From assembly GCF_901538265.1 (NCBI RefSeq), contig NZ_LR593886.1, positions 7,895,738 through 7,959,737 of the forward strand: a stretch of 64,000 nucleotides of DNA, in the 5' to 3' direction. The notes below the pieces were generated by a model. It had not been told where the DNA came from. It did no database searches and saw only the letters and a list, made by a program, of their open reading frames with translations. Shown in pieces: positions 1-64,000 of the stretch (positions within the stretch are counted from its first letter, which is position 1; every line of letters starts with the position of its first letter). This stretch comes from Gemmata massiliana. Its GTDB lineage: Bacteria > Planctomycetota > Planctomycetia > Gemmatales > Gemmataceae. The translations under genes and the position numbers were made by a program.

Positions 1-1
1 C

Positions 2-754
2 GTTCGGCGCATGGGGGTGCCTGTATTCGTCGGCGACGCGACCGTGCCCGAAATCCTGCGGCAGGCCCGGTCCGATTCCGCGAAGGCCGTGATCGCGGCT
101 ACATCGAGCGAACTCGGAAACATCGAGATCGCCCTGCTGGTGCGCGAGATGGGACCGAAGCAACGGGTCGTGGTGCGGCTCAGTGAACCGGAGTTCGCGG
201 AGGCCGTGCGAGAAGCCGCCGAGATCCGGCACGCGATGGCCGTGCCCGCGCTGGCGGCCCCTGCATTCGCGTCCGCACTCTACGGCGACAGTGTGCAAAC
301 GCTAGTGTCCGCCGCGGGGCGCACGCTGGTCATCATCGATTTGGTCGTCAACGACGCCGACGACCACCTGAACGGCAAGTCGCTCCGCGCGATCGTTCTC
401 GACTACGCACTGTTACCGGTTGCTCTTTCGGGTCGAGATCTGAACGACGTGCGCGGGTACCGGCTGAAAGTGGGCGACAAGCTCACCATCGTGGCCGAAC
501 TGCCCGACTACGAGCGCCTGCTCCGGCTCCAGCGCCCCGCCGCGGTGAGTCGCGTGATAGTGGACACGTTCCCGGCAACGGCAACGGGAGTGCTCGCGAC
601 ACACGTGCGGCTCCAGCGCGGTTGCGCGGTCGAAGAGGCGAGCGCGATCATGTCGCAACTGCCGTTCGTGCTCAACGAGGGATTAACGCGCGGCGAGGCC
701 CAGGAGTTGACCGAACAACTGGAGCGCGAAAAGGTGGTTACGCGGATCGAGTAA
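2..754 (+). CDS. TrkA-family potassium uptake regulator / channel cytoplasmic domain, 5' partial
   Basis: This is the end of a gene that begins before the window; the frame is open to base 2, so the ATG at 11 is probably internal. The first ~85 codons match the second half of a TrkA-N Rossmann domain (GDAT motif, then A-A-T-S-S-E-L-G-N). A TrkA-C-like segment follows (GKSLRAIVLD, then LKVGDKLTIVAELPDY). Such proteins bind NAD(H) or nucleotides in the cytoplasm and gate Trk/Ktr or ion-channel subunits. The last ~70 residues are an extra module (LNEGLTRGEAQELTEQL) that recalls the L7/L12 C-terminal-like fold. A pore domain may lie upstream, so this could be a whole channel subunit. Confidence 0.8.
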   Translation, partial: VRRMGVPVFVGDATVPEILRQARSDSAKAVIAATSSELGNIEIALLVREMGPKQRVVVRLSEPEFAEAVREAAEIRHAMAVPALAAPAFASALYGDSVQTLVSAAGRTLVIIDLVVNDADDHLNGKSLRAIVLDYALLPVALSGRDLNDVRGYRLKVGDKLTIVAELPDYERLLRLQRPAAVSRVIVDTFPATATGVLATHVRLQRGCAVEEASAIMSQLPFVLNEGLTRGEAQELTEQLEREKVVTRIE

Positions 755-769
755 GGCATCCGACGCGCT

Positions 770-1705
770 CTACAAAAACTTCTTCGCTACCGCACCGAGT
801 AGCAGTTTCATCTTCGCGAGTTTCGTCACTTCGGGGCGCTGGGTCCACACGTCGTAGCCGCAGCGTTCGATGGCGCCGAGAACCGCTTCGCCGCCGCGAA
901 TGAACAGTTCCACGTCCACGCGAGCCTCGCGCGGCAAGAGCGGGAGCAGCGCGGCCCCGCGGGCGAAATACTCGCGCGCACGATCGACTTCAAACCGCAC
1001 GAGCGCGCGGAACTCGGGCGTACACCGGCGAGCTTCCAGGTCTTCGTCGGTGTAGCCGTACTTTTGCCGATCTTCGGCGGGAAGGTAGACGCGCCCGATG
1101 TCGAGATCGCGCGACACGTCCTGCCAGAAGTTCGCGATCTGCAACCCGATACACACTTCGTCCGACAGCGCCGCGCGTTCCTCGTCGAAGCACTCGAACA
1201 GGTACAGCACCAGCCGCCCGACCGGGTTGGCCGAGTTCCGGCAGTACCCGAGGAGTTGATCGAAGGTGTCGTACCGTTTCACCCGCTGGTCCTGCTCGAA
1301 CGCGACGAGCAGGTCGAGAAACGGTTCCGGCGGAATGTTGAATCGCCGAATCGTCTCCCGCAGCGCGACCATAACGGGGTGCCGCGGCGCGGGTGCCTCC
1401 CCGTTCGATGAGTAGCACTCGCGAAGTTGCTCGCGCCACCACCCGATGAGGTCGAGCGCGTGCTGTCCGCCGCCGGTTTCGTCGGCGAGGTCATCCGACC
1501 AGCGGCAGTAAGCATAGACCGCATGGAAGTGCCGGATCAGCCGGCGCGGGAGGAGCAGCGAAACGACCGTGAAGTTCTCGTAGTGCGCCTTCGCGACATA
1601 CGCACAATACGCACGGGCATCACTCAACGAAACGGGTGGCGCCAGCCCCCCGCTCGTCCGAGACAGTCCCCACTTCTCCAACTCGCGTGCGAAATCCCAA
1701 CTCAT
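770..1705 (-). CDS. hpnC: Squalene/phytoene synthase family, hydroxysqualene synthase HpnC type
   Basis: 311 aa. It belongs to the trans-isoprenyl diphosphate synthase fold that condenses two farnesyl diphosphates. The first aspartate-rich motif DDLAD is at residues 71-75 and the second (QDVSRD) at about 195-200, followed by GRVYLP. Length and N-terminal wording (HYENF..VSLLLPRRL..HFHAVYAYCRWSDD) fit HpnC, which makes hydroxysqualene in the HpnCDE route to squalene and hopanoids, rather than CrtB. hpnD and hpnE are not adjacent. It converges with the TrkA-like gene (15-bp gap) and its start lies 3 bases past the stop of the next gene, also minus strand. A role as phytoene synthase is possible but less likely. 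Confidence 0.85.
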   Translation of the reverse strand: MSWDFARELEKWGLSRTSGGLAPPVSLSDARAYCAYVAKAHYENFTVVSLLLPRRLIRHFHAVYAYCRWSDDLADETGGGQHALDLIGWWREQLRECYSSNGEAPAPRHPVMVALRETIRRFNIPPEPFLDLLVAFEQDQRVKRYDTFDQLLGYCRNSANPVGRLVLYLFECFDEERAALSDEVCIGLQIANFWQDVSRDLDIGRVYLPAEDRQKYGYTDEDLEARRCTPEFRALVRFEVDRAREYFARGAALLPLLPREARVDVELFIRGGEAVLGAIERCGYDVWTQRPEVTKLAKMKLLLGAVAKKFL

Positions 1706-1708
1706 GCG

Positions 1709-3079
1709 TTACTGCTTCGGTTCCAGGATGCGGAGCTGGGAGGACAAGTTGAATTTCCGGCCGTCGACGTCGAACTCCGTCTCCACCAGCACTGCCTTCA
1801 GGTTCTTGTCCGGGCGCCGGAATTTCAAATCGAGCGACACCGGCCCACTCACTACGACTGCGACGTTGCCCTTGGTCTCGCTCAGCGTTTCGCTGCTCCA
1901 TTGCGACTTGCGGAAGTCCCGCGTGCCGCAATCCGCGCTCCACACGCGCTGGCCCTTCAACGTGCCGTTCACCTCGATCGAGAACGGTACGTCCGCGCCC
2001 TGCTCACCGTACTTCCAGTTCAACGTCGGCATTTTCTTATCGAAAATCTGGCAGTAACAGAACGCGGCGAGCGTGTCCACCGCGCGGACGGGAAGCAACT
2101 CCTTCTTCCCCTCTTTGTCCATTTCGCGGAGGTCGTGACCCGCGTTGGGCACGTACAGCACCCACTTCTCGCCCTTCAGATCGTCCCAGTACGTGTTGAG
2201 CGCGTCGAGCGGCCAGTACGGGTCGTTCGCCCCGTTGATAATCATTTTCGGTACCGTGACCTTGTCGCGGTACACCCACGGGTCGACCATCCGCCACAGT
2301 TTCTTCCCGTCGGCCGTGTCCGGGATCGGCACCAGTTTGCGCTCGGTGTAGTCGCGGATCATTTCGCTCGGCTTCCCGAACGCGGCCACCTGGTTCTTCA
2401 TCTGGACCGGCATGTTGAGTGTGTCAATCACGAGCGGCGCGATGGCCTTCACGCGCTTGTCACCGGTCGCCGCGGTCAACCACGAGGTCCACCCGCGCTT
2501 CGAGGCGCCGGTGATTACGAACGACTTCAGCTCGAACTTCCACTCCTCTTTCGCGAACGCCTGGAGCGCGTCCATCGCCCTCACCACGCTCTTCACCATC
2601 GGGAACAGCAGCGGCCACGAGCCGTCCTTCGTTTCGAGGTACCGGACGAACGTCTCGGCGATGAGCGTGTCTTCCTTCTTGCCGTCGAACAGCGGTTGCT
2701 TCGGCACCCCGTACAGGAACGCGATCGGCGCCTTGATCCGTTCCGCGAGCGCCAGCCCCAGGAGCCCGGACGTGGGGTTCGGCGTCCCCCCCTGGTTCCA
2801 CAGCGCCATCGTCGCCTGCGGTTTCGCGCCCTTCGGCACGATCACCTGAAGCTTGTGGTCCCACTTGATCTCGTGCCACGTCTGCGAGACGAGGTCGATG
2901 TCGTAGATCGTTCCCTTGTCCGTCTCCTGTTTGCCCGCGAGCTTCCACGAGAAGGAATCGTCCTTCTTGGTGACGTAGTCCACCAGGTCGGTCGGCGGAG
3001 CGGGGGGAGCTTCCGGGGCGGAACGGGCCAGGGCCGGCAGCGTCACGAGCGCTGCGAGGGCGAGGGTGAAGAAACGCAA
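1709..3079 (-). CDS. PhoPQ-activated pathogenicity-related (PqaA-like) secreted alpha/beta hydrolase
   Basis: 456 aa with a Sec signal peptide (hydrophobic residues 4-20, AxA-like site near 19-21). The body matches the PhoPQ-activated pathogenicity-related family: LWNQGGTPN near residue 94, the nucleophile elbow TGASKRGWTSW with Ser193, NGANDPYWPLDA holding the acid, and NAGHDL holding the His. All three catalytic positions are present. The family's substrate is not settled; in planctomycetes these are exported proteins unrelated to PhoPQ control. The stop lies 3 bases from the start of hpnC on the same strand, so the two could be co-transcribed, although no functional link is evident. Confidence 0.85.
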   Translation of the reverse strand: MRFFTLALAALVTLPALARSAPEAPPAPPTDLVDYVTKKDDSFSWKLAGKQETDKGTIYDIDLVSQTWHEIKWDHKLQVIVPKGAKPQATMALWNQGGTPNPTSGLLGLALAERIKAPIAFLYGVPKQPLFDGKKEDTLIAETFVRYLETKDGSWPLLFPMVKSVVRAMDALQAFAKEEWKFELKSFVITGASKRGWTSWLTAATGDKRVKAIAPLVIDTLNMPVQMKNQVAAFGKPSEMIRDYTERKLVPIPDTADGKKLWRMVDPWVYRDKVTVPKMIINGANDPYWPLDALNTYWDDLKGEKWVLYVPNAGHDLREMDKEGKKELLPVRAVDTLAAFCYCQIFDKKMPTLNWKYGEQGADVPFSIEVNGTLKGQRVWSADCGTRDFRKSQWSSETLSETKGNVAVVVSGPVSLDLKFRRPDKNLKAVLVETEFDVDGRKFNLSSQLRILEPKQ

Positions 3080-3100
3080 GAGAAGGTCTCCGGGGAGGGA

Positions 3101-3868
3101 TCAGGTTCCAACGAGGTTCGCGAAGAACGCACCGGTGGCGCCCGCGATCGCGTCTTTGTACGCGGTCAGCCGGTGGTCACCGTCTTTCAATAGACGCAGT
3201 TCCACATGAGGGTACTCGACGCGGCGCGCGAAGAACAGACTATCGCTGTCGGGAACGACGTCATCAGCGAGGCCGTGAAAGAGCAGTGAAGCCGTGCGCC
3301 ACCCGCTGACCAACTCCTCGGGCCGGAACCGGGCGCGTTCTTCGATCAGCCCGATACCGATTTCGACGCTCACCCACTCATTTTTGACGAGGCGCTGACC
3401 GGTGCGAGCCCACGCGATCTGTTCTTCGGGGGTCAGATTGTTCCACCGGCGGTCCAAAAAACCGAACGCGGGCGCGAGGAACACGCACCCAACAACGCGC
3501 TCCGGATTCGCCTTCGCGAACCACGCGGACGCGAACCCGCCCATACTGGAACCGACCAGCCCCAGCCGCACGTGCCCGCGTTCCTCGAGCCAGTCGCGAA
3601 CAGCCGTCAGGTCTTCGAGCAGTCCGCTCGCGCGTAAATCGTGCATGTTACCGCTTGATGCACCATGTCCACGAAAATCGAACGCGGCGAACGTCCATCC
3701 GCGCCGCGCGCACTCCGCCCGTAGCGCCTCTGCCTTCTCGCCCCCGCGATGGCTCCCGAACCCGTGAACCCACAGCACGGCGAACTCCGGGCGCTCGGTT
3801 CCGGCGCGGTAGGTACCAGTAAGGTGCGTGCCGCCGGGTAATGAAATCGTCACGAGGTCCGCGGGCAT
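3101..3868 (-). CDS. Alpha/beta hydrolase (serine aminopeptidase / monoacylglycerol lipase-like)
   Basis: 255 aa from the ATG at 3868. An upstream in-frame extension exists but reads as low-quality Arg/Pro-rich sequence, so the MPADLVTISL start is preferred. Oxyanion motif HGFGSH is near residue 35, the nucleophile elbow GSSMGG at 106-111 (Ser108), the probable acid in LADDVVP (about D203) and the catalytic His in KDGDHRL (H232). The sequence is typical of cytoplasmic Hydrolase_4-type esterases and lipases; the substrate cannot be told. It lies 22 bases upstream of the PqaA-like gene on the same strand. Confidence 0.85.
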   Translation of the reverse strand: MPADLVTISLPGGTHLTGTYRAGTERPEFAVLWVHGFGSHRGGEKAEALRAECARRGWTFAAFDFRGHGASSGNMHDLRASGLLEDLTAVRDWLEERGHVRLGLVGSSMGGFASAWFAKANPERVVGCVFLAPAFGFLDRRWNNLTPEEQIAWARTGQRLVKNEWVSVEIGIGLIEERARFRPEELVSGWRTASLLFHGLADDVVPDSDSLFFARRVEYPHVELRLLKDGDHRLTAYKDAIAGATGAFFANLVGT

Positions 3869-4187
3869 GCGTTTTCCGACCGTTGAGTTTACAGTTCTCT
3901 TGTGCGGCCCGCGGGCGCGGGTATTATGGTGATGTTGGTGTAACCAACGACCGATCCAAACGCCAGGACCGGCCTCTTCAATATCGCCGTGTCCGGGTCC
4001 GAGCCGAACACGGCATCCGACCGCCGCCTTTCCGACGACGGCCGCTTTGACAACCGCGCCGCGCGGCCCCACTCAACCGCCGCACGGCCCCTCACTACGA
4101 CGCATTTTCGGGCGCCTTCACGCGCCCGGCCCGATCGACGGCCCAGAACCCGTCGCCCTTTTTTCTGTCCGTTTTGAGGACCGAGCT
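3869..4187. other. Divergent intergenic region without a recognisable gene
   Basis: About 320 bases between the divergently transcribed hydrolase and the 60-aa gene. It must hold promoters for both directions, but no clear -35/-10 pair, riboswitch or repeat was recognised. Overlapping reading frames here are Arg/Pro/Ser-rich and look non-coding. Confidence 0.5.
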
Positions 4188-4370
4188 ATGGACTTTCGAC
4201 CCCTCGCCGAAGCGGAGCGCCGCCAGCTCCTCACGGCCCTGCGCGGCCACGCGGATCGTGGCGTCGCGCTGCTCATCGATCCGAAAGACACCGGCTTCGC
4301 CGGTACCGCCGAAGACGTGCCCGACGAACAGGTGATCGCCGCCGTGAAATCGGTCCCGGTCCACTATTGA
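4188..4370 (+). CDS. Small 60-aa protein at the head of the E2/E1-like cluster
   Basis: A 60-aa acidic-amphipathic protein starting MDFRPLAEAE and ending VPVHY. It is not recognised. The ATG at 4188 is chosen because the upstream extension in the same frame is low complexity. It is 90 bases upstream of the E2-like gene on the same strand. Position and size would suit a ubiquitin-like modifier, but it does not end in the usual Gly-Gly and a beta-grasp fold cannot be shown from the sequence, so this is only a hypothesis. It may be a small accessory or adaptor protein. Confidence 0.5.
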   Translation: MDFRPLAEAERRQLLTALRGHADRGVALLIDPKDTGFAGTAEDVPDEQVIAAVKSVPVHY

Positions 4371-4460
4371 GTGCAAGGGGTCTGCGTGGGGCGCATAGGG
4401 TCCGGCCGCGCCGCGACTCTCTGATTCGCTCGCCCCGGTCCCGCGCGCCTCACTCTACCA

Positions 4461-4886
4461 ATGGGCCTTCTCGACACCGAACCCGGCAAGCGACGGCTCC
4501 TGTCCGTCGAGGTACCGGCCATCGAGCGCTACAACGCCGACCGAGATCCGGACTACCGCATCGCGGTAGCGCGGGTCGGTGGGGGGTTGACGCTCTCGTA
4601 TTGCCTGAAACCGTGCCACAACGTCTACCGGCTCGAAACGCGGTTGCTCTCCAGTTACCCGATCATGGCGCCCGAAACGCGGGTGATGACCCCGCTGAAG
4701 CACTGCCCGCACCTGCTCGAAGGGCAAACGATCTGTTTGTGGCGCCAGGGGTCCACGCGCGCGTCGAGCCGCTGGGACGCGAGCCAGTTCACCTGCGTGT
4801 TCGCGGTCGTCGCGGCGTGGCGCTGGCTGCTCTGCTACGAACTCTGGCACGAAACCGGCGAGTGGCCGTTGCCCGAGGCCAAGTAG
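4461..4886 (+). CDS. Prokaryotic E2-like (UBC-fold) protein
   Basis: 141 aa. The middle follows the plan of an E2 ubiquitin-conjugating fold: a YP (66-67) ... AP (70-71) turn, then HCPHL (81-85), then GQTICLW with Cys92 where the catalytic cysteine of UBC enzymes sits, then W105 and an aromatic helical tail (WRWLLCYELWHETGEWP). These features match the bacterial E2-like families found beside ThiF/E1-like proteins. Expected role: accept a modifier as a thioester from the E1-like partner. The next gene is that partner, 48 bases downstream on the same strand. No JAB-type deconjugase is present nearby. Confidence 0.65.
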   Translation: MGLLDTEPGKRRLLSVEVPAIERYNADRDPDYRIAVARVGGGLTLSYCLKPCHNVYRLETRLLSSYPIMAPETRVMTPLKHCPHLLEGQTICLWRQGSTRASSRWDASQFTCVFAVVAAWRWLLCYELWHETGEWPLPEAK

Positions 4887-4934
4887 CTCCGCGTTGAAGG
4901 TTTCGCCACAGTTCTCGGTTCCCGGCGTGAGCCC

Positions 4935-5967
4935 ATGCACCTGTTTCAAGTCGGCGCGGGCAGCGGCGGAATGGCCGTGCTCGATCTCCTCGCCCGCGAT
5001 TCGCGCATCACCCGCATCACTCTCGTCGAACCGGACGTCTACGCCCCGCACAACGTTTACCGGCACCTGTTCCCGCCCTCATCTGTCGGGCGTCTCAAAG
5101 CCGAACTCGCAGAAGAATGGGTTCGCGCGATCCGTCCCGATGTCACTTTTGACGCGCGTGTGGAAGACATCACCGATCCCACGCGGCAGGCCGAATTCGC
5201 GTGCATCGCATCCGCGTGTGACGTGGGCGTGTGCGCAGCGGACAACGAGGCCGCCAAGTTCGCGTTCGATGCGCTCATGCGCGCCGCGGGGAAGCCGTGG
5301 ACACTCGGCGAGGTACTGAGCGGCGGTATCGGCGGGTGGGTCCACCGCTTCGCGCCGGGTGCGGCGTGCTACGGGTGCGTCGCGAGCCATCTCAAGCGCG
5401 AAGTGACCGAGCAACCGAGCGGCCCGCCCCCGGACTACAGCAACCCGACCGCCGCACAACCCGAAGCGACTATCCCCGCGAGCAAGGCGAGCATCGCCGT
5501 GATCGCCGGAATGCACGCGATGGTGACTCTGGAGATGGTGGGGGAAAGGCAACCTAACCCCCCGTCCCCCCTCGCTCCTTGTGAGGGAGAACCCCCTGTG
5601 GGTTCCCCCTGCAACCCCCTCCTGCCAGGGAAGGGGGAGCAAAGGCAACCTACCCCCCCGCCCCCCCGCCCTAAAGGGAAGGGGGAGAAAGAACCCTCGG
5701 TCGACGTAGCTTCAGGCACAGAGGAATCGCGCGCCAGCTCCCCCTTCCCTTCAGGGCGGGGGGGGGGGGGTAGGTTCTTCCTCCCTGAGCATCCTCTTCT
5801 CACTTCAAGTGGTGCCGGGCGTATTCGATACCGCGTTCCGCGCGCACCGGTTGCGGATTCCGCGCGCGCCCACATGCCTGACTTGCGGGGAATCCGCTCC
5901 CGCACCGACCGGGAACCAACTCGATGCCGCACTGGACGACGCGCTGGCTCGTTTGGGCGCGCGATAA
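4935..5967 (+). pseudogene. ThiF/E1-like adenylyltransferase, reading frame broken by a repeat insertion
   Basis: The first ~200 codons are a clear ThiF/E1 Rossmann domain: GAGSGG (8-12), EPDVYAPHNVYRH (D34, N40, R43), the lysine of VGRLKAE, and CAADNEAAK near 100-107. A zinc-type CYGC follows at 145-148. After codon ~205 a 226-base repeat insert (5551-5776) shifts the frame. Removing it exactly restores an ORF that continues ILFSLQVVPGVFDTAF and gives the second zinc pair (CLTCGES), with its stop at 5965-5967. Native length would be about 268 aa. The current frame reads on to 6317 with a nonsense tail. Dropping one base from the 13-G run would reconnect the tail in frame. Confidence 0.75.
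5551..5776. repeat. Compound palindromic repeat insertion inside the E1-like gene
   Basis: It holds two related units. The second (5647-5776) is a complete palindrome-ended copy starting AACCTACCCCCCC and ending in a long G run plus TAGGTT. The first (5551-5640) starts AACCTAACCCCCC and looks like a partial copy. Both are preceded by AAAGGC. The ends and the GGGAAGGGGGAG segment match the element at 13182-13316, so this is a dispersed MITE-like family with no coding capacity. Length 226 = 3 x 75 + 1, which explains the frameshift in the host gene. Confidence 0.75.
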
Positions 5968-7129
5968 CCTGTTCCGCCGCACGCGCCCGCGCGCGGTCGC
6001 CGCGTTCGTCGGATACGAGCGTACCGGTGCCACGCGCTGGACCGCGCCCGTGCCGTGGACCGCGGACGCGGCCGTTCTCGACGTACAGTTCCGGTTCCCG
6101 TACCCCACCCGGCGCAAAACGGACTTCTCGCTCCGGCTCCCGACCGCCACGTTCCCCGCCGACGCACTCAAACCCGACGCGGACGAGCGGTTCCGCGTCT
6201 CGTTCCGGTTCCCGGTGCCGACCGGCACGGTCCACGGGGATCTGCTGTGGAACGGCCGCGTCCTCGCGACGGTCCCGATCGACGTTCTCACGCCGGACCG
6301 GTTCCTCACGAGCCTGAGCCTCACGAACGCGACCGTCGCGGTACGGTTCGGAGCCGGAACGGTCGCCGCGACCGCGTTCGTCCCCGAGCGCTGCGACGGG
6401 TTGTTGGCGACGGCCGTGTTGCGTTGCCCCACGGCCCTCGTTCCGCTCGCCGAACTCGGGCTGCGGGTCGTCTTTCACAACTCGCTCACCGGGCACGACC
6501 TCGTTGCGCCCGTCTCGTTGGGTGCGGCACAACTCGCGCGAACGGAAGCGGTAGTCACGGCCGTGTGCCCCGAAATGCCGCCCCCGATCGGGGCGTGGTG
6601 GGTGACGTGGATCGCGGGGACGCGCGCGTTAACGGCTCAGCGCGTTCACGTGTTCTCGGCGGACCGGTTCGCGGACGGCGTGCGCGTGCTCGAAACGCGG
6701 TTCGCGATCCTGGACGCAAACGGCACCGTTCGCACCTCGAAGCTCCCTCCGGCACTGACCGACGCGGCCCACGTGGGGCCGTGTTTCGTGCTGAGCGCGA
6801 GCGAACCGGGGGCGGCAGCACTGTGCAAATTCGAGGTCACAGGAGTCATCGACGGAGCGCCCGATCCCGCCACCCGGCGCGAAGCGGACACGATCGTGAC
6901 CGACGGCCCGACGGTATTTGTTCCCGCTGTGTTCGATGTGGATGAGCTTACAGGGGTGAGCGGCTTCGAGTTGCGTTTAAACGGACGGCTACTCGGCTCG
7001 GCGTCACTCCGCCCGGTCCCCGCGGCGCGACTCACGGGCGAAGGCGGCTTCATCCCGCCGCCGGAATTCGCTTGGTCTGCTGCCGCCGACCACGAACTCA
7101 TCGACCGCTTGAAGCGCCTCTCGGGGTGA
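5924..7129 (+). CDS. Uncharacterised 401-aa protein of the E2/E1-like cluster
   Basis: 401 aa, overlapping the native 3' end of the E1-like gene by 44 bases, which suggests translational coupling and a shared role. No signal peptide or membrane segment. The sequence is rich in beta-strand-like stretches (VLDVQFRFPYPTRR, DERFRVSFRFPVPTG) and appears to hold several beta-sandwich-like segments, with a short helical end (ADHELIDRLKRLSG). No family is recognised. It could be a substrate, a target-recognition factor or a structural partner of the E1/E2 pair. The start is uncertain because no later ATG is close. Confidence 0.65.
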   Translation: MPHWTTRWLVWARDNLFRRTRPRAVAAFVGYERTGATRWTAPVPWTADAAVLDVQFRFPYPTRRKTDFSLRLPTATFPADALKPDADERFRVSFRFPVPTGTVHGDLLWNGRVLATVPIDVLTPDRFLTSLSLTNATVAVRFGAGTVAATAFVPERCDGLLATAVLRCPTALVPLAELGLRVVFHNSLTGHDLVAPVSLGAAQLARTEAVVTAVCPEMPPPIGAWWVTWIAGTRALTAQRVHVFSADRFADGVRVLETRFAILDANGTVRTSKLPPALTDAAHVGPCFVLSASEPGAAALCKFEVTGVIDGAPDPATRREADTIVTDGPTVFVPAVFDVDELTGVSGFELRLNGRLLGSASLRPVPAARLTGEGGFIPPPEFAWSAAADHELIDRLKRLSG

Positions 7130-7166
7130 ACAACAGAGGGCGCCAAAACAAACCCACTGCCCTTCC

Positions 7167-7937
7167 CTATCGCTCCCACGGAACCCGATCGTCCCAGTGG
7201 GTGTCGGTCCATTCGATTCGTTGCAGAAGTTGATAGCTCTGGTACGCGAGCACACCGAAGAGAATCGCCGTGTAGACGGTCCCGGTAGGCACCCAGGACG
7301 GCAACTGATCCGTGAACCCCGCACCCGCGCCGCGCTGGTCCATGACACAGAAGATGGAGTACGCCACGAGGAGCAGCGCACAACCAAAGGAGATCTGCAA
7401 CGAGATCCGCTGCCCGCGCCGGCCCCAGAACTTGATGCACAGTTCCCGGCTCACCTGCCCGCCGTCGAGTGGGAACACGGGGAGCAGGTTCACAAATCCC
7501 CAAATCAGGTTCACGAAGATCAAACTGCCGTATGCGTACAGTACAACGAGCGACGAACGTGGCCCCGCCCACTCGAAGGCCTGATTCGACCCGTATACCA
7601 ACCCGCACAGTAAGAACCCGGCAAACGGCCCGGCCAACGAAACAATGATCCGGCGCCAGCGCCCGGATACGGTTGCCCACGGGATCGCCAGCCCGCCGAA
7701 CGCATACAACACGATTTCGGCGTCCGTACCGAACAGGCGGAACGCGATCGCGTGGCCCAGTTCGTGAACCAGGATCGATACGAACACGACCGCGACCCAG
7801 GTGAGCAAGAACTCGGGTCCGATGTCGAGCAACCGCGACCCCATAAGGGCGTTGGCGATCCAGAACCACGGGTGGACGCGCACCGGGAACCGCAGCACGC
7901 GGAACCGGAGGTCGTATGGTGTTCGTTCCGGTTCCAC
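7167..7937 (-). CDS. Site-2 protease family (M50) membrane metalloprotease
   Basis: The zinc motif HELGHA is near residues 58-63 and the second metal-ligand motif appears in NLLPVFPLDGGQ. Several hydrophobic membrane helices flank both. This is the minimal S2P/SpoIVFB-type layout of intramembrane proteases that release regulatory proteins, with no CBS or PDZ domain visible. I prefer the GTG at 7937 (EPERTPYDLRFRVL...) because the longer ATG start at 8108 would overlap the divergent aminotransferase gene and adds non-conserved-looking sequence; other starts in between are possible. Its stop faces the 401-aa gene with a 37-base gap. Confidence 0.8.
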   Translation of the reverse strand: MEPERTPYDLRFRVLRFPVRVHPWFWIANALMGSRLLDIGPEFLLTWVAVVFVSILVHELGHAIAFRLFGTDAEIVLYAFGGLAIPWATVSGRWRRIIVSLAGPFAGFLLCGLVYGSNQAFEWAGPRSSLVVLYAYGSLIFVNLIWGFVNLLPVFPLDGGQVSRELCIKFWGRRGQRISLQISFGCALLLVAYSIFCVMDQRGAGAGFTDQLPSWVPTGTVYTAILFGVLAYQSYQLLQRIEWTDTHWDDRVPWER

Positions 7938-8045
7938 CAGCACGGTACGCCCCTCGGAAAGAAGTCGGCACGTAAACGTAACAGTTTTGGATTGTATGCG
8001 CGGCGCGTGTGAGCCACAATCGCCGCGCGAGTGCGAGGGTTTAAT

Positions 8046-9167
8046 ATGGATTGGTCCGCGTTCCGCGCGCAGTTCCCCGTCGCAAGTACCTGGGCGTTCC
8101 TCGATCACGCCGCGGTCGCGCCGCTGCCTACTCCGGCGGTGACGGCCCTACACGACTACGCCCAGAGCCTTGCGGCCAACGGCATCACCGCGTACCGCGA
8201 GTGGTTCCACCGCCTCACGCACGTTCGCGGGCTCGCCGCCCGGCTCGTCAACGCCCCGCACGCAGACGACGTGTATTTTGTACCGAACACAACGCACGGG
8301 ATCGGTGTCGTTGCCGAAGGGTTCCCGTGGACCCCGGGCGACAACGTGGTGCTCGCGGCCGAGGAGTACCCGTCGAACCAGTACCCGTGGATGAACCTCA
8401 CTCACCGCGGGGTCGAAGTGCGCATCGTCCCGAGTCGCGGAAACCGCATCGCGATCGACGACGTTCGGGTCGCGATGAACGACCGTACCCGGGTGCTTAC
8501 GGTGTCCGCGGTCGAATTCGCCAGCGGGTTCCGCCAAGATCTCGATGCCCTCGGCGCGCTGTGCCGTGAGCGCGATGTGTTCTTCTTTGTGGACGCGATT
8601 CAGGCGCTCGGCGTGTTCCCGATCGACGTGCAAAGGACGCCTATTGACGCGCTCGCAGCGGACGGTCACAAGTGGCTGCTCGGCCCTGAGGGAGCGGGCA
8701 TCGGGTTCGTGCGCCGCGAGTGGGTCGAGCGCCTGCACCCCATCGGAGTGGGGGCGAACAGCGTGGTGAGCCCGTGGGCGTTCACCACGATCGACTTCCG
8801 GCTGAAACCGCACGCGGGGCGCTGGGAGGGGGGGGCGTACAACATGCCCGGAATCACTGCGTTTGGTGCGAGCCTGGAGCTGCTCCTCAACGCGGGCACG
8901 GAGAACGTGCAGCGCCGCGTGATCGAGCTAACGGACTACCTGTGCGACCGGGCGACGGCCCTCGGCTGGATCGTGTTCAGTTCGCGCGAAGAAAACGAGA
9001 AATCCGGTATCGTGTCCCTCACGCACCCGACGCTCCCCTCCGATGAAGTATTAAGCCGGTGCCGCGCCGCCGGGATCGCGGTGAACAGCCGCGCCGGGCG
9101 CGTCCGGGTCAGCCCCCACGCTTACAACACCGAAGGCGAACTCGACCGGTTCCTGGCCGCGGTCTGA
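8046..9167 (+). CDS. Aminotransferase class V (cysteine desulfurase / selenocysteine lyase-like)
   Basis: 373 aa PLP enzyme of fold type I. The PLP lysine is in ADGHKWLLGPEGAG (Lys209), the PLP-ring aspartate in FVDAIQ (D183), and the phosphate-binding region in NTTHGIG. The ATG at 8046 is preferred to the one at 8031 because MDWSAFRAQFP is a typical family start. Members act as cysteine desulfurases, selenocysteine lyases or isopenicillin N epimerase-like enzymes; the residue set here does not decide among them. coaD follows 13 bases downstream on the same strand, so the two may be co-transcribed. Confidence 0.85.
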   Translation: MDWSAFRAQFPVASTWAFLDHAAVAPLPTPAVTALHDYAQSLAANGITAYREWFHRLTHVRGLAARLVNAPHADDVYFVPNTTHGIGVVAEGFPWTPGDNVVLAAEEYPSNQYPWMNLTHRGVEVRIVPSRGNRIAIDDVRVAMNDRTRVLTVSAVEFASGFRQDLDALGALCRERDVFFFVDAIQALGVFPIDVQRTPIDALAADGHKWLLGPEGAGIGFVRREWVERLHPIGVGANSVVSPWAFTTIDFRLKPHAGRWEGGAYNMPGITAFGASLELLLNAGTENVQRRVIELTDYLCDRATALGWIVFSSREENEKSGIVSLTHPTLPSDEVLSRCRAAGIAVNSRAGRVRVSPHAYNTEGELDRFLAAV

Positions 9168-9180
9168 ATATGGAGGAAGC

Positions 9181-9702
9181 ATGTCCGACAGCACCCTGAG
9201 CCCGCGCGTGGCGGTTTACACCGGCACGTTCGACCCGGTCCACTACGGCCACCTGGACATCATCCGGCGCGGGAGCCAGTTGTTCGACAAGCTCATCGTC
9301 GGTGTCGGCATCAACCCCGACAAGAAAACGCTGTTCAACATTGAGGAGCGAGTGCAGCTCATTCGCGACGTGACGAGCGGCAGGGGGAACAAGGCCGACA
9401 CGCTCTCGAACGTCGAGGTGCTGTCGTTCGAGGGCCTCGCCGTGCGGTTCGTCCGCGACTCCGGCGCCCGCATCATGCTCCGCGGGCTGCGCACGCTCTC
9501 CGACATGGAGTACGAATTCACCATGTCGCTCATGAACCTCGCTCAAGACCCGCAAATCGAAACGCTGTTCCTGATGGCGAAGGAAGAGTTCTCGCACGTC
9601 AGCTCGTCGCTGCTGCGGCAAATCGCCGCTCTGGACGGCAACCTGTCGAAGTTCCTCCCGGAACCCGTTCGGACCGCGCTCGCCGAGCGCGCGCGTCGAT
9701 AG
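9181..9702 (+). CDS. coaD: Phosphopantetheine adenylyltransferase
   Basis: 173 aa, normal length for CoaD. It catalyses the penultimate step of coenzyme A synthesis, joining ATP and 4'-phosphopantetheine. The nucleotidyltransferase motif TGTFDPVHYGHLDI is near residues 14-27. The LRGLRTLSDMEYE segment and the C-terminal VSSSLLRQIA, which matches the ISST/SSS motif, are all present. A GGAGG is found 4 bases before the ATG, inside the short gap to the aminotransferase gene. Cytoplasmic and probably essential. Confidence 0.95.
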   Translation: MSDSTLSPRVAVYTGTFDPVHYGHLDIIRRGSQLFDKLIVGVGINPDKKTLFNIEERVQLIRDVTSGRGNKADTLSNVEVLSFEGLAVRFVRDSGARIMLRGLRTLSDMEYEFTMSLMNLAQDPQIETLFLMAKEEFSHVSSSLLRQIAALDGNLSKFLPEPVRTALAERARR

Positions 9703-9761
9703 CTGAGAAGGGGTGAAAGTGTGAGCGGGTGAAGGGGTGAAAAGGCGAATTCCCGGGACGC

Positions 9762-9815
9762 GCCTGTTTGTCCCCAGGGTCGCGGCGCAGACGCGCACCC
9801 TGGGGACAAACAGGC
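9762..9815. terminator. 19-bp perfect inverted repeat between convergent coaD and the propeller gene
   Basis: Arms 9762-9780 and 9797-9815 (GCCTGTTTGTCCCCAGGGT and its complement) are perfect and enclose a 16-base loop. Placed between two converging genes, it could serve as a bidirectional terminator, though there is no T-tract; it may also be a small dispersed palindrome. Confidence 0.55.
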
Positions 9816-9833
9816 ACCGCACCTTCGCTTCAA

Positions 9834-11132
9834 TCACTTCACCGGAATCAGTTCCAGCGCGAGCAGCTTTTCCTTGCCGCGCACGTAGAGCAGGCCGTTA
9901 CTCACAACGGGCGCGGCCCAGCACGGGTACTCCAGCCCCGGCACCTCGTACTTCGACACCTCTTCGTACTTGGTCGCGTTGACTTTGATAAGCGCGAGGT
10001 CACCGTATTCCGACAGGCTGACGAAGTGCCCGTCCACGAGCGTGAGGCTACACCGCTTCGTGCGCCGCTGGCGCCACTTCACGTCGCCGGTTGCGAGTTC
10101 GACGCACCGAAGGTCAGAGTCTTCCGTGTGGCGCCCGCTGCTGCCGTACACGAACCCGTTTACGTGAATCGGCGTGTTCCAGTGGCACATCAGCGACTGA
10201 TCGCCCGCGTCCTTCTCCTTGTCGGTCCAGACTTCCTTCAGTTTGCCGCCCTTCAGATCGAGAAGCGCGCCGCCCACACCGTAGCACTCGGTGAGCAAAA
10301 CCTTGTCGCCGACAACGACGGGATTGCTCGCGTTCACGCTCTCCTCGTTTCGCGCGCGCCAGGGGTAGTAGAACTCACTCTTGCCCGTTTGCGGGTCGAA
10401 GCCCATCAACCCACCGCGCCCGAAGTACAGGCCCGTCTTCTTACCGTTGAGGGTGGTGATGACCGGGCTGGAATAACTCGCGAGTTCGTCGCCCGTCGCG
10501 TACTTCACGGCGCCGGTCTTCTTGTCGAAGGCGACCAACCCCGTGCCGTTCGGCTTCACCATGCGGAAGTCCACCGGGCGCGGACCTTTCATGCTCCCGC
10601 CGACGGGCAGGATGAGCAAATCGCCGTCGATGACAGGCACGCTCCCCGCACCAAAGAAGTTCTGGTGGAAGAAGTATTTCGCCTTCGTATCGACCTTCCA
10701 CACCTCTTTCCCGGTGGCAACGTTGAGGCAGCAGAGCACGCCGTCGGGACCGTACAGGTACACGCGGTCGCCATCAACCACCGGGCACGCACGCGGTCCG
10801 GGGTCGTAGCCGTAAATGTCCTTGTATTCGGTGGGGTATTCGTACTTCCAGAGTTGTTTACCCGTTGCGGCTTCGCGCGCGGTGAGGCGAACGTTGTCGC
10901 CGAAGCGGTCCGCGTGGAACAGCCGCCCGTCGGCGGTGACCGGAGGCGCGAACCCGATGCCGAGTTCGCACTCCCAGACCTTCTTCAACCCCTTCGCGGG
11001 CCACGAAGTGATAATGCCCTTCTCTGTAGAAACGCCGTCGCGCGTCGGGCCGAGAAACGTGGGCCAGTCGGCCGCGTGCAGCGGGAGCGCGAAACAGAGA
11101 ACGAGTGCGAAGACCGCGAGGAATCGCGACAT
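9834..11132 (-). CDS. Secreted PQQ-like beta-propeller (outer-membrane assembly BamB-like fold) protein
   Basis: 432 aa with a signal peptide (MSRFLAVFALVLCFALPLHAADW; cleavage near AxA). The mature part opens with WPTFLGPTRDG, the hallmark of planctomycete PQQ_2 repeat proteins. It continues with propeller blades showing ATGKxxWK and FDxKTGxxxY motifs (for example AATGKQLWKYEY and VATGKEVWKVDT). No catalytic residues of quinoprotein dehydrogenases are evident, so a structural or binding role in the periplasm is likelier than redox catalysis. The ATG at 11132 is chosen because it gives the signal peptide; the longer frame begins upstream without one. Confidence 0.85.
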   Translation of the reverse strand: MSRFLAVFALVLCFALPLHAADWPTFLGPTRDGVSTEKGIITSWPAKGLKKVWECELGIGFAPPVTADGRLFHADRFGDNVRLTAREAATGKQLWKYEYPTEYKDIYGYDPGPRACPVVDGDRVYLYGPDGVLCCLNVATGKEVWKVDTKAKYFFHQNFFGAGSVPVIDGDLLILPVGGSMKGPRPVDFRMVKPNGTGLVAFDKKTGAVKYATGDELASYSSPVITTLNGKKTGLYFGRGGLMGFDPQTGKSEFYYPWRARNEESVNASNPVVVGDKVLLTECYGVGGALLDLKGGKLKEVWTDKEKDAGDQSLMCHWNTPIHVNGFVYGSSGRHTEDSDLRCVELATGDVKWRQRRTKRCSLTLVDGHFVSLSEYGDLALIKVNATKYEEVSKYEVPGLEYPCWAAPVVSNGLLYVRGKEKLLALELIPVK

Positions 11133-11211
11133 GAGATCGGCTCCGGTGGGAAGGATTTGAGCGTACACCGGCGCGCACAAAACAGCAACACCTGGAAATG
11201 CCCTGACCCTC

Positions 11212-11279
11212 CACCCGCTCGTTGACACTCGCGGTTCGCCTGAGCCTCTTGGCGAACCGCGAGTGTCAACGAGCGGGTG
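11212..11279. repeat. 29-bp perfect inverted repeat
   Basis: Arms 11212-11240 and 11251-11279 are exact complements across a 10-base loop (TGAGCCTCTT). The core is TGACACTCGCGGTTCGCC. It lies just after the stop of the FG-GAP gene, so it may end that transcript, but arm length without a T-run also fits a palindromic repeat element. Confidence 0.75.
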
Positions 11280-11290
11280 AAATAGTTACC

Positions 11291-13069
11291 TCAGCGCCCG
11301 CCCACGCTCAGCGGGCCATCGAAGCCGACGAACGGCACGATCTCGGCAAGCGGCGCCTTCACGCGGCCGGTGTCGAAGATGCGCAGCGGGCTGTTTTTCA
11401 GCCCGGCGCCGGGGCCAGTCACAACGCGGTTACGGGCGGTCATGGCGACGCGAACGCCCCCGCGGAACCGCTCATCGTAGGCCAGCCATTCGACCAGCAT
11501 CTTGCCCTTCAGATCGAACACGCGCACCAGCGGAACCGCGCCCGCGTCGAGCCCGACGATTGCGTTCGCGATGTTGTCACCGGTTACGTCGCCCGCAACG
11601 ATGTACGCGCCCCCGCGGTACTTGTTGTCCAGCACGGGGAACTCGCCGAGTACGTCACGGTTCTTCCCGTTGAACACCTTCACGGTCGTGACCACATTGC
11701 TGGGGCCGTTCACGGTAAACAGGTCCGGGATTCCGTCGCCGTTCGCGTCCCCCCACCCGATCCGCACGCCGCCGGCTATCTTCTGGTCGTGGGCGAAGAA
11801 GCTGTCGATCTCCTTGCCCTGCGCGAGATCGAAGACTTTGATGTGCTGCGTGCCCTCGGCAGTCACAGCGATGAGTGCACGGCCGTCTTTCGTCAGATCG
11901 GTCCCGGAAACCTGAACCCCGCCCCTCCAGTTGGGGAACGGTACGAACTCGACGAGTAGGTTCAGGTCGCGCCCGTCGTACACGCGGACGGGTAACGGCG
12001 CTCCCGGTCCCCGAACCGGGCCGGGGGCCACAATCAAATCCGGCACGCGGTCGCCGTTGAGGTCCGACATGTCCACGCGGACGCCACCGTCGAACGACTT
12101 GTCGTACGCGAAGAAGTTGTACGCGACCGTGCCCCTTTCATCCGCGAACACGGTGACGCGCGGTTGTCCGCCCGTATCGGCCCCTACCGCGAACGAGAAC
12201 CGCTTGACGTCCGGCGCTCCCGGCGGCGGGAGCGGTGCCCCGGGGCCGGGCGGGAGGTTCAGCACACTGCCGAGGCGCCGGTGCAGGTTGTCCACGCGCC
12301 CGGACTGCGATTGAACGGCCGCCGGCAGCACGCGCACGCGACCGACCAGTCCGAGCACCTCGCCCCAATGCTCGCCCATCGCAAGATACGCTTGTTTGAT
12401 CTGGTTCGCGTCCGCATCGTCTCGTACCCGGCGCGCCAACACACGCACATCTCGCGCGTATTGACCGAGGGCACGATCGAGTTGCCGCTCGTTCGGCAGC
12501 GCTTCCGCGCTGATGGTCCGCAGTTCTTCGGTGTTGTCGTCGATCGAGTCCGTGAGCCGGAGCAACCGGCGTTTGATGCGATCGGCGCTGTTATCACCGG
12601 CACCGATCGCTGCGGAGAGCTGGTGATACGCGCCGTCCGCGCGAGCCAGAGACGCCGCGGTCGCCTGCTTCGCGATCGGGTTTTGGTTGATCGCCGCTGC
12701 CAGCCCGTTCAGTGATTTCTCCACGTCCGCGAACGCGGCAAACACCTTATCCCGCGGTACGCCCTTGCGCACGAGTTGATCGAGTTCGAGTGTCTGCAGG
12801 ATCGCGTTTTCGACCTGGGTGTTGATCCCGGCGCGCACGACCGGGGCGAGCTTCGCGTTCGCGATTTCACCCTTGATCGCTTCCAGATCGAGCGACAGTT
12901 GCCCGGTCCACCGGAGCACGGACGACTGCCAGAACTGCTCGGGCGTGGACCCGAACGGTTTGAACGGGACCGCGGCCGGTGGCGCCTTGCCGGGTTGTGC
13001 CGATGCGGTCGAGACCGTGCCGAAGAGGAGAGCGAGTCCGACCCCTATTCCGAACCGAGGATGCGTCAT
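11291..13069 (-). CDS. Secreted FG-GAP repeat protein with N-terminal helical region
   Basis: 592 aa. Signal peptide at residues 1-24 (AxA at STASA). Residues ~30-280 are predicted helical and lack recognised motifs; a Pro/Gly linker (PGPGAPLPPPGAP) follows. From ~290 come repeated beta-propeller-like units with calcium-loop motifs such as DLNGDRVPD and DANGDGIPD alternating with GGVRV/GGVQV strands, as in FG-GAP/VCBS proteins. This points to an exported structural or binding protein; no catalytic site is seen. The 29-bp inverted repeat sits immediately downstream. Confidence 0.8.
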   Translation of the reverse strand: MTHPRFGIGVGLALLFGTVSTASAQPGKAPPAAVPFKPFGSTPEQFWQSSVLRWTGQLSLDLEAIKGEIANAKLAPVVRAGINTQVENAILQTLELDQLVRKGVPRDKVFAAFADVEKSLNGLAAAINQNPIAKQATAASLARADGAYHQLSAAIGAGDNSADRIKRRLLRLTDSIDDNTEELRTISAEALPNERQLDRALGQYARDVRVLARRVRDDADANQIKQAYLAMGEHWGEVLGLVGRVRVLPAAVQSQSGRVDNLHRRLGSVLNLPPGPGAPLPPPGAPDVKRFSFAVGADTGGQPRVTVFADERGTVAYNFFAYDKSFDGGVRVDMSDLNGDRVPDLIVAPGPVRGPGAPLPVRVYDGRDLNLLVEFVPFPNWRGGVQVSGTDLTKDGRALIAVTAEGTQHIKVFDLAQGKEIDSFFAHDQKIAGGVRIGWGDANGDGIPDLFTVNGPSNVVTTVKVFNGKNRDVLGEFPVLDNKYRGGAYIVAGDVTGDNIANAIVGLDAGAVPLVRVFDLKGKMLVEWLAYDERFRGGVRVAMTARNRVVTGPGAGLKNSPLRIFDTGRVKAPLAEIVPFVGFDGPLSVGGR

Positions 13070-13181
13070 GATGCACCTTCACCCTGTGTCGCGAGTCCCT
13101 GGCGCGATCCGCGCCCACCGAGACGATTGTATCGCTACCAGAACTACTCCGCGGAACTCGCTTGCGCGAAGAGGAACACGA

Positions 13182-13316
13182 AACCTAACCCCCGGCCCCT
13201 TCCCTGGAAAGGAAGGGGAGAAACACCAAAAAACGCTCTCCGCCCCCGGTCAACACGTGCAGATTCCGAAAAGCTGGCCCCCCTTCCTTTCCAGGGAAGG
13301 GGTTGGGGGTTAGGTT
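13182..13316. repeat. MITE-like palindromic element with ~38-bp terminal inverted repeats
   Basis: 135 bp. The left end AACCTAACCCCCGGCCCCTT and the right end, read in complement (AACCTAACCCCCAACCCCTT), match over about 38 bases including TCCCTGGAAAGGAAGGGG. There is no ORF inside. It belongs to the same family as the insert at 5551-5776. It lies upstream of the MDR oxidoreductase gene and may affect its leader. Confidence 0.8.
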
Positions 13317-13379
13317 CTGCGAGCCGCGCGCCGCTCCCCCGTCTACAATTCGTCACATCACCAACTTCCGAGGTTCCCA

Positions 13380-14414
13380 ATGGTTCGTGCCAGGCAAGCC
13401 GTCATTACCGAGCCGTTCAAAACGACCGTGCGCGAGGTCGAAATCCCCGATCCCGCCCCGAACCAGATCCTCATCGGGGCCGAATACTCGGCGATCAGCG
13501 CCGGCACCGAACTGGCCGTGTACACGGGCACGCACCAGTGGCTCAAAGATCCCGCGATGCCGGACTGGAAGTTCCCGTTCCGCTCGGGGTACTCCGCCGC
13601 GGGCCGCGTGCTGAAGGTCGGCAAAGACTTCCCAGGCGGCTTCGCGGAAGGCGACCGCGTGAGTTTCCCCGGCAACCACGCCTCGGCGGAACTCCTCACG
13701 GTGGGTCACGAGCGCTGCCGCGTGTGGAAGATTCCCGACAATCTGAGTTTCGATAAGGCTGCGATCGCGTGCATCTCGCGCTACGGGATGGGCGTTTCCG
13801 TGCGCGCGGGGCTGACCGTGGGCCGCAGCGCTGCGGTGCTGGGGTTGGGCATCATCGGGCAGTTCTCGCTGCGGTGCCTGCTCGCCGCGGGCGCGGGGCC
13901 GGTCGTCGGCATCGACGCAGTGAAGATGCGCCGTGACGCAGCACTCGCGGCCGGCGCCGACCACGTCATCGACCCCACGGCCGGCGACATCAAGCAACAA
14001 CTGAACGCCTTCCTGGGGACGAAGGGTGCGGAGATCGTCGGCGATGCGACCGGCGTGCCCGACGCGATCCCGACCGCGATGAGCCTCGCGGGCGACGCGG
14101 GTCAGGTGGTCGTGGTGGGCAGCCCGCGCGGAAAGGCGAAGGAAGTAAACTTCTACGACGACCTGCACCGCCGTTACATTGAGGTGACCGGCGCGCACGG
14201 GAACATGCTGTTCGAGCCGGCGCACACGCGACTCGCGGGCGCCTGGGACATCGACAAAGCCCAAAAGTGGCTCATTCGCCAGCTCGCCGCCGGCCGACTG
14301 AGCCTCGCGGGGTTGGTGACGCACACCATCACCCCGGAGCAACTCGGCGACGCCTACGAGGGGCTGTTGAAGGACAAGGACAACTACCTCGGCGTCCTGA
14401 TGAAGTGGGTGTAA
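13380..14414 (+). CDS. MDR-family zinc-type alcohol dehydrogenase-like oxidoreductase
   Basis: 344 aa. N-terminal GroES-like domain (SAISAGTELAVYTG, GYSAAGRVLKVG, GDRVSF) and C-terminal Rossmann domain with VLGLGIIGQFSLRCLLAAGA near residues 149-168. The usual catalytic zinc Cys of ADHs is replaced in the segment ISAGTE, as in the bacteriochlorophyllide-dehydrogenase or threonine-dehydrogenase-like 'dehydrogenase' subgroup that is often zinc-free. NAD(P)-dependent; the substrate is unknown. Stand-alone gene, no operon partner evident. Confidence 0.85.
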   Translation: MVRARQAVITEPFKTTVREVEIPDPAPNQILIGAEYSAISAGTELAVYTGTHQWLKDPAMPDWKFPFRSGYSAAGRVLKVGKDFPGGFAEGDRVSFPGNHASAELLTVGHERCRVWKIPDNLSFDKAAIACISRYGMGVSVRAGLTVGRSAAVLGLGIIGQFSLRCLLAAGAGPVVGIDAVKMRRDAALAAGADHVIDPTAGDIKQQLNAFLGTKGAEIVGDATGVPDAIPTAMSLAGDAGQVVVVGSPRGKAKEVNFYDDLHRRYIEVTGAHGNMLFEPAHTRLAGAWDIDKAQKWLIRQLAAGRLSLAGLVTHTITPEQLGDAYEGLLKDKDNYLGVLMKWV

Positions 14415-14428
14415 GGCAGCGAGTCGAG

Positions 14429-14653
14429 TCAGGCATTCACCTCGACAGTGGCGGCTTCGGCATGCGGGAGCGGAACCGGTAGCCCTTCCAGAGCCAAGCC
14501 TTCGAGGTGAAATTCGATCGCTTCTTGCATAAGTGCGATTGTCTCGTCGCGGCTGTCACCGGCCGCGACGCACCCGTCCAGATCCGGCGAATAGGCCGAA
14601 TAGCCCGTGTCGGTCGGCTCCAGAATAATCAGATACTTCATGACGCAAGTCAC
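14429..14653 (-). CDS. hicB: HicB-family antitoxin
   Basis: Small protein (74 aa from the GTG at 14653, 70 aa from the ATG at 14641) of the HicB partial RNase-H fold: KYLIILEPTDTGYSAYSPDLDGCVAAGDSRDETIALMQEAI is the typical signature. It neutralises the HicA mRNA interferase and usually autoregulates. The GTG start overlaps the hicA stop as GTGA, which favours translational coupling; the ATG is an alternative. No extra DNA-binding domain is seen, so DNA binding would have to come from the short C-terminal part or another factor. Confidence 0.85.
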   Translation of the reverse strand: MTCVMKYLIILEPTDTGYSAYSPDLDGCVAAGDSRDETIALMQEAIEFHLEGLALEGLPVPLPHAEAATVEVNA

Positions 14654-14826
14654 GCTTGGCGAAGGATGCTTTTGACCGTCTTGGGAGCCAAAGTATTGGG
14701 CGGATGTCCGGCCACGGTCACCAGCCCCGATTTAGTCGAATGTTTGAACTGCCGATGACTGCCCTTCTGACGAGACAGATACCAGCCATCGTCCTCAATG
14801 GTCTTGATTATTTCACGCACCGTCAC
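14650..14826 (-). CDS. hicA: HicA-family toxin (mRNA interferase)
   Basis: 58 aa from the GTG at 14826, close to the usual HicA length. The double-stranded-RNA-binding-like fold is shown by VREIIKTIEDDGWYLSRQKGSHRQFKH, with the catalytic His in GSHRQF, then VTVAGHPPNTLAPKTVKSILRQ. HicA cleaves mRNA and blocks translation until bound by HicB. The frame extends upstream to 14877, but that part is not HicA-like and would overlap the unknown gene upstream. Part of a lower-GC three-gene stretch that looks acquired. Confidence 0.85.
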   Translation of the reverse strand: MTVREIIKTIEDDGWYLSRQKGSHRQFKHSTKSGLVTVAGHPPNTLAPKTVKSILRQA

Positions 14827-14860
14827 GGTTTCGTCCGTATTTGGGGCATTGCTGAAGCAC

Positions 14861-15220
14861 TCAACTCCCGCCACCAATCCAACGGTAGGTACTCACCAAC
14901 CCCGATTTCGCGGCCTCGAACTTCCGCTTGTCCTCGTGTAAAATGGTCTTCACTAGCCAACCCAAATCCTTGGCTGCCGCTTCATTAGCACTCTCCTCGT
15001 CCTTATCAAGTTTGATGTGTTTAGTGTGGAGCGCGTGAAGCGGCGTTCTGCTCCAATTGGCGTTTACTCCACCTACTAAATCCCGAACTGCAAATGGTTC
15101 ACCTTCACGATTCTTCACCCAGCAATAGACAGCGCCTTGGATGAATGCCTTGATGAGCGCCTTCTGATCTTCGCTAATGCCGTGAACGTCCCGCAATTCT
15201 GAACATTCTGTGAGTGACAT
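14861..15220 (-). CDS. Uncharacterised 119-aa protein upstream of hicAB
   Basis: 119 aa, lower GC than the surroundings. Not assigned to a named family, though the region FIQGAVYCWVKNREGEPFAVRDLVGG ... AAKDLGWLVKTIL reads like a real, compact alpha/beta protein. It ends 34 bases before the preferred hicA start, on the same strand, so the three genes may form one transcript. A 14-base palindrome sits 31 bases upstream of its ATG. It might be a third component of the toxin-antitoxin locus or unrelated cargo. Confidence 0.65.
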   Translation of the reverse strand: MSLTECSELRDVHGISEDQKALIKAFIQGAVYCWVKNREGEPFAVRDLVGGVNANWSRTPLHALHTKHIKLDKDEESANEAAAKDLGWLVKTILHEDKRKFEAAKSGLVSTYRWIGGGS

Positions 15221-15542
15221 TCAATCATCTTAACACACTTGATATGGCTGGAACAAATTTGTTCGTATCTGCACTCAATAATACAGGCCACTTCTGATAC
15301 GAGCTATTTATATCCAAACGCATATTACTCTCAAGCCTTCGCCTCGTCAATAGTTACGCTGTACACACTACTACGCTGAACCCTTCACCCGCCTGCTGTG
15401 TCTAAGTGTCGCCAAGTGGCACTTTGCCGGACTGACCCGCCCTGGATTCGCTCGTCGCGAAAAAAAGGCTGTATCCACAGCCGGGCGCGGAAGACCGGCC
15501 AAACCCGCGATCGCTCGGCGCGATCTGGGAGACTCGATTCCC
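15221..15542. other. AT-richer divergent intergenic region before tuf
   Basis: About 320 bases between the hicAB-side gene and the EF-Tu paralogue. The left half is clearly more AT-rich than the window average. Apart from the palindrome at 15251-15264 nothing was recognised; I looked for tRNA genes, which often neighbour tuf, and saw none. Confidence 0.5.
15251..15264. promoter_or_regulatory. Perfect 14-bp palindrome, candidate operator for the hicAB-side transcript
   Basis: GAACAAATTTGTTC is a perfect palindrome 31 bases upstream of the ATG of the 119-aa gene (minus strand). HicB and similar antitoxins repress their own promoters through palindromic sites, so an operator role is plausible but unproven. 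Confidence 0.4.
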
Positions 15543-16718
15543 ATGCACAAGGTTCACGTCAACGTCGGCACCATCGGCCACATCGACCACGGCAAGACAA
15601 CCCTGACGGCCGCCATCCTCGCGGTCCAGGCCCAAAAGGGGCTGGCCGAGGCGAAGCGTTATGACGCCATCGCCAAGGGCGGCACCAAGCGCGACGAAAC
15701 CAAGACGGTCACCATTAACTCGGCGCACGTCCATTACGAGACGGCCACGCGGCACTACGCCCACACCGACTGTCCCGGACACGCGGACTACGTGAAGAAC
15801 ATGATTACCGGCGCCGCACAAATGGACGGTGCGGTGCTGCTGATCTCCGCCGTGGACGGCCCCATGCCGCAGACGCGCGAGCACGTGCTGCTCGCGCGGC
15901 AAGTGGGCGTACCGCACCTGGTGGTGTTCGTCAATAAAGTGGACCTCGTGTCCGACCCGGAGTTGCTCGATCTCATCGAACTCGAAACGCGCGATCTGCT
16001 CACGCGCTACGGGTTCGATGGGGACACGGTGCCGTTCGTTCGCGGCAACGCGAAGGGCGCGCTCGATCACCCCAGCGACCCGGACTTCGCCGGGTGCATC
16101 GACAACCTGCTCACAGCGCTCGACGCGCACGTTCCGGCCCCGGTGCGGAAGGTCGACAAGCCCTTCCTCCTCGCGGTCGAAGGCGTGTACTCGATCGAGG
16201 GTTTGGGCACAGTTGTGACGGGGCTGATCGAGCAGGGTCGGGTCGCCACGGGCGACAAGGTGGAAGTGCTCGGCTACGGCGAGGCCATCGAGTCGGTCGT
16301 CACCGGGGTCGAAGCGTTTCACCAGCCGCTCGCAGCGGGCGTCGCGGGGCAGAACGTCGGCGTGCGTCTGCGCGGCGTGAAGGCCGATCAGGTGCAGCGC
16401 GGTCAGGTGCTCGTCGCGCCGAAGTCGATCCGCCCGCGTGCGCGGTTCCGGGCCGAGGTGTACGCGCTGCGCAAGGACGAGGGCGGGCGCCACACGCCGT
16501 TCTTCAACGGGTACAAGCCCCAGTTCTACGTCCGCACCACGGACGTGACCGGGGTGGTGACCATGCCGGAGGACGTCGAGATGGTGATGCCGGGTGACAA
16601 CGCCCGCATCGAAGTGAACCTCGACCGGCCCATCGTGCTGGAGGCGGGGAGCCGGTTCGCGATCCGCGAGGGCGGGAAGACCGTCGGCTCGGGCGTCGTG
16701 AGTGAGGTTCTGGAGTAA
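15543..16718 (+). CDS. tuf: Elongation factor Tu, divergent paralogue
   Basis: 391 aa with all three EF-Tu domains: G1 GHIDHGKT (12-19), DCPGH (76-80), NKVD (131-134), then beta-barrel domains ending [15 protein letters not shown]. It carries aminoacyl-tRNA to the ribosome in the family's usual role. Oddities: switch I reads [12 protein letters not shown] in place of the near-invariant ARGITINTSHV (Mg-binding Thr57 kept, Arg-Gly lost). The G5 region reads GNAK rather than GSAL. The usual N-terminal start (AKEKFxRxKPH) is cut to MHK. It stands alone, not beside rpsG/fusA or tRNAs, so a second, standard tuf elsewhere is likely. Start ATG at 15543. Confidence 0.85.
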
Positions 16719-16724
16719 CGATCA

Positions 16725-16822
16725 GAGCCACGGATGACACAGATAACACGGATTAAGACCAAAAGTGTTCTCTCGACACGGTTTGATGTCTTGATCCGCG
16801 TTATCTGTGTCATCCGTGGCTC
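16725..16822. repeat. 98-bp imperfect palindromic element downstream of tuf
   Basis: The left end GAGCCACGGATGACACAGAT and the right end, read in complement, match for ~30 bases (ATCTGTGTCATCCGTGGCTC at the right). The interior is not conserved. A similar palindrome built on CGCAGATGACGCGGAT lies at 28426-28515, so this is a dispersed intergenic family that could also form a terminator-like hairpin for tuf. Confidence 0.7.
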
Positions 16823-16908
16823 ATCTTCTTATCTCGTCTCTTCGTGAAACCCCTGCCACGTGATACAAGAAGCGGTACTCGCACTCGTAACTACTTCGAG
16901 AACCGCCG

Positions 16909-17655
16909 ATGATCGCCACCGACTCCGTCGCCGATATCACTACCCCCACCGGCCCGATGCGGACGTATTTCTACGCCCCGCACGAGCCGGGGCGCCCCCC
17001 GACCGCGCGCGCGGGTTTGGTGCTGTACTCCGAAATCTTTCAGCAAACGCCCCCCGTGCGCCGGCTCGCGCTCCAGTTCGCGAGTTTGGGTTATCTGGTC
17101 GCAGTACCAGAAGTGTACCACGCACACGAACCGGCCGGGTGCGTGCTCGGCTACGACGACGCGGGGAAGAATCGCGGGAACGCACTGAAGCAAATCATCC
17201 CGATGGCGGACTTCGACGCAGACGCCCGCGCGGTGGTCGACGCACTCCTGGCTCACCGCGCGTGTAACGGCAGCGTGGGGGCGGTCGGCATCTGTCTCGG
17301 CGGGCACCTGGCGTTTCGTGCAGCACTGCTACCCGAAGTGCGAGCGACCGCGTGCTTCTACCCCACCGACCTCCACACTGGCACGCTTGGTAAAGGTGGC
17401 GGTGCGGACTCACTCGCCCGCGCCGGAGAGATTAGCGGAGAATTGCTGATGGTGTTCGGGCGCCAAGACCCGCACGTCCCCAGCGCGGGTCGCCGAGCGA
17501 TCTACGACGCGCTCGAATCGGCCGGCGTGTGGTTCACCTGGCACGAGTTCAACGCCGCGCACGCTTTCCTGCGCGACGAAGGCGAGCGCTACGACCCGTC
17601 GACTGCACGGCTCGCAATCGGACTCGCAGGCGATCTCTTCCGCCGCGCGCTGTAA
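16909..17655 (+). CDS. Dienelactone hydrolase family protein
   Basis: 248 aa alpha/beta hydrolase. The cysteine nucleophile is in GICLGGH (Cys129), the acid in GRQDPHVP (Asp187) and the His in NAAHAF (His218). A Glu in YSEIF (Glu42) matches the substrate-gated triad of dienelactone hydrolases. The enzymes open lactone rings in chlorocatechol breakdown, but most genomic members have unknown substrates; no aromatic-degradation genes are nearby. Cytoplasmic, no signal peptide. Its end faces the glgX stop with a 16-base gap. Confidence 0.85.
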   Translation: MIATDSVADITTPTGPMRTYFYAPHEPGRPPTARAGLVLYSEIFQQTPPVRRLALQFASLGYLVAVPEVYHAHEPAGCVLGYDDAGKNRGNALKQIIPMADFDADARAVVDALLAHRACNGSVGAVGICLGGHLAFRAALLPEVRATACFYPTDLHTGTLGKGGGADSLARAGEISGELLMVFGRQDPHVPSAGRRAIYDALESAGVWFTWHEFNAAHAFLRDEGERYDPSTARLAIGLAGDLFRRAL

Positions 17656-17671
17656 ACATCCAACGCGCGAA

Positions 17672-19981
17672 TCACGCTTCCGAGATCAGCACCAGCGTGG
17701 TGAACGCGGCCACCGTGTACACGCTCCCCTCGGGAACGACGGGGCCGTTCTCGGTCGGGATGATGTCGTCCGGACTCGGCAGCGCGGTGTCGATCATCCG
17801 GCGCCAGCGCCGCCGCGTCGGGGCCGGTGGAATGCGGAACTTCAGCGGCTCGCTCCAGGCGTTCATCGCGACGTAGAAATCGTTGTCGATGTGGTAATCG
17901 GGGTCGTGCTCGCGCCCGGTGAACCGGCCGTCCAGTGCGAACACCAGCGTGCGCGACGAGTGCCCCCAATCCGGTTGGTACGGTTCCGTGCCGTGCCAGT
18001 GAATGTCGGCCAGTGCCGGCAGAACGGCCGCCCCGAGTTCGCGCCCGGCCCGGGCGAACTCGGCGACCGCACTCGTATCGGCCCCCGGCGGCAGCCCCGA
18101 GTCCCCCGGGCGCACGGGACCGGCGGACGGGAACACGTCGCCCCCGTGTACCGCTTTCCCCGGTTCGCCCGCAACTGGTGGGGGCGTGGTCGCGGGGAAC
18201 CCGCGCACCTCTCGCGCCGGCTCGCCGCGCATGAACTCGCCGACGAAGAACCGCCGGCGCCGCAGCGCCGGGTGGCGCTTCCGCAGGTGAATTAGCTCTC
18301 GCACGAAGCGCAAGAAATCCTTGTTCTTCTCCGCGAGCGCCCAGTTCACCCACGAAATCTCGTTGTCCTGGCACCAGGCGTTGTTGTTACCCTTCTGAGT
18401 GCGCAGGAACTCGTCGCCGGCCAACAGCATGGGCACGCCCTGGCTAATCATCAGAGTCGTCATCATGTTCTTGGCCTGCCGCTCGCGGAGCGCGAGAACG
18501 GACGGGTCGGTCGTCTCGCCCTCGGTGCCGCAGTTCCACGAGTTGTTGTGGTTCTCCCCGTCGCGGCCCTGTTCGCCGTTCGCCTCGTTGTGTTTCTCGT
18601 TGTAACTCACAAGATCGTTGAGCGTGAACCCGTCGTGCGCGGTGACGAAGTTCACCGAGTGGCGCGGGAGCCGGCCGCTCCACTGGTACAGGTCCGCGCT
18701 GCCGCATATGCGGTCCGCGAGCGCAGCCGTCATGCCGTAGTCGCCCTTCCAGAACTGGCGCACGTCGTCGCGGTACTTCCCGTTCCACTCGCTCCACCGG
18801 CGCCCGAACGGGAACCGCCCCACCTGGTACAGCCCGCCCGCGTCCCACGGCTCGGCGATGAGCTTCGTGTCCGCCAGCACGCCGTCCTCGGTGATGCTCT
18901 CGATCACCGGCGGCTCGACCATCACGTTCCCGCGCCGGTCGCGCCCCAAAATTGAGGCGAGGTCGAACCGGAACCCGTCCACGTGCATGTCCCCGACCCA
19001 GTACCGCAGGCACGTCATGATGAGGTCGCGGACGATCGGGTGGTTGCAGTTCACCGTGTTCCCGCACCCCGAATAGTTCAGGTACTTCCCCTGATCGTCC
19101 ATCAGGTAGTACAGCTCGTTGTCCAGCCCGCGGAAGCTGTAGGTGCGCCCGGCGTCGTTGCCCTCCCCGGTGTGGTTGAACACCACGTCCAGAATGACTT
19201 CGATGCCGGCCGCGTGCATGGCCTTCACCATGTCGCGGAACTCGTGCGTCTGGCCGAACTGTCTGGCGCTGGCCGCGAACCCGGCCTTCGGCGCCGCGAA
19301 CGCGACCGGGTTGTACCCCCAGAAATTGGTCAGTTTCTCGCCCGTTTCCGGGTTCACGAACGGGCAGTCGCACTCGTCCCACTCGAACACGGGCATCAGT
19401 TCAACGGCCGTTACTCCGAGCCACTTCAGGTACGGGATCTTCTCGACCAACCCGCGGAACGTCCCTCGATCCGCCACGCCGCTGGACGGGTCGCACGTGA
19501 ACCCGCGCACGTGGACCTCGTAGATGAGCGAGTCCTCGTACTCGGTGAGCGGCGGGGTGTCGTCCTCCCAGTTGTAGCGCGTGCCGCGCCGGTAGAGGCT
19601 CCGGCGGCTCGTGCGCTGCGGGTCGGTCTCGCAAGTGCCGGCCCACTCCGCGTTGTCCGAGAGCATCACCGCGGACGGGTCGAGCAACAGGCGCGACGGG
19701 TCGAACCGCGTGCGCGGACCGTGCGGACCGTCCACGCGCCAGCCGTAGCAGAACGCCTCCGGCAAATCGTGAACGCGGATGTGCCAGTGATCGCCGGTCC
19801 GGTTCTTCCGGGCTTCGAGCGGGAACTCCGCCAGCGGAGTGTTTCCCCCACCAACGGGAAGAATCACGAGCGTGACCCGCTGCCCGTGGCGGCAGAGGAG
19901 CGCGAAGTTCGCCCCGTCGGGCGTGAGCGACGGGCCGAGCGGCAGCGGGCGCCCGCGGCTGGTGCGGAAGGGCGGCGTCAT
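17672..19981 (-). CDS. glgX: Glycogen debranching enzyme GlgX (GH13 isoamylase type)
   Basis: 769 aa from the ATG at 19981; a longer frame to 20047 exists. An N-terminal CBM48-like domain (GRPLPLGPSLTPDGANFALLCRHGQRVTLVIL) is followed by a GH13 barrel. The nucleophile Asp is in VDGFRFDLAS (~340), the acid/base Glu in IAEPWDAGG (~377) and the third Asp in AHDGFTLND (~449). It cleaves alpha-1,6 branches of phosphorylase-limited glycogen. It is somewhat longer than usual because of a Pro/Gly/Ala insert around residues 590-620 (ATTPPPVAGEPGK). No other glg genes are adjacent. Confidence 0.9.
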   Translation of the reverse strand: MTPPFRTSRGRPLPLGPSLTPDGANFALLCRHGQRVTLVILPVGGGNTPLAEFPLEARKNRTGDHWHIRVHDLPEAFCYGWRVDGPHGPRTRFDPSRLLLDPSAVMLSDNAEWAGTCETDPQRTSRRSLYRRGTRYNWEDDTPPLTEYEDSLIYEVHVRGFTCDPSSGVADRGTFRGLVEKIPYLKWLGVTAVELMPVFEWDECDCPFVNPETGEKLTNFWGYNPVAFAAPKAGFAASARQFGQTHEFRDMVKAMHAAGIEVILDVVFNHTGEGNDAGRTYSFRGLDNELYYLMDDQGKYLNYSGCGNTVNCNHPIVRDLIMTCLRYWVGDMHVDGFRFDLASILGRDRRGNVMVEPPVIESITEDGVLADTKLIAEPWDAGGLYQVGRFPFGRRWSEWNGKYRDDVRQFWKGDYGMTAALADRICGSADLYQWSGRLPRHSVNFVTAHDGFTLNDLVSYNEKHNEANGEQGRDGENHNNSWNCGTEGETTDPSVLALRERQAKNMMTTLMISQGVPMLLAGDEFLRTQKGNNNAWCQDNEISWVNWALAEKNKDFLRFVRELIHLRKRHPALRRRRFFVGEFMRGEPAREVRGFPATTPPPVAGEPGKAVHGGDVFPSAGPVRPGDSGLPPGADTSAVAEFARAGRELGAAVLPALADIHWHGTEPYQPDWGHSSRTLVFALDGRFTGREHDPDYHIDNDFYVAMNAWSEPLKFRIPPAPTRRRWRRMIDTALPSPDDIIPTENGPVVPEGSVYTVAAFTTLVLISEA

Positions 19982-20333
19982 TCTTGGCCCCCAGACGTCG
20001 GAAAGAACGCGATTACCTAGCGTTACGATTCCCGCAACCCGCGGCAACCGTGTTTCGATCCGGCGAAGTGTGCGCTAGGCAGAAATAAAAACTTCGACTT
20101 TGCCCGCCCCAAGAGAATCGAAGACTTCACGTGGGAATCCACAAAAACCGCGGCAAACTAGCCGGAATCCGAGCCAAAGGCACGCGCCGTGCGGTGGCGA
20201 AACGGGGACGCTCAACCAATCGCCGGTCGGTCATTCGCGCCCGACTTGACCCGACCCCGTTTGTGACCCAGATTTCAGTGCTATCCTTCGACCCGTAACG
20301 TCGCCCGCGGGCGAAATCCACAAGGATGGTCAG
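19982..20333. other. Divergent intergenic region between glgX and the HDOD-kinase gene
   Basis: About 350 bases with promoters for both directions expected. It holds a short A-rich patch (AGAAATAAAAACTT near 20080-20096) that stands out from the GC-rich background. No repeat, riboswitch or small gene was recognised. Confidence 0.5.
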
Positions 20334-22325
20334 GTGTCGACAACAATTTATCCCCCGCCCGCAATTCCGCTCCCCCCGCGGCACCGTGCCGCCCGGGAAG
20401 AGGTGCTCGCGGCCGTCCTCGACCCGACGCGGCTCCCGGCCGCGCCCGCGGTCGCGCTCCAGGTTGTGACGGCGGCGTCGCGCCCGGACTGTGAACCGTC
20501 CGAAATCGTGACCCTCCTCGCGCTCGATTCGGCCCTGTGCGGAAAGCTCCTCCGCGCCGTGAACTCGTGTATCTACGGGCTGAAGCAGCCGATCTCCTCG
20601 GTCGCCCGCGCGGTCCACGTGATCGGGCTGAACACCGTCCGCTCGCTGGCCCTGGGCCTCTCGATCCCCGCCGTGAAGTTCGGGCGCGGGACCGAACCGG
20701 CGATGCGCGAATACTGGATGACCTCCGTGGGCGGGGCCATCATTGCGCGCGAACTGGCGGTGCTCGTGCGGCGCGCCAACCCGGACGACGACCTCGTGGC
20801 CGGGTTGCTCCGCGACCTCGGCGAGTTGCTCCTGCGCCAGATGTACGCCGACACGTGGGCCAAGCACGTCGCGTATTACGGTGACCGGCTCATTGAAGAC
20901 CCGTGCGCGGCGGAACTCGAATCGTTCGGGATCGACCACGCCGACATCACGGCCGAGATCCTCCAGCAGTGGAAGCTCCCGCCCGACATCGTGGAGCCGA
21001 TCCGGTACCACCACCAGCCCGCGCTGGCCGTGGGTGGCGGGAAGGTGCAACAGAACCGCGCCGAACTGCTCCAGTTCGCGAACTACCTCGTCCAACTCGA
21101 TACCGTCGCGCAGAACCCGGAGCTCCTCAACCGCGTGCTGAACACGGCGAAGGAGCGGTTCCACTTGCCGCGCCAGGCGCTGGTCGCGTTCCTCCAGAGC
21201 GTCGCGCCGAAGATCGAGGCGTTCGCGGCGGTGCTCAACCAGGACATCGGCCAGTGCCCGAACTACGCCGCGGTGCTCGCGGCCGGCGCCGCCGAACTGG
21301 TGAACCTGACCGTCGAAACCAGCCGCAACCGGATGAGCGGGCCGACTGCGGCGACGCGGATGGGCGGGTCGTCCGCGTCGTCCACGGGCCTGCGCCCGAA
21401 CGAATCGACGCGGATGCGCCCGAAGCCCCCGGCCCCGCCCTCGCGCACACCGGCACCCGCAAGCGGTACCGGGCTCGCCGAGTTCCGCCCCGAGTTCGCC
21501 AAGAACATGCCCGCGGGCGGGTGCAAGCTCGGGGACTACGAGCTGCAGAGCATCCTCGGGCGCGGCGCGATGGGGATCGTGTTCAAGGCGTTCGAGCCGA
21601 GCCTGTCCCGGTTCGTGGCGATCAAGATGCTCGCGCCGGAGCTGGCTTCCGCACCGGTCGCGCGCCAGCGGTTCGCGCGTGAGGCCCGGGTCGCGGCCTC
21701 GATCCAGCACGAGAACGTGGTCGGCATCCACGCCGTGCGCGAGCTGAACGGGATCCCGTACCTCGCGATGGAGCACGTGAACGGGAGCTGCCTGGAGACG
21801 CGCGTCGAGCAGCACGGGTCGATGCCGGTCCTGCTCGCGCTGAGTGTGGCGCGCCAGATCGCCTCCGGGCTGGCCGCGGCGCACGCCAAGCAGATCATCC
21901 ACCGCGACATCAAGCCCGCGAACATCCTGATCGAGGACGAGAGCGGCCGGGCCAAGATCACCGACTTCGGGCTGGCCCGGGTGATCGACGACGCGAAGGT
22001 GACCGCCGACGGCACCCTGATCGGCACCCCGTTCTTCATGGCCCCGGAAACCGTTCAGGGGCGCGGCGCGGACATGCGGTCGGACCTGTTCGGGCTGGGC
22101 GGGGTGATGTACCACATGGTCACCGGGCGCGTCCCGTTCCCGGGGCAGACCGTGGCGGCCGTGTTCAACGCGGTCTGCACGAAGGAGCCGGAGGCGCCGC
22201 GCCGGTTGCGCCCCACGGTCCCGGACTGGCTCGAGGACATGATCCTGCGCCTGCTACACAAGGACCCGACCGCGCGCTACCCGGACTCGGCGTCCGTGGC
22301 CGCGATCCTCGGGGAGTGCTGCTGA
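20334..22325 (+). CDS. HDOD domain - Ser/Thr protein kinase fusion
   Basis: 663 aa, GTG start at 20334. Residues ~30-230 form an HDOD domain (LPAAPAVALQVV..., LDSALCGKLLRAVNSCIYGL, LLRDLGELLL), a non-catalytic HD-type output module. A Ser/Thr/Pro-rich linker spans ~335-390. Residues ~398-660 are a complete Hanks-type kinase: glycine loop GRGAMGIVFKA (~406), VAIKML lysine, HRDIKPANIL (~522), DFGLAR, and GTPFFMAPE. It would phosphorylate proteins in response to an unknown input sensed by the HDOD part. No membrane helix. A receiver protein follows 142 bases downstream on the same strand, hinting at a joint signalling cluster. Confidence 0.9.
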   Translation: MSTTIYPPPAIPLPPRHRAAREEVLAAVLDPTRLPAAPAVALQVVTAASRPDCEPSEIVTLLALDSALCGKLLRAVNSCIYGLKQPISSVARAVHVIGLNTVRSLALGLSIPAVKFGRGTEPAMREYWMTSVGGAIIARELAVLVRRANPDDDLVAGLLRDLGELLLRQMYADTWAKHVAYYGDRLIEDPCAAELESFGIDHADITAEILQQWKLPPDIVEPIRYHHQPALAVGGGKVQQNRAELLQFANYLVQLDTVAQNPELLNRVLNTAKERFHLPRQALVAFLQSVAPKIEAFAAVLNQDIGQCPNYAAVLAAGAAELVNLTVETSRNRMSGPTAATRMGGSSASSTGLRPNESTRMRPKPPAPPSRTPAPASGTGLAEFRPEFAKNMPAGGCKLGDYELQSILGRGAMGIVFKAFEPSLSRFVAIKMLAPELASAPVARQRFAREARVAASIQHENVVGIHAVRELNGIPYLAMEHVNGSCLETRVEQHGSMPVLLALSVARQIASGLAAAHAKQIIHRDIKPANILIEDESGRAKITDFGLARVIDDAKVTADGTLIGTPFFMAPETVQGRGADMRSDLFGLGGVMYHMVTGRVPFPGQTVAAVFNAVCTKEPEAPRRLRPTVPDWLEDMILRLLHKDPTARYPDSASVAAILGECC

Positions 22326-22467
22326 CACCCGAACGAATCTCAGGAATTCGCGGACCGGTCCGTTGCCACATCGGACCGATCCTTCATACGAATACAACAC
22401 TTGTTTCGTCTTCTCGTTTTTTGATTTGCGACGCCGACCCAACAGCACGACGTAGTTCGGGTGAGCG

Positions 22468-22917
22468 ATGCCGGCCGATCCCCCTTCCCCGCCACCCTCC
22501 AAGAACCGCGCGGCCCCGAAACCGGGGCGCGCCGCGAACCGGCCCACGCTCCTCGTGGCCGACGACGACGACTCGGTGCGCGACTTCGTCCGCATCGTAC
22601 TGGAACGGGCCGGGTTCACCGTGGTCACCGCGACCAACGGGCGCGACGCGGGGCACCTGTTCGCCGCGACCCCGTCCGCGTTCGACCTCGTGCTCACCGA
22701 CGTCGTGATGCCGTTCGCCACCGGCGTGGAACTGGCCGCACGAGTGCGCGCCCTGCGCCCGGACCTCCCGGTCCTCTTCATGTCCGCGTTCGCCGGCGGG
22801 TCCGAACTCGAACTCCACCCGCTCCCGCCCGACGAACCCCTTCTCGAAAAACCGTTCCCGATGGCCGAACTGCTCAAAGTGGTCCGCGCCGCCCTCGGCG
22901 CCCGCAACGCGACCTGA
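22468..22917 (+). CDS. Single-domain response regulator (CheY-like receiver)
   Basis: 149 aa: a ~24-residue Pro/Ala-rich head, then a full receiver domain. Acid pocket ADDDD (31-35), phospho-acceptor Asp78 in LTDVVMP, switch Ser106 in FMSAF, and Lys128 in EKPF. No output domain, so it should act by protein-protein contact. It follows the HDOD-kinase gene and precedes the GAPxxNxGDH protein on the same strand; no histidine kinase is nearby. This layout suggests cross-talk with the Ser/Thr kinase, but the sequence alone cannot show it. Confidence 0.9.
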   Translation: MPADPPSPPPSKNRAAPKPGRAANRPTLLVADDDDSVRDFVRIVLERAGFTVVTATNGRDAGHLFAATPSAFDLVLTDVVMPFATGVELAARVRALRPDLPVLFMSAFAGGSELELHPLPPDEPLLEKPFPMAELLKVVRAALGARNAT

Positions 22918-23008
22918 TCGACGGGCTACCCGGCCCTCAGTTCCACTGCGTAAGATGTACCGGCACGGGTGGCGAATCGCGCCCGACCGCGTTCACAAGA
23001 GTCCCGTC

Positions 23009-23866
23009 ATGGCATCGTTCGATGACGAAGCTCCGGACCCGTTAGGGCCTGCGCGCCCGCTCCTGGTTGCTGCCAACCGGTTGGCGGCCCGGGCCGCGGG
23101 GACCGGGGACTTCGCCGGAAGCTACGCGCTGCTCGCGTGTGCCGTGCGCCTCACACGGCGGGTCCGCGGGTTGAGCGAGGTCGCGGACTTCCGCCTCGAA
23201 CGCGCGACCGACGAGGCCGAAAACGAGAGCGCCCCGGAAGCACAAAACGAGGCGCTCCGGGACGCGATCGAGGCCCTACTCGGGGACGCCGAGTCGCCCG
23301 ATGAGGCGCTCCCGACCGATCCGCTCGCCGCGGCGCAAACGCTCATCGGCCGGGCCATCGCGATCGGCGCCCCCGCGTACAACACCGGCGACCATCAAGG
23401 GTGCTTCGACGTGTACTCCTGCACGGCGCGGATCGTTTTAGCCACCGTCGCTCAGCTCCCCGAACCCGCGTCCGCACAGCTCCGCGACGCGCTCGCGAAG
23501 TGCCGCGAGCTGAGCGACTCGGACGCCCAGGCGTGGGCCATGCGGCACGCCTTCGACGCGATCGGCGAACTGGGCGGCGCGGGCGGCGACATCACCCCGC
23601 GCCAGGTGCTCGCGCTGATCTCGATGGCGATCTCCATCGGCGCGCCGGCCTTCAACGCGGGCGACCACCGCGGGTGCTACGAGGTCTACGCCTGCACCGC
23701 CCGGCTACTCGTCAACAGCCCGGCCGCACCGAACAACGTCAAAACCACTCTGCGCACGGCCCTCACGGACGCGAGCACGGTCCTCAACGTGACGCGCCAG
23801 GCGTGGATCATGCGCGAGGCGCTCGACGGACTGCTCGGCGCCGAAGCCGAAGAACGCGGCCCCTGA
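23009..23866 (+). CDS. Triplicated GAPxxNxGDHxGC repeat protein, unknown function
   Basis: 285 aa from the ATG at 23009 (a frame to 22955 adds non-conserved residues). It is built of three related units of about 75 residues. Unit 2 (~111-186) has IAIGAPAYNTGDHQGCFDVY plus CTARIV. Unit 3 (~202-277) has ISIGAPAFNAGDHRGCYEVY plus CTARLL. Unit 1 (~18-93) is degenerate, with TGDFAGSYALLACAVRL. Each unit ends in a helix with AW.MR.A or LRDAIEALL. Cytoplasmic, no signal. Family unnamed to me, though similar GAPxYNxGD motifs occur in other planctomycete proteins. Its position after the kinase and receiver genes suggests a signalling role. Confidence 0.75.
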   Translation: MASFDDEAPDPLGPARPLLVAANRLAARAAGTGDFAGSYALLACAVRLTRRVRGLSEVADFRLERATDEAENESAPEAQNEALRDAIEALLGDAESPDEALPTDPLAAAQTLIGRAIAIGAPAYNTGDHQGCFDVYSCTARIVLATVAQLPEPASAQLRDALAKCRELSDSDAQAWAMRHAFDAIGELGGAGGDITPRQVLALISMAISIGAPAFNAGDHRGCYEVYACTARLLVNSPAAPNNVKTTLRTALTDASTVLNVTRQAWIMREALDGLLGAEAEERGP

Positions 23867-23953
23867 TCCGTTCGTTCCGCGTGCGGACCGGGAGGGCGTT
23901 TTCTTCTCCGGGTCCGCGTATAATCGTTCCCATCCTCTCTGTCATCTCTTCAC

Positions 23954-23959
23954 AAGGAG
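23954..23959 (+). promoter_or_regulatory. Shine-Dalgarno site AAGGAG
   Basis: AAGGAG lies 5 bases before the ATG at 23965 and fixes the start of the prolyl oligopeptidase gene. Such clear sites are uncommon in this window. Confidence 0.75.
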
Positions 23960-23964
23960 CACCC

Positions 23965-26130
<2,166 letters not shown>

Positions 26131-26147
26131 GGTAAGTGCGACTCAGA

Positions 26148-26178
26148 GGATGCGGCCGGGGGACGCCCGGCCGCATCC
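26148..26178 (+). terminator. Hairpin after the prolyl oligopeptidase gene
   Basis: 13-bp perfect arms (GGATGCGGCCGGG at 26148-26160 and its complement at 26166-26178) with a 5-base loop, followed by GTTTGGTG. Position and shape fit an intrinsic terminator with a weak T-tract. Confidence 0.6.
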
Positions 26179-26213
26179 GTTTGGTGTGCTCGTGGTTGCT
26201 CAGGAACCGAACG

Positions 26214-26879
26214 ATGGACGAAGATACCTGGCTCAACACCCAGAACCTGAACGAGTTGTTGACGCACCCAGATATCTTCGACCACCGCAAGCGCCGGCTT
26301 CTGCTTTGCGCGTGTTCTCGGCGATTATTAAATTCCCTTACAGACATCCGATTCAAACACGCGATCGATGCCACAGAGGAGTACGCGGATCAGAGGGTAA
26401 CTTGGGAAGAACTTAAGACAAACGCACGGCGCGCTGCAATTGAGGCCCGCAACGCACTCACCGCCAGTAGACCGGGAGGCCGCATTCACGACGCGGCCGT
26501 TGCGGTGGTTGCCACGACAGCCAAATTCATGTCTTGGGATGTGCTGACATTAGCGCGACTCGCCCTGGCCAACACCCAAGGCCGGTACGAACAGGAAGTC
26601 GAGCGTACTGAAGAAATGGCACAAGTTCAATTACTCCGCGACATCTTCGGGAACCCGTTCCGCCCGGTCGCTTTCTCCTCTTCGTGGCGGACTGACACCG
26701 CAGTATCGCTCGCACGCGACATGTACGAATCGCGCGATTTTAGCGCGATGCCGATCCTCGCAGACGCGCTCCAAGACACCGGCTGTGACAGCGACGAGAT
26801 CCTGGCCCACTGTCGCGACCCCAAGCAGGTTCACGTGCGCGGGTGCTGGGTTGTTGACCTCGTACTCGGGAAGGAGTGA
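26214..26879 (+). CDS. Gemmataceae-type protein with IFGNPFRPV ... GCWVVDLVLGK C-terminal region
   Basis: 221 aa. It opens MDEDTWLNTQ and has a helical N-terminal part (RRLLLCACSRRLL ... ATEEYAD). The C-terminal module reads LLRDIFGNPFRPV, then W at a fixed distance, then SRDFSAMPILADALQDTGCDSDEILAHC and VRGCWVVDLVLGKE. From general familiarity this module recurs in many proteins of Gemmata relatives; function unknown. The Cys/His-containing end (HCRDP..HVRGCW) might bind metal, but this is a guess. ATG at 26214 is chosen at the beginning of the conserved-looking part. Stand-alone gene. Confidence 0.75.
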   Translation: MDEDTWLNTQNLNELLTHPDIFDHRKRRLLLCACSRRLLNSLTDIRFKHAIDATEEYADQRVTWEELKTNARRAAIEARNALTASRPGGRIHDAAVAVVATTAKFMSWDVLTLARLALANTQGRYEQEVERTEEMAQVQLLRDIFGNPFRPVAFSSSWRTDTAVSLARDMYESRDFSAMPILADALQDTGCDSDEILAHCRDPKQVHVRGCWVVDLVLGKE

Positions 26880-26906
26880 CGGTACGCTTGTGAATGGAGG
26901 TGAATC

Positions 26907-27518
26907 ATGCCGTCGAGTCCCGTATTAGCGCCACCGCCGTGGAAGCCATCGAACGTGGCCCCTCAACCACGAAAATGGACCGTCACAGAGTTCGATCATC
27001 TCGGTTCACTCGGTTGCTTCGCGGGTCGGCGCGCGTTCCTTCTCGACGGTGTCATTCTGGAGCAGGGGCCAATGGAACCGCCGCACGCGGACGCACTGGA
27101 AGTGCTGACCGAGCACGTTCGCGCGGCGTTCGGCACCGGGTGGCGCTTTCGTATTCAAACGCCGCTCCACCTCGACGATTTTAACAACCCCATGCCCGAT
27201 CTCGCGGTGGTCGCGGGAAGCCCTGGTTTCTATGGCGATCACCCCGTTTCCGCCGCACTCGTCGTTGAAGTGGCCGACACGACGCTGCAATCCGATCTCA
27301 CCGACAAGGCCGAACGGTACGCAACCGCGGGTATCGCCGATTACTGGGTGCTCGATCTCAACGCCGGCGTGCTCCACGTGTTACGCAACCCGCAGCCGCT
27401 CCCTACGAGCCTCGGCGCGACCCCTTATCGAACCCACAACGTACTCAAGCCGAACGACACCGTTTCGCCTCTAGCCGCATCGAACGCGACGATCCGCGTC
27501 GCCGATCTGTTGCCGTAA
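26907..27518 (+). CDS. Uma2 family (DUF820) restriction-endonuclease-fold protein
   Basis: 203 aa. It has the Uma2 layout: KWTVTEFDHL..LG near 23-34, a Glu/Asp region LLDGVILEQGPMEPPHA, PMPDLAVVAG with the active-site Asp, ALVVEVADTTLQSDLTDKAERYATAGIADYWVLDL with the E-x-K-like core. Uma2 proteins carry a PD-(D/E)xK fold and are hugely expanded in planctomycetes and cyanobacteria; their true targets are unclear. It follows the IFGNPFRPV protein by 27 bases. Confidence 0.85.
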   Translation: MPSSPVLAPPPWKPSNVAPQPRKWTVTEFDHLGSLGCFAGRRAFLLDGVILEQGPMEPPHADALEVLTEHVRAAFGTGWRFRIQTPLHLDDFNNPMPDLAVVAGSPGFYGDHPVSAALVVEVADTTLQSDLTDKAERYATAGIADYWVLDLNAGVLHVLRNPQPLPTSLGATPYRTHNVLKPNDTVSPLAASNATIRVADLLP

Positions 27519-27714
27519 TTCATTGTCGTGGTACGGGTTCGGTTCGCGTTTTTGGCTGTTGGAGTCGTCACACTCACACGTCGTCACTGTGGCCCGCGCG
27601 AATACCGGGCTCGCCCGAGCGTCTATGTGTTCACCCCGATTGCGCCCTTGTTAATAGCGCGGCCACGGACGAGAATTGCCTTACCCCACCCCAATCGCTG
27701 CCAGGACCACCCTC

Positions 27715-28407
27715 ATGCCCGAGAGCGCACCCAACACCGACGCGATTGCCGCCCGTGCGGTCGAACTCATCGCCCCGGACACGGTCGTCGGACTCGGAAC
27801 CGGGCGCGCGGCGACCGCGTTCATTCAGGCCCTCGGCGCGAAGGTGCAAGCCGGTTTACAAATTCGCGGGCTGCCGACGTCCGAAGTGTCCGCGACGCTC
27901 GCACGGAAACTCGGCATCCCCCTCGTGACCTTCGACGACATCGACCGCATCGACGTGACCGTGGACGGCGCGGACGAAATTGACCCGAACGGCGATCTCA
28001 TTAAGGGCTACGGCGGCGCGCTCGTGCGGGAAAAGATCGTGGCCGCGTACTCGCGCAAGTTCGTCGTGCTCTCCGGGGCCGAAAAGGTCGTGTCGGTGCT
28101 CGGCGCGCGAGGGACACTGCCGGTGGAAGTGGTGTCGTTCGCGCTGACGCCGTGCCGCAAGCACCTCGAAGGGATGGGGTTCCCGTCGCAACCGCGGATG
28201 AAAGACGGGCAGATCGTCGTCACGGACAACGGGAACCACATCCTCGATTGCAAGACCACCGCGATCATCGATCCGGCCGGGACAGAAGCGAAAATGCTCG
28301 CGATCCCCGGAGTCGTCGGTACGGGGTTGTTCGTCAAGATGGCTCACACGATCATGATTCAGGCCGCGGACGGCAGCGTCGAAGTGCGCCGCGGAAGTGC
28401 GACGTGA
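27715..28407 (+). CDS. rpiA: Ribose-5-phosphate isomerase A
   Basis: 230 aa, normal RpiA length. Motifs GLGTGRAATAFI (~26-37), TVDGADEIDPNGDLIKGYGGALVREKIVA with the catalytic Asp/Glu/Lys set, and a GTEAKM region are all present. It interconverts ribose-5-phosphate and ribulose-5-phosphate in the pentose phosphate pathway, supplying the substrate used by the prs product encoded later in this window. ATG at 27715 (MPESAPNTDA) is preferred over the upstream 27676. A dispersed palindrome follows its stop. Confidence 0.93.
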   Translation: MPESAPNTDAIAARAVELIAPDTVVGLGTGRAATAFIQALGAKVQAGLQIRGLPTSEVSATLARKLGIPLVTFDDIDRIDVTVDGADEIDPNGDLIKGYGGALVREKIVAAYSRKFVVLSGAEKVVSVLGARGTLPVEVVSFALTPCRKHLEGMGFPSQPRMKDGQIVVTDNGNHILDCKTTAIIDPAGTEAKMLAIPGVVGTGLFVKMAHTIMIQAADGSVEVRRGSAT

Positions 28408-28425
28408 GCGGGCGTAAAACGGACA

Positions 28426-28515
28426 AGAATCGCAGATGACGCGGATCAAAACAAAAGACGAATCTCAAATCGGTCTTCTGTCTGATCTGCGTTATCCGCG
28501 TCATCTGCGGTTCTT
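28426..28515. repeat. ~90-bp palindromic element, relative of the one at 16725
   Basis: The left half carries CGCAGATGACGCGGATCA and the right half its near complement (TGATCTGCG...CCGCGTCATCTGCGG). It separates convergent rpiA and the WD40 gene. It shares the GATGAC.C.GAT. core with 16725-16822. Confidence 0.7.
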
Positions 28516-28533
28516 TCTTCTTCACTTCTCTTG

Positions 28534-29592
28534 TTACCCGGCCCGGAACACCGCGACGGCCCCGGTCCCGCAACCTGCGGCCAGCGACTTGTCGTCCGCG
28601 GACCACGCCAGGGCGGACGCTTCTCCGCCCTGGAAGTCGAACTCCCCGATCTGGGCGCCCTTCCGGTTCGTCGGCTGCCACAATAGCACCTTACTGTCGA
28701 GTCCCGCCGATGCGAGCAGGAACCCGCGGTGCTGGTACGCGAGCGCGGTCAGATTGGATTCTTCGTCGTGCCCGACGAGCATCGTCGGCTTCGACCCTTC
28801 CGGCCCCTTCGCCCCGGCCTGGCAGTCCCAGATACACACGACTGGACCGCCCCCGGTCGCGAGGTAGCGCGAGGTGTAGTCCCACGCGAGTTCGCGCACC
28901 TTCGTCTTGTAGCCCCACATCTGGAGGTCGCGCGAGGCGTCGTAGTACCAGAAGTGAACCGTCGAGTCCTGGTTCCCGTGCGCCAGGATCTTCCCGTCCG
29001 GGCTCCACGCCATCGCGAGCGGCGACCCCTTCCACGCGAGCACGCGCAGCGGGTCCGCGTTCGCGAGCGGGTCGTAGGTCGTGGCCGAGCCGTATGCGAG
29101 CAGTGTGAGGTGGGTCGTTCCCGGGCGCCAGTTCAGGTCCATCACCGTACCGGCTTGCGGGGGCAGCTCGCGCACGAGTTCACCGGCCGCGGTCCACACC
29201 TTCGCCTTCTTCCCAGCCGCGGTCGCAAACCACTGACCGGACGGGTGCCAGATCACCTTCTCGGCCCACGACGCACCCGCGTCGAGTGTCTTGACTTCAC
29301 TGCCGGCCGCGGCGTCCCACACGCGCACCTTGCCGTCCTGCCCCGCCGACGCGAGCAGGTTCCCGGTGGGCTGCCACGCGAGCGCGGTCGTACCGAAGTT
29401 GTGCCCCTTTAGCTCGTGGACCGGCTTCCCGGTGGCCGCGTCGAAGACCGTGATCGGCCCGCTGACTGCCGCGACCGCCAGGCGCGACCCGTCCGGCGCC
29501 CAGGTGAGACCGATCACGTGGTCCACAGCCGCGGCCTGCCACACCGGGCGCAACCGGTTCTCCGCCTTGCCGAAAATGCTGATGCGAGCCAT
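28534..29592 (-). CDS. WD40 repeat protein (single propeller)
   Basis: 352 aa made of about seven WD40 blades, for example LTWAPDGSRLAVAAVSGPITVFDAA, LAWQPTGNLLASAGQDGKVRVWDAA and MAWSPDGKILAHGNQDSTVHFWYY. No signal peptide and no attached enzyme domain. WD40 propellers act as protein-docking platforms; the partner is unknown. The stop lies next to the palindrome shared with rpiA; the start is ~107 bases from the end of the CobW gene on the same strand. Confidence 0.9.
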   Translation of the reverse strand: MARISIFGKAENRLRPVWQAAAVDHVIGLTWAPDGSRLAVAAVSGPITVFDAATGKPVHELKGHNFGTTALAWQPTGNLLASAGQDGKVRVWDAAAGSEVKTLDAGASWAEKVIWHPSGQWFATAAGKKAKVWTAAGELVRELPPQAGTVMDLNWRPGTTHLTLLAYGSATTYDPLANADPLRVLAWKGSPLAMAWSPDGKILAHGNQDSTVHFWYYDASRDLQMWGYKTKVRELAWDYTSRYLATGGGPVVCIWDCQAGAKGPEGSKPTMLVGHDEESNLTALAYQHRGFLLASAGLDSKVLLWQPTNRKGAQIGEFDFQGGEASALAWSADDKSLAAGCGTGAVAVFRAG

Positions 29593-29602
29593 ATCGCCCC
29601 GA

Positions 29603-29688
29603 GATTTCAGAATGAAGACTTGCGCCGGACGGTGGGGAACAAAAGGGGCGCGACTCCGCCCCCGACCGTCCGGCGCAAATCTGAAATC
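29603..29688. repeat. Extended inverted repeat between the CobW and WD40 genes
   Basis: The outer arms GATTTCAG (29603-29610) and CTGAAATC (29681-29688) enclose inner perfect 13-bp arms TGCGCCGGACGGT (29621-29633) and its complement (29665-29677). It lies just after the CobW stop on the minus strand and may end that transcript. Confidence 0.65.
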
Positions 29689-29698
29689 AACAATCTAA

Positions 29699-30859
<1,161 letters not shown>

Positions 30860-31208
30860 GAAGGTGCTCCTGTGCGGTAATCGGTTGGGTGACAGGAGAA
30901 TTGTACCAGCCGCGTACAGGGCGCGAAGGTTCGTCGGGACCGGAGTTCCAAGTATGAAGTTTCAGAGTTCCAGAGTTCCACGTTCCAAAAGTTCCAGAGC
31001 TTCAAAAACGGAGCTCACTTCCGAACTTTACATTCCGCGATTCGAGCGCGGCGAACCGAACTCTGGAACTCTGGAACGTGGAACTTAAATAACGGAGACG
31101 CCCGGCCGCGTTTCCCCTGCACCGAGCGCCTCCGCCAGCGGAACGGGCGGGGAACGACCCCGCCCGCGAGATTAACGGTGGAAGATGGGTAGCTTGCGCG
31201 GGCGCCCG
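30860..31208. other. Intergenic region with GTTCCAGAGTTCC repeats
   Basis: About 350 bases without a gene. Between 30974 and 31004 the phrase AGTTCCACGTTCC...AGTTCCAGAG is repeated in inverted form at 31055-31084 (GAACTCTGGAACTCTGG and GAACGTGGAACTT), making an imperfect palindrome with internal direct repeats of CAGAGTTC. It sits between the CobW start and the end of the efflux operon. Confidence 0.6.
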
Positions 31209-32666
31209 CTACTCGTGCCGTAGCGCCTCGATCGGGTCGAGCTTCGCCGCGCGCCACGCGGGGTAGAGCCCGAAGCACATCCCGACCAGAATCGACACCC
31301 CGACCGACAGGAAGATCGACAGCACGTGGAGCTTCGCCGGTAGAGCGGCGGTACCGGGCCACCACCCGCGCAACAAATCCCAAACGGCCGGGACCGCGTA
31401 CACCGAAGTGACACCCAGGGCCGCGCCGCACAGCCCGCCGATGGTGGTCTGGACCACCGCCTCGACGAGGAACTGCATGACGATGTCCTTGCGCTTGGCC
31501 CCGAGCGCGCGGCGGATACCGATCTCGCGGGTCCGCTCCGTCACCGTCGCGAGCATGATGTTCATGATCCCGATGCCGCCGACCAGGAGCGAAATCGACG
31601 CGATCATTGCCATGAGGAGCGTGAACCGCGTTTGGGCGCGCTCGGCCTCTTCGAGCTTGTCGAGCGGGACGGTCACGGTCCAGTCGCGCTTGGGGTGCTT
31701 GCGTTCCAGCATGCCCTTGATCTCGTTGCCGACCGCCTGCACCATCGCCCGGCCCTCCGGCTTGTCGACCTCCGCGTTCACAGTGAGCGTGACCTGACTA
31801 TACTCGACCTTCTCGTTCATACGGGCGCCGGCCGTGCGGACCGAGATCACCTCACCGAACCGGCGCCGGCTCGTGCGGATCGGGACGTAGATGTCGCGGT
31901 TGTAGTCCTCCGCGGCCTGGCTCCCGCCGGAGCCGCCGGTCGGCATCCGCTCTTTCAGGACGCCGACGACCAGGAAGAAGTGGCTGCGGATCCCGACCGT
32001 CTGACCGAGTGCGTCTTCAAAGGGGAACAGCTTGTCGGCCACTTCCGAACCGAGGACGCAGTAGTTCTCCAGGTCGCTGTCGTCTTCTTCCAGGAGGAAC
32101 CGACCGCGCGAGAGTTCCAGCTTGTTCACAACCTGGTAATCGGGCACGGTACCGATGACGCGGGCGTTCACAAGGCGCTCCAGGTACCGCGCCTCGCTCG
32201 GGAACACGCGCATGGGCACGATCCGCGTCACGGCCCCGTCGGTCGTGAGCGTGCTGAACCGCTCCAGATCGTCTCGCACCAGTCCGTAGCTCGTCACGAA
32301 CCCCTTCGACGCGGTCGCCGAGTCGTCCGGCGGTTTGGTGCTGCGCACGATGATGTTGGTCGCGCCCTGGCGCTTGATGTCGTCGAGCGCGTCCTGCATG
32401 GACCCCTCGCCGAACGACATCAGCGAGATGACCGAACACGTGCCGATGATGATACCGAGCACCGAGAGCACCGAGCGCAACTTGTGGAGCCACAAGCTCT
32501 TGACCGCGAGCGACACGCTGCGCTGGAGCTTCGCCGTGTTCGCCATGAACGGCAACCGCGCGGCCAGCCCGGTCGCGAACAGGACCGTCACGAGGACGAC
32601 CATCAGCACCAGTGCCGCGACGGCCGCGATGAGGACCGTGCCGGCGGAGAGGCTGAACCCGAACAT
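31209..32666 (-). CDS. MacB-type ABC transporter permease (FtsX family)
   Basis: 485 aa from the ATG at 32666. That start overlaps the ATPase stop by one base (TGATG), a sign of coupling; the longer frame to 33215 is antisense-like noise inside the ATPase gene. A hydrophobic N-terminal helix (~5-35) precedes the classic MacB core: SLWLHKLRSVLSVLGIIIGTCSVI membrane segment, a periplasmic MacB_PCD domain, then three C-terminal helices with GIMNIMLATVTERTREIGIRRALGA and the coupling end YPAWRAAKLDPIEALRHE. It works with the ATPase, adaptor and outer-membrane factor encoded upstream in a tripartite efflux or lipoprotein-export pump. Last gene of the operon. Confidence 0.88.
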   Translation of the reverse strand: MFGFSLSAGTVLIAAVAALVLMVVLVTVLFATGLAARLPFMANTAKLQRSVSLAVKSLWLHKLRSVLSVLGIIIGTCSVISLMSFGEGSMQDALDDIKRQGATNIIVRSTKPPDDSATASKGFVTSYGLVRDDLERFSTLTTDGAVTRIVPMRVFPSEARYLERLVNARVIGTVPDYQVVNKLELSRGRFLLEEDDSDLENYCVLGSEVADKLFPFEDALGQTVGIRSHFFLVVGVLKERMPTGGSGGSQAAEDYNRDIYVPIRTSRRRFGEVISVRTAGARMNEKVEYSQVTLTVNAEVDKPEGRAMVQAVGNEIKGMLERKHPKRDWTVTVPLDKLEEAERAQTRFTLLMAMIASISLLVGGIGIMNIMLATVTERTREIGIRRALGAKRKDIVMQFLVEAVVQTTIGGLCGAALGVTSVYAVPAVWDLLRGWWPGTAALPAKLHVLSIFLSVGVSILVGMCFGLYPAWRAAKLDPIEALRHE

Positions 32667-33379
32667 CAGTTGATCTCCATGATGGTGCGGGTGTCGTTGC
32701 GCACGTCCGATTCGACGCGCCCGTCGCGGAGGCGCACGACGCGCCTGGCCCATTCCGCGATGTCGTTCTCGTGCGTCACCATGATGATGGTCTTGCCCGA
32801 CCGGTTCAGCTCCCGGAGCATCTGCATGATCTCGATGCTGGTCTTCGAGTCGAGGTTCCCGGTCGGTTCGTCGCCCAGAATCAGGTGCGGGTCGTTCACC
32901 AGGCTCCGCGCCACCGCGACGCGCTGCTGCTGACCGCCGGAGAGCTGGAGCGGGCGGTGGTCGAGGCGCTCGCCCAGGCCGACGAGTTCCGCCAGCGCGA
33001 CGCACCGGGCCTTCGTCGTTTCGTCGAGTTTGATGCCCTGGTAGAGCAGCGGCAGCTCGATGTTCTCGACGACCGTGTACTGCGGGAGCAGGTTGTACGA
33101 CTGGAAGATGAAGCCGAGGTAGGTGCTGCGGACCTCGGAGAGCTGGTCGTCGTCCATTTCGGACACGTCCACGTCGCCGAGGTAGTAGTGCCCGCTGGTG
33201 GGGCGGTCGAGACACCCGAGGACGTTGAGGAGCGTTGATTTTCCCGAACCGGACGGTCCCATCAGTGCGACGAAGTCCCCCTCGTCGAACGACAGGTTCA
33301 GCCCCTTGAGGACGTTAACGGTCTGCGTCCCCATGTAGTAGTTCTTGACCAGATCGACGACGCTGACGATGGCAGGCAT
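32666..33379 (-). CDS. MacB/LolD-type ABC transporter ATP-binding protein
   Basis: 237 aa. Walker A GPSGSGKST (41-49), Q-loop FIFQSYNLLPQYTVVENI, signature LSGGQQQRVAVARSL (~148), Walker B LILGDEPTGNLDS, and the H-loop MVTHEND. All are intact. ATG at 33379 (MPAIVSVVDLVKNYYMGTQ) matches the family start; the frame continues to 33496 without conserved sequence. It powers the permease encoded just downstream (1-base overlap). A 222-base gap with a hairpin separates it from the adaptor gene. Confidence 0.93.
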   Translation of the reverse strand: MPAIVSVVDLVKNYYMGTQTVNVLKGLNLSFDEGDFVALMGPSGSGKSTLLNVLGCLDRPTSGHYYLGDVDVSEMDDDQLSEVRSTYLGFIFQSYNLLPQYTVVENIELPLLYQGIKLDETTKARCVALAELVGLGERLDHRPLQLSGGQQQRVAVARSLVNDPHLILGDEPTGNLDSKTSIEIMQMLRELNRSGKTIIMVTHENDIAEWARRVVRLRDGRVESDVRNDTRTIMEIN

Positions 33380-33427
33380 CAGGGGGTCCAAGCAAGGGGC
33401 AGCGGCGAGCCAGCTTTTGGTAACCGT

Positions 33428-33484
33428 AACGAGCCGCGACCACCGGGGCGGGAGGCTCTCCACTCCCGGTAGTCGCGGCTCGTT
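33428..33484. terminator. 20-bp inverted repeat between adaptor and ATPase genes
   Basis: Arms 33428-33447 and 33465-33484 (AACGAGCCGCGACCACCGGG and its complement) differ at one base. Inside an operon this could be an attenuator or an mRNA-stability hairpin, or a dispersed palindrome. Confidence 0.5.
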
Positions 33485-33601
33485 CGGACCGGTCACTTTG
33501 TTGTGACAGCGTGTGTCTGCGTATCCGCGAGGGACTCGTTCGATTTTCGGCCGAAGTCAGAGACCGGATCTCCCGATCCCCGACTTCGGTGCTCGGAGCT
33601 A

Positions 33602-35665
33602 TCAGAGACCGGCCGGCGGACCGCCACCACCGCCCCCGCCCTTCTTCTTACCACCGCCACCTTTACCGGCACCGCCCGCCCCGTCGCCCTTGAAGTTCTC
33701 GCCCTTACCCTCGCCGCCCTTACCGCCCCCGCCCTTGCTGTCGCCGTCGCGGGTACGGGTCTTGTCGTCCGGACCGAGCAGCACCTTCGGGTTCATGACG
33801 ATCTCGTCGCCCTCGGTCAGGCCCTCGCGGATCTCCACGAACTTCTCGTTGTAGAGCCCGAGTTTGACCTCGCGCTCGTCGTACCCGGTCGGCGTCTTGA
33901 CGTAGATCTTGCGTGTGACGCCCATCTCCGCGCCGCCGATGATGGCCTGAACGGGCACGGTGAGCACCGGTTCCGTCGCGGTGTCCACGGTGATCGTGAC
34001 TTCCGCGGTCATGTCCGGCTTGAGTTGTTCGCTCTCGATGCGCTTCTTGCTACCGTCGGAGAACACCTCGTAGTCGACCATCACGAGCGTCTGGTAGAGC
34101 TTCACGTCCGAGATCCACGAGTCGGCCTGGCTCGCCACCGCGGAGACCGTGCGAACGTGCCCCTCGAACACCTTGCCCGGCAGCGCGTCCACGCGGATGT
34201 TCGCCTTCTGCCCCTCGGACAGCTTCTTGTACTCGGAGTTGCGGTACTTCTCGCGCAGCCGGTCGATGATTTCCTGCCGCTGACCGACGATCCGGCTGAA
34301 CGGATCGGTGTTGAGCAACATGGTGCTCTGAATGCCGTCCACGAGGTGCGTGGGCACGCGCACGTCCCCGCGGATGCGGGCCACCATCGCCTCGTGGACC
34401 TTGGTGTTCACCTGCATCCGGTGCAGGTTCGGGATGCGGAGCAGTTTCTGCCCCTCCTTCACCTGGGCGCCCTGTTCGATCATCCCCTGGCTGCTGTTGT
34501 TCCCGAACCGGTTCGACTCGTTGCGGAAGTACACCACCATCGAGTCCGGCTCGATCGTGTCCGGGGCCGTGATCTTGCACTTACCCCGCTGCTGGGCGAT
34601 GTCGCGGAGCTTTTCGTCTTCCTGCATGTAAACGGACGTGGCCTTCTGCTTGTCCGCGGTGAGTTGCACGAGTTTGGCCTCGGCTTCCAGCTCCGCTTGT
34701 TCGAGCGCCCGAACCGCGTTGTCCCGCTTGCTCGTCAGGTCGGTGATTTGCTGTTTGCGGTCGTAACTGCGCATCTGGGTGAGCTTGGCGCGTTTGCTGC
34801 GCAAGTCCTCGATCGCACTTTCCATCTTCGACCGCTCGGCCTGGGCCTGGGCCGCACTCATGTAGGACAGTTTCACCATCCGGTCCGCCCAAGCGGAGCG
34901 CTCGCGGTACTGTTCCAGGTTGCTCTCGGCCAGCTTCACCTGCCCGGTCTGGTCGTCGACCAATTGCTGGAAAGACCCGGCCTCGGACAGCGCCGAGATC
35001 CCGCCACCGATCGCGGCCAGAACCGAACGAGACGAGTCGTACCCCAACCCCGTGAACTTCTCCAATTCGATTTCGGCCAGGGTGAGCGCGTTTCGTGCGT
35101 TCGCGACCGCGATCGTGTTCTTCTTGACTTCGATCTCGTAAGTCTTTTCGGCCGTGATTTTTGCGGCCAGTGCGGTCTGCACTTTGATTTGCTGATCCTC
35201 TTCCTGGTCCTTCAACGCGGAATCGTCGAGGAGCATGACGAGCTGACCGGGCTTAACCCGGGAGCCGTCGTCGATGACCCAGTTGATGGTGCTGGCGAAG
35301 CCCTTCGTACCGGCCCGCACCTCGCACACGATGTCGCGATTATCCGATGACTCGAGCGTCCCCTTCTCGGCCACGGTAACGACGAGCGGTTCGCGCTTGA
35401 CCTTGTGAAGCAGCACGTCCGCACGGACCGGGGCCGCGCGCAGGAAAAAGTACCAGCCACCGGCGATGCCGGCGGCTGCGAGAATCGCCCCCGCGAAAGC
35501 GAAGGGCAACAACCGGCCCCCGCCGCCGCTGCGCGACGGGAGCTTGCGCTGCTGGGGTTTACTTCCCGCCGGCCCCGACAGGTTGGGGAGCGTGGAGCCG
35601 TTCGCCGGGCCGTTGCCCGTCGGCGGGAGATCGGTTTTGGGCATCGGTTCGGTTGAAAAACTCAT
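33602..35665 (-). CDS. MacA/HlyD-type periplasmic adaptor with Gly-rich tail
   Basis: 687 aa from the ATG at 35665 (35644 also possible). Cytoplasmic Pro-rich head, one membrane helix (~40-62; LLPFAFAGAILAAAGIAGGWYFFL), a lipoyl-like half (GTLESSDNRDIVCEVRAGTKG, GSRVKPGQLVMLLDD), a long coiled coil (~150-350), the second lipoyl half, beta-barrel and membrane-proximal domains (VPVQAIIGGAEMGV..YVKTPTGYDEREVKLG). The last ~45 residues are Gly/Lys-rich (GGGGKGGEGKGE, KKKGGGGGGGPP), unusual for the family. It bridges the inner-membrane pump and the outer-membrane factor. Its first ~107 bases overlap the 3' end of the upstream gene in another frame. Confidence 0.88.
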   Translation of the reverse strand: MSFSTEPMPKTDLPPTGNGPANGSTLPNLSGPAGSKPQQRKLPSRSGGGGRLLPFAFAGAILAAAGIAGGWYFFLRAAPVRADVLLHKVKREPLVVTVAEKGTLESSDNRDIVCEVRAGTKGFASTINWVIDDGSRVKPGQLVMLLDDSALKDQEEDQQIKVQTALAAKITAEKTYEIEVKKNTIAVANARNALTLAEIELEKFTGLGYDSSRSVLAAIGGGISALSEAGSFQQLVDDQTGQVKLAESNLEQYRERSAWADRMVKLSYMSAAQAQAERSKMESAIEDLRSKRAKLTQMRSYDRKQQITDLTSKRDNAVRALEQAELEAEAKLVQLTADKQKATSVYMQEDEKLRDIAQQRGKCKITAPDTIEPDSMVVYFRNESNRFGNNSSQGMIEQGAQVKEGQKLLRIPNLHRMQVNTKVHEAMVARIRGDVRVPTHLVDGIQSTMLLNTDPFSRIVGQRQEIIDRLREKYRNSEYKKLSEGQKANIRVDALPGKVFEGHVRTVSAVASQADSWISDVKLYQTLVMVDYEVFSDGSKKRIESEQLKPDMTAEVTITVDTATEPVLTVPVQAIIGGAEMGVTRKIYVKTPTGYDEREVKLGLYNEKFVEIREGLTEGDEIVMNPKVLLGPDDKTRTRDGDSKGGGGKGGEGKGENFKGDGAGGAGKGGGGKKKGGGGGGGPPAGL

Positions 35666-38600
35666 CGATCCATACCCCGCGGTCATCGAGGGTCATCTGT
35701 TCGAGGTCGACGTACAGTTGCATCCGACCAATCTGATACGCGACCCAAAGTTGGAAGAGCGTGTTCTGGGCAGTTACCAGGCGGTTCTGGGCGTCCAGAA
35801 CCTGTTGCGTCAGGGCCGCGGCGCTACCCGCGTCGGTCGCGGCCCCGGGTGCGGGCGGGGCCAGGAGGATGGCTTGTGCGTTGTCTACTTGCGAGTACCC
35901 CAGTTCCACGACCCGCTGTTGGATGCGGTACAACTGGGCCAGGGTTCGCAGTTCCCGGAGGTCGCTCCGGACGTCGTTGGTAATGTTATCCTCGAAGGCC
36001 ATCAGCGTGCGGCGCTGGCGCTGGTAACTGATCAACGCGGCCCGGTAATTATTACGCTCCGCCCGGCGGACGAGCGGCAATTCCGCGTTAAATACGAGCT
36101 GATGGTTGCTCCGGTCGGCCGCAAACGCGAGACCATTGTTCCGACCGGCCGGGGTGTTGCTGTTTAGATCATACCGAACATCGAACACCCCTTGCAACGA
36201 ATTTGCCTGAATTGCGATCTGGCGCCACGCGTCCACGACCTGTCCGCGGGAGTTCATCAGGTCGAGGCGATTTGTGAGAGCCGTCTGAATGGCCGCGGTG
36301 TAGGCGTCGTCGAGCGGCGCGACCAGGACGTCGGTGCCCGTGTCGCCGACGGTCAGCGGGGGGAGCGTCGGCCACTGGGACCGAACGCCCGTCAGCCGGT
36401 CGTTGCGCCCCTCCAGGATCAACTGGTAGAACGCATTGAACACGTCGCGGAACGCGGCGGCCTGAACGGTGGCCCGGACCGCCGGGGTGGTCACCTTCGT
36501 CCACGGCTGGGACTCGTAGATGCGCACCAGGCGCTCGAAGTCCCCCAGGTCGATGTCGTCTTCCAGGAGCGCGATCTTCCGCGTATCGGCTTCCGGCTCG
36601 GGGAGCCCCTTCACTTGCCGATCGGCACGGGCTTCGAGCAGCTTCCGCCGCTCCTCCCGGATCTGGGCCAACCGCGTCGCGGCTTGGTCGTCCGTCAGCT
36701 TCGCCGGCGCCCACGAGTCCCAGCGCTCGCCGACCGACTTCGCGAACGGCGTCCCCTTTACTAACGGGGAGTCCGTGAGCAGGTTGCGCCACCGGGCGCG
36801 GAACTGGGCGACCGGGGCCGTCGGGTCGTACTTCGCGGCGGCCAGTTCCGTCTGCTGCACCTGGGCGTAAACCTCCTCGAAGCGCCCGAGCTGTTGGCGG
36901 ATCGGGCGCAGCGGGCCGTCGTCGAGTTCCAGCGGGACCGTGATCGGCAGTCCGAGCTGGAGCTTAAAGTTGTCCAGGCTGTCGAGGAACCCGCGGATCC
37001 CGCTCTGGCTGGCCCCGGTGTTCGACGAACCGAGGAGTTGGAAGCGGCTGTTGAGTAGTTGCACCTCGACCTGCCCGACCTGCAAGTCGGACTGCTGCCC
37101 GCCCTCGCGGAACGCCTGGTACAACTGGAGCAGGCGCTCCAGTGCCACGACGTTCTTCCGCTGGTTGTTGATGGTCGCGGACTGCTGAAGGAGCGGCAAG
37201 TACCCGATGTTCGGTGCGGTGAGGTTCCCACCGATCCCGCGCCCGAGGTTCGGCGACAGCCCCTGGAGCCCGTAGGGGTTGTTCGTGTACCCGCCGCCGG
37301 AGCCGCCGGCCGCCAGCGCGACGTAGAAGAGTTTGCGGAACCGGGTGTACGAGCGCATCGCGTAGACCAGCGTGCGCTCGGCCTGGGTGAGCCCCTCGAG
37401 CGTGACCGCGAACCCGCCGTCCCGGAGGAACGGCTGCGCGAGACTCAGCGTCAGGTTGCTGATGCTGGTCTGCGGCTTGTCCCCGGACAGGTCGATCGTG
37501 ATCTGGTTCGCGAGCTTCACCATGAGCATCGCACCGGTCGGGAACAGCTTGTTGATGCCGCCGGTGGTGTTCAGTGACCACCGCTCGCCACCGTTGGCGA
37601 GCCGGCGCCCGGTCGATTCGCGGATCACCTGTTCTGTGAAGAACGCTTGCGCGGCGAAGTTGAACCGCTCCAGCGTGACCGGTAGCGCGGTCAAGTAGAG
37701 GTCTTCGCGGCGGTCCTGGTACTCCCGGGCGTTGAACAACCCGAGTTCGATGGCCTGATCGAGTTTCAACCGGTACCCGGTCTGCCCGGATTCGAGCGCC
37801 TTGAGGTAGTCCGAAGCGGGATCGTTCCCGGTCGTCAGGACCGACGGGTACAGTTCGGGCGGCCCCTTACCCATCGGGTCCGCAGCTTTGCCCGGGTTGT
37901 CCGGCCCCGGAGGTTGTTTCAGGTCCAGGGGCTTCGGCTCGGAACCCGGCGGAAGGATCGGCGGCAGGGTGTCAATCGGTGGAACCGGAACGGGTTGCAC
38001 CGGCACCAGCGCAACCGCGGGCACCGCCTTGCCGGTCGATTCCGCGTCGCCCGAAATGACTGTGATAACGGGCGGGTGCAGCGGGGTCTTGGGCGGCGCG
38101 CTGTTGGTGGCGGTAGTGGTGGCCGGGGTCGGACTTTGCGGCCCGCGTTTTGCCGCAGCGACCCACGGCCCGATCTCGTTGTTGGACTTCGCGACCGGGG
38201 CCGCCGGAGGCGTTTGCCCCGCACCGGGGAACCCCGGCGGGGCGCTGTGCCGCACGGCCGGACGCTCTGCCTGGGCCGCGTTCGGTGCCCCCGTTGTTAC
38301 GGGGAACCCGTCCTTACTCGCGGGCGCATTCGGCGCGATTGTAGGGGGCTTCGGCGGCCCCATCGCGGCGGCACGAGCGGGCGGCGCGTTCGGGTCGTCG
38401 GCCCGGTTCTCCGCGTCCCACTGCTGGAGCAGCGAAACGTACCCCTCGCCGTCCTGCCGCCCGACGCCGGACTTCTTCGTCGGGCGCTGCGGGTTGGGCG
38501 CCAGCAACTTGGCCGCGTAGTCGTCGGGCGGATACGGCGGGCGGTCCGGGTTGGAAGCGTCCGCGAACCGCGCACGCGGGTCCGGGTAGACGTGCCAGTC

Positions 38601-38765
38601 CTTCTTCACCTGCCAGTCCGGGAACACGTTTTTCTGGGAAATGATCCCCGCGACGTCCTTATCGGCGCGTTCGCGGTAGTTGTACCGAGCACACCCCGGC
38701 CCGAAGAGGAGAGCGAGGAGGGCGAACGCGGCGACGAATGGGAGGCAGCGAGCTGATCCGTGCAT
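35559..38765 (-). CDS. TolC-like outer-membrane efflux lipoprotein with long Pro-rich extension
   Basis: 1068 aa, about twice a normal TolC. The ATG at 38765 gives a lipoprotein signal with lipobox-like LLFGPGC. Residues ~30-300 are Pro/Ala-rich low-complexity sequence (for example PPAAPVAKSNN). The rest is the outer-membrane-factor fold: SLAQPFLRDGGFAVTLEGLTQAERTL, repeated helical hairpins, ALTNRLDLMNSRGQVVDAWRQIAIQANSLQ, then LVFNAELPLVRRAERNNYRAALISYQRQRR and QQVLDAQNRLVTAQNTLFQLWVAYQ. The large middle insert suggests a planctomycete variant spanning a wide periplasm. First gene of the efflux operon; it overlaps the adaptor gene by 107 bases. Confidence 0.85.
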   Translation of the reverse strand: MHGSARCLPFVAAFALLALLFGPGCARYNYRERADKDVAGIISQKNVFPDWQVKKDWHVYPDPRARFADASNPDRPPYPPDDYAAKLLAPNPQRPTKKSGVGRQDGEGYVSLLQQWDAENRADDPNAPPARAAAMGPPKPPTIAPNAPASKDGFPVTTGAPNAAQAERPAVRHSAPPGFPGAGQTPPAAPVAKSNNEIGPWVAAAKRGPQSPTPATTTATNSAPPKTPLHPPVITVISGDAESTGKAVPAVALVPVQPVPVPPIDTLPPILPPGSEPKPLDLKQPPGPDNPGKAADPMGKGPPELYPSVLTTGNDPASDYLKALESGQTGYRLKLDQAIELGLFNAREYQDRREDLYLTALPVTLERFNFAAQAFFTEQVIRESTGRRLANGGERWSLNTTGGINKLFPTGAMLMVKLANQITIDLSGDKPQTSISNLTLSLAQPFLRDGGFAVTLEGLTQAERTLVYAMRSYTRFRKLFYVALAAGGSGGGYTNNPYGLQGLSPNLGRGIGGNLTAPNIGYLPLLQQSATINNQRKNVVALERLLQLYQAFREGGQQSDLQVGQVEVQLLNSRFQLLGSSNTGASQSGIRGFLDSLDNFKLQLGLPITVPLELDDGPLRPIRQQLGRFEEVYAQVQQTELAAAKYDPTAPVAQFRARWRNLLTDSPLVKGTPFAKSVGERWDSWAPAKLTDDQAATRLAQIREERRKLLEARADRQVKGLPEPEADTRKIALLEDDIDLGDFERLVRIYESQPWTKVTTPAVRATVQAAAFRDVFNAFYQLILEGRNDRLTGVRSQWPTLPPLTVGDTGTDVLVAPLDDAYTAAIQTALTNRLDLMNSRGQVVDAWRQIAIQANSLQGVFDVRYDLNSNTPAGRNNGLAFAADRSNHQLVFNAELPLVRRAERNNYRAALISYQRQRRTLMAFEDNITNDVRSDLRELRTLAQLYRIQQRVVELGYSQVDNAQAILLAPPAPGAATDAGSAAALTQQVLDAQNRLVTAQNTLFQLWVAYQIGRMQLYVDLEQMTLDDRGVWIDEFFNRTDAQNRSPADGQRPGERLHAPQPVGAGGK

Positions 38766-39296
38766 AGCGCACCCGTGCAGAATCCGGAACCCCGGCACAT
38801 CCGGCACAGACGGTATCGACCGCACAGTTTGGTTGAGTTGAGGCGAATGGCGTCGAAGCCGTAATTGCCGCGCAATGTGCTACGACTGCACTCGTTTAGC
38901 GCAACCGATCGAACCCGCGCCACTGACATTGTGTGTGTAGGTAAAAAGCCTCATCATCTCAATGAAGCGGCAATTGGGCTCGTTTTTAATGAAGAGCGAC
39001 CAAGAGGGTCGGGGCGAAAATGCTAACACCCACTACACAGCCAGCAAGTTACAAACAATTTTCCGTATTAGATTTGCGATAAATTACCCGGCGTGCAACC
39101 GTCCGAGAAATGTTAGCAAATGTTAGCCGCGGCACGCAACGAGACGGGAAACGAAGATTAGGTATTTGTCGAAGTGACATTCACCACAGGACGGTACATC
39201 ACATCGTCGCGAAGCACATACTTTCGCCCGTTCCCACCAAAATCCCTTCGCGCTCTTTCGGTAGGTGAAGCAACGCGGTTTTGCAAACGGGCTTAG
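38766..39296. other. Long AT-richer leader region upstream of the efflux operon
   Basis: About 530 bases without a gene between the efflux operon and the insertion sequence. It is visibly AT-richer than the window. The heptamer TGTTAGC occurs at 39111-39117 and 39121-39127, ten bases apart, and inverted as GCTAACA at 39022-39028. This should contain the operon promoter; no clear -35/-10 pair can be named. Confidence 0.55.
39111..39127. promoter_or_regulatory. Tandem TGTTAGC heptamers, candidate regulator site
   Basis: Two copies of TGTTAGC start exactly 10 bases apart (one helical turn), with an inverted copy about 85 bases nearer the efflux operon. Spacing fits a dimeric DNA-binding regulator; the factor is unknown and the match may be chance. 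Confidence 0.3.
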
Positions 39297-40760
39297 CACT
39301 ACTCCGTTACATCTGGAGCGGGTGCGACCGCCGTGAGCGACAGTAGGCGCAATCTGGTTTGGCCACCGGTCGGAGCAACTGCTGTAACGCTCGGCGAATG
39401 CCCGGCAGTGTCAGCGGCGGCTCGGGCTCCCCTTTTTTCGCGGGCTCGGCCCGTCGGCCGCCCGCTCCCGTTCGACGCGAGCACGCTCCCGCTCCAAGAG
39501 CAGGAACCCGTAAGCCAGCATAACCATCGCGGCGTGGTGGTGGAACCCGCGCCACGAGCGCCCCTCGAAGTGGTCCAGACCCAACTCCTCCTTCATCTGC
39601 TGGTACCCCTGTTCCACATGCCACCGGCTCTTCCACAGGCGGACGGCCCGCAGGCGGCTCGTCCCCGTCGGCAGGTTCGAGAAGGCGTACTTGACGCCGT
39701 CGGCCTGCTCCTCGATTAGCAACCACACCGGGTCGGAACCGGCGCACGCACCCCGCTTCCACCCGAACCCGGGCCATACCCGCACCCAGGCGAACCGGCC
39801 CGACATCCGCCCCTTCGTCCCCACGCGCCAAGTCACCCGCCGGAGCGGGGTGCGGGCGGCCACGTCTCGCAACCGGACCGGGCGGGGCGAGTCTGGCCGC
39901 AACTGGGGGTTGGACTGCGGCCGCCCGCCGGCTGGTCCGACCCTGCCGCGTCCCGCCGGTCGATCCCAGACCGGCGGGGTGGTGAACACAACGGCCTCGT
40001 CCGTCACCCCGACGATGTAGTGTAGCCCGCGATCGGCCAGGGCTTGACGGAAGTCCCCGGACACACCGTACCCGGCGTCGGCCAGGACCACACGGCCCGG
40101 CAACCCCTCGCCCCGAACCCGGTCCAACAGGTCCAGCGCGATTTGCCCCTTCGTGCGCTCCCGGCGGTGCTCTTGCGGCACCCCGGCCCGCTTCAGGCGG
40201 CCGGCGTCGGCCACCCACGACTCGGGAAGGAACAGCCGCAAGGCGAGTGGGTAGTGCCCCATCGGGGCGGCGTAGTGGATCGAGACCGCGGCCTGGCAAT
40301 TGGCCTTCTTCCCGAGCGCCCCGCAGTATTGCCTTTGCACCCCGACCGAGTGCCGCCCTTGCTTCGGGAACGTGGTGTCGATCACGAACACCGCGTCGGG
40401 GTGGGCGAACGTGGCGCCCACTTGGGCGCGGTAGCGGCGCAGGACGGCCTCGTGGTCCCACGGGCTCTGGCTCACGAACTGCTGGAGCGCCTGTTCGGGG
40501 TCCGTGCTGGTCAGCCCGGCGGGCAGCGGTACCCGGTGGGACAGGGGTTCGATGCTTTTCCGATCGCCGTCGGTGAGCAGCCCGTGCAGGTATACCCCGG
40601 CCCACCGTGCGGGCTTGGCCTGGGGAAAGTCGGGGGCAAATAGGGCCGCGTACTCGCGCAGGCGCTCGAGAACGGCCGCGTCGAGGTTCGGGGTGTATGT
40701 CTTCATGACCAGTTAGAGACCCGAACCCGACCGCCGGTGCGGGCTTCTAACGGAGTAGTG
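39297..40760. mobile_element. Complete IS701-family insertion sequence
   Basis: 1464 bp. 13-bp perfect terminal inverted repeats CACTACTCCGTTA at 39297-39309 and complement at 40748-40760. Directly flanked by TTAG on both sides (39293-39296 and 40761-40764), the YTAR-type 4-bp target duplication known for IS701. It carries one transposase gene on the minus strand. Intact ends and ORF point to a recent insertion. Confidence 0.88.
39411..40706 (-). CDS. IS701-family transposase (DDE, DUF4338-unrelated)
   Basis: 431 aa. The DDE/RNase H-like core is visible: AVFVIDTTFPKQGRHSVGVQRQYCGALGKKANCQ holds the first Asp, RVVLADAGYGVSGDFRQAL the second, and WHVEQGYQQMKEELGLDHFEGRSWRGFHHHAAMVMLAYGFLL the Glu region with the Y-(2)-R/W-like signature typical of IS4-superfamily relatives. 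It cuts and rejoins the IS ends. The ORF fills the element, starts 55 bases inside the right end, and has no frameshift. Shadow frames on the same strand are not separate genes. Confidence 0.9.
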   Translation of the reverse strand: MKTYTPNLDAAVLERLREYAALFAPDFPQAKPARWAGVYLHGLLTDGDRKSIEPLSHRVPLPAGLTSTDPEQALQQFVSQSPWDHEAVLRRYRAQVGATFAHPDAVFVIDTTFPKQGRHSVGVQRQYCGALGKKANCQAAVSIHYAAPMGHYPLALRLFLPESWVADAGRLKRAGVPQEHRRERTKGQIALDLLDRVRGEGLPGRVVLADAGYGVSGDFRQALADRGLHYIVGVTDEAVVFTTPPVWDRPAGRGRVGPAGGRPQSNPQLRPDSPRPVRLRDVAARTPLRRVTWRVGTKGRMSGRFAWVRVWPGFGWKRGACAGSDPVWLLIEEQADGVKYAFSNLPTGTSRLRAVRLWKSRWHVEQGYQQMKEELGLDHFEGRSWRGFHHHAAMVMLAYGFLLLERERARVERERAADGPSPRKKGSPSRR

Positions 40761-40785
40761 TTAGTGCTCAGACGCGGTACTCCGG

Positions 40786-42789
40786 TTACACCAACTGGCA
40801 CGCGGGCCGGCGCTTGGTGAACTCGACGCGGACATCGATGGTGTCCGCGCGCGGCGGAAGTGCCAGGAGCTTCAGTTTGCGGAGGCGCGCGAGGTACGGC
40901 ACCACCGTTTGCGACACGTTCGCGGCCCCGGCGAGGCCGACCGCTTCCAAGTCGGGGAACCGCGTGAGTAGGAGCGTCACGCCGGAATCGGTCACCTGTG
41001 TGTCGGCCAGTCCGACCGCCTTCAGACCGCGGAGGTTCGCGAGGTGCATGATCCCGGTGTCGGTCACCCGAACGCACCCCGACAGGTCAACGGCTTCCAG
41101 ACCCGGTAACCGCGCGAGGGCCTTGAGTTTGGCAAGATCGTCGTCGCCGGTGGTGTCCGGGTTGAGCGTGAGCCGGTACGCTTCGCCCGGCTTCGCAACG
41201 ATCTCGCCGGGCAACTTGACGCTGCTCGCGATCCACGGCGCATCTGCGTTTGCGCCCGTGCGTGAGAACCAGACTCCCCGAATGGGAATGAGCCACTTTT
41301 CTGGTTCCGCGGGTACCGCGTGGGCGACGATCGTGACGGGGGCTGATTTGCCTTCCAGCGCGCCCTTTTCGGACAGCACCGGCGCTTTCGGGGTGGTCCC
41401 ATTTCCGGACGCTGCCGCCCCGGTTTGGGTGGCGGGAGCAGTCGGAGGGATCTTCTCACCCTTCTTTTCCGGAACCGGAGCTTTGGGTGTCAGAACTTGT
41501 GTGACCGGCTCTTTCAGTTTGCCCAGGCGCTCCGCGAGTTCGACCGCATCCTTCGGGCGCCCGTTCGGTTCGGTGTCCACGCAGTCGCCGATGAGGTCCA
41601 CGAGCGTGTCCGACACGTTTCGGCGCTTCAGTTCGCGCTCGAACCGCGTGCCGGGGGCTTCGGTGAGTTTACCCGTCAGCATCTGGAACGCGATGACGCC
41701 CAGCGCGTGAACGTCGTCGCGCGGGTCCGGCTTCGCCCCGCGCGACTGTTGGGGGGACGCATACAGTGGTGTGTACGACCCGCGGAGCGATGTTTCGAGC
41801 CAGCCCGTCATCATCGACATGCCGGCCGCGTTCGTGCGCAGGTAGTCCACCGCGACCCCGCCGATGCCGAAGTCGGTGATGCGCAGCCGGAACTCCTCGG
41901 ATTGCCCAGAACCGTTGCGATTTTCGACGTGAAAAAGGATGTTCGCCGGCTTCAGGTCGCGGTGGACGATCGAGGGCGCGAGCCGGTGGAAGGTGCCCAC
42001 GGCCACCGCGAGTTGTTTGAGCGCGAGCACCGCGAGCGTTTCGCGCTGACCTTCGGGGAGCGCTTGCCAGCGGTGAATGAGGTCGGTGAGATTCCCGCCG
42101 CCGACGAACTCGTACATGAGCCACGGCGTCTCGCCGTCGAGAACCGCGTCCAGGAGCGGGACCACGTTCGGGTGGGTGCCCTGCTCCATCACGCGGGCGA
42201 TCACGCGCCCCTCGTGCGACGTGAGTTTGGCCCGCACTTTCGCATCAGTGCAGAACTTCACCGCCCGCGGGTGCGGGAGGAACGAGTGGCGCGCGAGCCA
42301 CACTTCGCCGAACCCGCCGGCGCCGAGCAGCTCTTCGAGGCGCCAGCCGGGGCGCCCGGGCAGGTCGCCCCCGGGCCGGAAGTGCGGCACCCGCGCGGGG
42401 AGCATTTTGACGAGGTCTTCCGCCTCGTCCACCGCGAAGTCCGGCGGCACGGTCTTCCCGGTGGGATCGTCCGCGCGCTTGAGCGATTGCCGGACCGCGC
42501 CGGGCATTTGGGTGAGGTACAGTTCGAGCGTGAGCCGGTCCTCGATCGGCCCCTGGTTCACGACCTCGCGCGCGACCTGTTCGGCCATCTTCTTCGCTTC
42601 TTCCGCGCTCGCGGCCGCGACTTTTGCGATCTCCTCGCGCAGTTCGGCGGCCTTCTGGCGCTCGCGCAGCAGTTTGTACGCCTGTTGCGCGACCTCGAAG
42701 ATGTACGGACCGCCGGGCACGAGTTCGGTCAGCCCGCGCAGCCCCTTGTCCCGAACCGCCAGCGCCACGCACTCGAACACGGCGAGCAT
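40786..42789 (-). CDS. Ser/Thr protein kinase with C-terminal leucine-rich-like repeats
   Basis: 667 aa. Residues ~25-95 form a helical, coiled-coil-like head (QKAAELREEIAKVAAASAEEAKK). Then a full Hanks-type kinase: GAGGFGEVWLARH glycine loop, AVKFC lysine, HRDLKPANILF, TDFGIGG, and the activation segment to YASPQQSRGAKPDPRDDVHALGVI. A Pro/Ala linker (~430-500) leads to a C-terminal part with LRR-style units (LPGLEAVDLSGCVRVTDTGIMHLANLRGLKAVGLADTQVTDSG). No membrane helix. The IS701 element lies 25 bases beyond its stop and does not interrupt it. Confidence 0.9.
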   Translation of the reverse strand: MLAVFECVALAVRDKGLRGLTELVPGGPYIFEVAQQAYKLLRERQKAAELREEIAKVAAASAEEAKKMAEQVAREVVNQGPIEDRLTLELYLTQMPGAVRQSLKRADDPTGKTVPPDFAVDEAEDLVKMLPARVPHFRPGGDLPGRPGWRLEELLGAGGFGEVWLARHSFLPHPRAVKFCTDAKVRAKLTSHEGRVIARVMEQGTHPNVVPLLDAVLDGETPWLMYEFVGGGNLTDLIHRWQALPEGQRETLAVLALKQLAVAVGTFHRLAPSIVHRDLKPANILFHVENRNGSGQSEEFRLRITDFGIGGVAVDYLRTNAAGMSMMTGWLETSLRGSYTPLYASPQQSRGAKPDPRDDVHALGVIAFQMLTGKLTEAPGTRFERELKRRNVSDTLVDLIGDCVDTEPNGRPKDAVELAERLGKLKEPVTQVLTPKAPVPEKKGEKIPPTAPATQTGAAASGNGTTPKAPVLSEKGALEGKSAPVTIVAHAVPAEPEKWLIPIRGVWFSRTGANADAPWIASSVKLPGEIVAKPGEAYRLTLNPDTTGDDDLAKLKALARLPGLEAVDLSGCVRVTDTGIMHLANLRGLKAVGLADTQVTDSGVTLLLTRFPDLEAVGLAGAANVSQTVVPYLARLRKLKLLALPPRADTIDVRVEFTKRRPACQLV

Positions 42790-43016
42790 GCCTCTCCCTC
42801 CGCCCCGGGCCAGAATGACTTAAATCGTAAGATATCGAGCCGGCCCGTGCCGACTTTTCCGACGCTGAGCTTTACGACTTCCGACGCATTGTTTGCCCCG
42901 GGCTGAATCGCGAATTAAATTGGTTTGACTCGCCGAACCGCAAGTCCCGTTCGGTCGGTCGCAGCGCGCCCCCTTACCGTACTGCGTCACCCCGGCTCCG
43001 GTCGGGTCAGGTCACT

Positions 43017-44549
43017 ATGTCTTGGTCCACCTCAGCGCCGCGCCGCGATCTCGGCCTTTTGGGTTGGGTCACGAGCTGCGCGCTGTTAATTCTGCCCTGC
43101 ACCGTGCTGGCTTTTCTCGGCTACCGCACGCACATGGTCCCGCTTTATGCGGGTGCCGGCGTACAGGGCATGTTCGTGCTGACGTTCCTGCGGGCGCACC
43201 CCGTGTGGCGCCCCCCGGTCAGCGCGTCGCTCATCATCCTGTACCTGATCGCACTCGCCTGGTTGTGGCTCCCGACACGCGGGTCGCCCGACTGGGCGGT
43301 TCACATTGGTCAGTCGGTTTTGCTCCTCACCGCGGTTGCGCTCGCCGCTGTTCACGACCTTATCCGTACCGGTGCGGAACCGCTGCGTCGGGCGAATAAA
43401 TGGTGCGGGCGCCTCGTGGTCCGCAAGCGCTGGCCGATCCAGCTCACCGATTGCCGCGCGCTCCCCGAAGTCGTCGCTCTCCGGGCGGCGGTTCTCGATG
43501 AGGTGCGCCCGGTTCTCGCGCTGCTCACGGACCCGCGCCCGGAGGTGCAGTGTGCCGCACTCGGAGCGCTGGAGTATCGCCCGCAATGGCAGCCGGGGGA
43601 AGCTGAGTTAGTTCTAAAAACCGCACACGAAAGCCCCGAACCCGCGGTTCGAGCCGCAGCCGCCTACGCGATGGCCGGCGTCGGGTCCGCGGACCTCATC
43701 GCGGGGCTGGCAGAGTTACTCCGCGACCCGGCCGCCGAAGTGCGGTTCGCCGCGTCGGAAGCCCTGTTATGGAACGCGGACGCGCGGTGGCCGTTCGCCC
43801 GGGAGGGCGTGCGCGAAGCACTGGCCGACCCGCGGCTCGCGAACGACGGCCCGCTCTTCGCCTCCGGGCGCTTGCCGGGAGCCGCGTTCGCCGACCTCAT
43901 CACCTGGGCGGAAGAACACGCCCCGCTCGCTCCGCGTGCGATCCTCACGCTCATCGAACAGTTCCACCGCGACCTGACCGACGGCCAGCGCCCGGAACTC
44001 GCGAGCCAACTCGCCGCGATGATGCTCGATACGAGCGCGGCGCCCTCGCTCCGGGTTGAACTCGCGGCCCTGTTGCGCGATCACAACCTGCTGTCGGTCG
44101 ATCTACTCGACCGGCTCACGAACATGGACCAGCCCGGTCCGATCCGGCTGTTCGCAGCGGAACAAATGCTGCGCATCAACCCGCACGACCCGGACGGCGT
44201 GGACGTGCTCCGCGGGCTGGCGCGCCAGCCCAACCGCGAAATGGCGCTGTCCGTTGCGGGAATTCTGCAAAACGTACTGGGTCTGGAATTGGGACTGCCG
44301 CCGGGCGAACTCCCGCCGACGAACAGCAAACTCGCCGCCGACGTCACGCGCCGCGTGCTCCTGTGGGCGAACGGCGCGAACCCGGACCAGATCCGCCCGA
44401 CGCCCGGCCCGATGGCGGGACTGAAAGGCGCGCCGCGGTCCGCACTCGCGGGCGTGCGTGCCCCCTCGATTCCGCCGCCGAAACCACCTGCGCCACCAGA
44501 ATCGCACGAACTCCCGCACACGCGGGGCGGCTCCAGCGCGGTGTTTTGA
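43017..44549 (+). CDS. Membrane-anchored HEAT-repeat protein
   Basis: 510 aa. Three to four hydrophobic helices in the first ~115 residues (LGWVTSCALLILPCTVLAFL, SLIILYLIALAWLWLP, VLLLTAVALAAVHDL) anchor it in the membrane. Residues ~150-400 are HEAT/armadillo-like alpha repeats with units such as DPRPEVQCAALGAL, SPEPAVRAAAAYAM and DPAAEVRFAASEAL. A Pro-rich tail ends it. Such scaffolds mediate protein contacts; no enzyme motif. It is divergent from the kinase gene and convergent with the esterase-like gene. Confidence 0.8.
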   Translation: MSWSTSAPRRDLGLLGWVTSCALLILPCTVLAFLGYRTHMVPLYAGAGVQGMFVLTFLRAHPVWRPPVSASLIILYLIALAWLWLPTRGSPDWAVHIGQSVLLLTAVALAAVHDLIRTGAEPLRRANKWCGRLVVRKRWPIQLTDCRALPEVVALRAAVLDEVRPVLALLTDPRPEVQCAALGALEYRPQWQPGEAELVLKTAHESPEPAVRAAAAYAMAGVGSADLIAGLAELLRDPAAEVRFAASEALLWNADARWPFAREGVREALADPRLANDGPLFASGRLPGAAFADLITWAEEHAPLAPRAILTLIEQFHRDLTDGQRPELASQLAAMMLDTSAAPSLRVELAALLRDHNLLSVDLLDRLTNMDQPGPIRLFAAEQMLRINPHDPDGVDVLRGLARQPNREMALSVAGILQNVLGLELGLPPGELPPTNSKLAADVTRRVLLWANGANPDQIRPTPGPMAGLKGAPRSALAGVRAPSIPPPKPPAPPESHELPHTRGGSSAVF

Positions 44550-44553
44550 GCTT

Positions 44554-45282
44554 TCACACCAGCCGTTTGGCTTCGCGAGCGAGAGCATCGGCCACGAACG
44601 CGAGCATCGGTGCGACCATTTGGTCTTCGTAGCGCACGCCCGGTTTCGCCCGCGTATCGAGATCCGCAGTGTGTGGAACTCCGACCGCGGTGAGTTTCTC
44701 GATAAGTCGGTCGTTACCGCGATAGTGAGCGGCGTCCGTCGGCGCACAGCAGAACCACAAGTGCGGCGGCCAGCGGTGCGAGTGGATGTGCAGCACGGCA
44801 GTATCTTGCCGGCACCGCTCGCGGCTGTCGTACATCTCATCGAGCGGTGTTCCGCGCCCGTACCAATCCTGGCAATCCAACGCGCCCGAGACGCTCGCCG
44901 CAATCGGAAACCGCTCCGGGTGCTTGAACGCGAGTCGCAGCGCGCCCTGCCCGCCCATCTCCACACCACCAATAGCGAGCGCACGTGGCCCCAAGCGCCA
45001 CACCGATTCCGTCCACGGCACGAGCCCGTCTAACAAGTAGCGCTCCGGGGTGAGATCGGCATCGAATTCCGAACACACGCGATCGGCCCACCAACACTGC
45101 CCGCCGTGCGGTACCACGCACCGCAACCGATGTGTGCGCAGCGCGGCCGTGAAGTTCGCGTCGGCTGCTGGGGAGCGGTCGAGACCGTGAAGGTAAAGAA
45201 GTGCTTGCGAAAGTGCGTTGGGCGGGTCGAACACATCGACCAACTTCCCGCCGATGGCGGTTTGTGTCCAGCCATCGAGCAT
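44554..45282 (-). CDS. Esterase D-like alpha/beta hydrolase with missing catalytic serine (probable pseudo-enzyme)
   Basis: 242 aa. The fold matches the esterase/S-formylglutathione hydrolase group: LLYLHGLD (~28-35), IGGVEMGGQGALRLAFKHPERF (~104-125), SVSGALD, and PTDAAHYRGN. In the nucleophile elbow the usual Ser (GxSMGG) is Glu108, encoded by GAG. The position where the catalytic His is expected (near 214-218) reads KPGVRY. Both losses suggest a non-catalytic protein, or one using another mechanism. It is 4 bases from the HEAT gene end and 54 bases after the TPR gene stop on the same strand. Confidence 0.75.
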   Translation of the reverse strand: MLDGWTQTAIGGKLVDVFDPPNALSQALLYLHGLDRSPAADANFTAALRTHRLRCVVPHGGQCWWADRVCSEFDADLTPERYLLDGLVPWTESVWRLGPRALAIGGVEMGGQGALRLAFKHPERFPIAASVSGALDCQDWYGRGTPLDEMYDSRERCRQDTAVLHIHSHRWPPHLWFCCAPTDAAHYRGNDRLIEKLTAVGVPHTADLDTRAKPGVRYEDQMVAPMLAFVADALAREAKRLV

Positions 45283-45303
45283 GGGAACAGCTCCGTTCGG
45301 GCC

Positions 45304-45327
45304 GCCCTCGCCCCTGTGAGCGAGGGC
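45304..45327 (-). terminator. Short hairpin after the TPR gene
   Basis: 8-bp arms GCCCTCGC (45304-45311) and GCGAGGGC (45320-45327) with an 8-base loop, 9 bases beyond the TPR stop. GC-rich but without a T-run. Confidence 0.4.
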
Positions 45328-45336
45328 GCGACACCA

Positions 45337-46605
45337 CTACTCCGCGCGAGCCTTCTTGAGCTTCTCGCTCACCTTTCGGCGGCGCTCCCCGTCGCGCTTC
45401 GTCAGGTCTTCGTGCTTGAGCGCCTTCTCCCACGCGGCGATGGCTTCCTTCTTCTGGCCCAACGCCAGGTGGCAATCCGCGAGGTGGTCCCAGATTTCCA
45501 GGTGGCTGCCGTCCTCGTCGTCGGCCGCGGCTTCCTTCAGCGGGATCAGTGCTTCCGAATACTTCTTCTGCTTGAACAGCACCCAGCCAAGGCTGTCGAG
45601 GTACGCGGCGTTCGGCTTCACCTCATCGAGCTTCCCTTCCTTCTTCAGCTTCTCTTTTTCCTTCTTGTCGAGGTCGAGGGCCTCCTTGATGAGCTTCTCG
45701 GACTCCTCGAACTTCAGATCGTTGTCGGCCCAGATGAAGCCGAGGTCGTTCTTGTACGTGGCATTGTCCGGATTCCGCTGGATCAGCGTCTGGAGGTTCT
45801 TCGCGGCCTTCTCGACGTCCTTATTGTCAACGTACAGCCCGGTGAGGATGTACCGCGTGCGGTCCTTGAACCGGTCACGCACGTCCGCCTTCAGCCCCTT
45901 GTTCGCGTCGATCTTGTCGAGCGACTTGTTGTACGCCTCGATCGCGGCCGGCAGTTTGCCCTGTTCGCGCAGCACCCAGCCCTTGAGTTGGAAGAAGTAC
46001 CAGCCCTCGCGGTCGGCCTCGATGAGCGTGTCGGCGAGCCGCAGCGCCTCGTCGAACTTCTCCTCCTTGGCCATCGACTGTACGAGGCGCTCGAGGATGA
46101 ACGGCTTGGCCTGCTCGTACTCGTCCGGCCCCATGTCGTCGACGAACTTCTGGCACGTCTCGGTCACGAGCGCGTACTTCTTGTTGTCCCAGTACATGTC
46201 GATCAGGCCCTCGTAGGCCTGGACCATCTTGCTCCCGCTCTTGAGCTTCGTCGCGGACTCGACGAGGTACTCGTAGAACGGCTCGGCCACGTCGTACTGC
46301 TTGTTGAAGTGCGCGAGCCGCGCCACCATGAGCGCGCCGTTGAAGTTGAACGGGTTCTCCTTCCCCTTCGCCTCCTTCAGCATCTTGCCGGCCTCGGCCA
46401 CCAGCTTCTTCGTCTTCTCCTTGTCCTTGGCCAGCGCGACCAGCTTGTCCCGCTGCGCGTCTTCGCCGGTGACGGAGTTGAGCTTGAGCAGCTCCTCGCG
46501 CAGCGGGTTCTTCTTCTCGTCCCCGCGCGCCTGCGAACCGATCAGCCCCGCGAACCCGAGCGCGGCGACCACCAGAACCACCCGTCGCACTCCCGCCGTT
46601 ACCAT
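45337..46605 (-). CDS. Secreted tetratricopeptide-repeat protein
   Basis: 422 aa. Signal peptide at 1-28 (VVLVVAALGFAGLIGSQARGD). Several TPR units follow, e.g. PAAIEAYNKSLDKI and PDNATYKNDLGFIWADNDLKFEESEKLIKEAL, with a Lys/Glu-rich stretch (KKEKEKLKKEGK) and an end AIAAWEKALKHEDLTKRDGERRRKVSEKLKKA. No enzyme domain. It probably acts as a periplasmic scaffold. High Lys content for such a GC-rich genome suggests strong selection on composition or charge. Confidence 0.85.
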   Translation of the reverse strand: MVTAGVRRVVLVVAALGFAGLIGSQARGDEKKNPLREELLKLNSVTGEDAQRDKLVALAKDKEKTKKLVAEAGKMLKEAKGKENPFNFNGALMVARLAHFNKQYDVAEPFYEYLVESATKLKSGSKMVQAYEGLIDMYWDNKKYALVTETCQKFVDDMGPDEYEQAKPFILERLVQSMAKEEKFDEALRLADTLIEADREGWYFFQLKGWVLREQGKLPAAIEAYNKSLDKIDANKGLKADVRDRFKDRTRYILTGLYVDNKDVEKAAKNLQTLIQRNPDNATYKNDLGFIWADNDLKFEESEKLIKEALDLDKKEKEKLKKEGKLDEVKPNAAYLDSLGWVLFKQKKYSEALIPLKEAAADDEDGSHLEIWDHLADCHLALGQKKEAIAAWEKALKHEDLTKRDGERRRKVSEKLKKARAE

Positions 46606-46860
46606 GGCGCTCCTCCAATTTTAAGGAAGATGGCGAATCTCTACCCGTGGTGACGATTCTACCGATGCTCCGTAACCGGTGCCATGCCGCTTTCCCGCGC
46701 TAAAGCTGTGGGGAAAATGAGATAGCGCAGACCCGAACGACCCGATACCGCCCCGGGCTCCCCCGCTCTGGCGCCCCGTTTCCGGGATACAATCACGTCC
46801 GCCGCGGCGCTTTTGGACGGTCCGGGGGCGCGCGGTCAACCTGGCCGGTGGGGAATCGGA

Positions 46861-47286
46861 ATGAAGACGTTCGCGCTGGCGGCAATCTCGGCCGCGTGCC
46901 TCTTACAGTCGGCCGCACGAGCCGACGACAAGATCGATCTGGCCGGCAAGTACACGCTCGTTGCCGGTAAGAAGAACGGCGCCGATGTGGACGAAACTGC
47001 GAAGAAGGCAACGTACACCGCGACCGAGGACAAGTTCACCATTTCGGGCGGCGACGTCAAATTCGTGATGAAGTACCGGCTCGACACGGCCGTGACGCCG
47101 GCCACGATCGACATGGAGATCGTCGAAGGCCCGGACGGGACGAAGGGCTCCAAGGCGCTCGGCATCGTCGAACTCAAGGACGGCACGCTCAAGCTCGCCT
47201 ACTCGGTCGAGAAGGACAAGCGCGCGAAGGACTTCGAGGGCAAGTCCGGCTACTACTTCGAGCTAAAGAAGGAAAAGGCCAAGTAG
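46861..47286 (+). CDS. TIGR03067-like secreted small protein
   Basis: 141 aa with a signal peptide (1-22, AxA at AARA). The mature domain has GKYTLVAGKKNGADVDETAKKATYTATEDKFTI ... IDMEIVEGPDGTKGSKALGIVELKDGTLKLAYS, the lipocalin-like layout of the planctomycete TIGR03067 family. Function unknown; perhaps ligand binding outside the cytoplasm. ATG at 46861 gives the signal peptide; the frame is open upstream to 46813. Single gene, a weak GC hairpin follows the stop. Confidence 0.8.
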   Translation: MKTFALAAISAACLLQSAARADDKIDLAGKYTLVAGKKNGADVDETAKKATYTATEDKFTISGGDVKFVMKYRLDTAVTPATIDMEIVEGPDGTKGSKALGIVELKDGTLKLAYSVEKDKRAKDFEGKSGYYFELKKEKAK

Positions 47287-47417
47287 CCGCAACGGTCGCC
47301 CCTGCGGTCCCGGAATGACTCGGGGCCGCGGGCGTTTATCACGGTAGCGCCCGCCGCGTCGGTGTTACAATCACGGGCACGGCATTCACATCCTACCGTT
47401 GGCAATTCGGTGCCGAG

Positions 47418-48542
47418 ATGATCTCACTCCGTCATCTATTTCGTCGCCCGTCGTTCCCACAGCGGGCCAAAACCGCCGTTACCATTCACGTGGCCGACGT
47501 GACACCCGCACGGCGGCGCATGCGACAAGAGCCGTACTACGCCGCCGTGCGCCACCTGATCGGGCGGCGTGTCGAATCGGCCTCGCGGTATTACGGAAAG
47601 CTGGTTCGCTTCGGTTCCCTGTTGTTCCGCCAAGGACCGGTGAACCCGCTCATTGCCGCGATGCACGCGGCCTACCAACGACACTACCCCGTGGTCATTT
47701 CGCCCGATGTGATCTGGTTAACGATCACACAGGGGCTCGCACGGCACGTCCGGCTAAATGCCGAGGAACTGCGCCACAAGTTCGTCTCTCACGTTGGCCA
47801 GAAAGAGCTGGTCGTGCGCCGGGACGATTTCATCAAGGGTTCACCGGAGAACCCGTGGCCGGAAGCGTTTGAAGAGTTTTCGGAACTGATCCGCGAACTC
47901 ATTGGCCACGACCGCCACGAACTCTTTGTTGCCGATTTCTCGACGACTACCCCGACCAGTCGCGCCGCGATGGAGGTCGTGCTGTTCGACGCGATGCAGC
48001 CGTACTGCCGCTACACGTTCCTCGGTCTGTGTGGTATTCCCTCCATCGTGCTCGAAGGCACCCCGGACGACTGGCACGCAATCACCGAGCGCGTGAAACG
48101 GTTCGACGGGTTCGGCCTGGGCCGCTGGACGACCGAACTCGTACCCATTCTGGAAGCCATCGCAGCGTCCGCCCGTGGCAACACGGACCCGGATTTTTGG
48201 AACGATATGTACATGTGGGGGAAATCGGGCTGTAATCCGCCGTATGTCAGAGGGTGGATCAAGCTGCTGTTCCCATATGTCAAAGCACCCGAAAACGACA
48301 CCGTGCGTCTGATCCCGTCACCGCTATTCCACGAAGATCCCCGTAGTTGGGCACCGGCCCCAGACGGCTTCCCGACCGGACACTCGGAAGCGCCTTTCGA
48401 GTGGCACTATCGGTCCGAGAAATTCAACATGCGATTCGTCGGTGGTTTGCTCGGTGTCGCGCAAGATAATGATACCCTCGCACTCCGCCCCGAAATCGGG
48501 TGGGCGATTTGCGATGACACGCCGACCGTTCCCCTCTCCTGA
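47418..48542 (+). CDS. DUF4419 family protein
   Basis: 374 aa. It carries the DUF4419 hallmarks: NPLIAAMHAAYQRHYPVVISPDVIWLTITQGLARHV (~77-113), then FSTTTPTSRAAMEVVLFDAMQPYCRYTFLGLCGIPSIVLEGTPDDW (~172-218), and GWIKLLFPY. The family is found in fungi, plants and some bacteria, with no known activity. No signal peptide. The gene ends 15 bases before the DUF3472 gene on the same strand, so they may share a transcript. Confidence 0.85.
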   Translation: MISLRHLFRRPSFPQRAKTAVTIHVADVTPARRRMRQEPYYAAVRHLIGRRVESASRYYGKLVRFGSLLFRQGPVNPLIAAMHAAYQRHYPVVISPDVIWLTITQGLARHVRLNAEELRHKFVSHVGQKELVVRRDDFIKGSPENPWPEAFEEFSELIRELIGHDRHELFVADFSTTTPTSRAAMEVVLFDAMQPYCRYTFLGLCGIPSIVLEGTPDDWHAITERVKRFDGFGLGRWTTELVPILEAIAASARGNTDPDFWNDMYMWGKSGCNPPYVRGWIKLLFPYVKAPENDTVRLIPSPLFHEDPRSWAPAPDGFPTGHSEAPFEWHYRSEKFNMRFVGGLLGVAQDNDTLALRPEIGWAICDDTPTVPLS

Positions 48543-48557
48543 CTTTTCAGAGGATCT

Positions 48558-49412
48558 ATGACCCGCTTCGTAATTGCAACGCTCGCTCTGACCGCCCTCG
48601 CCGTGTGCCCCAGTCCCGCGGACGAAAAGCTCAAGGGGATCGCGTGCCGGTCGGTCCACCTCGGCTACCCGGCGCCGGAAGGGGTCGCGTTTTACAACGA
48701 GATGACCGTCGAGAAGTCCGCCGACGGCACGTACTTCATGGCCGCCGGATGGGGTAAGGGGTACTTCGGCATCCAGGAACTCGCGAACGGGAAGAAGCTC
48801 GTGCTCTTCTCCGTCTGGGATCCGACGGCCGGCGACGACCCCAAGAAAGTGGACGCCGAGAAGCGCGTGAAGATGCTCCACAAAGACGACGCGGTGCGCG
48901 TGCAGCGGTTCGGCGGCGAGGGCACGGGCGGGCAATCGTTCTTCGATTACGAGTGGAAGGTCGGCCAGACGTACCGCTTCCTCGTGACCGCGAAGCCCGA
49001 CGGCGACACCCGCACCGCGTACAGTGGCTACTTCTTCGTGCCCGAAAAGAAGGAGTGGAAGCACCTCGTTACGTTCTCGACGCTCACGAAGGGCGAGTTG
49101 CTCAGGGGCTACTACTCGTTCGTGGAGGACTTCCGCCGCAACAAGGTGTCCACCACAAAGGAACGGCGCGCGGGCTTCGGCGGCGGGTGGGTGAAGACCA
49201 CCAAGGGCGAATGGGTGTCACTCGACAAAGCGCGCTTCACCGCAGACTCCAACCCCGTGCTGAACATCGACGCGGGCGCGACCTCGGGCCGCTACTTCCT
49301 CGCGACGGGCGGCGACATCGAGAACAAGACGACCAAATTGCGGGAGCCAATCACCCGCGACAAAGAGAAGACCGAAACGAAGCCGCCCGCGGACCTGCCG
49401 AAGTGGGAGTGA
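48558..49412 (+). CDS. Secreted DUF3472 family protein
   Basis: 284 aa. Signal peptide at 1-21. Matches DUF3472: FYNEMTVEKSADGTYFMAAGWGKGYFGIQEL, LFSVWDP, GGEGTGGQSFFDYEWKVGQTYRFLVTA and YYSFVEDFRRNK. These beta-sandwich proteins may bind carbohydrates but lack proven activity. It lies 15 bases downstream of the DUF4419 gene. Confidence 0.85.
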   Translation: MTRFVIATLALTALAVCPSPADEKLKGIACRSVHLGYPAPEGVAFYNEMTVEKSADGTYFMAAGWGKGYFGIQELANGKKLVLFSVWDPTAGDDPKKVDAEKRVKMLHKDDAVRVQRFGGEGTGGQSFFDYEWKVGQTYRFLVTAKPDGDTRTAYSGYFFVPEKKEWKHLVTFSTLTKGELLRGYYSFVEDFRRNKVSTTKERRAGFGGGWVKTTKGEWVSLDKARFTADSNPVLNIDAGATSGRYFLATGGDIENKTTKLREPITRDKEKTETKPPADLPKWE

Positions 49413-49559
49413 GGTGGGCGGAGTATTCACCGCAGAGGGCGCGAGAGGGCGCGGGGAAAAGAACAGAAGGCGAGTATTGATCCCCGTCGGGACCAGTATC
49501 GAGGAACGCGCTACAACCGTAGCGCGTTCAATCACCGGGAACCGGAAGCAACTGTGCTC

Positions 49560-50714
49560 TCAGTTGCCGCTGAGTTTTGGAGCCGGCCTCTTTCGCAATT
49601 CGGCCCGCAACCAGCGAATTTCAAATAACGCGACGCAAAGCCCCAGTACCAACACCGCGATCGCAACGTAGAGCCAAAATTCCATCGACTGGTCCGCAGG
49701 CGAAAACGGTGGGGACGCCGGGCGCGAGGGGAACAAGTCGAAGTTAGCCGTCTGATGAACCGTCGTGGGGGGAATGGCCTGCGCGGTACCGAACCGGTAC
49801 CCGTCCGCGTCAACGCGAAACTGCATTCCCGTTGTCTGATCGTCGCACAGACAGCCCTCGATACCGGGAATCCGAAACGCTTCGTTCGGAACTGGGCGAT
49901 TGACCCGGACCTCGGACAGGTTCCTTCGGGTGTGCTGCTTGAGTTCCCCGGCCTCGAACGAGCGCCTCTCGATCCGCGCCGGGAAAAACTGGCCGGGGTT
50001 CGGTTCGACGAACTCCGAGACCTCGTCTTCGTGCCGGTGGCGGAGCTGGTCGGCCGGGTGCTCGATCCGTTTGCGGATCAAGTAATTGTGTTTCGGGCTG
50101 AACCAAAACTCGTAGACACACTTGTCGTTCTCTAGCACGACCCGGATTTCGCCGGACGGTCCACCGGACTGCCCCGGGAGACGTTCAACAGAACGGATCT
50201 TGTGAGGTTGTTGCAACAAGCCATGAAAAGGCTGGAACCCGAAGTCGCGTGACCAGTGCTCGAAGAGCACCGCCAGACCGTAACCACGTTGAAACTCCGA
50301 CCTCGATTCGGACGTTACCTCGAGGCTCTTATCGGGCTCGTTCTTCTTCGGCGTCGTTGCCCTTATCAACTGGCCGAAACGAAACAGCTCATCAATTGTC
50401 CGCCCGTTCGAGTAAAGCGATCGGGTTCTCCGGGCATCGGGTGACTGCCAATACTGGCCCGGGCCGATTTCGTGCGACGATTCCACCGGGCCAACGATAC
50501 CCAGCCCGTGCCCCACATTTTCGTAGTGGAGTTCCTCGTTCTTCAGTTGCTTCCATTCGTAGGTGTAAGTCACGGTGCGGATCGCTTCGAGCGCGGCCCG
50601 GTGGCGGTCGCGCGCGTCTTCGAGCAACGGCTTCGTGTTCGGTACCGAGGTGGTGATCGGGCCAAGGACAATAAGAAGTGTCAGCGCCATTAACACGTAC
50701 CGGCCCTCGCGCAT
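49560..50714 (-). CDS. Exported hypothetical protein with N- and C-terminal membrane segments
   Basis: 384 aa from the ATG at 50714. N-terminal hydrophobic stretch (MALTLLIVLGPITTSV) and a C-terminal membrane helix (EFWLYVAIAVLVLGLCVALFEIRWLRAEL) with a positive tail, so the middle should be extracytoplasmic. The middle (RHRAALEAIRTVTYTYEWKQL, YWQSPDARRTRSLYSNGRTIDELF, EFWFSPKHNYLIRKRIE) has the look of the LolA/LolB-like fold used by many planctomycete secreted proteins. No family named. A hairpin at 50746-50787 precedes it. Confidence 0.7.
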   Translation of the reverse strand: MREGRYVLMALTLLIVLGPITTSVPNTKPLLEDARDRHRAALEAIRTVTYTYEWKQLKNEELHYENVGHGLGIVGPVESSHEIGPGQYWQSPDARRTRSLYSNGRTIDELFRFGQLIRATTPKKNEPDKSLEVTSESRSEFQRGYGLAVLFEHWSRDFGFQPFHGLLQQPHKIRSVERLPGQSGGPSGEIRVVLENDKCVYEFWFSPKHNYLIRKRIEHPADQLRHRHEDEVSEFVEPNPGQFFPARIERRSFEAGELKQHTRRNLSEVRVNRPVPNEAFRIPGIEGCLCDDQTTGMQFRVDADGYRFGTAQAIPPTTVHQTANFDLFPSRPASPPFSPADQSMEFWLYVAIAVLVLGLCVALFEIRWLRAELRKRPAPKLSGN

Positions 50715-50745
50715 GGGGATTTCGCGTGTGAGGGGCGGCGCGAAT

Positions 50746-50787
50746 CGGCCGCCAGAGTTCCGAAGCACAACGGAACTCTGGCGGCCG
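50746..50787 (-). terminator. 17-bp perfect hairpin after the long WD40 gene
   Basis: Arms CGGCCGCCAGAGTTCCG (50746-50762) and complement (50771-50787), 8-base loop. On the minus strand it follows the WD40 stop by about 80 bases and precedes the next gene. Confidence 0.6.
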
Positions 50788-50868
50788 CGTTTGTGAAGTT
50801 GTCAGAAAGAAAAAGCCGCGCCCGCGACGATTCGCGAGCACGGCCCCACTTCGGTTCACGAGCCTATT

Positions 50869-52722
50869 TCACTCTTCCAGGAACTTCTTGAACTCGACCT
50901 GGTAGCAGGTCGTGTTGCTGTTCCCGCAGAAGAGGTACTTCCCGTCCGGGCTGAACGCGAGCGACTGCACCGGGCAGTCGAACGCGCGGGCCACGAGGTG
51001 CCGGCCGCTGAGCACGTCCCACGCGCGCACGGTGCCGTCGTCGCCGCCGCTGAGCAGGTAGCTCCCGGTCGGGTCGAACACCACCACGTTGATGTTCTGC
51101 TGGTGCCCGCCGAACACGAACACCGTGTGCTGCGTCTCCGCGTCCCACACGTACACCGCGTCGTCGAGCCCGGCGCCCGCGAGGTACTTGCCCTGCGGGT
51201 CGAACGCGAGCGAGGTCACGCCCGTGTCGTAGGTGAAGAGCTTTTCCTTCGTCGTCACGTCCCAGATGCACACCGCGCCGTCGCGCTCGCACGTGGACAT
51301 GTAGTCAACGCCGCCGCACGCGATCCACTTGCCGTTCGGGTGGAACGCCACTGTCTCCAGGGTACAGGCGTCGGCGGCCTCGACGATAATCATGTCCGGC
51401 TGGCCGGTCGCACACGTCCACAGCCACACGAGGCCGTCGGCCGGGCTGGTGTGCGCCAGAACCTTGGAGTCCGGGCTGAACGTGACGAACCCGATCGGCG
51501 GCTTGGTCGCTTCGAGCGACGCGGCGAGGTGCCCGTCGGCCGCGTCCCACAACTGCGTGAAGTAGTCCGTGCCCCCGACGCCGAGCCACTTCCCGTCCGG
51601 GCTGGCCGCGACCGAGAACGCCGAGCACAGGTTCGTCGGGGCGACCTCGTCGCCGCTCTCGACGTCCCACACGCGCACGTTCGCCGCCCCCGAACTCGCC
51701 AACCGCATCGGCGAACCCGGGATGACCGCGATCGCGTGCCGGCCGCGCGGGTTCGGCCCGGCGATGAGCTTACCGTCGCGCATGTCCCACACGTGAACGA
51801 CCCGGTCCGCGCCGGCGCTGGCGAGCTTCGTCCCGTCGGGGCTGAACGCGAGGCAGCGGATCTCGTCGTTGTGCCCGCGGAGCACCGGACCGCGGACCGC
51901 GGTGACCGCGTCGAGCCACAGGTGAATGTCGAAGTCCGAATCGGCGCACGCGAGGTACTTCCCGTCCGGGCTGAACGCGGCCGTCACCACCTGGTCCGCG
52001 TGGCTGTTGAGCAGCATGAGCGGGTCCGCTTGCGGCGGGCGCCACACCCGGGCCGACGTGTCCCACCCGGCGGAAATCAGCAGCGTCGAGTCGGGGCTCC
52101 ACGTGAGCGCCGGGATGCGGTCGGTGTGGCTCTTCAGTTCGGCCACGGGCTTGTGCGTTTCCGCGTCCCACACCCGCACGCTGAGGTCTTCGCCCGCGGT
52201 CGCGACGAACTCCCCGTTGGGCGAGAACGCGATCGCGGCGATCCCCTTCCGCGGGTGCGCGGCGATCTCCCCCACGAACTTGTACGCGGCGGTGTCCCAG
52301 AACCGGAGCTTGCCGTCGTCGTGCCCGCTCACGACGGTGGTCCCGTCGGCGCTGAACGCGATCGCGGTGACCCAGGACTGTTGCTCGCTCGGTTGCTCGA
52401 TGCGGCGCAGGAGCTGGCCGGTCTTCACGTCCCACAGCAGGAGGTCGTCGTTCCCGCTGGCGAGCACCTTCGCCCCGGCGCTGAAGCACCACAGCGTTTC
52501 GAGGTCGCTCAGGAAGTGCCGCGCGAGCTGCGTGCCGTCCTGTGCCCAGTGGCGGAGTACGCCGGCTTCGTCGATCGAGAACAGTGAACCGTCCGCGGAG
52601 AACGCGATCGCGGCGATGTCGCCGTCGGTATGGAACCGCGGTTCGCCGAAGACACGCTTCACCAGCGGGGACGGGCGAACGGGGGTCGTATCTTCAACGT
52701 GCGTGGTAACGGGTGTGGACAT
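50869..52722 (-). CDS. Long WD40 repeat protein (probably two propellers)
   Basis: 617 aa from the ATG at 52722; a longer frame adds unrelated sequence. About 13-14 WD40 blades run the whole length, e.g. AIAFSADGTTVVSGHDDGKLRFWD, ALTWSPDSTLLISAGWDTSARVW, CLAFSPDGTKLASAGADRVVHVWD and VVFDPTGSYLLSGGDDGTVRAWD, enough for two seven-blade propellers. No kinase, protease or signal peptide is attached. A docking scaffold in the cytoplasm is likely. Confidence 0.92.
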   Translation of the reverse strand: MSTPVTTHVEDTTPVRPSPLVKRVFGEPRFHTDGDIAAIAFSADGSLFSIDEAGVLRHWAQDGTQLARHFLSDLETLWCFSAGAKVLASGNDDLLLWDVKTGQLLRRIEQPSEQQSWVTAIAFSADGTTVVSGHDDGKLRFWDTAAYKFVGEIAAHPRKGIAAIAFSPNGEFVATAGEDLSVRVWDAETHKPVAELKSHTDRIPALTWSPDSTLLISAGWDTSARVWRPPQADPLMLLNSHADQVVTAAFSPDGKYLACADSDFDIHLWLDAVTAVRGPVLRGHNDEIRCLAFSPDGTKLASAGADRVVHVWDMRDGKLIAGPNPRGRHAIAVIPGSPMRLASSGAANVRVWDVESGDEVAPTNLCSAFSVAASPDGKWLGVGGTDYFTQLWDAADGHLAASLEATKPPIGFVTFSPDSKVLAHTSPADGLVWLWTCATGQPDMIIVEAADACTLETVAFHPNGKWIACGGVDYMSTCERDGAVCIWDVTTKEKLFTYDTGVTSLAFDPQGKYLAGAGLDDAVYVWDAETQHTVFVFGGHQQNINVVVFDPTGSYLLSGGDDGTVRAWDVLSGRHLVARAFDCPVQSLAFSPDGKYLFCGNSNTTCYQVEFKKFLEE

Positions 52723-53239
52723 GAAACCCCTTCGTCTGAGCAGCCCAGGTTCCGGGTGAGCGGTGATTGGGGCGGAACCGGTGCATCGAGTGTAGAACAG
52801 CGTTTTCGTTCTGGCGAGAAAATCGGGTGCAACAGTCGGAAAAATCGGCGGATCGCACAAATTTGGCGTCGCGCGAATTCTTCCCGCGTCTGAACATTGT
52901 GTGGGACAAGGTTTTAGAAACAAGCCAGTTTAGCGCAGTGATTGACAGATTTTTTGGGAGTTCTTGAATATTTCGTGTGGATCACTGTGCCAACAGGTGT
53001 GGAATCCCAAAAGCACAACCAATCAACGGGTAAAACACTCCGGCCGTTTGCAGAAGACGGTTGGGTGATTATTGTCCCAGAAGGTAGCCACCGTCAACTC
53101 AAACGTCCATGAAACCGAGAAATGAATCGGCTCGTCGGGCGATTACATAACGGAGTATCTGCGCGGCGCGTCTGATAACAACACGTTGTTCATCAGCTAC
53201 GGACCAGTGAACACAACTCTTGGCCCCAGAGGGCGCGGT
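52723..53239. other. AT-richer intergenic region without a recognised gene
   Basis: About 520 bases between divergent genes. The stretch 52860-53060 is distinctly AT-rich for this genome (for example ATTGACAGATTTTTTGGGAG near 52941). A TTGACA hexamer occurs there, but no properly spaced -10 box could be assigned. An in-frame extension of the next gene covers 53186-53239. Confidence 0.5.
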
Positions 53240-53824
53240 ATGTGGACGACGCAACGTACCGAGCTGGCCACCGGCCTTCACTTCACGGTCCAACGAGACG
53301 ACCAACCCGCTACCTTCGCCGAAGTCCTTCGGGCGCTCCGAACTGACACCGAATTCCGTTCCTGGCTGAACGCGCTCCTCGCCGAGGCGCCCTTCACTGC
53401 GTTCCGATGGGAAACGCCCGCGGTCACTTCCGCAACTGCGCCGCAAGTGTTCGAGTTCGTTGTGTTGGACGCTCCGCACCTCACCCGCGCTCCCAATCCG
53501 GACGCTTTTGAGGAGCACTTTCACCACTCCCCCGACGCGGAAGTGCTCGATTTCCCGAACCTCAGCGGCGACGCGGTCCTGGTCGTCCCGCGCCCGATCG
53601 CGGGGCCGTCCGCATACGCGCACCTCGCGGCGTTCGTGCGGAATGCTCCGGAATCTCAGCGCGACGCGCTGTGGGCGCGGGTCGGCGAAGCGATGGCTCA
53701 GCGCCTCGGCGCGGCCCCTGTGTGGCTCAGCACGGCTGGCGCCGGCGTACCGTGGCTCCACGTGCGGCTGGACAACAGCCCCAAATACTACGGGCACGTA
53801 ACGTACCGGCGCCCCGCGAAGTGA
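53240..53824 (+). CDS. DUF6940 family protein
   Basis: 194 aa from the ATG at 53240 (frame open to 53186). Characteristic stretches: FRSWLNALLAEAPFTAFRWETPAVT, FEFVVLDAPHL, EVLDFPNLSGDAVLVVPRP, AYAHLAAFVRNAP, and the very conserved-looking end PVWLSTAGAGVPWLHVRLDNSPKYYGH. I recall this as the DUF6940 family of bacteria and some eukaryotes; activity unknown. No signal peptide. Stand-alone gene. Confidence 0.75.
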   Translation: MWTTQRTELATGLHFTVQRDDQPATFAEVLRALRTDTEFRSWLNALLAEAPFTAFRWETPAVTSATAPQVFEFVVLDAPHLTRAPNPDAFEEHFHHSPDAEVLDFPNLSGDAVLVVPRPIAGPSAYAHLAAFVRNAPESQRDALWARVGEAMAQRLGAAPVWLSTAGAGVPWLHVRLDNSPKYYGHVTYRRPAK

Positions 53825-54118
53825 TTCCGCGCCGGCGCGTAACGCCCGGCCACATCCTTTGGGCGCCCGCCTTGATTAAGCTCGTACCGGCGTCTAGAAT
53901 TCCGCAGGCTTCCACGCTCCTCTCCCCCGCTTCCGCAGGGGCTTCCCGTCCGAGACGGTCGAACGCAACGGGTCAACACCGAACGGCCATCGGCCCTTCC
54001 TTGATGAAACCTTTTGCTGGTTCCCGCCTCAAAAGGAATATGATGGGCTGGAGCCGAACACGGTCTGCCGCGTTACGGCGCTTCGCAGATTCATCCCCAG
54101 TCGCGGGAGACGGCGTCG

Positions 54119-56656
<2,538 letters not shown>

Positions 56657-56667
56657 CTGCGACGGGT

Positions 56668-56720
56668 CAATAACAGAAGAGGGCCACGCGCTTGCGGCGC
56701 GTGGCCCTCTTCTGTTATTG
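56668..56720. terminator. 24-bp perfect hairpin terminator after clpC
   Basis: Arms 56668-56691 and 56697-56720 are exact complements (core GAAGAGGGCCACGCGC) with a 5-base loop; the right arm ends in CTTCTGTTATTG, giving a modest T-rich side. This is the best terminator in the window. Confidence 0.85.
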
Positions 56721-56727
56721 GTAGAGC

Positions 56728-57444
56728 ATGTCGTCAATCACCAACGCGCCCCCGCCGGCGGTCCACTACCCCGACTCCGACGGTCAGCCGATGGCCGATA
56801 ACACCTTGCAGTTCGAGTGGATCGTCACGCTCCAGGGGAATATCGACCTGATGTTCCGCGACCGGGCGGACGTGTTCGTCGCGGGCGACCACCTCATTTA
56901 CCCGGTCGAGGGCACCGCGGACGTCCGCCAAGCGCCGGACGTGTACGTCGCGTTCGGGCGCCCCAAGGGGCACCGGGGCAGTTACAAGGTGTTCGAGGAG
57001 GACCACGTCTTCCCGCAAGTGATCTTCGAGGTGTGGTCACCGGGCAACCGCTTTAGCCAGATGGAAGACAAACGGGACTTCTACGAGCGGTACGGCGCAG
57101 AAGAGTACTACATCGTGTACCCGGAGTTCCCGGCGCACATCGACGGTTGGCAGCGCAAGGAAGAGCAATTCGAGCGAATCGCGGACGTGAACGGGTACAC
57201 TAGTCCGCGTCTCGGCATCCGCTTCGAGCTGCAGCGCGGAAACATCGCGGTGTACCACCCGGACGGCCGTCGGTTCCTGAGCTACGTCGAACTCGGCGCA
57301 CTCCAGCACGAAACGCAAGTACGAGCACAAGCAGCGGAGCAGAACGCCGAGCAAGAACGACAGCGCGCTGAACAGGAGCGGCAGAAGGCCGAGCGACTCG
57401 CCGCCCGGCTCCGCGAACTCGGAATCGATCCCGACACCTTGTGA
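56728..57444 (+). CDS. Uma2 family (DUF820) protein with C-terminal coiled coil
   Basis: 238 aa. Uma2 core: TLQFEWIVTLQGNIDLMFRDRADVFVAGDHLIYPVEG, QAPDVYVAFGRPKGHRGSYKVFEE, FPQVIFEVWSPGNRFSQMEDKRDFYERYGAEEYYIVYPE with the PD-(D/E)xK-like Asp/Glu positions. The last ~50 residues are a Glu/Gln/Arg coiled coil (AEQNAEQERQRAEQERQKAERLAARLRELGID), common in this family. The ATG is 8 bases after the clpC hairpin, so its transcript may begin inside or be read through the terminator. Confidence 0.88.
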   Translation: MSSITNAPPPAVHYPDSDGQPMADNTLQFEWIVTLQGNIDLMFRDRADVFVAGDHLIYPVEGTADVRQAPDVYVAFGRPKGHRGSYKVFEEDHVFPQVIFEVWSPGNRFSQMEDKRDFYERYGAEEYYIVYPEFPAHIDGWQRKEEQFERIADVNGYTSPRLGIRFELQRGNIAVYHPDGRRFLSYVELGALQHETQVRAQAAEQNAEQERQRAEQERQKAERLAARLRELGIDPDTL

Positions 57445-57454
57445 GGGCTGAAAA

Positions 57455-59047
57455 TCACCTCACCCGGTAAACGGTATACGCCGAGTCGGAGTGGGTCTCT
57501 TCCAGATACGCGGCCACAAGTGGCTTCGCGCGCGGCCAGACGATGTGCGTGACCCCTTCCGCCTTCAACTGCTCGTGCCGACCGGGAGTGCTCCAGGCGC
57601 CTTCCGCCGCGAGCGCGGACGCGAACTTTATTCGGCGCTCCCACTCCTCCACTTCCACCGCGGCATACGGCACCGACTTGAAATCGACGTACAAACACGC
57701 GCCGGTCGCGAGCCGGAACCGCTGGAGGTCAACGGGCACCTGGTTCGTCCCCTCTTTCGCACGCGGAGGCGGTGCGAACGTGTTCGATACGGCCCCGCGC
57801 CCGGCGCCCACCTTCGGAAAATCGGTCGGGATCAGGTACACGTCAGCCGGTCCAGCGGTTGCGCGCACGAAGTCGTACAGCTCGTGCTCATCGGCCCCGC
57901 GGTAACCGAGCCCATCCAACGTCACAATCACTCCGCTCACGACCAGTGCCGCCAGCCCTGCGAACGCAATTTGGGCGGCTCGTGTTCCCGGAATGAAACA
58001 CGCAATCGCTCGCGCGATGGTAACGGCCGTCGCGACCGGCACGAGCAGCACCGAGATGCGCCAGGGAAACGCGAGCGCCAACGAATCCTTCTGAAGCACG
58101 AGCTGCGCTGCGGTTAGGAGCGCCCCACCGATTGCCGCAACCACCAGAGCGCGACCGAACGGCATTCGCCGCGCGAGTAACAGTCCGAACATGAGCCACG
58201 CCAGTTGCGCGCCCGCCACCACGTCGAACCACCGCGACGGCACACAGTGATGCGGGATCCGCACGCGAGCCAGAATGTGCATCGCGCGGTCCGCGTTCGA
58301 GACAAACGGATCGAACCGCCACAGGGTGAACGCGATCACCGGCGCGACCAGTACCAGCGCGACGATTCCCGCTCCAATTCCCGTGCGTGTACGCCCCGCG
58401 CGCATCAGTTCCAGTACGCAGCCCAGCACAAGCAAACCAGCGGGGAGCAGGTAAGTGGAATGAAACCAACACGTCACCGCGGCCAGCGCACATGCCGTCA
58501 CCGGCCGACCGTGTGCAAACGCGGCCAGTGCGAATACGAGCAGCACGCCAAACGCCGAGGGCTGAATTCCCGGTCCGAGGAGGTATTGGGCAGCGAAGCC
58601 GGCTTGCAGGTACCACGGGTAGTCCACGCCCACCGTCTGAACCGAGAGCCACCGCAAAATGGCCGCGTGGGTCGCGGTGAAGAGGGCTGCAAACGTGATC
58701 CGCGCCGCGCGCGTATTCGGGAAGCCCGGTACGGCTGCGACCAGCCAGCGCACCGCCAGAAAGTACGCCATCAGAACGACAAAGTACGCGGGCTGTAGCC
58801 CCCAGGGGTGAATCGAGTACACTCCCGCAACGAGCGCGGAGAACAGCGGAGTGGGGTCACTGGTGTTCGCGAGCCAGTCGTGCGCGAGGTGTCCGTGCCC
58901 CCCGAGTGCAGCGCCGTGAAGGAGGTACTGGTTCTGGTTCGAGTAGTACAACGGGGACTGCGTGTGTGCCACTGCGAACGCGATCGCGAGCAGGACGGCT
59001 TCGAGCGTGCGGACGCGGCCGGTCGGCGCGGGAGCGGGTGAAGGCAT
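57455..59047 (-). CDS. Polytopic membrane protein with DUF6798-like C-terminal domain
   Basis: 530 aa. Roughly 10-12 hydrophobic helices across residues 15-385 in the style of glycosyltransferase-C / mannosyltransferase-like proteins. The soluble C-terminal part (ELYDFVRATAGPADVYLIPT ... RFRLATGACLYVDFKSVPYAAVEVEEWERRI) fits the DUF6798 domain seen in planctomycetes. The start at 59047 gives a soluble head before the first helix. Substrate unknown. Its stop faces the Uma2 gene with a 10-base gap. Confidence 0.8.
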   Translation of the reverse strand: MPSPAPAPTGRVRTLEAVLLAIAFAVAHTQSPLYYSNQNQYLLHGAALGGHGHLAHDWLANTSDPTPLFSALVAGVYSIHPWGLQPAYFVVLMAYFLAVRWLVAAVPGFPNTRAARITFAALFTATHAAILRWLSVQTVGVDYPWYLQAGFAAQYLLGPGIQPSAFGVLLVFALAAFAHGRPVTACALAAVTCWFHSTYLLPAGLLVLGCVLELMRAGRTRTGIGAGIVALVLVAPVIAFTLWRFDPFVSNADRAMHILARVRIPHHCVPSRWFDVVAGAQLAWLMFGLLLARRMPFGRALVVAAIGGALLTAAQLVLQKDSLALAFPWRISVLLVPVATAVTIARAIACFIPGTRAAQIAFAGLAALVVSGVIVTLDGLGYRGADEHELYDFVRATAGPADVYLIPTDFPKVGAGRGAVSNTFAPPPRAKEGTNQVPVDLQRFRLATGACLYVDFKSVPYAAVEVEEWERRIKFASALAAEGAWSTPGRHEQLKAEGVTHIVWPRAKPLVAAYLEETHSDSAYTVYRVR

Positions 59048-59102
59048 GCGTTCGTTTTACAAACGTCGCACGCAACCGCGAGGAGCGCCAACCCGTGCGG
59101 CT

Positions 59103-60242
59103 CTACCGCCGTTCGTAGAAGTTGCCGGGCAATCGGCGCACGACCTTCTTCAGTTCCAACTGCATGAGCACGCGGGACAGGTCGCCGACCGGCAGATTCA
59201 GTTCGCGCGCCAGTTCGTCCGCATGACGCTTGGCCGCGAGTGCGTCGAATACCCGCTCTTGAACGGGGTCGAGCACCGGTCGCGGTGCGGTCGGGGCTTC
59301 TGGTGCGGGAGCCGAACGCGGCTCGGCCGTTTCCTTGCTGCTGGTTGTGCCACTCCGATATTCTGGTGTCGAAATGCCCTTCAAATCCTCGATCACGTCG
59401 TCCGCGTTGCGCACGAGTCGGGCGCCCTTGCGAATGAGTTCGAGGCTGCCCGCGCTGGCGGAACTGTCTACCGCGCCCGGCACCGCGAATATTTCGCGCC
59501 CCTGCTCCGCCGCATGGGTCGCGGTGATGAGCGCCCCGCTCTTCGCATTCGCCTCTACAACGACGATCGCGCGACTCAACCCGCTGATGATGCGGTTCCG
59601 CGCCGGGAACATGCCCGGTTGCGGGGCGACGGTCATCGGCGTTTCGGTGACCAAACAGCCCCGCTGCGCGATTTCGTCCGCGAGTTCGGCGTGTTCCGGC
59701 GGGTAAATCGCCGACAGCCCGCCCGCCAGCACCGCGATCGTGCGCCCGCCCGCGTCGAGTGCCGCCCGGTGCGCGACGCCGTCGATTCCGCGTGCGAGAC
59801 CGGAAACGATCGTGAAACCAGCGCGTACAAGGTCGCGGGCGAGTTGTTCGGCCAATTTTCGCCCGTAAGCAGTACAGGCGCGCGACCCGACAATACCAAT
59901 CGCGCTCACATCGGCTTCCACCCAGGCCCCGCGGAAATACAACAATGGGGGTGAGGCGACCACCGCCGCGAGCGGCGGCGGGTACCCCGCGGAGCCGAGC
60001 GGCACCGGTAAAACGCCGTGTTTTTCGAGGAGCGCGCGTTCGCGACCGGTGTCCACGGTCCGGAGCGCCTCCGCGAGCGAGCCGGCCAACTTCTCCCCGA
60101 TGTGCGGGATCTGGAGCAATTCCGGTGCTGTGGCGCGCAGAGCCGCGGCCGGCGAACCGAATCGCTCCAGCAGCGCGGCCGTTAATTTCGGCCCGAGCCC
60201 CGGCACCAGAGCAAGGGCGAGGTGGTCGTTGAGATCGGACAT
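59103..60242 (-). CDS. dprA: DNA-processing protein DprA
   Basis: 379 aa from the ATG at 60242. N-terminal helix-hairpin-helix-like part (LALVPGLGPKLTAALLERFG). The Rossmann-like DprA core has GIVGSRACTAYGRKLAEQLA, TIVSGLARGIDGVAHRAAL, TIAVLAGGL, YPPEHAEL, and FPARNRIISGLSRAIVVVEA. The C-terminal winged helix (DPVQERVFDALAAKRHADELARELNLPVGDLSRVLMQLELKKVVRRLPGNFYER) is intact. It loads RecA on single-stranded DNA during transformation. The upstream frame to 60434 is not conserved. Confidence 0.93.
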   Translation of the reverse strand: MSDLNDHLALALVPGLGPKLTAALLERFGSPAAALRATAPELLQIPHIGEKLAGSLAEALRTVDTGRERALLEKHGVLPVPLGSAGYPPPLAAVVASPPLLYFRGAWVEADVSAIGIVGSRACTAYGRKLAEQLARDLVRAGFTIVSGLARGIDGVAHRAALDAGGRTIAVLAGGLSAIYPPEHAELADEIAQRGCLVTETPMTVAPQPGMFPARNRIISGLSRAIVVVEANAKSGALITATHAAEQGREIFAVPGAVDSSASAGSLELIRKGARLVRNADDVIEDLKGISTPEYRSGTTSSKETAEPRSAPAPEAPTAPRPVLDPVQERVFDALAAKRHADELARELNLPVGDLSRVLMQLELKKVVRRLPGNFYERR

Positions 60243-60437
60243 GTCGGCGTGCAATTGAGGGCGTTGGGCGGCGCGACCCGAACGAACGGGCCGGCTTGGG
60301 GTTTTCACGATACCCGATACCCGATATCCCCGAAACACCCGATTTTGATACCCGACGTGCCCGATTTCGATTGGGCGCTGGCGGTTGCGTTTCTCGTGGT
60401 GCATAATGCGGTTCCGGGCCGTACCCGGGACCAATTC

Positions 60438-60442
60438 AGGAG
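60438..60442 (+). promoter_or_regulatory. Shine-Dalgarno site AGGAG before prs
   Basis: AGGAG ends 6 bases before the GTG at 60449 and supports that codon as the prs start. Confidence 0.7.
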
Positions 60443-60448
60443 ACGGCC

Positions 60449-61447
60449 GTGTTCGGCAACGGCAACAATCACAAGCTCAAGATCTTCAGCGGGCGCGCGA
60501 ACCGGCCACTGGCCGAGGGCATCGCCAAGGTGCTCGCGGTCCCGCTGGGCAACATGACGCTCGGGGACTTCCCGGACCGGGAAACGAGCGTCCGCATCGA
60601 AGAGGACGTGCGCGGGCGGGACGTGTTCATCGTCCAGCCGACGTCCACGCCGGTGAACGACCACCTGATGGAGTTGCTCATCATCCTCGATGCGTTTAAG
60701 CGGGCGAGCCCCGCGCGCATCACCGCCGTGCTGCCCTATTACGGCTACGCTCGGCAGGACCGCAAGGACAAGGGCCGCGTACCGATCTCGGCGAAACTCG
60801 TCGCCAACCTTATCACAAAAGCCGGGGCCGACCGCGTCCTCGCCCTCGACCTGCACGCGGCTCAGATTCAAGGCTTCTTCGACATCCCGGTGGACCACCT
60901 CTACGCGGTCAAAGAAATCGCCAAGCACGTCCGCAGCCTCGGGATCGACCAGAGCGAACTCATCGTGCTCAGCCCGGACGAGGGGAGCATCAAAAAGGCG
61001 CTCGACTTCCAGAAGAACGTCGGCGGGAAGATTTCCGTCGCCGACAAGCGCCGGACCAGTGCCACCGAGATCAAGCACGGGCACCTGATCGGTGCGCCGG
61101 TCGACGGCAAATCGGTCGTGATCTACGACGACATGATTTCAACGGCCGGGACCATCGTGGGCGCGGTCAACGTGGCCCGGCAGCACGGCGCGAAAGCGGT
61201 CTACGTGTGCGCCACACACGGCGTGCTGTGCGGCCCCGCGATCGAGCGCTTGGGGTCCGCGAAAATCGACCAGATCGCCATCACCGATAGCATCCCGCTC
61301 CCGCCGGAGAAGCAGCTCCCGAACATCAAGGTGATTTCCGTCGCGTCGCTGATCGCGAACGCCATTCAGCGCATCCACGGCAACGAGTCCGTCAGCGAAC
61401 TGTTCAAGGACGAACCGCCCATCACACGGGAAATCAACACGAAGTAA
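60449..61447 (+). CDS. prs: Ribose-phosphate pyrophosphokinase (PRPP synthase)
   Basis: 332 aa, GTG start at 60449 with an AGGAG site. Motifs: LKIFSGRANRPLAEGIA, FPDRETSVRIEEDVRGRDVFIVQPT, YYGYARQDRK, DLHAAQIQGFF, and the PRPP-binding loop VVIYDDMISTAGTI (~225-238). It makes PRPP from ribose-5-phosphate and ATP for nucleotide, His and Trp synthesis, downstream of RpiA. Divergent from dprA. Confidence 0.95.
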   Translation: MFGNGNNHKLKIFSGRANRPLAEGIAKVLAVPLGNMTLGDFPDRETSVRIEEDVRGRDVFIVQPTSTPVNDHLMELLIILDAFKRASPARITAVLPYYGYARQDRKDKGRVPISAKLVANLITKAGADRVLALDLHAAQIQGFFDIPVDHLYAVKEIAKHVRSLGIDQSELIVLSPDEGSIKKALDFQKNVGGKISVADKRRTSATEIKHGHLIGAPVDGKSVVIYDDMISTAGTIVGAVNVARQHGAKAVYVCATHGVLCGPAIERLGSAKIDQIAITDSIPLPPEKQLPNIKVISVASLIANAIQRIHGNESVSELFKDEPPITREINTK

Positions 61448-61528
61448 CGAGCCGGGAACGGTGTGCGGGACCGCCCCGCCCGTTCCCGCACGCGGATTGC
61501 CTCCATTCCTCACTTCCCGCCCGCTCCC

Positions 61529-62143
61529 ATGCCCAACATTCAGGTCACGTGCCCGGAGTGCAAATCGGTGCTGGAGATCGGCGCCGAGTTCGCGGGCCAG
61601 GAGATCGAGTGCGGGAGTTGCCTGCACGTCTTCATCGCAGAAACCCGGCCCGCGCGCCCGGATAGCGCCGGCCGGTCCGGTTCGGGCGCGCGGCGGCGCA
61701 GCGAGGAGGAGCCCGAAGACCGCGAGCAGAGCCGGTCCGCGCGGAGTTCTCGGCGCCGGGACGAGGACGACGATGAGGACGATTCTGATCGCCGTTCCGC
61801 GCGCCGGAGACGAGACGAAGAAGAGGACGATGATTTCGACTACAGTCCCCCGCGCCCGAGCAACGGCCCGGGCGCGGCTTCCGTGGCCGCGCTCGTCCTC
61901 GGCCTTTTGAGCACTTTCGCCGTCCCCGTGACCTGTTGCGGGTGCTGCTCCATGATTACCTGGCCGGTTACGATCCCATTGGGTCTAGGCGCGATCATTA
62001 CAGGAGCGTTTGGAATTAATGACCCGAAGGGCAAACCCCTGGCGATCACTGGCATGGTCTTCGGTGCCGTGTCGCTCGCGTTCGTGGCCCTTCAAATGAT
62101 CGGCTTTGCTCCGATCATGGTGCCCCCAGGTGCCCCTCGATAG
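61529..62143 (+). CDS. Zinc-ribbon membrane protein (DUF4190-like)
   Basis: 204 aa from the ATG at 61529. N-terminal zinc ribbon CPEC...CGSC (~10-34; VTCPECKSVLEIGAEFAGQEIECGSC). A Ser/Arg/Glu/Asp-rich charged linker (~45-110). Two membrane helices with DUF4190 style (ASVAALVLGLLSTFAVP, IPLGLGAIITGAFGI ... AITGMVFGAVSLAFVALQM). This layout is common in planctomycetes; role unknown, possibly a membrane-linked regulator. Confidence 0.8.
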   Translation: MPNIQVTCPECKSVLEIGAEFAGQEIECGSCLHVFIAETRPARPDSAGRSGSGARRRSEEEPEDREQSRSARSSRRRDEDDDEDDSDRRSARRRRDEEEDDDFDYSPPRPSNGPGAASVAALVLGLLSTFAVPVTCCGCCSMITWPVTIPLGLGAIITGAFGINDPKGKPLAITGMVFGAVSLAFVALQMIGFAPIMVPPGAPR

Positions 62144-62214
62144 CGACCGGCGCGTGGCAGCGGACAAATACAATGACCGGGAATCCGCACGCTGCCACTC
62201 GACCGAGGCGCTAT

Positions 62215-62715
62215 ATGCTCCGCTTCTGTGCTCCGCTCGCGGCTGTTGCACTCGCGTTCTGCGGGTGTCTCAACGACCCGAAAACCACTCCGACCGTGTT
62301 CAAGTCGGAACCGCACGGGCACTCGCACGAGCGGGAACACATGATGATTGAGGACGCGGGGCACTACCACGCGGCACTTACCGCCCACCTCTCCAGCAAG
62401 GACGGCAACGAACTCGACGTGTTCTTCGAGGCCGCCGATAACCCGCAAAAAGCTATCGCGCTGCCGATCGCAAAATTCACCGCGACCGCGAAGACCGCCG
62501 AGGGCAAAGAGCACAAACTGGAGTTCGAGCTGGCCCCAATGGACGAGCGCAAGGACGATCCCGCCGGGAAGTGCTCGCACTTCGTTGCAAAAGCCGGTTG
62601 GATGCGGGCCGAAGACGTGCTCACCGTCACCACGACCGTCACAATCGACGACAAACCCACGGTGATCGAATGGAAGGACTTTAACCCCAAAAAGTACGCG
62701 CATCACGAAGATTAG
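62215..62715 (+). CDS. His-rich lipoprotein, unknown function
   Basis: 166 aa from the ATG at 62215. Lipoprotein signal with lipobox near FCGC (MLRFCAPLAAVALAFCGCLND). The mature start is His-rich (HGHSHEREHMM, then GHYHAAL), suggesting metal binding. The rest is a compact beta-rich domain (ELDVFFEAADNPQKAIALPIAKFTATAKT) ending KYAHHED. No named family. It would sit on the periplasmic side of a membrane. The 71-base gap to the previous gene allows a shared transcript. Confidence 0.75.
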   Translation: MLRFCAPLAAVALAFCGCLNDPKTTPTVFKSEPHGHSHEREHMMIEDAGHYHAALTAHLSSKDGNELDVFFEAADNPQKAIALPIAKFTATAKTAEGKEHKLEFELAPMDERKDDPAGKCSHFVAKAGWMRAEDVLTVTTTVTIDDKPTVIEWKDFNPKKYAHHED

Positions 62716-62806
62716 CATTCCGCGGGTGGTGTTTGCGGCCGCTCCGCCGCGGCGGGATATAACGCACTATGGCCCCAAACACTCACCACGAAAGACCCAA
62801 CTCTCC

Positions 62807-64000
62807 ATGCCGCGCGTACTGATTGCCGACAAATTGGAAGCCCCGGGCATCGAGCTGCTCAAAGCGGCCGGTCTCGAAGTAGACAACCGGCCCGGCCTCA
62901 AGGCCGACGAACTCAAGGCCGCAATTCGGGGCGCCGACGCGGTCATCTGTCGCTCTCAACCGAAGCTCAGTGCCGAGTACTTCGAGGACACCGGTAGTCT
63001 CCGCGCGATCGCGCGCGCCGGCGTGGGCGTGGACAACATTGATGTCGCCGCGGCCACCCGCAAGGGCGTCGTGGTCATGAACACGCCCGGCGGGAACACC
63101 GTCTCGGCCGCGGAACACACCATCGCGCTGCTCCTCGCGCTCGCCCGGCGTGTCCCGGTCGCGGACGCGACAATGAAGGCCGGCGGCTGGGACCGCAACA
63201 AGTTTGTCGGGACCGAGGTCGCGGGCAAAACGCTCGGCGTCGTCGGGTTGGGGCGCATCGGGCGCGAGGTCGCCCGGCGCGCGAAGGGCATGGACATGAA
63301 GGTCATCGCCCTCGACCCGTTCGTGACCGCGGCGAAGGCCGCCGAACTCGGGTACGAGACGGCCGCGAACCTGGACGAACTGTTACCGAAGGTCGATTTC
63401 CTCACGCTCCACGTCCCGCTCGGGAACGACACTAAGAGCCTCATCGGGGCGCGCGAACTGGGACTGATGAAGAAGTCCGCCCGCGTGCTGAACGTCGCCC
63501 GCGGCGGCATCGTGGACGAGAAGGCGCTCGCCGACGCGCTCGCGGCCGGCACCATCGCGGGCGCGGGCATTGATGTGTTCACCGTGGAGCCGATCGTCGC
63601 GGACAACCCGCTCCTGAAGGCGCCGAACATCGTGCTCACGCCGCACCTCGGTGCCTCCACGCTGGAAGCTCAGGAAAACGTTGCGATCGAAGCGGCGCAA
63701 CTCATCGCCGACTTCCTGCTCAAGGGCCAGGTCGCGAACGCGGTCAACATGGCGGCCGTGAACCCCGCGGAACTCGCCGAGGTGCGGCCCTTCGTGGACC
63801 TCGCGCGCCGGTTGGGATTGCTCCAGGCGCAAATCGCCCAAGGAACGATCCGCCGCGCGTCGCTCACCTATCGGGGTGAACTCGCGGGGCAGAAGACGCG
63901 GTTGCTCACCGCCGCGTTCACGGCCGGGATGCTCGAATACCGGCTGAGTGAGGGCGTGAACCTCGTTAACGCGGAAGTTCTGGCGCGCGAGCGCGGGATC
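62807..64000 (+). CDS. serA: D-3-phosphoglycerate dehydrogenase, 3' partial
   Basis: 398 codons are visible before the window ends, with no stop. The NAD-binding domain has GLGRIGREVARRAKGM. Catalytic Arg in ARGGIVDE-flanked region (VNTPGGNTVSAAEHTIALLLALARRVPVADATMKAGGW and LNVARGGIVDEKAL), and His in TPHLGAST. The region after ~310 begins the allosteric-substrate-binding / intervening domain of the long SerA type (MAAVNPAELAEVRPFVDLARRLGLLQAQIA). It makes 3-phosphohydroxypyruvate in serine synthesis. An ACT domain is expected past the edge. ATG at 62807 is a family-typical start (MPRVLIADKL). Confidence 0.95.
   Translation, partial: MPRVLIADKLEAPGIELLKAAGLEVDNRPGLKADELKAAIRGADAVICRSQPKLSAEYFEDTGSLRAIARAGVGVDNIDVAAATRKGVVVMNTPGGNTVSAAEHTIALLLALARRVPVADATMKAGGWDRNKFVGTEVAGKTLGVVGLGRIGREVARRAKGMDMKVIALDPFVTAAKAAELGYETAANLDELLPKVDFLTLHVPLGNDTKSLIGARELGLMKKSARVLNVARGGIVDEKALADALAAGTIAGAGIDVFTVEPIVADNPLLKAPNIVLTPHLGASTLEAQENVAIEAAQLIADFLLKGQVANAVNMAAVNPAELAEVRPFVDLARRLGLLQAQIAQGTIRRASLTYRGELAGQKTRLLTAAFTAGMLEYRLSEGVNLVNAEVLARERGI

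What the first reader, a model, noticed from the sequence alone, without database searches (positions are those of the whole stretch)
4188..7129. Candidate minimal ubiquitin-conjugation-like cassette (small protein, E2-like, E1-like, unknown 401-aa partner)
Seen: an E2-like protein with YP, HCPHL and ICLW (Cys92) motifs, directly followed by a ThiF/E1-like protein with GAGSGG and paired CxxC, and then a 401-aa protein overlapping the native E1 end by 44 bases. A 60-aa protein leads the group. Known: bacterial E1/E2 modules occur in CBASS, Bil-type (ISG15-like) and other loci, usually with a JAB deconjugase. Inference: this is a different layout without JAB and with an uncharacterised third partner.
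Basis: partly seen in the sequence, partly recalled or inferred. Interest (0 to 1): 0.72.

Follow-up and report, generated by a model that had tools for sequence, protein, structure and literature searches.

The report
Ubiquitin-like conjugation operon of Gemmataceae bacteria
Most bacteria of the family Gemmataceae carry a matched set of genes that looks like a miniature ubiquitin-type protein-tagging pathway, in which the candidate tag is a 60-residue protein that does not look like ubiquitin; in the strain read here the tag-removing enzyme is missing and the tag-activating enzyme is interrupted.

Summary
The four genes are real. E2 has an invariant Cys92 and is related to CBASS E2s; E1 is a single-domain ThiF/UBA5/MoeB-type enzyme. 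In 95 Gemmataceae genomes p60, E2, E1 and p401 occur all together (67) or not at all (28), even where p60-E2 and E1-p401 sit at separate places. (1) A JAMM/JAB protease gene lies directly upstream of p60 in most other genera of the family, including the deepest, and in two distant planctomycete families. The full operon is JAB-p60-E2-E1-p401; 'no JAB' is a derived state of genus Gemmata. (2) In this window E1 is frame-broken by a repeat insert with a 13-G tract. p401 is predicted to be several Ig-like domains. p60 is predicted (low confidence) as two helices, not a beta-grasp; it ends at an invariant HY, with Gly-containing tails (HYAG, HYAGI, HYGR, HYAGR, HGG) in deep relatives. Best reading: a near-core, vertically inherited E1-E2 conjugation pathway whose likeliest modifier is p60, much as CBASS conjugates a non-ubiquitin protein. 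Conjugation itself is not shown, and a C-terminal Tyr is atypical. New variant of a known kind.

The parts
4188..4370 (+). p60: 60-aa small protein, candidate modifier or tail-bearing partner; conserved core MDFRPL..ERR..L..ALRG..., ends SVPVHY
   Evidence: Present in 67 of 95 family genomes, always with E2; C-terminal S55 V56 P57 H59 Y60 invariant in 27 relatives; AF2 pLDDT 61, helices 8-23 and 46-54, no strands; tails
4461..4886 (+). E2 (UBC-like), catalytic Cys92 at 4734-4736, P83-H84 motif
   Evidence: C92 invariant; PADLOC E2 3.3e-9; profile hit to CBASS E2 8hsb 5.9e-6 and to UBCs; UQ_con below cut-off
4935..5543 (+). E1, N-terminal 203 residues (adenylation domain with GAGSGG and the first CxxC)
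   Evidence: ThiF 8.3e-19; UBA5 5.9e-13, MoeB 5e-11, MccB 7e-9, Cap2 2.3e-7 by profile; alignment
5544..5784 (+). Palindromic GC-rich repeat insert in the E1 linker (includes G13 tract 5758-5770) that shifts the frame
   Evidence: Inverted and direct repeats; similar inserts at the same linker in other Gemmata, mostly in frame
5785..5967 (+). E1, native C-terminal part with the second CxxC, in the next reading frame
   Evidence: Matches the C-terminus of intact relatives
5924..7129 (+). p401: predicted multi-Ig-like beta protein with N- and C-terminal helices; candidate scaffold, adaptor or target
   Evidence: AF2 pLDDT 85.3; filamin/FN3-type matches; 66 of 95 genomes, always with E1
7167..8108 (-). 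M50 (site-2-protease type) membrane protease, convergent neighbour; possible accessory
   Evidence: Peptidase_M50 1.8e-16; convergent, 3-200 nt after p401, in 13 of 31 testable loci including the deepest lineages

Best explanation
The cassette is the Gemmata form of a dedicated protein-conjugation pathway that is ancestrally five genes, JAB-p60-E2-E1-p401. Proposed mechanism: E1 uses ATP to adenylate the C-terminus of a small partner, most likely p60. E1 has no conserved cysteine apart from the two zinc-type CxxC pairs and one beside the nucleotide-site Asp (C98), so the acyl-adenylate is probably passed straight to E2 Cys92. E2 then ligates the partner to a target. p401, a multi-Ig-like protein locked to E1 by overlapping genes, most likely holds or is the target. 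The JAB, where present, removes the conjugate and may trim tails beyond HY. Shown: gene identities, invariant E2 and JAB active-site residues, all-or-none co-occurrence, family-wide conservation that fits vertical descent. Inferred: adenylation of p60, thioester on Cys92, p401 as scaffold or target, JAB trimming. In this window the pathway lacks JAB, and E1 is frame-broken by a repeat with a 13-G tract (phase switch, recent loss or sequence error).
For: All-or-none set: E2 orthologs 67/95, p60 67, E1 67, p401 66, the one exception being cut by a contig end; several independent co-losses within genera (e.g. G012 and G016 in Gemmata, G007/G008, G055, G080/G082). In G001, G031, G051, G052, G053 and G094 the set is split, yet E1-p401 stay together elsewhere (4.4 Mb away in G051). 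JAB in 46/95, never without the cassette, canonical JAMM. Same order JAB-small-E2-E1-partner in two other families: G175 and G228, across a contig join. The L087 small protein scores above all 1000 of its shuffles with the p60 profile. Deep tails HYAG, HYAGI, HYGR, HYKL, HYAGR, HGG. CBASS E1/E2 conjugates a non-beta-grasp protein (PMC10097602, PMC11153139). The E1 profile covers MccB almost end to end.
Against: No conjugation is shown. The residue after HY varies (nothing, A, AG, AGI, GR, KL, AVVSGQ), and most p60 end in Tyr, whereas CBASS needs C-terminal Gly or Ala; this fits a binding peptide as well as a modifier. The p60 model has low confidence. E1 is broken in this genome and in G009 and G090. 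p401 has no detectable sequence similarity to the partner proteins of G175 and G228. The G228 small protein matches p60 only weakly (32 of 1000 shuffles reach its score).
Confidence: 0.58

Rival explanations
1. Conjugation is real, but p60 is not the modifier. It is an E2-binding cofactor or adaptor, and the modifier is p401, another protein encoded elsewhere, or a beta-grasp protein not found here.
For: p60 stays next to E2 when the cassette splits while E1 goes with p401; the terminal residue of p60 varies and is usually Tyr; related E2s in L089 and L091 carry an N-terminal extension in place of a separate small protein.
Against: p401 has no conserved C-terminal tail. The JAB-p60 adjacency and the Gly-bearing tails of deep forms fit a modifier. 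The similarity of the L091 extension to p60 is not significant.
Confidence: 0.3
2. The E1-E2 pair does sulfur transfer or small-molecule/peptide biosynthesis (ThiF, MoeB or MccB style) and does not tag proteins.
For: Single-domain E1 without a Cys domain; profile matches to MoeB, ThiF and MccB.
Against: Dedicated E2 with invariant Cys and a JAMM partner; no biosynthetic genes recur in the neighbourhood.
Confidence: 0.08
3. An anti-phage defence system of the CBASS/Bil kind.
For: Closest E2 and E1 profiles are in PADLOC defence models; nearest solved E2 is the CBASS E2 8hsb.
Against: Near-core, and identities fit vertical descent: same-genus E2 82-100%, other genera 55-82%; no CD-NTase or recurrent effector; no plasmid or phage hits.
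Confidence: 0.2
4. In this strain the system is decaying: JAB lost, E1 frame-broken.
For: JAB absent in all Gemmata; E1 broken here and in G009.
Against: Between the two broken strains p60 and E2 have dN = 0 and E1-N and p401 pN/pS about 0.1; in the window the insert stays open up to the 13-G tract, a likely site of slippage or sequencing error.
Confidence: 0.25

Closest known systems
Type II CBASS Cap2/Cap3 (PMC10097602, PMC11153139) and CBASS E2-only forms (PDB 8hsb)
   Same: E1, E2 and JAB chemistry; related E2 sequence with W..xYExWxxTGxW end; a non-beta-grasp protein can be the conjugated partner
   Different: No CD-NTase or effector; E1 and E2 are separate genes; p60 and p401 are unrelated to Caps; E1 lacks a recognisable catalytic Cys; near-core in a family rather than sporadic
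BilABCD (ISG15-like; PMC11354881)
   Same: E1, E2, JAB and a partner in one operon
   Different: BilA has two ubiquitin-like domains and BilD has an inactive plus an active half and a Cys domain; here p60 is 60 aa without predicted strands and E1 is one ~270-aa domain
Iyer et al. 2006 operon types 6a-6e, above all 6d (PMC1779556)
   Same: JAB, E1, separate E2 and a small protein whose tail may hold Gly
   Different: 6d has a standalone beta-grasp protein, an alpha-helical protein and a JAB with an N-terminal alpha+beta domain; here a multi-Ig-like partner and a helical p60
MccB and UBA5-type single-domain E1s
   Same: Minimal E1 architecture; MccB (established knowledge) adenylates a peptide C-terminus
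   Different: Neither works with an E2 of this type plus p60 and p401
Pup/UBact modifiers
   Same: About 60-aa, poorly structured candidate modifier
   Different: Pup and UBact end in GGE/GGQ-like tails and use PafA, not E1/E2 (established knowledge)

Membership tests
E2/UBC superfamily | Invariant catalytic Cys preceded by an HPN-like motif, and UBC homology | tested here: met
   P83, H84, C92 invariant; profile hits to CBASS E2 and to UBCs; fold itself not modelled
E1/ThiF superfamily | GxGxxG, Asp, N..R, K and Asp of the adenylation site | tested here: met
   G5-G10, D32, N38, R41, K53, D101 conserved; UBA5, MoeB, MccB hits
E1 with thioester Cys (ubiquitin type) | Conserved catalytic Cys apart from the zinc tetrad | tested here: inconclusive
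   Only C143, C146, C239, C242 invariant, plus C98 nearly so beside D101; not mapped on a structure
JAMM/JAB deconjugase as part of the system | E..., HxHx7Sx2D protease in the operon | tested here: met
   Met in the family: 46 of 67 cassette genomes. Not in this window or genome, where the only Prok-JAB (L113) is a short standalone protein of another type
Type II CBASS | CD-NTase (and effector) in the operon | tested here: not met
   No recurrent gene beyond the five and M50
Type II CBASS | Conjugated protein ends in Gly or Ala | tested here: not met
   p60 here ends in Tyr; deep relatives end AG, AGI, GR or GG
BilABCD | Tandem ubiquitin-like modifier BilA | tested here: inconclusive
   p60 has no Pfam match and no strands in a low-confidence model
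BilABCD | E1 with inactive plus active halves and a Cys domain | tested here: not met
   E1 is a single ~270-aa domain
Ubiquitin-like beta-grasp proteins | Beta-grasp fold in p60 | tested here: inconclusive
   Two helices, no strands, pLDDT 61
Functional conjugation pathway | ATP-dependent E2~partner intermediate and protein conjugates | not testable with these tools
   Needs biochemistry

The most novel reading that the evidence does not exclude
p60 is a new class of covalent protein modifier: a ~60-residue, helical or disordered, non-beta-grasp protein activated by an E1, carried by an E2 and matured and removed by a JAB, used as a near-core housekeeping tag in Gemmataceae, with a mature end that shifted from Gly to His-Tyr in derived lineages.
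Probability: 0.38. Interest if true: 0.88.

Novelty: new variant of a known kind. Interest (0 to 1): 0.7.

Why it matters
Known bacterial E1/E2/JAB systems are mostly sporadic, often mobile defence modules. This one is near-core and apparently vertically inherited in a whole family of cell-biologically unusual bacteria, so it may be a housekeeping protein-tagging pathway. If p60 is the modifier, the E1-E2 cascade is not tied to the ubiquitin fold, which bears on how ubiquitin signalling arose, and the question can be tested directly with a handful of small proteins.

Tried and rejected
'No JAB' layout: rejected once L114 showed a JAMM gene upstream of p60, then found across the family. p60 similarity to the 60-aa ORF of L088 and to the N-terminal E2 extension of L091: not significant. 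p401 homology to the partner proteins of L087 and L090: not detectable; only position and length agree. p401 function from fold: Foldseek and VIA matches are generic Ig/FN3 sandwiches (filamins, cytokine receptors, TEP1; low TM-scores), no specific relative. Link between p60 tails and JAB: every tailed p60 is in a JAB-bearing genome, but only five lineages are tailed, so chance (about 0.15) is not excluded. Plasmid and phage relatives of E2: none; the single 'viral' contig (L114) looks like a stray Gemmataceae fragment. Other conserved neighbours: mostly shadow ORFs; only the M50 gene recurs. Literature searches found no paper describing this operon; Arcas et al. 2013 on planctomycete E2s is cited in PMC8567305 but could not be read.

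Full report
Observation. p60 (4188-4370) and p401 (5924-7129) match no Pfam, NCBIfam or PADLOC model. E2 (4461-4886) matches PADLOC E2 models (3.3e-9) and only weakly UQ_con. E1 matches ThiF (8.3e-19). The E1 gene is interrupted in this window: after residue 203 it enters a palindromic GC-rich repeat with a 13-G run (5758-5770) and leaves it in the wrong frame; the native C-terminus with the second CxxC lies at 5785-5967 in the next frame. The insert stays open in the E1 frame up to the G tract. Related repeats sit at the same linker in several other Gemmata genomes, mostly in frame.

Conservation. In 95 Gemmataceae genomes, E2 orthologs occur in 67 (a 68th hit, in G040, is distant), p60 in 67, E1 in 67 and p401 in 66, the missing one lying on a contig end. 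The four are present or absent together, including several independent losses within genera. In six genomes (G001, G031, G051, G052, G053, G094) the set is split into p60-E2 and E1-p401 at separate places, 4.4 Mb apart in the single-contig genome G051, and still all four are kept. E2 identity to the window is 82-100% within the genus and 55-82% outside it, as expected for vertical descent. There are no relatives of E2 on plasmids or phages. pN/pS against same-genus relatives is 0.09-0.18 for p60, E2 and E1.

The missing fifth gene. A contig brought in from the viral collection (L114), apparently a stray Gemmataceae fragment, carries an ORF directly upstream of p60 with HTHPGSLRHPSDGD, the JAMM signature HxHx7Sx2D. 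The same gene stands 16-161 nt upstream of p60 in most other genera, including the deepest (L067-L075), with E113, H174, H176 and D187 invariant and S184 nearly so. It hits Prok-JAB above cut-off. A family-wide search finds it in 46 genomes, all with the cassette, and in none without it; it is absent from all Gemmata and from G031, G052, G053, G072 and G073. So the full operon is JAB-p60-E2-E1-p401, and the window shows a derived form.

Distant relatives. In a phylum-wide sample of 392 genomes, close E2 relatives lie only in Gemmataceae; distant E2-E1 pairs lie in a few others. Two of these keep the whole order. G175 has JAB, a 65-aa protein ending HYAGR, E2, E1 and a 473-aa protein. G228 has a JAMM gene at the end of one contig, which overlaps by 74 bases (96% identical) the start of the next contig, then a small protein ending RHGG, E2, E1 and a ~460-aa protein. 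The G175 small protein scores above all 1000 of its shuffles with the p60 profile; the G228 one does not reach significance (32 of 1000). The large partners cannot be aligned to p401.

p60. Twenty-seven relatives keep S55 V56 P57 H59 Y60 invariant. In most lineages the protein stops right after HY; in others it has a tail: A (G001), AVVSGQ (G060), AG (G056), AGI (G057), GR (G058), KL (five genomes of one genus), and HYAGR in G175. Every tailed p60 is in a genome with the JAB, but this involves only five lineages of the family. AlphaFold gives two helices and no strand at pLDDT 61. This does not exclude a beta-grasp, but gives no support for one.

E1. Adenylation-site residues are conserved. 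The only invariant cysteines are the two CxxC pairs; C98, next to D101, is nearly invariant. The profile finds UBA5, MoeB, MccB (over nearly its whole length) and Cap2. The transfer step therefore probably goes from acyl-adenylate to E2 Cys92 directly; this is inference.

p401. The model (pLDDT 85) has an N-terminal helix, a chain of Ig-like beta sandwiches and a C-terminal helix. Matches are generic: filamins, FN3 and cytokine-receptor domains. Its C-terminus is not conserved, so it is unlikely to be the activated tail. Its overlap with E1 and constant pairing with it suggest a scaffold, receptor or target.

Comparison with known systems. In CBASS, Cap2 conjugates the cyclase, which has no beta-grasp fold, through a C-terminal Gly or Ala, and Cap3 reverses it (PMC10097602; PMC11153139). 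That is the closest working model: a protein of other fold used as the tag. The Gemmataceae system differs in lacking a cyclase and effectors, in having separate E1 and E2, and in its partners. Bil has a tandem ubiquitin-like modifier and a two-half E1 (PMC11354881). Iyer et al. operon 6d is nearest in layout (PMC1779556) but has a beta-grasp protein and other partners. No paper found here describes the five-gene operon.

Limits. No structure of E2, E1 or JAB was predicted. No biochemical evidence exists. The E1 break may be a sequencing error in the G tract. The search outside Planctomycetota was limited to one pattern scan of bacterial and archaeal genomes with the window's E2, which reaches close relatives only.

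Noticed in passing
window 7167-8108: An M50 (site-2-protease type) gene is convergent and 3-200 nt from the end of p401 in 13 of 31 testable loci from seven genera, including the deepest lineages; possibly an ancestral neighbour or accessory.
   Followed up: partly
window 5544-5784: GC-rich palindromic repeats recur at the same E1 linker in several Gemmata genomes, mostly in frame; the 13-G tract is the only run of nine or more G or C in the 64 kb window.
   Followed up: partly
L088:5542-8442: A distant planctomycete locus with a 60-aa ORF ending YYIEG, two adjacent E2s (one fused to a Phd/YefM-type domain), E1 and JAB.
   Followed up: no
L089:8092-10346 and L091:2118-4643: E2 followed by a JAB-E1 fusion next to a Cas2-like gene (and, in L091, type III CRISPR-like genes).
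   Followed up: no
L100, L101, L102, L104: CBASS-like loci with a nucleotidyltransferase and a lone E2; L102 and L104 also have a patatin-like effector. These E2s share the W..xYExWxxTGxW end with the Gemmataceae E2.
   Followed up: partly
L114 (IMGVR_UViG_3300047160_030190): A contig filed as viral that carries the JAB-p60-E2-E1 operon; it is probably a mis-sorted Gemmataceae fragment.
   Followed up: partly
L117 (G112) and L118 (G095): A canonical HPN-type E2 followed by a JAMM protease in two other planctomycetes, a different system.
   Followed up: no

Follow-up and report, generated by a model that had tools for sequence, protein, structure and literature searches.

Results

An E1-like gene interrupted by palindromic DNA

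The window analyzed here, a stretch of 64,000 nucleotides, lies at positions 7895738-7959737 (G000:C1:7895738-7959737) of the Gemmata massiliana genome (G000), which is assembled as a single contig of 10.1 Mb. Its features of interest, all on the forward strand, are as follows:

4461-4886, forward strand: upstream ORF with a weak UBC/E2-like resemblance (PF00179, E 0.13, below cut-off)
4935-5540, forward strand: E1/ThiF-like adenylating domain with the first CxxC pair (CYGC), running to the helix ...HAMVTLEMV
5545-5646 (about), forward strand: truncated half-element (left end AAAGGCAACCTAACCCCC...) that shares its end motif with the full element
5647-5776, forward strand: complete palindromic element bounded by AACCTAC...GTAGGTT and translated as PTPPPPRPKGKGEKEPSVDVASGTEESRASSPFPSGRGGGG
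5738-5776, forward strand: 3' arm of that element, 14 bases from core to TAGGT (family, 16)
5758-5770, forward strand: tract of 13 G; in none of the other 43 element copies examined does a G run exceed 9
5782-5967, forward strand: conserved E1 tail, SLSILFSLQVVPGVFD...CLTCG...LGAR, in the +1 frame, with the second CxxC pair and a stop at 5965-5967; overlaps the next gene
5924-7129, forward strand: downstream ORF of 401 aa without a Pfam family; its first 44 nt lie within the E1 tail

The weakly E2-like ORF, the E1-like gene and the 401-aa ORF (4461-7129) may possibly form an operon. The central gene, with its ATG start codon at 4935, matches PF00899 (E 4e-19; 69.1 bits against a curated cut-off of 28.1), which bears out its earlier description as E1-like. 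Past residue 202 or so the main frame enters a palindromic stretch, and it stays open across the insert and further, stopping only near 6317. An earlier note on this DNA had reported the palindromic insert, the 13 G at 5758-5770, the absence of an in-frame stop within the insert and the tail in the +1 frame; the sequence confirms all four. Both CYGC and CLxC, the two CxxC pairs, are invariant among the intact orthologues in a seven-row alignment. Among solved structures, those of UBA5, MoeB and a SUMO E1 match nothing beyond the N part of the protein (E about 1e-7 to 1e-6), whereas that of MccB gives a weak match (E 9e-4) that covers more of it and was left unused. The predicted structure of an in-frame orthologue had a mean pLDDT of 49, with tail and loop at low confidence, and nothing was drawn from it about the loop: the putative loop that bears the repeat is called so here from the alignment, not from the structure model.

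The same note had taken the insert as 226 bases long. The stretch is indeed foreign and palindromic, but its exact boundary (5545-5770) cannot be fixed by homology, because the loops of the repeat-free orthologues in the genus (30-96 nt) are unrelated in sequence. It is better described as a truncated half-element followed by one complete element. The best other copy of the half-element is found at G000:C1:2339963-2340046 (90%), and the complete element has full-length copies elsewhere in the genome that are 75-88% identical. Its inverted arms (5655-5687 and 5738-5770; 33 nt, 94% complementary) have the canonical spacing of 71, and the strand of the insert folds better than 200 of 200 dinucleotide shuffles (z -5.1). 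Rfam returned only eukaryotic miRNA models for the insert, far under their gathering scores, as any long hairpin gives, and a search of a plasmid collection gave no match.

A dispersed family of coding palindromes

The complete element belongs to a dispersed family whose members measure about 132 bp and have inverted arms that are almost the same. The arm pattern occurs at 63 forward and 62 reverse places in this genome (125 in total) against 0 and 0 for the reversed control, and is thus not a matter of chance. The 64 own-genome loci examined hold 43 paired-arm copies, a lower bound for the genome given that 40 of 121 first-look candidates were scored and that the arm-pattern places considered were the first of the 125. 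Of 95 family genomes, 15 have the pattern; the window's genus, with 19 genomes, accounts for 13 of these. Most copies have the outer ends ...GGTAGGTT. A search of this genome for the RAYT-type Y1_Tnp (PF01797) gave 0 matches, with the control positive in 5 of 14 genomes.

In 38 of the 43 copies the arm cores lie a distance of 2 mod 3 apart (length classes 44, 68, 71, 74, 77, 131, 134 and 173), a count that does not stand for 43 independent trials, the copies being related by descent. The peptide encoded by the element is nearly the same in both orientations, (E/Q)PTPPSPLPEGKGE...SPFPSGRGDGGVG, and among 20 gene-sense copies judged by eye the spacer lay one way in about 9 and the other way in 11. 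Visible selection on the spacer peptide was rejected: the codon-position signal in 20 spacers is almost flat (pairwise difference 0.50, 0.52 and 0.56 at positions 1, 2 and 3). Because the spacer is without clear codon-level constraint, the element peptides are regarded as tolerated rather than useful.

A divergent subgroup (L148, L149, L161, L164 and L166) has spacings that are not 2 mod 3, and none of its members is in one frame with its flanks, making it a natural non-coding comparison group. Two further copies, L142 and L156, look intergenic.

This genome also carries a second repeat family, with its own arm pattern at 33 forward and 33 reverse places, that encodes NPLTPFPKKEGGTEP...LSPSPFRGGVGEGLQ. 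It is nested in frame within first-family copies at L140 and L145, fills the E1 loop of two other genomes (G009 and G011) and is seen as well in the MnmE and GalT loops of relatives.

Most copies keep the reading frame of their host genes

The frames of the flanking DNA were judged by a codon-usage score trained on the window. For 28 of the 43 copies the two flanks share strand and best frame, and this frame is open across the element. In 19 copies coding is confident on either side: strand agrees in 18 and frame in 14 (binomial p 3.8e-4 against 1/3), with the element open in 13 of those 14. Regions from two other genomes, 20 each from G011 and G009, were picked from the listed arm-pattern places. 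The 20 places in G011, a second near-finished genome, yielded 18 copies, with spacing 2 mod 3 in all 18; the confident copies there show the same frame in 6 of 8 cases, 5 of these open. A check for long G runs over 17 loci gave a mixed picture and was not used. At L106 (G000:C1:86051-86066), a coding-like place, there is a run of 16 C/G where the best frame differs between sides, which could be another homopolymer break.

Conserved enzymes with refilled loops

Of 20 host ORFs chosen for their coding-like look and sent to Pfam, 19 matched a family. The hosts include MnmE, RarA/MgsA, a ThiL-like AIRS protein, kdotransferase (KdtA), galactose-1-phosphate uridylyltransferase (GalT), SelB, a PNKP ligase, a MobA-like transferase and a peptidase U32. 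TrmE_N, AIRS and AAA_assoc_2 were each matched as two stretches, and the printed positions fit a split at the element.

For RarA, MnmE, KdtA and GalT we find genus relatives that carry other repeats, or a short loop or no repeat, at the same place. Among the anchored relatives (the window genome and G009 excluded, and loci L182, L184, L270 and L282 dropped for want of reliable anchors), the loop is in frame in 12 of 12 for RarA, 13 of 14 for MnmE, 16 of 16 for KdtA and 15 of 15 for GalT. By eye, the MnmE loop holds the first family in G000 and G011, the second in G009 and a third in G012 and G024, and eight anchored relatives have a short loop only. Which element a given protein loop holds, if any, thus differs from species to species.

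The E1-like gene follows the same pattern. An orthologue is present in 67 of the 95 family genomes (no match at E 1e-10 in 28, incomplete genomes included). With 2 of the 67 matching genomes excluded, 41 of 65 loci were readable, the 24 lacking an anchor being left out, and 38 of the 41 run in frame to the tail, several carrying other repeats in the loop. The earlier note had named orthologues ending at about codon 205 as the outcome that would count against its reading; these loci go on in frame instead. Within the genus 16 genomes have the gene, eight of them with loops of 120-268 nt, six of these in frame. The out-of-frame loci are the window gene, G009 and L047, a fragmented assembly with no repeat.

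The short arm and the frame of the E1 copy

The frame in which the E1 gene runs into the element is that of the family, and the short 3' arm is the only family-atypical feature of this copy. Of the arm ends measured in this genome from core to end motif, 32 of 39 on the right and 29 of 35 on the left are 16 bases long; in the window copy the left end has 16 and the right end 14. Read outward, its left arm is C-G7-C-G7, as is the right arm at L004, and the family arm is normally interrupted by non-G bases. If the interrupting C went together with one G, C-G13 would result; a single two-base loss, a step suggested by the family pattern and not by reads, would thus explain both the homopolymer and the frame shift. 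No comparable G tract occurs at this site in the eight relatives compared.

A second gene in this genome is split at an element: at L012 (G000:C1 near 1936069; element about 1501-1633) the N- and C-terminal ORFs lie in different frames, and the left arm is 14 bases instead of 16, with no G run over 7, paralleling the E1 case.

The nearest relative by E1 protein among the 95 family genomes is G009 (Gemmata sp. IIL30; 95% identity). Between it and the window genome, the N part of the gene (190 codons) shows 29 differences that are synonymous and 10 that are nonsynonymous; all 4 differences in the tail (56 codons) are synonymous. The chance that four random tail changes would all be synonymous is about 0.007, on a small sample; the last 45 nt of the tail overlap the next gene, and all four changes lie outside the overlap.

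The E1 gene of G009 is also out of frame, with a stop. Five repeat-bearing loops of this draft were checked (L032, L178, L191, L251 and L268); in the four besides E1, RarA and MnmE are out of frame, KdtA is out of frame with N's, and GalT has stops and N's. Its arm lengths are a mixture, mostly 14, 15 and 16. Its genome report gives 454 Titanium as the sole platform (PMC4672568). With the draft faulty at all five loops and made with 454 only, we dropped its broken E1 gene as independent evidence of inactivation; the Gemmata sp. IIL30 record probably holds many false pseudogenes.

Discussion

Why the E1 gene looks broken

The tail of the E1 gene, with four synonymous and no nonsynonymous changes against the nearest relative, points to a break that is recent or to a base-call error. 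That the real gene is intact and in frame, its loop bearing a coding repeat as in the relatives, and that the assembly has a one- or two-base error in the homopolymer, is a serious candidate, if one to which we would give somewhat less than an even chance. The tail is fully conserved, the 13-G run is the longest among the 43 copies, and the 454-only draft of G009, faulty at five of five repeat loops examined, tells us that such errors occur at these hairpins. Against this, most other copies in the window's genome have regular 16-base arms, and the split gene at L012, with its arm of 14 and no G run over 7, points to real two-base losses.

The same L012 gene speaks for a real and recent inactivation, by slippage or deletion in a hairpin arm, that would leave a young pseudogene or a truncated E1, a possibility that we hold only tentatively. 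The frame shift is present as assembled, and the gene may be dispensable, given the 28 family genomes in which no match was found; yet neither the N part nor the tail shows any other decay, and the length of the G run speaks for a possible base-call error.

The earlier note had offered three options: recent inactivation, a base-call error, or phase variation by slipped-strand mispairing. The first two stand, with orthologues that reach the tail and a tail that is conserved; the third found no positive support. A 13-G tract within a reading frame is slippage-prone in principle, and here the tract is a simple repeat in a frame that is open right up to it, so that it could toggle the tail. Yet the eight relatives compared have no such tract at the site, the family arm is normally interrupted, and contingency genes do not typically encode adenylating enzymes; we consider phase variation improbable. 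Still less probable is that programmed frameshifting or transcriptional slippage on the G run yields a full-length protein from the out-of-frame gene: the tail is conserved though out of frame, but relatives show no conserved slippery site and their genes are simply in frame.

Mobile DNA as a possible source of loop sequence

We are fairly confident that the insert belongs to a family of short, MITE-like palindromes residing inside coding genes across the genus, and that the E1 copy was broken recently or technically. The element would have been moved by a transposase, and its insertions would survive in loops that can accommodate 40-100 extra residues, provided that the reading frame is preserved, so that copies may pile up in the loops of conserved enzymes. 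At the E1 gene, the 3' arm was presumably once C-G7-C-G7, as in its own 5' arm and the L004 copy, and a two-base deletion, or a base-call error in the consensus, would have taken away the arm interruption and the frame together. The break would be recent or technical because the E1 tail is still conserved. In-frame insertion is the ordinary, tolerated state; only the arm that is two bases short is abnormal.

Taken further, several selfish palindrome families in Gemmata may have been selected to be harmless in genes (one mod-3 class, stop-free in the frame used in either orientation, frame-keeping nesting) and may repeatedly colonize, and replace each other in, the loops of MnmE, RarA, KdtA, GalT and E1, so that loop sequence in the genus would be largely written by mobile DNA; for this broader picture we see about as much chance of being right as of being wrong. 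With dozens of copies in its conserved enzymes, and with different elements in the same loop from one species to the next, this planctomycete genus is a natural experiment in how selfish DNA turns into protein sequence and in how large a loop insertion an enzyme can bear. The hairpins are also an annotation trap through their frame breaks, as the 454 draft of G009 shows.

Comparison with known systems

The host protein shares with the ThiF/MoeB/E1 superfamily (PF00899) the N-terminal adenylation domain and two CxxC pairs, and differs in its long, variable, repeat-carrying loop ahead of the second CxxC. As for the insert, the best-known cases of in-frame coding palindromes come from Rickettsia and, in the form of intragenic REPs, from various scattered species. 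The Rickettsia palindromic elements (RPE) were reportedly described by Ogata et al. in 2000 and 2002. The review PMC10969869 presents RPE as palindromes of about 150 bp that lie in frame inside unrelated protein genes and add a tolerated extra peptide. As described there, the Gemmata family shares with RPE a short dispersed palindrome (roughly 100-150 bp), in frame and open inside unrelated genes, and differs in its lineage (Planctomycetota), in a peptide that is nearly the same both ways, in loops whose repeats differ between species and in nested copies. We have filed the family as RPE-like (coding palindromes) by description; shared ancestry is not claimed.

Intragenic REPs of the GTAG and CGTC families are, according to PMC3733652, palindromes within ORFs of many species, with different REPs at about the same recB site in two Xanthomonas species. 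REPs as presented there are 20-40 bp and mostly intergenic, whereas the Gemmata element is a 132-bp inverted pair found mostly in genes; further, in contrast to REP/RAYT systems, the window's genome has no RAYT-type Y1_Tnp. With MITEs, as outlined in PMC10969869, the element shares its short length, terminal inverted repeats, lack of its own transposase and dispersal; it differs in its strong in-gene, in-frame distribution. The empty sites found are too diverged at the DNA level to show a target-site duplication.

Our literature search on Gemmata and Planctomycetes found no description of intragenic palindromes in Gemmata, subscription papers being mostly outside its coverage. The principle of in-frame palindromes in proteins is already known; what appears to be new is the family itself, the lineage in which it occurs, its ability to code in both directions and the way in which the same loops, in several enzymes, are filled time and again.
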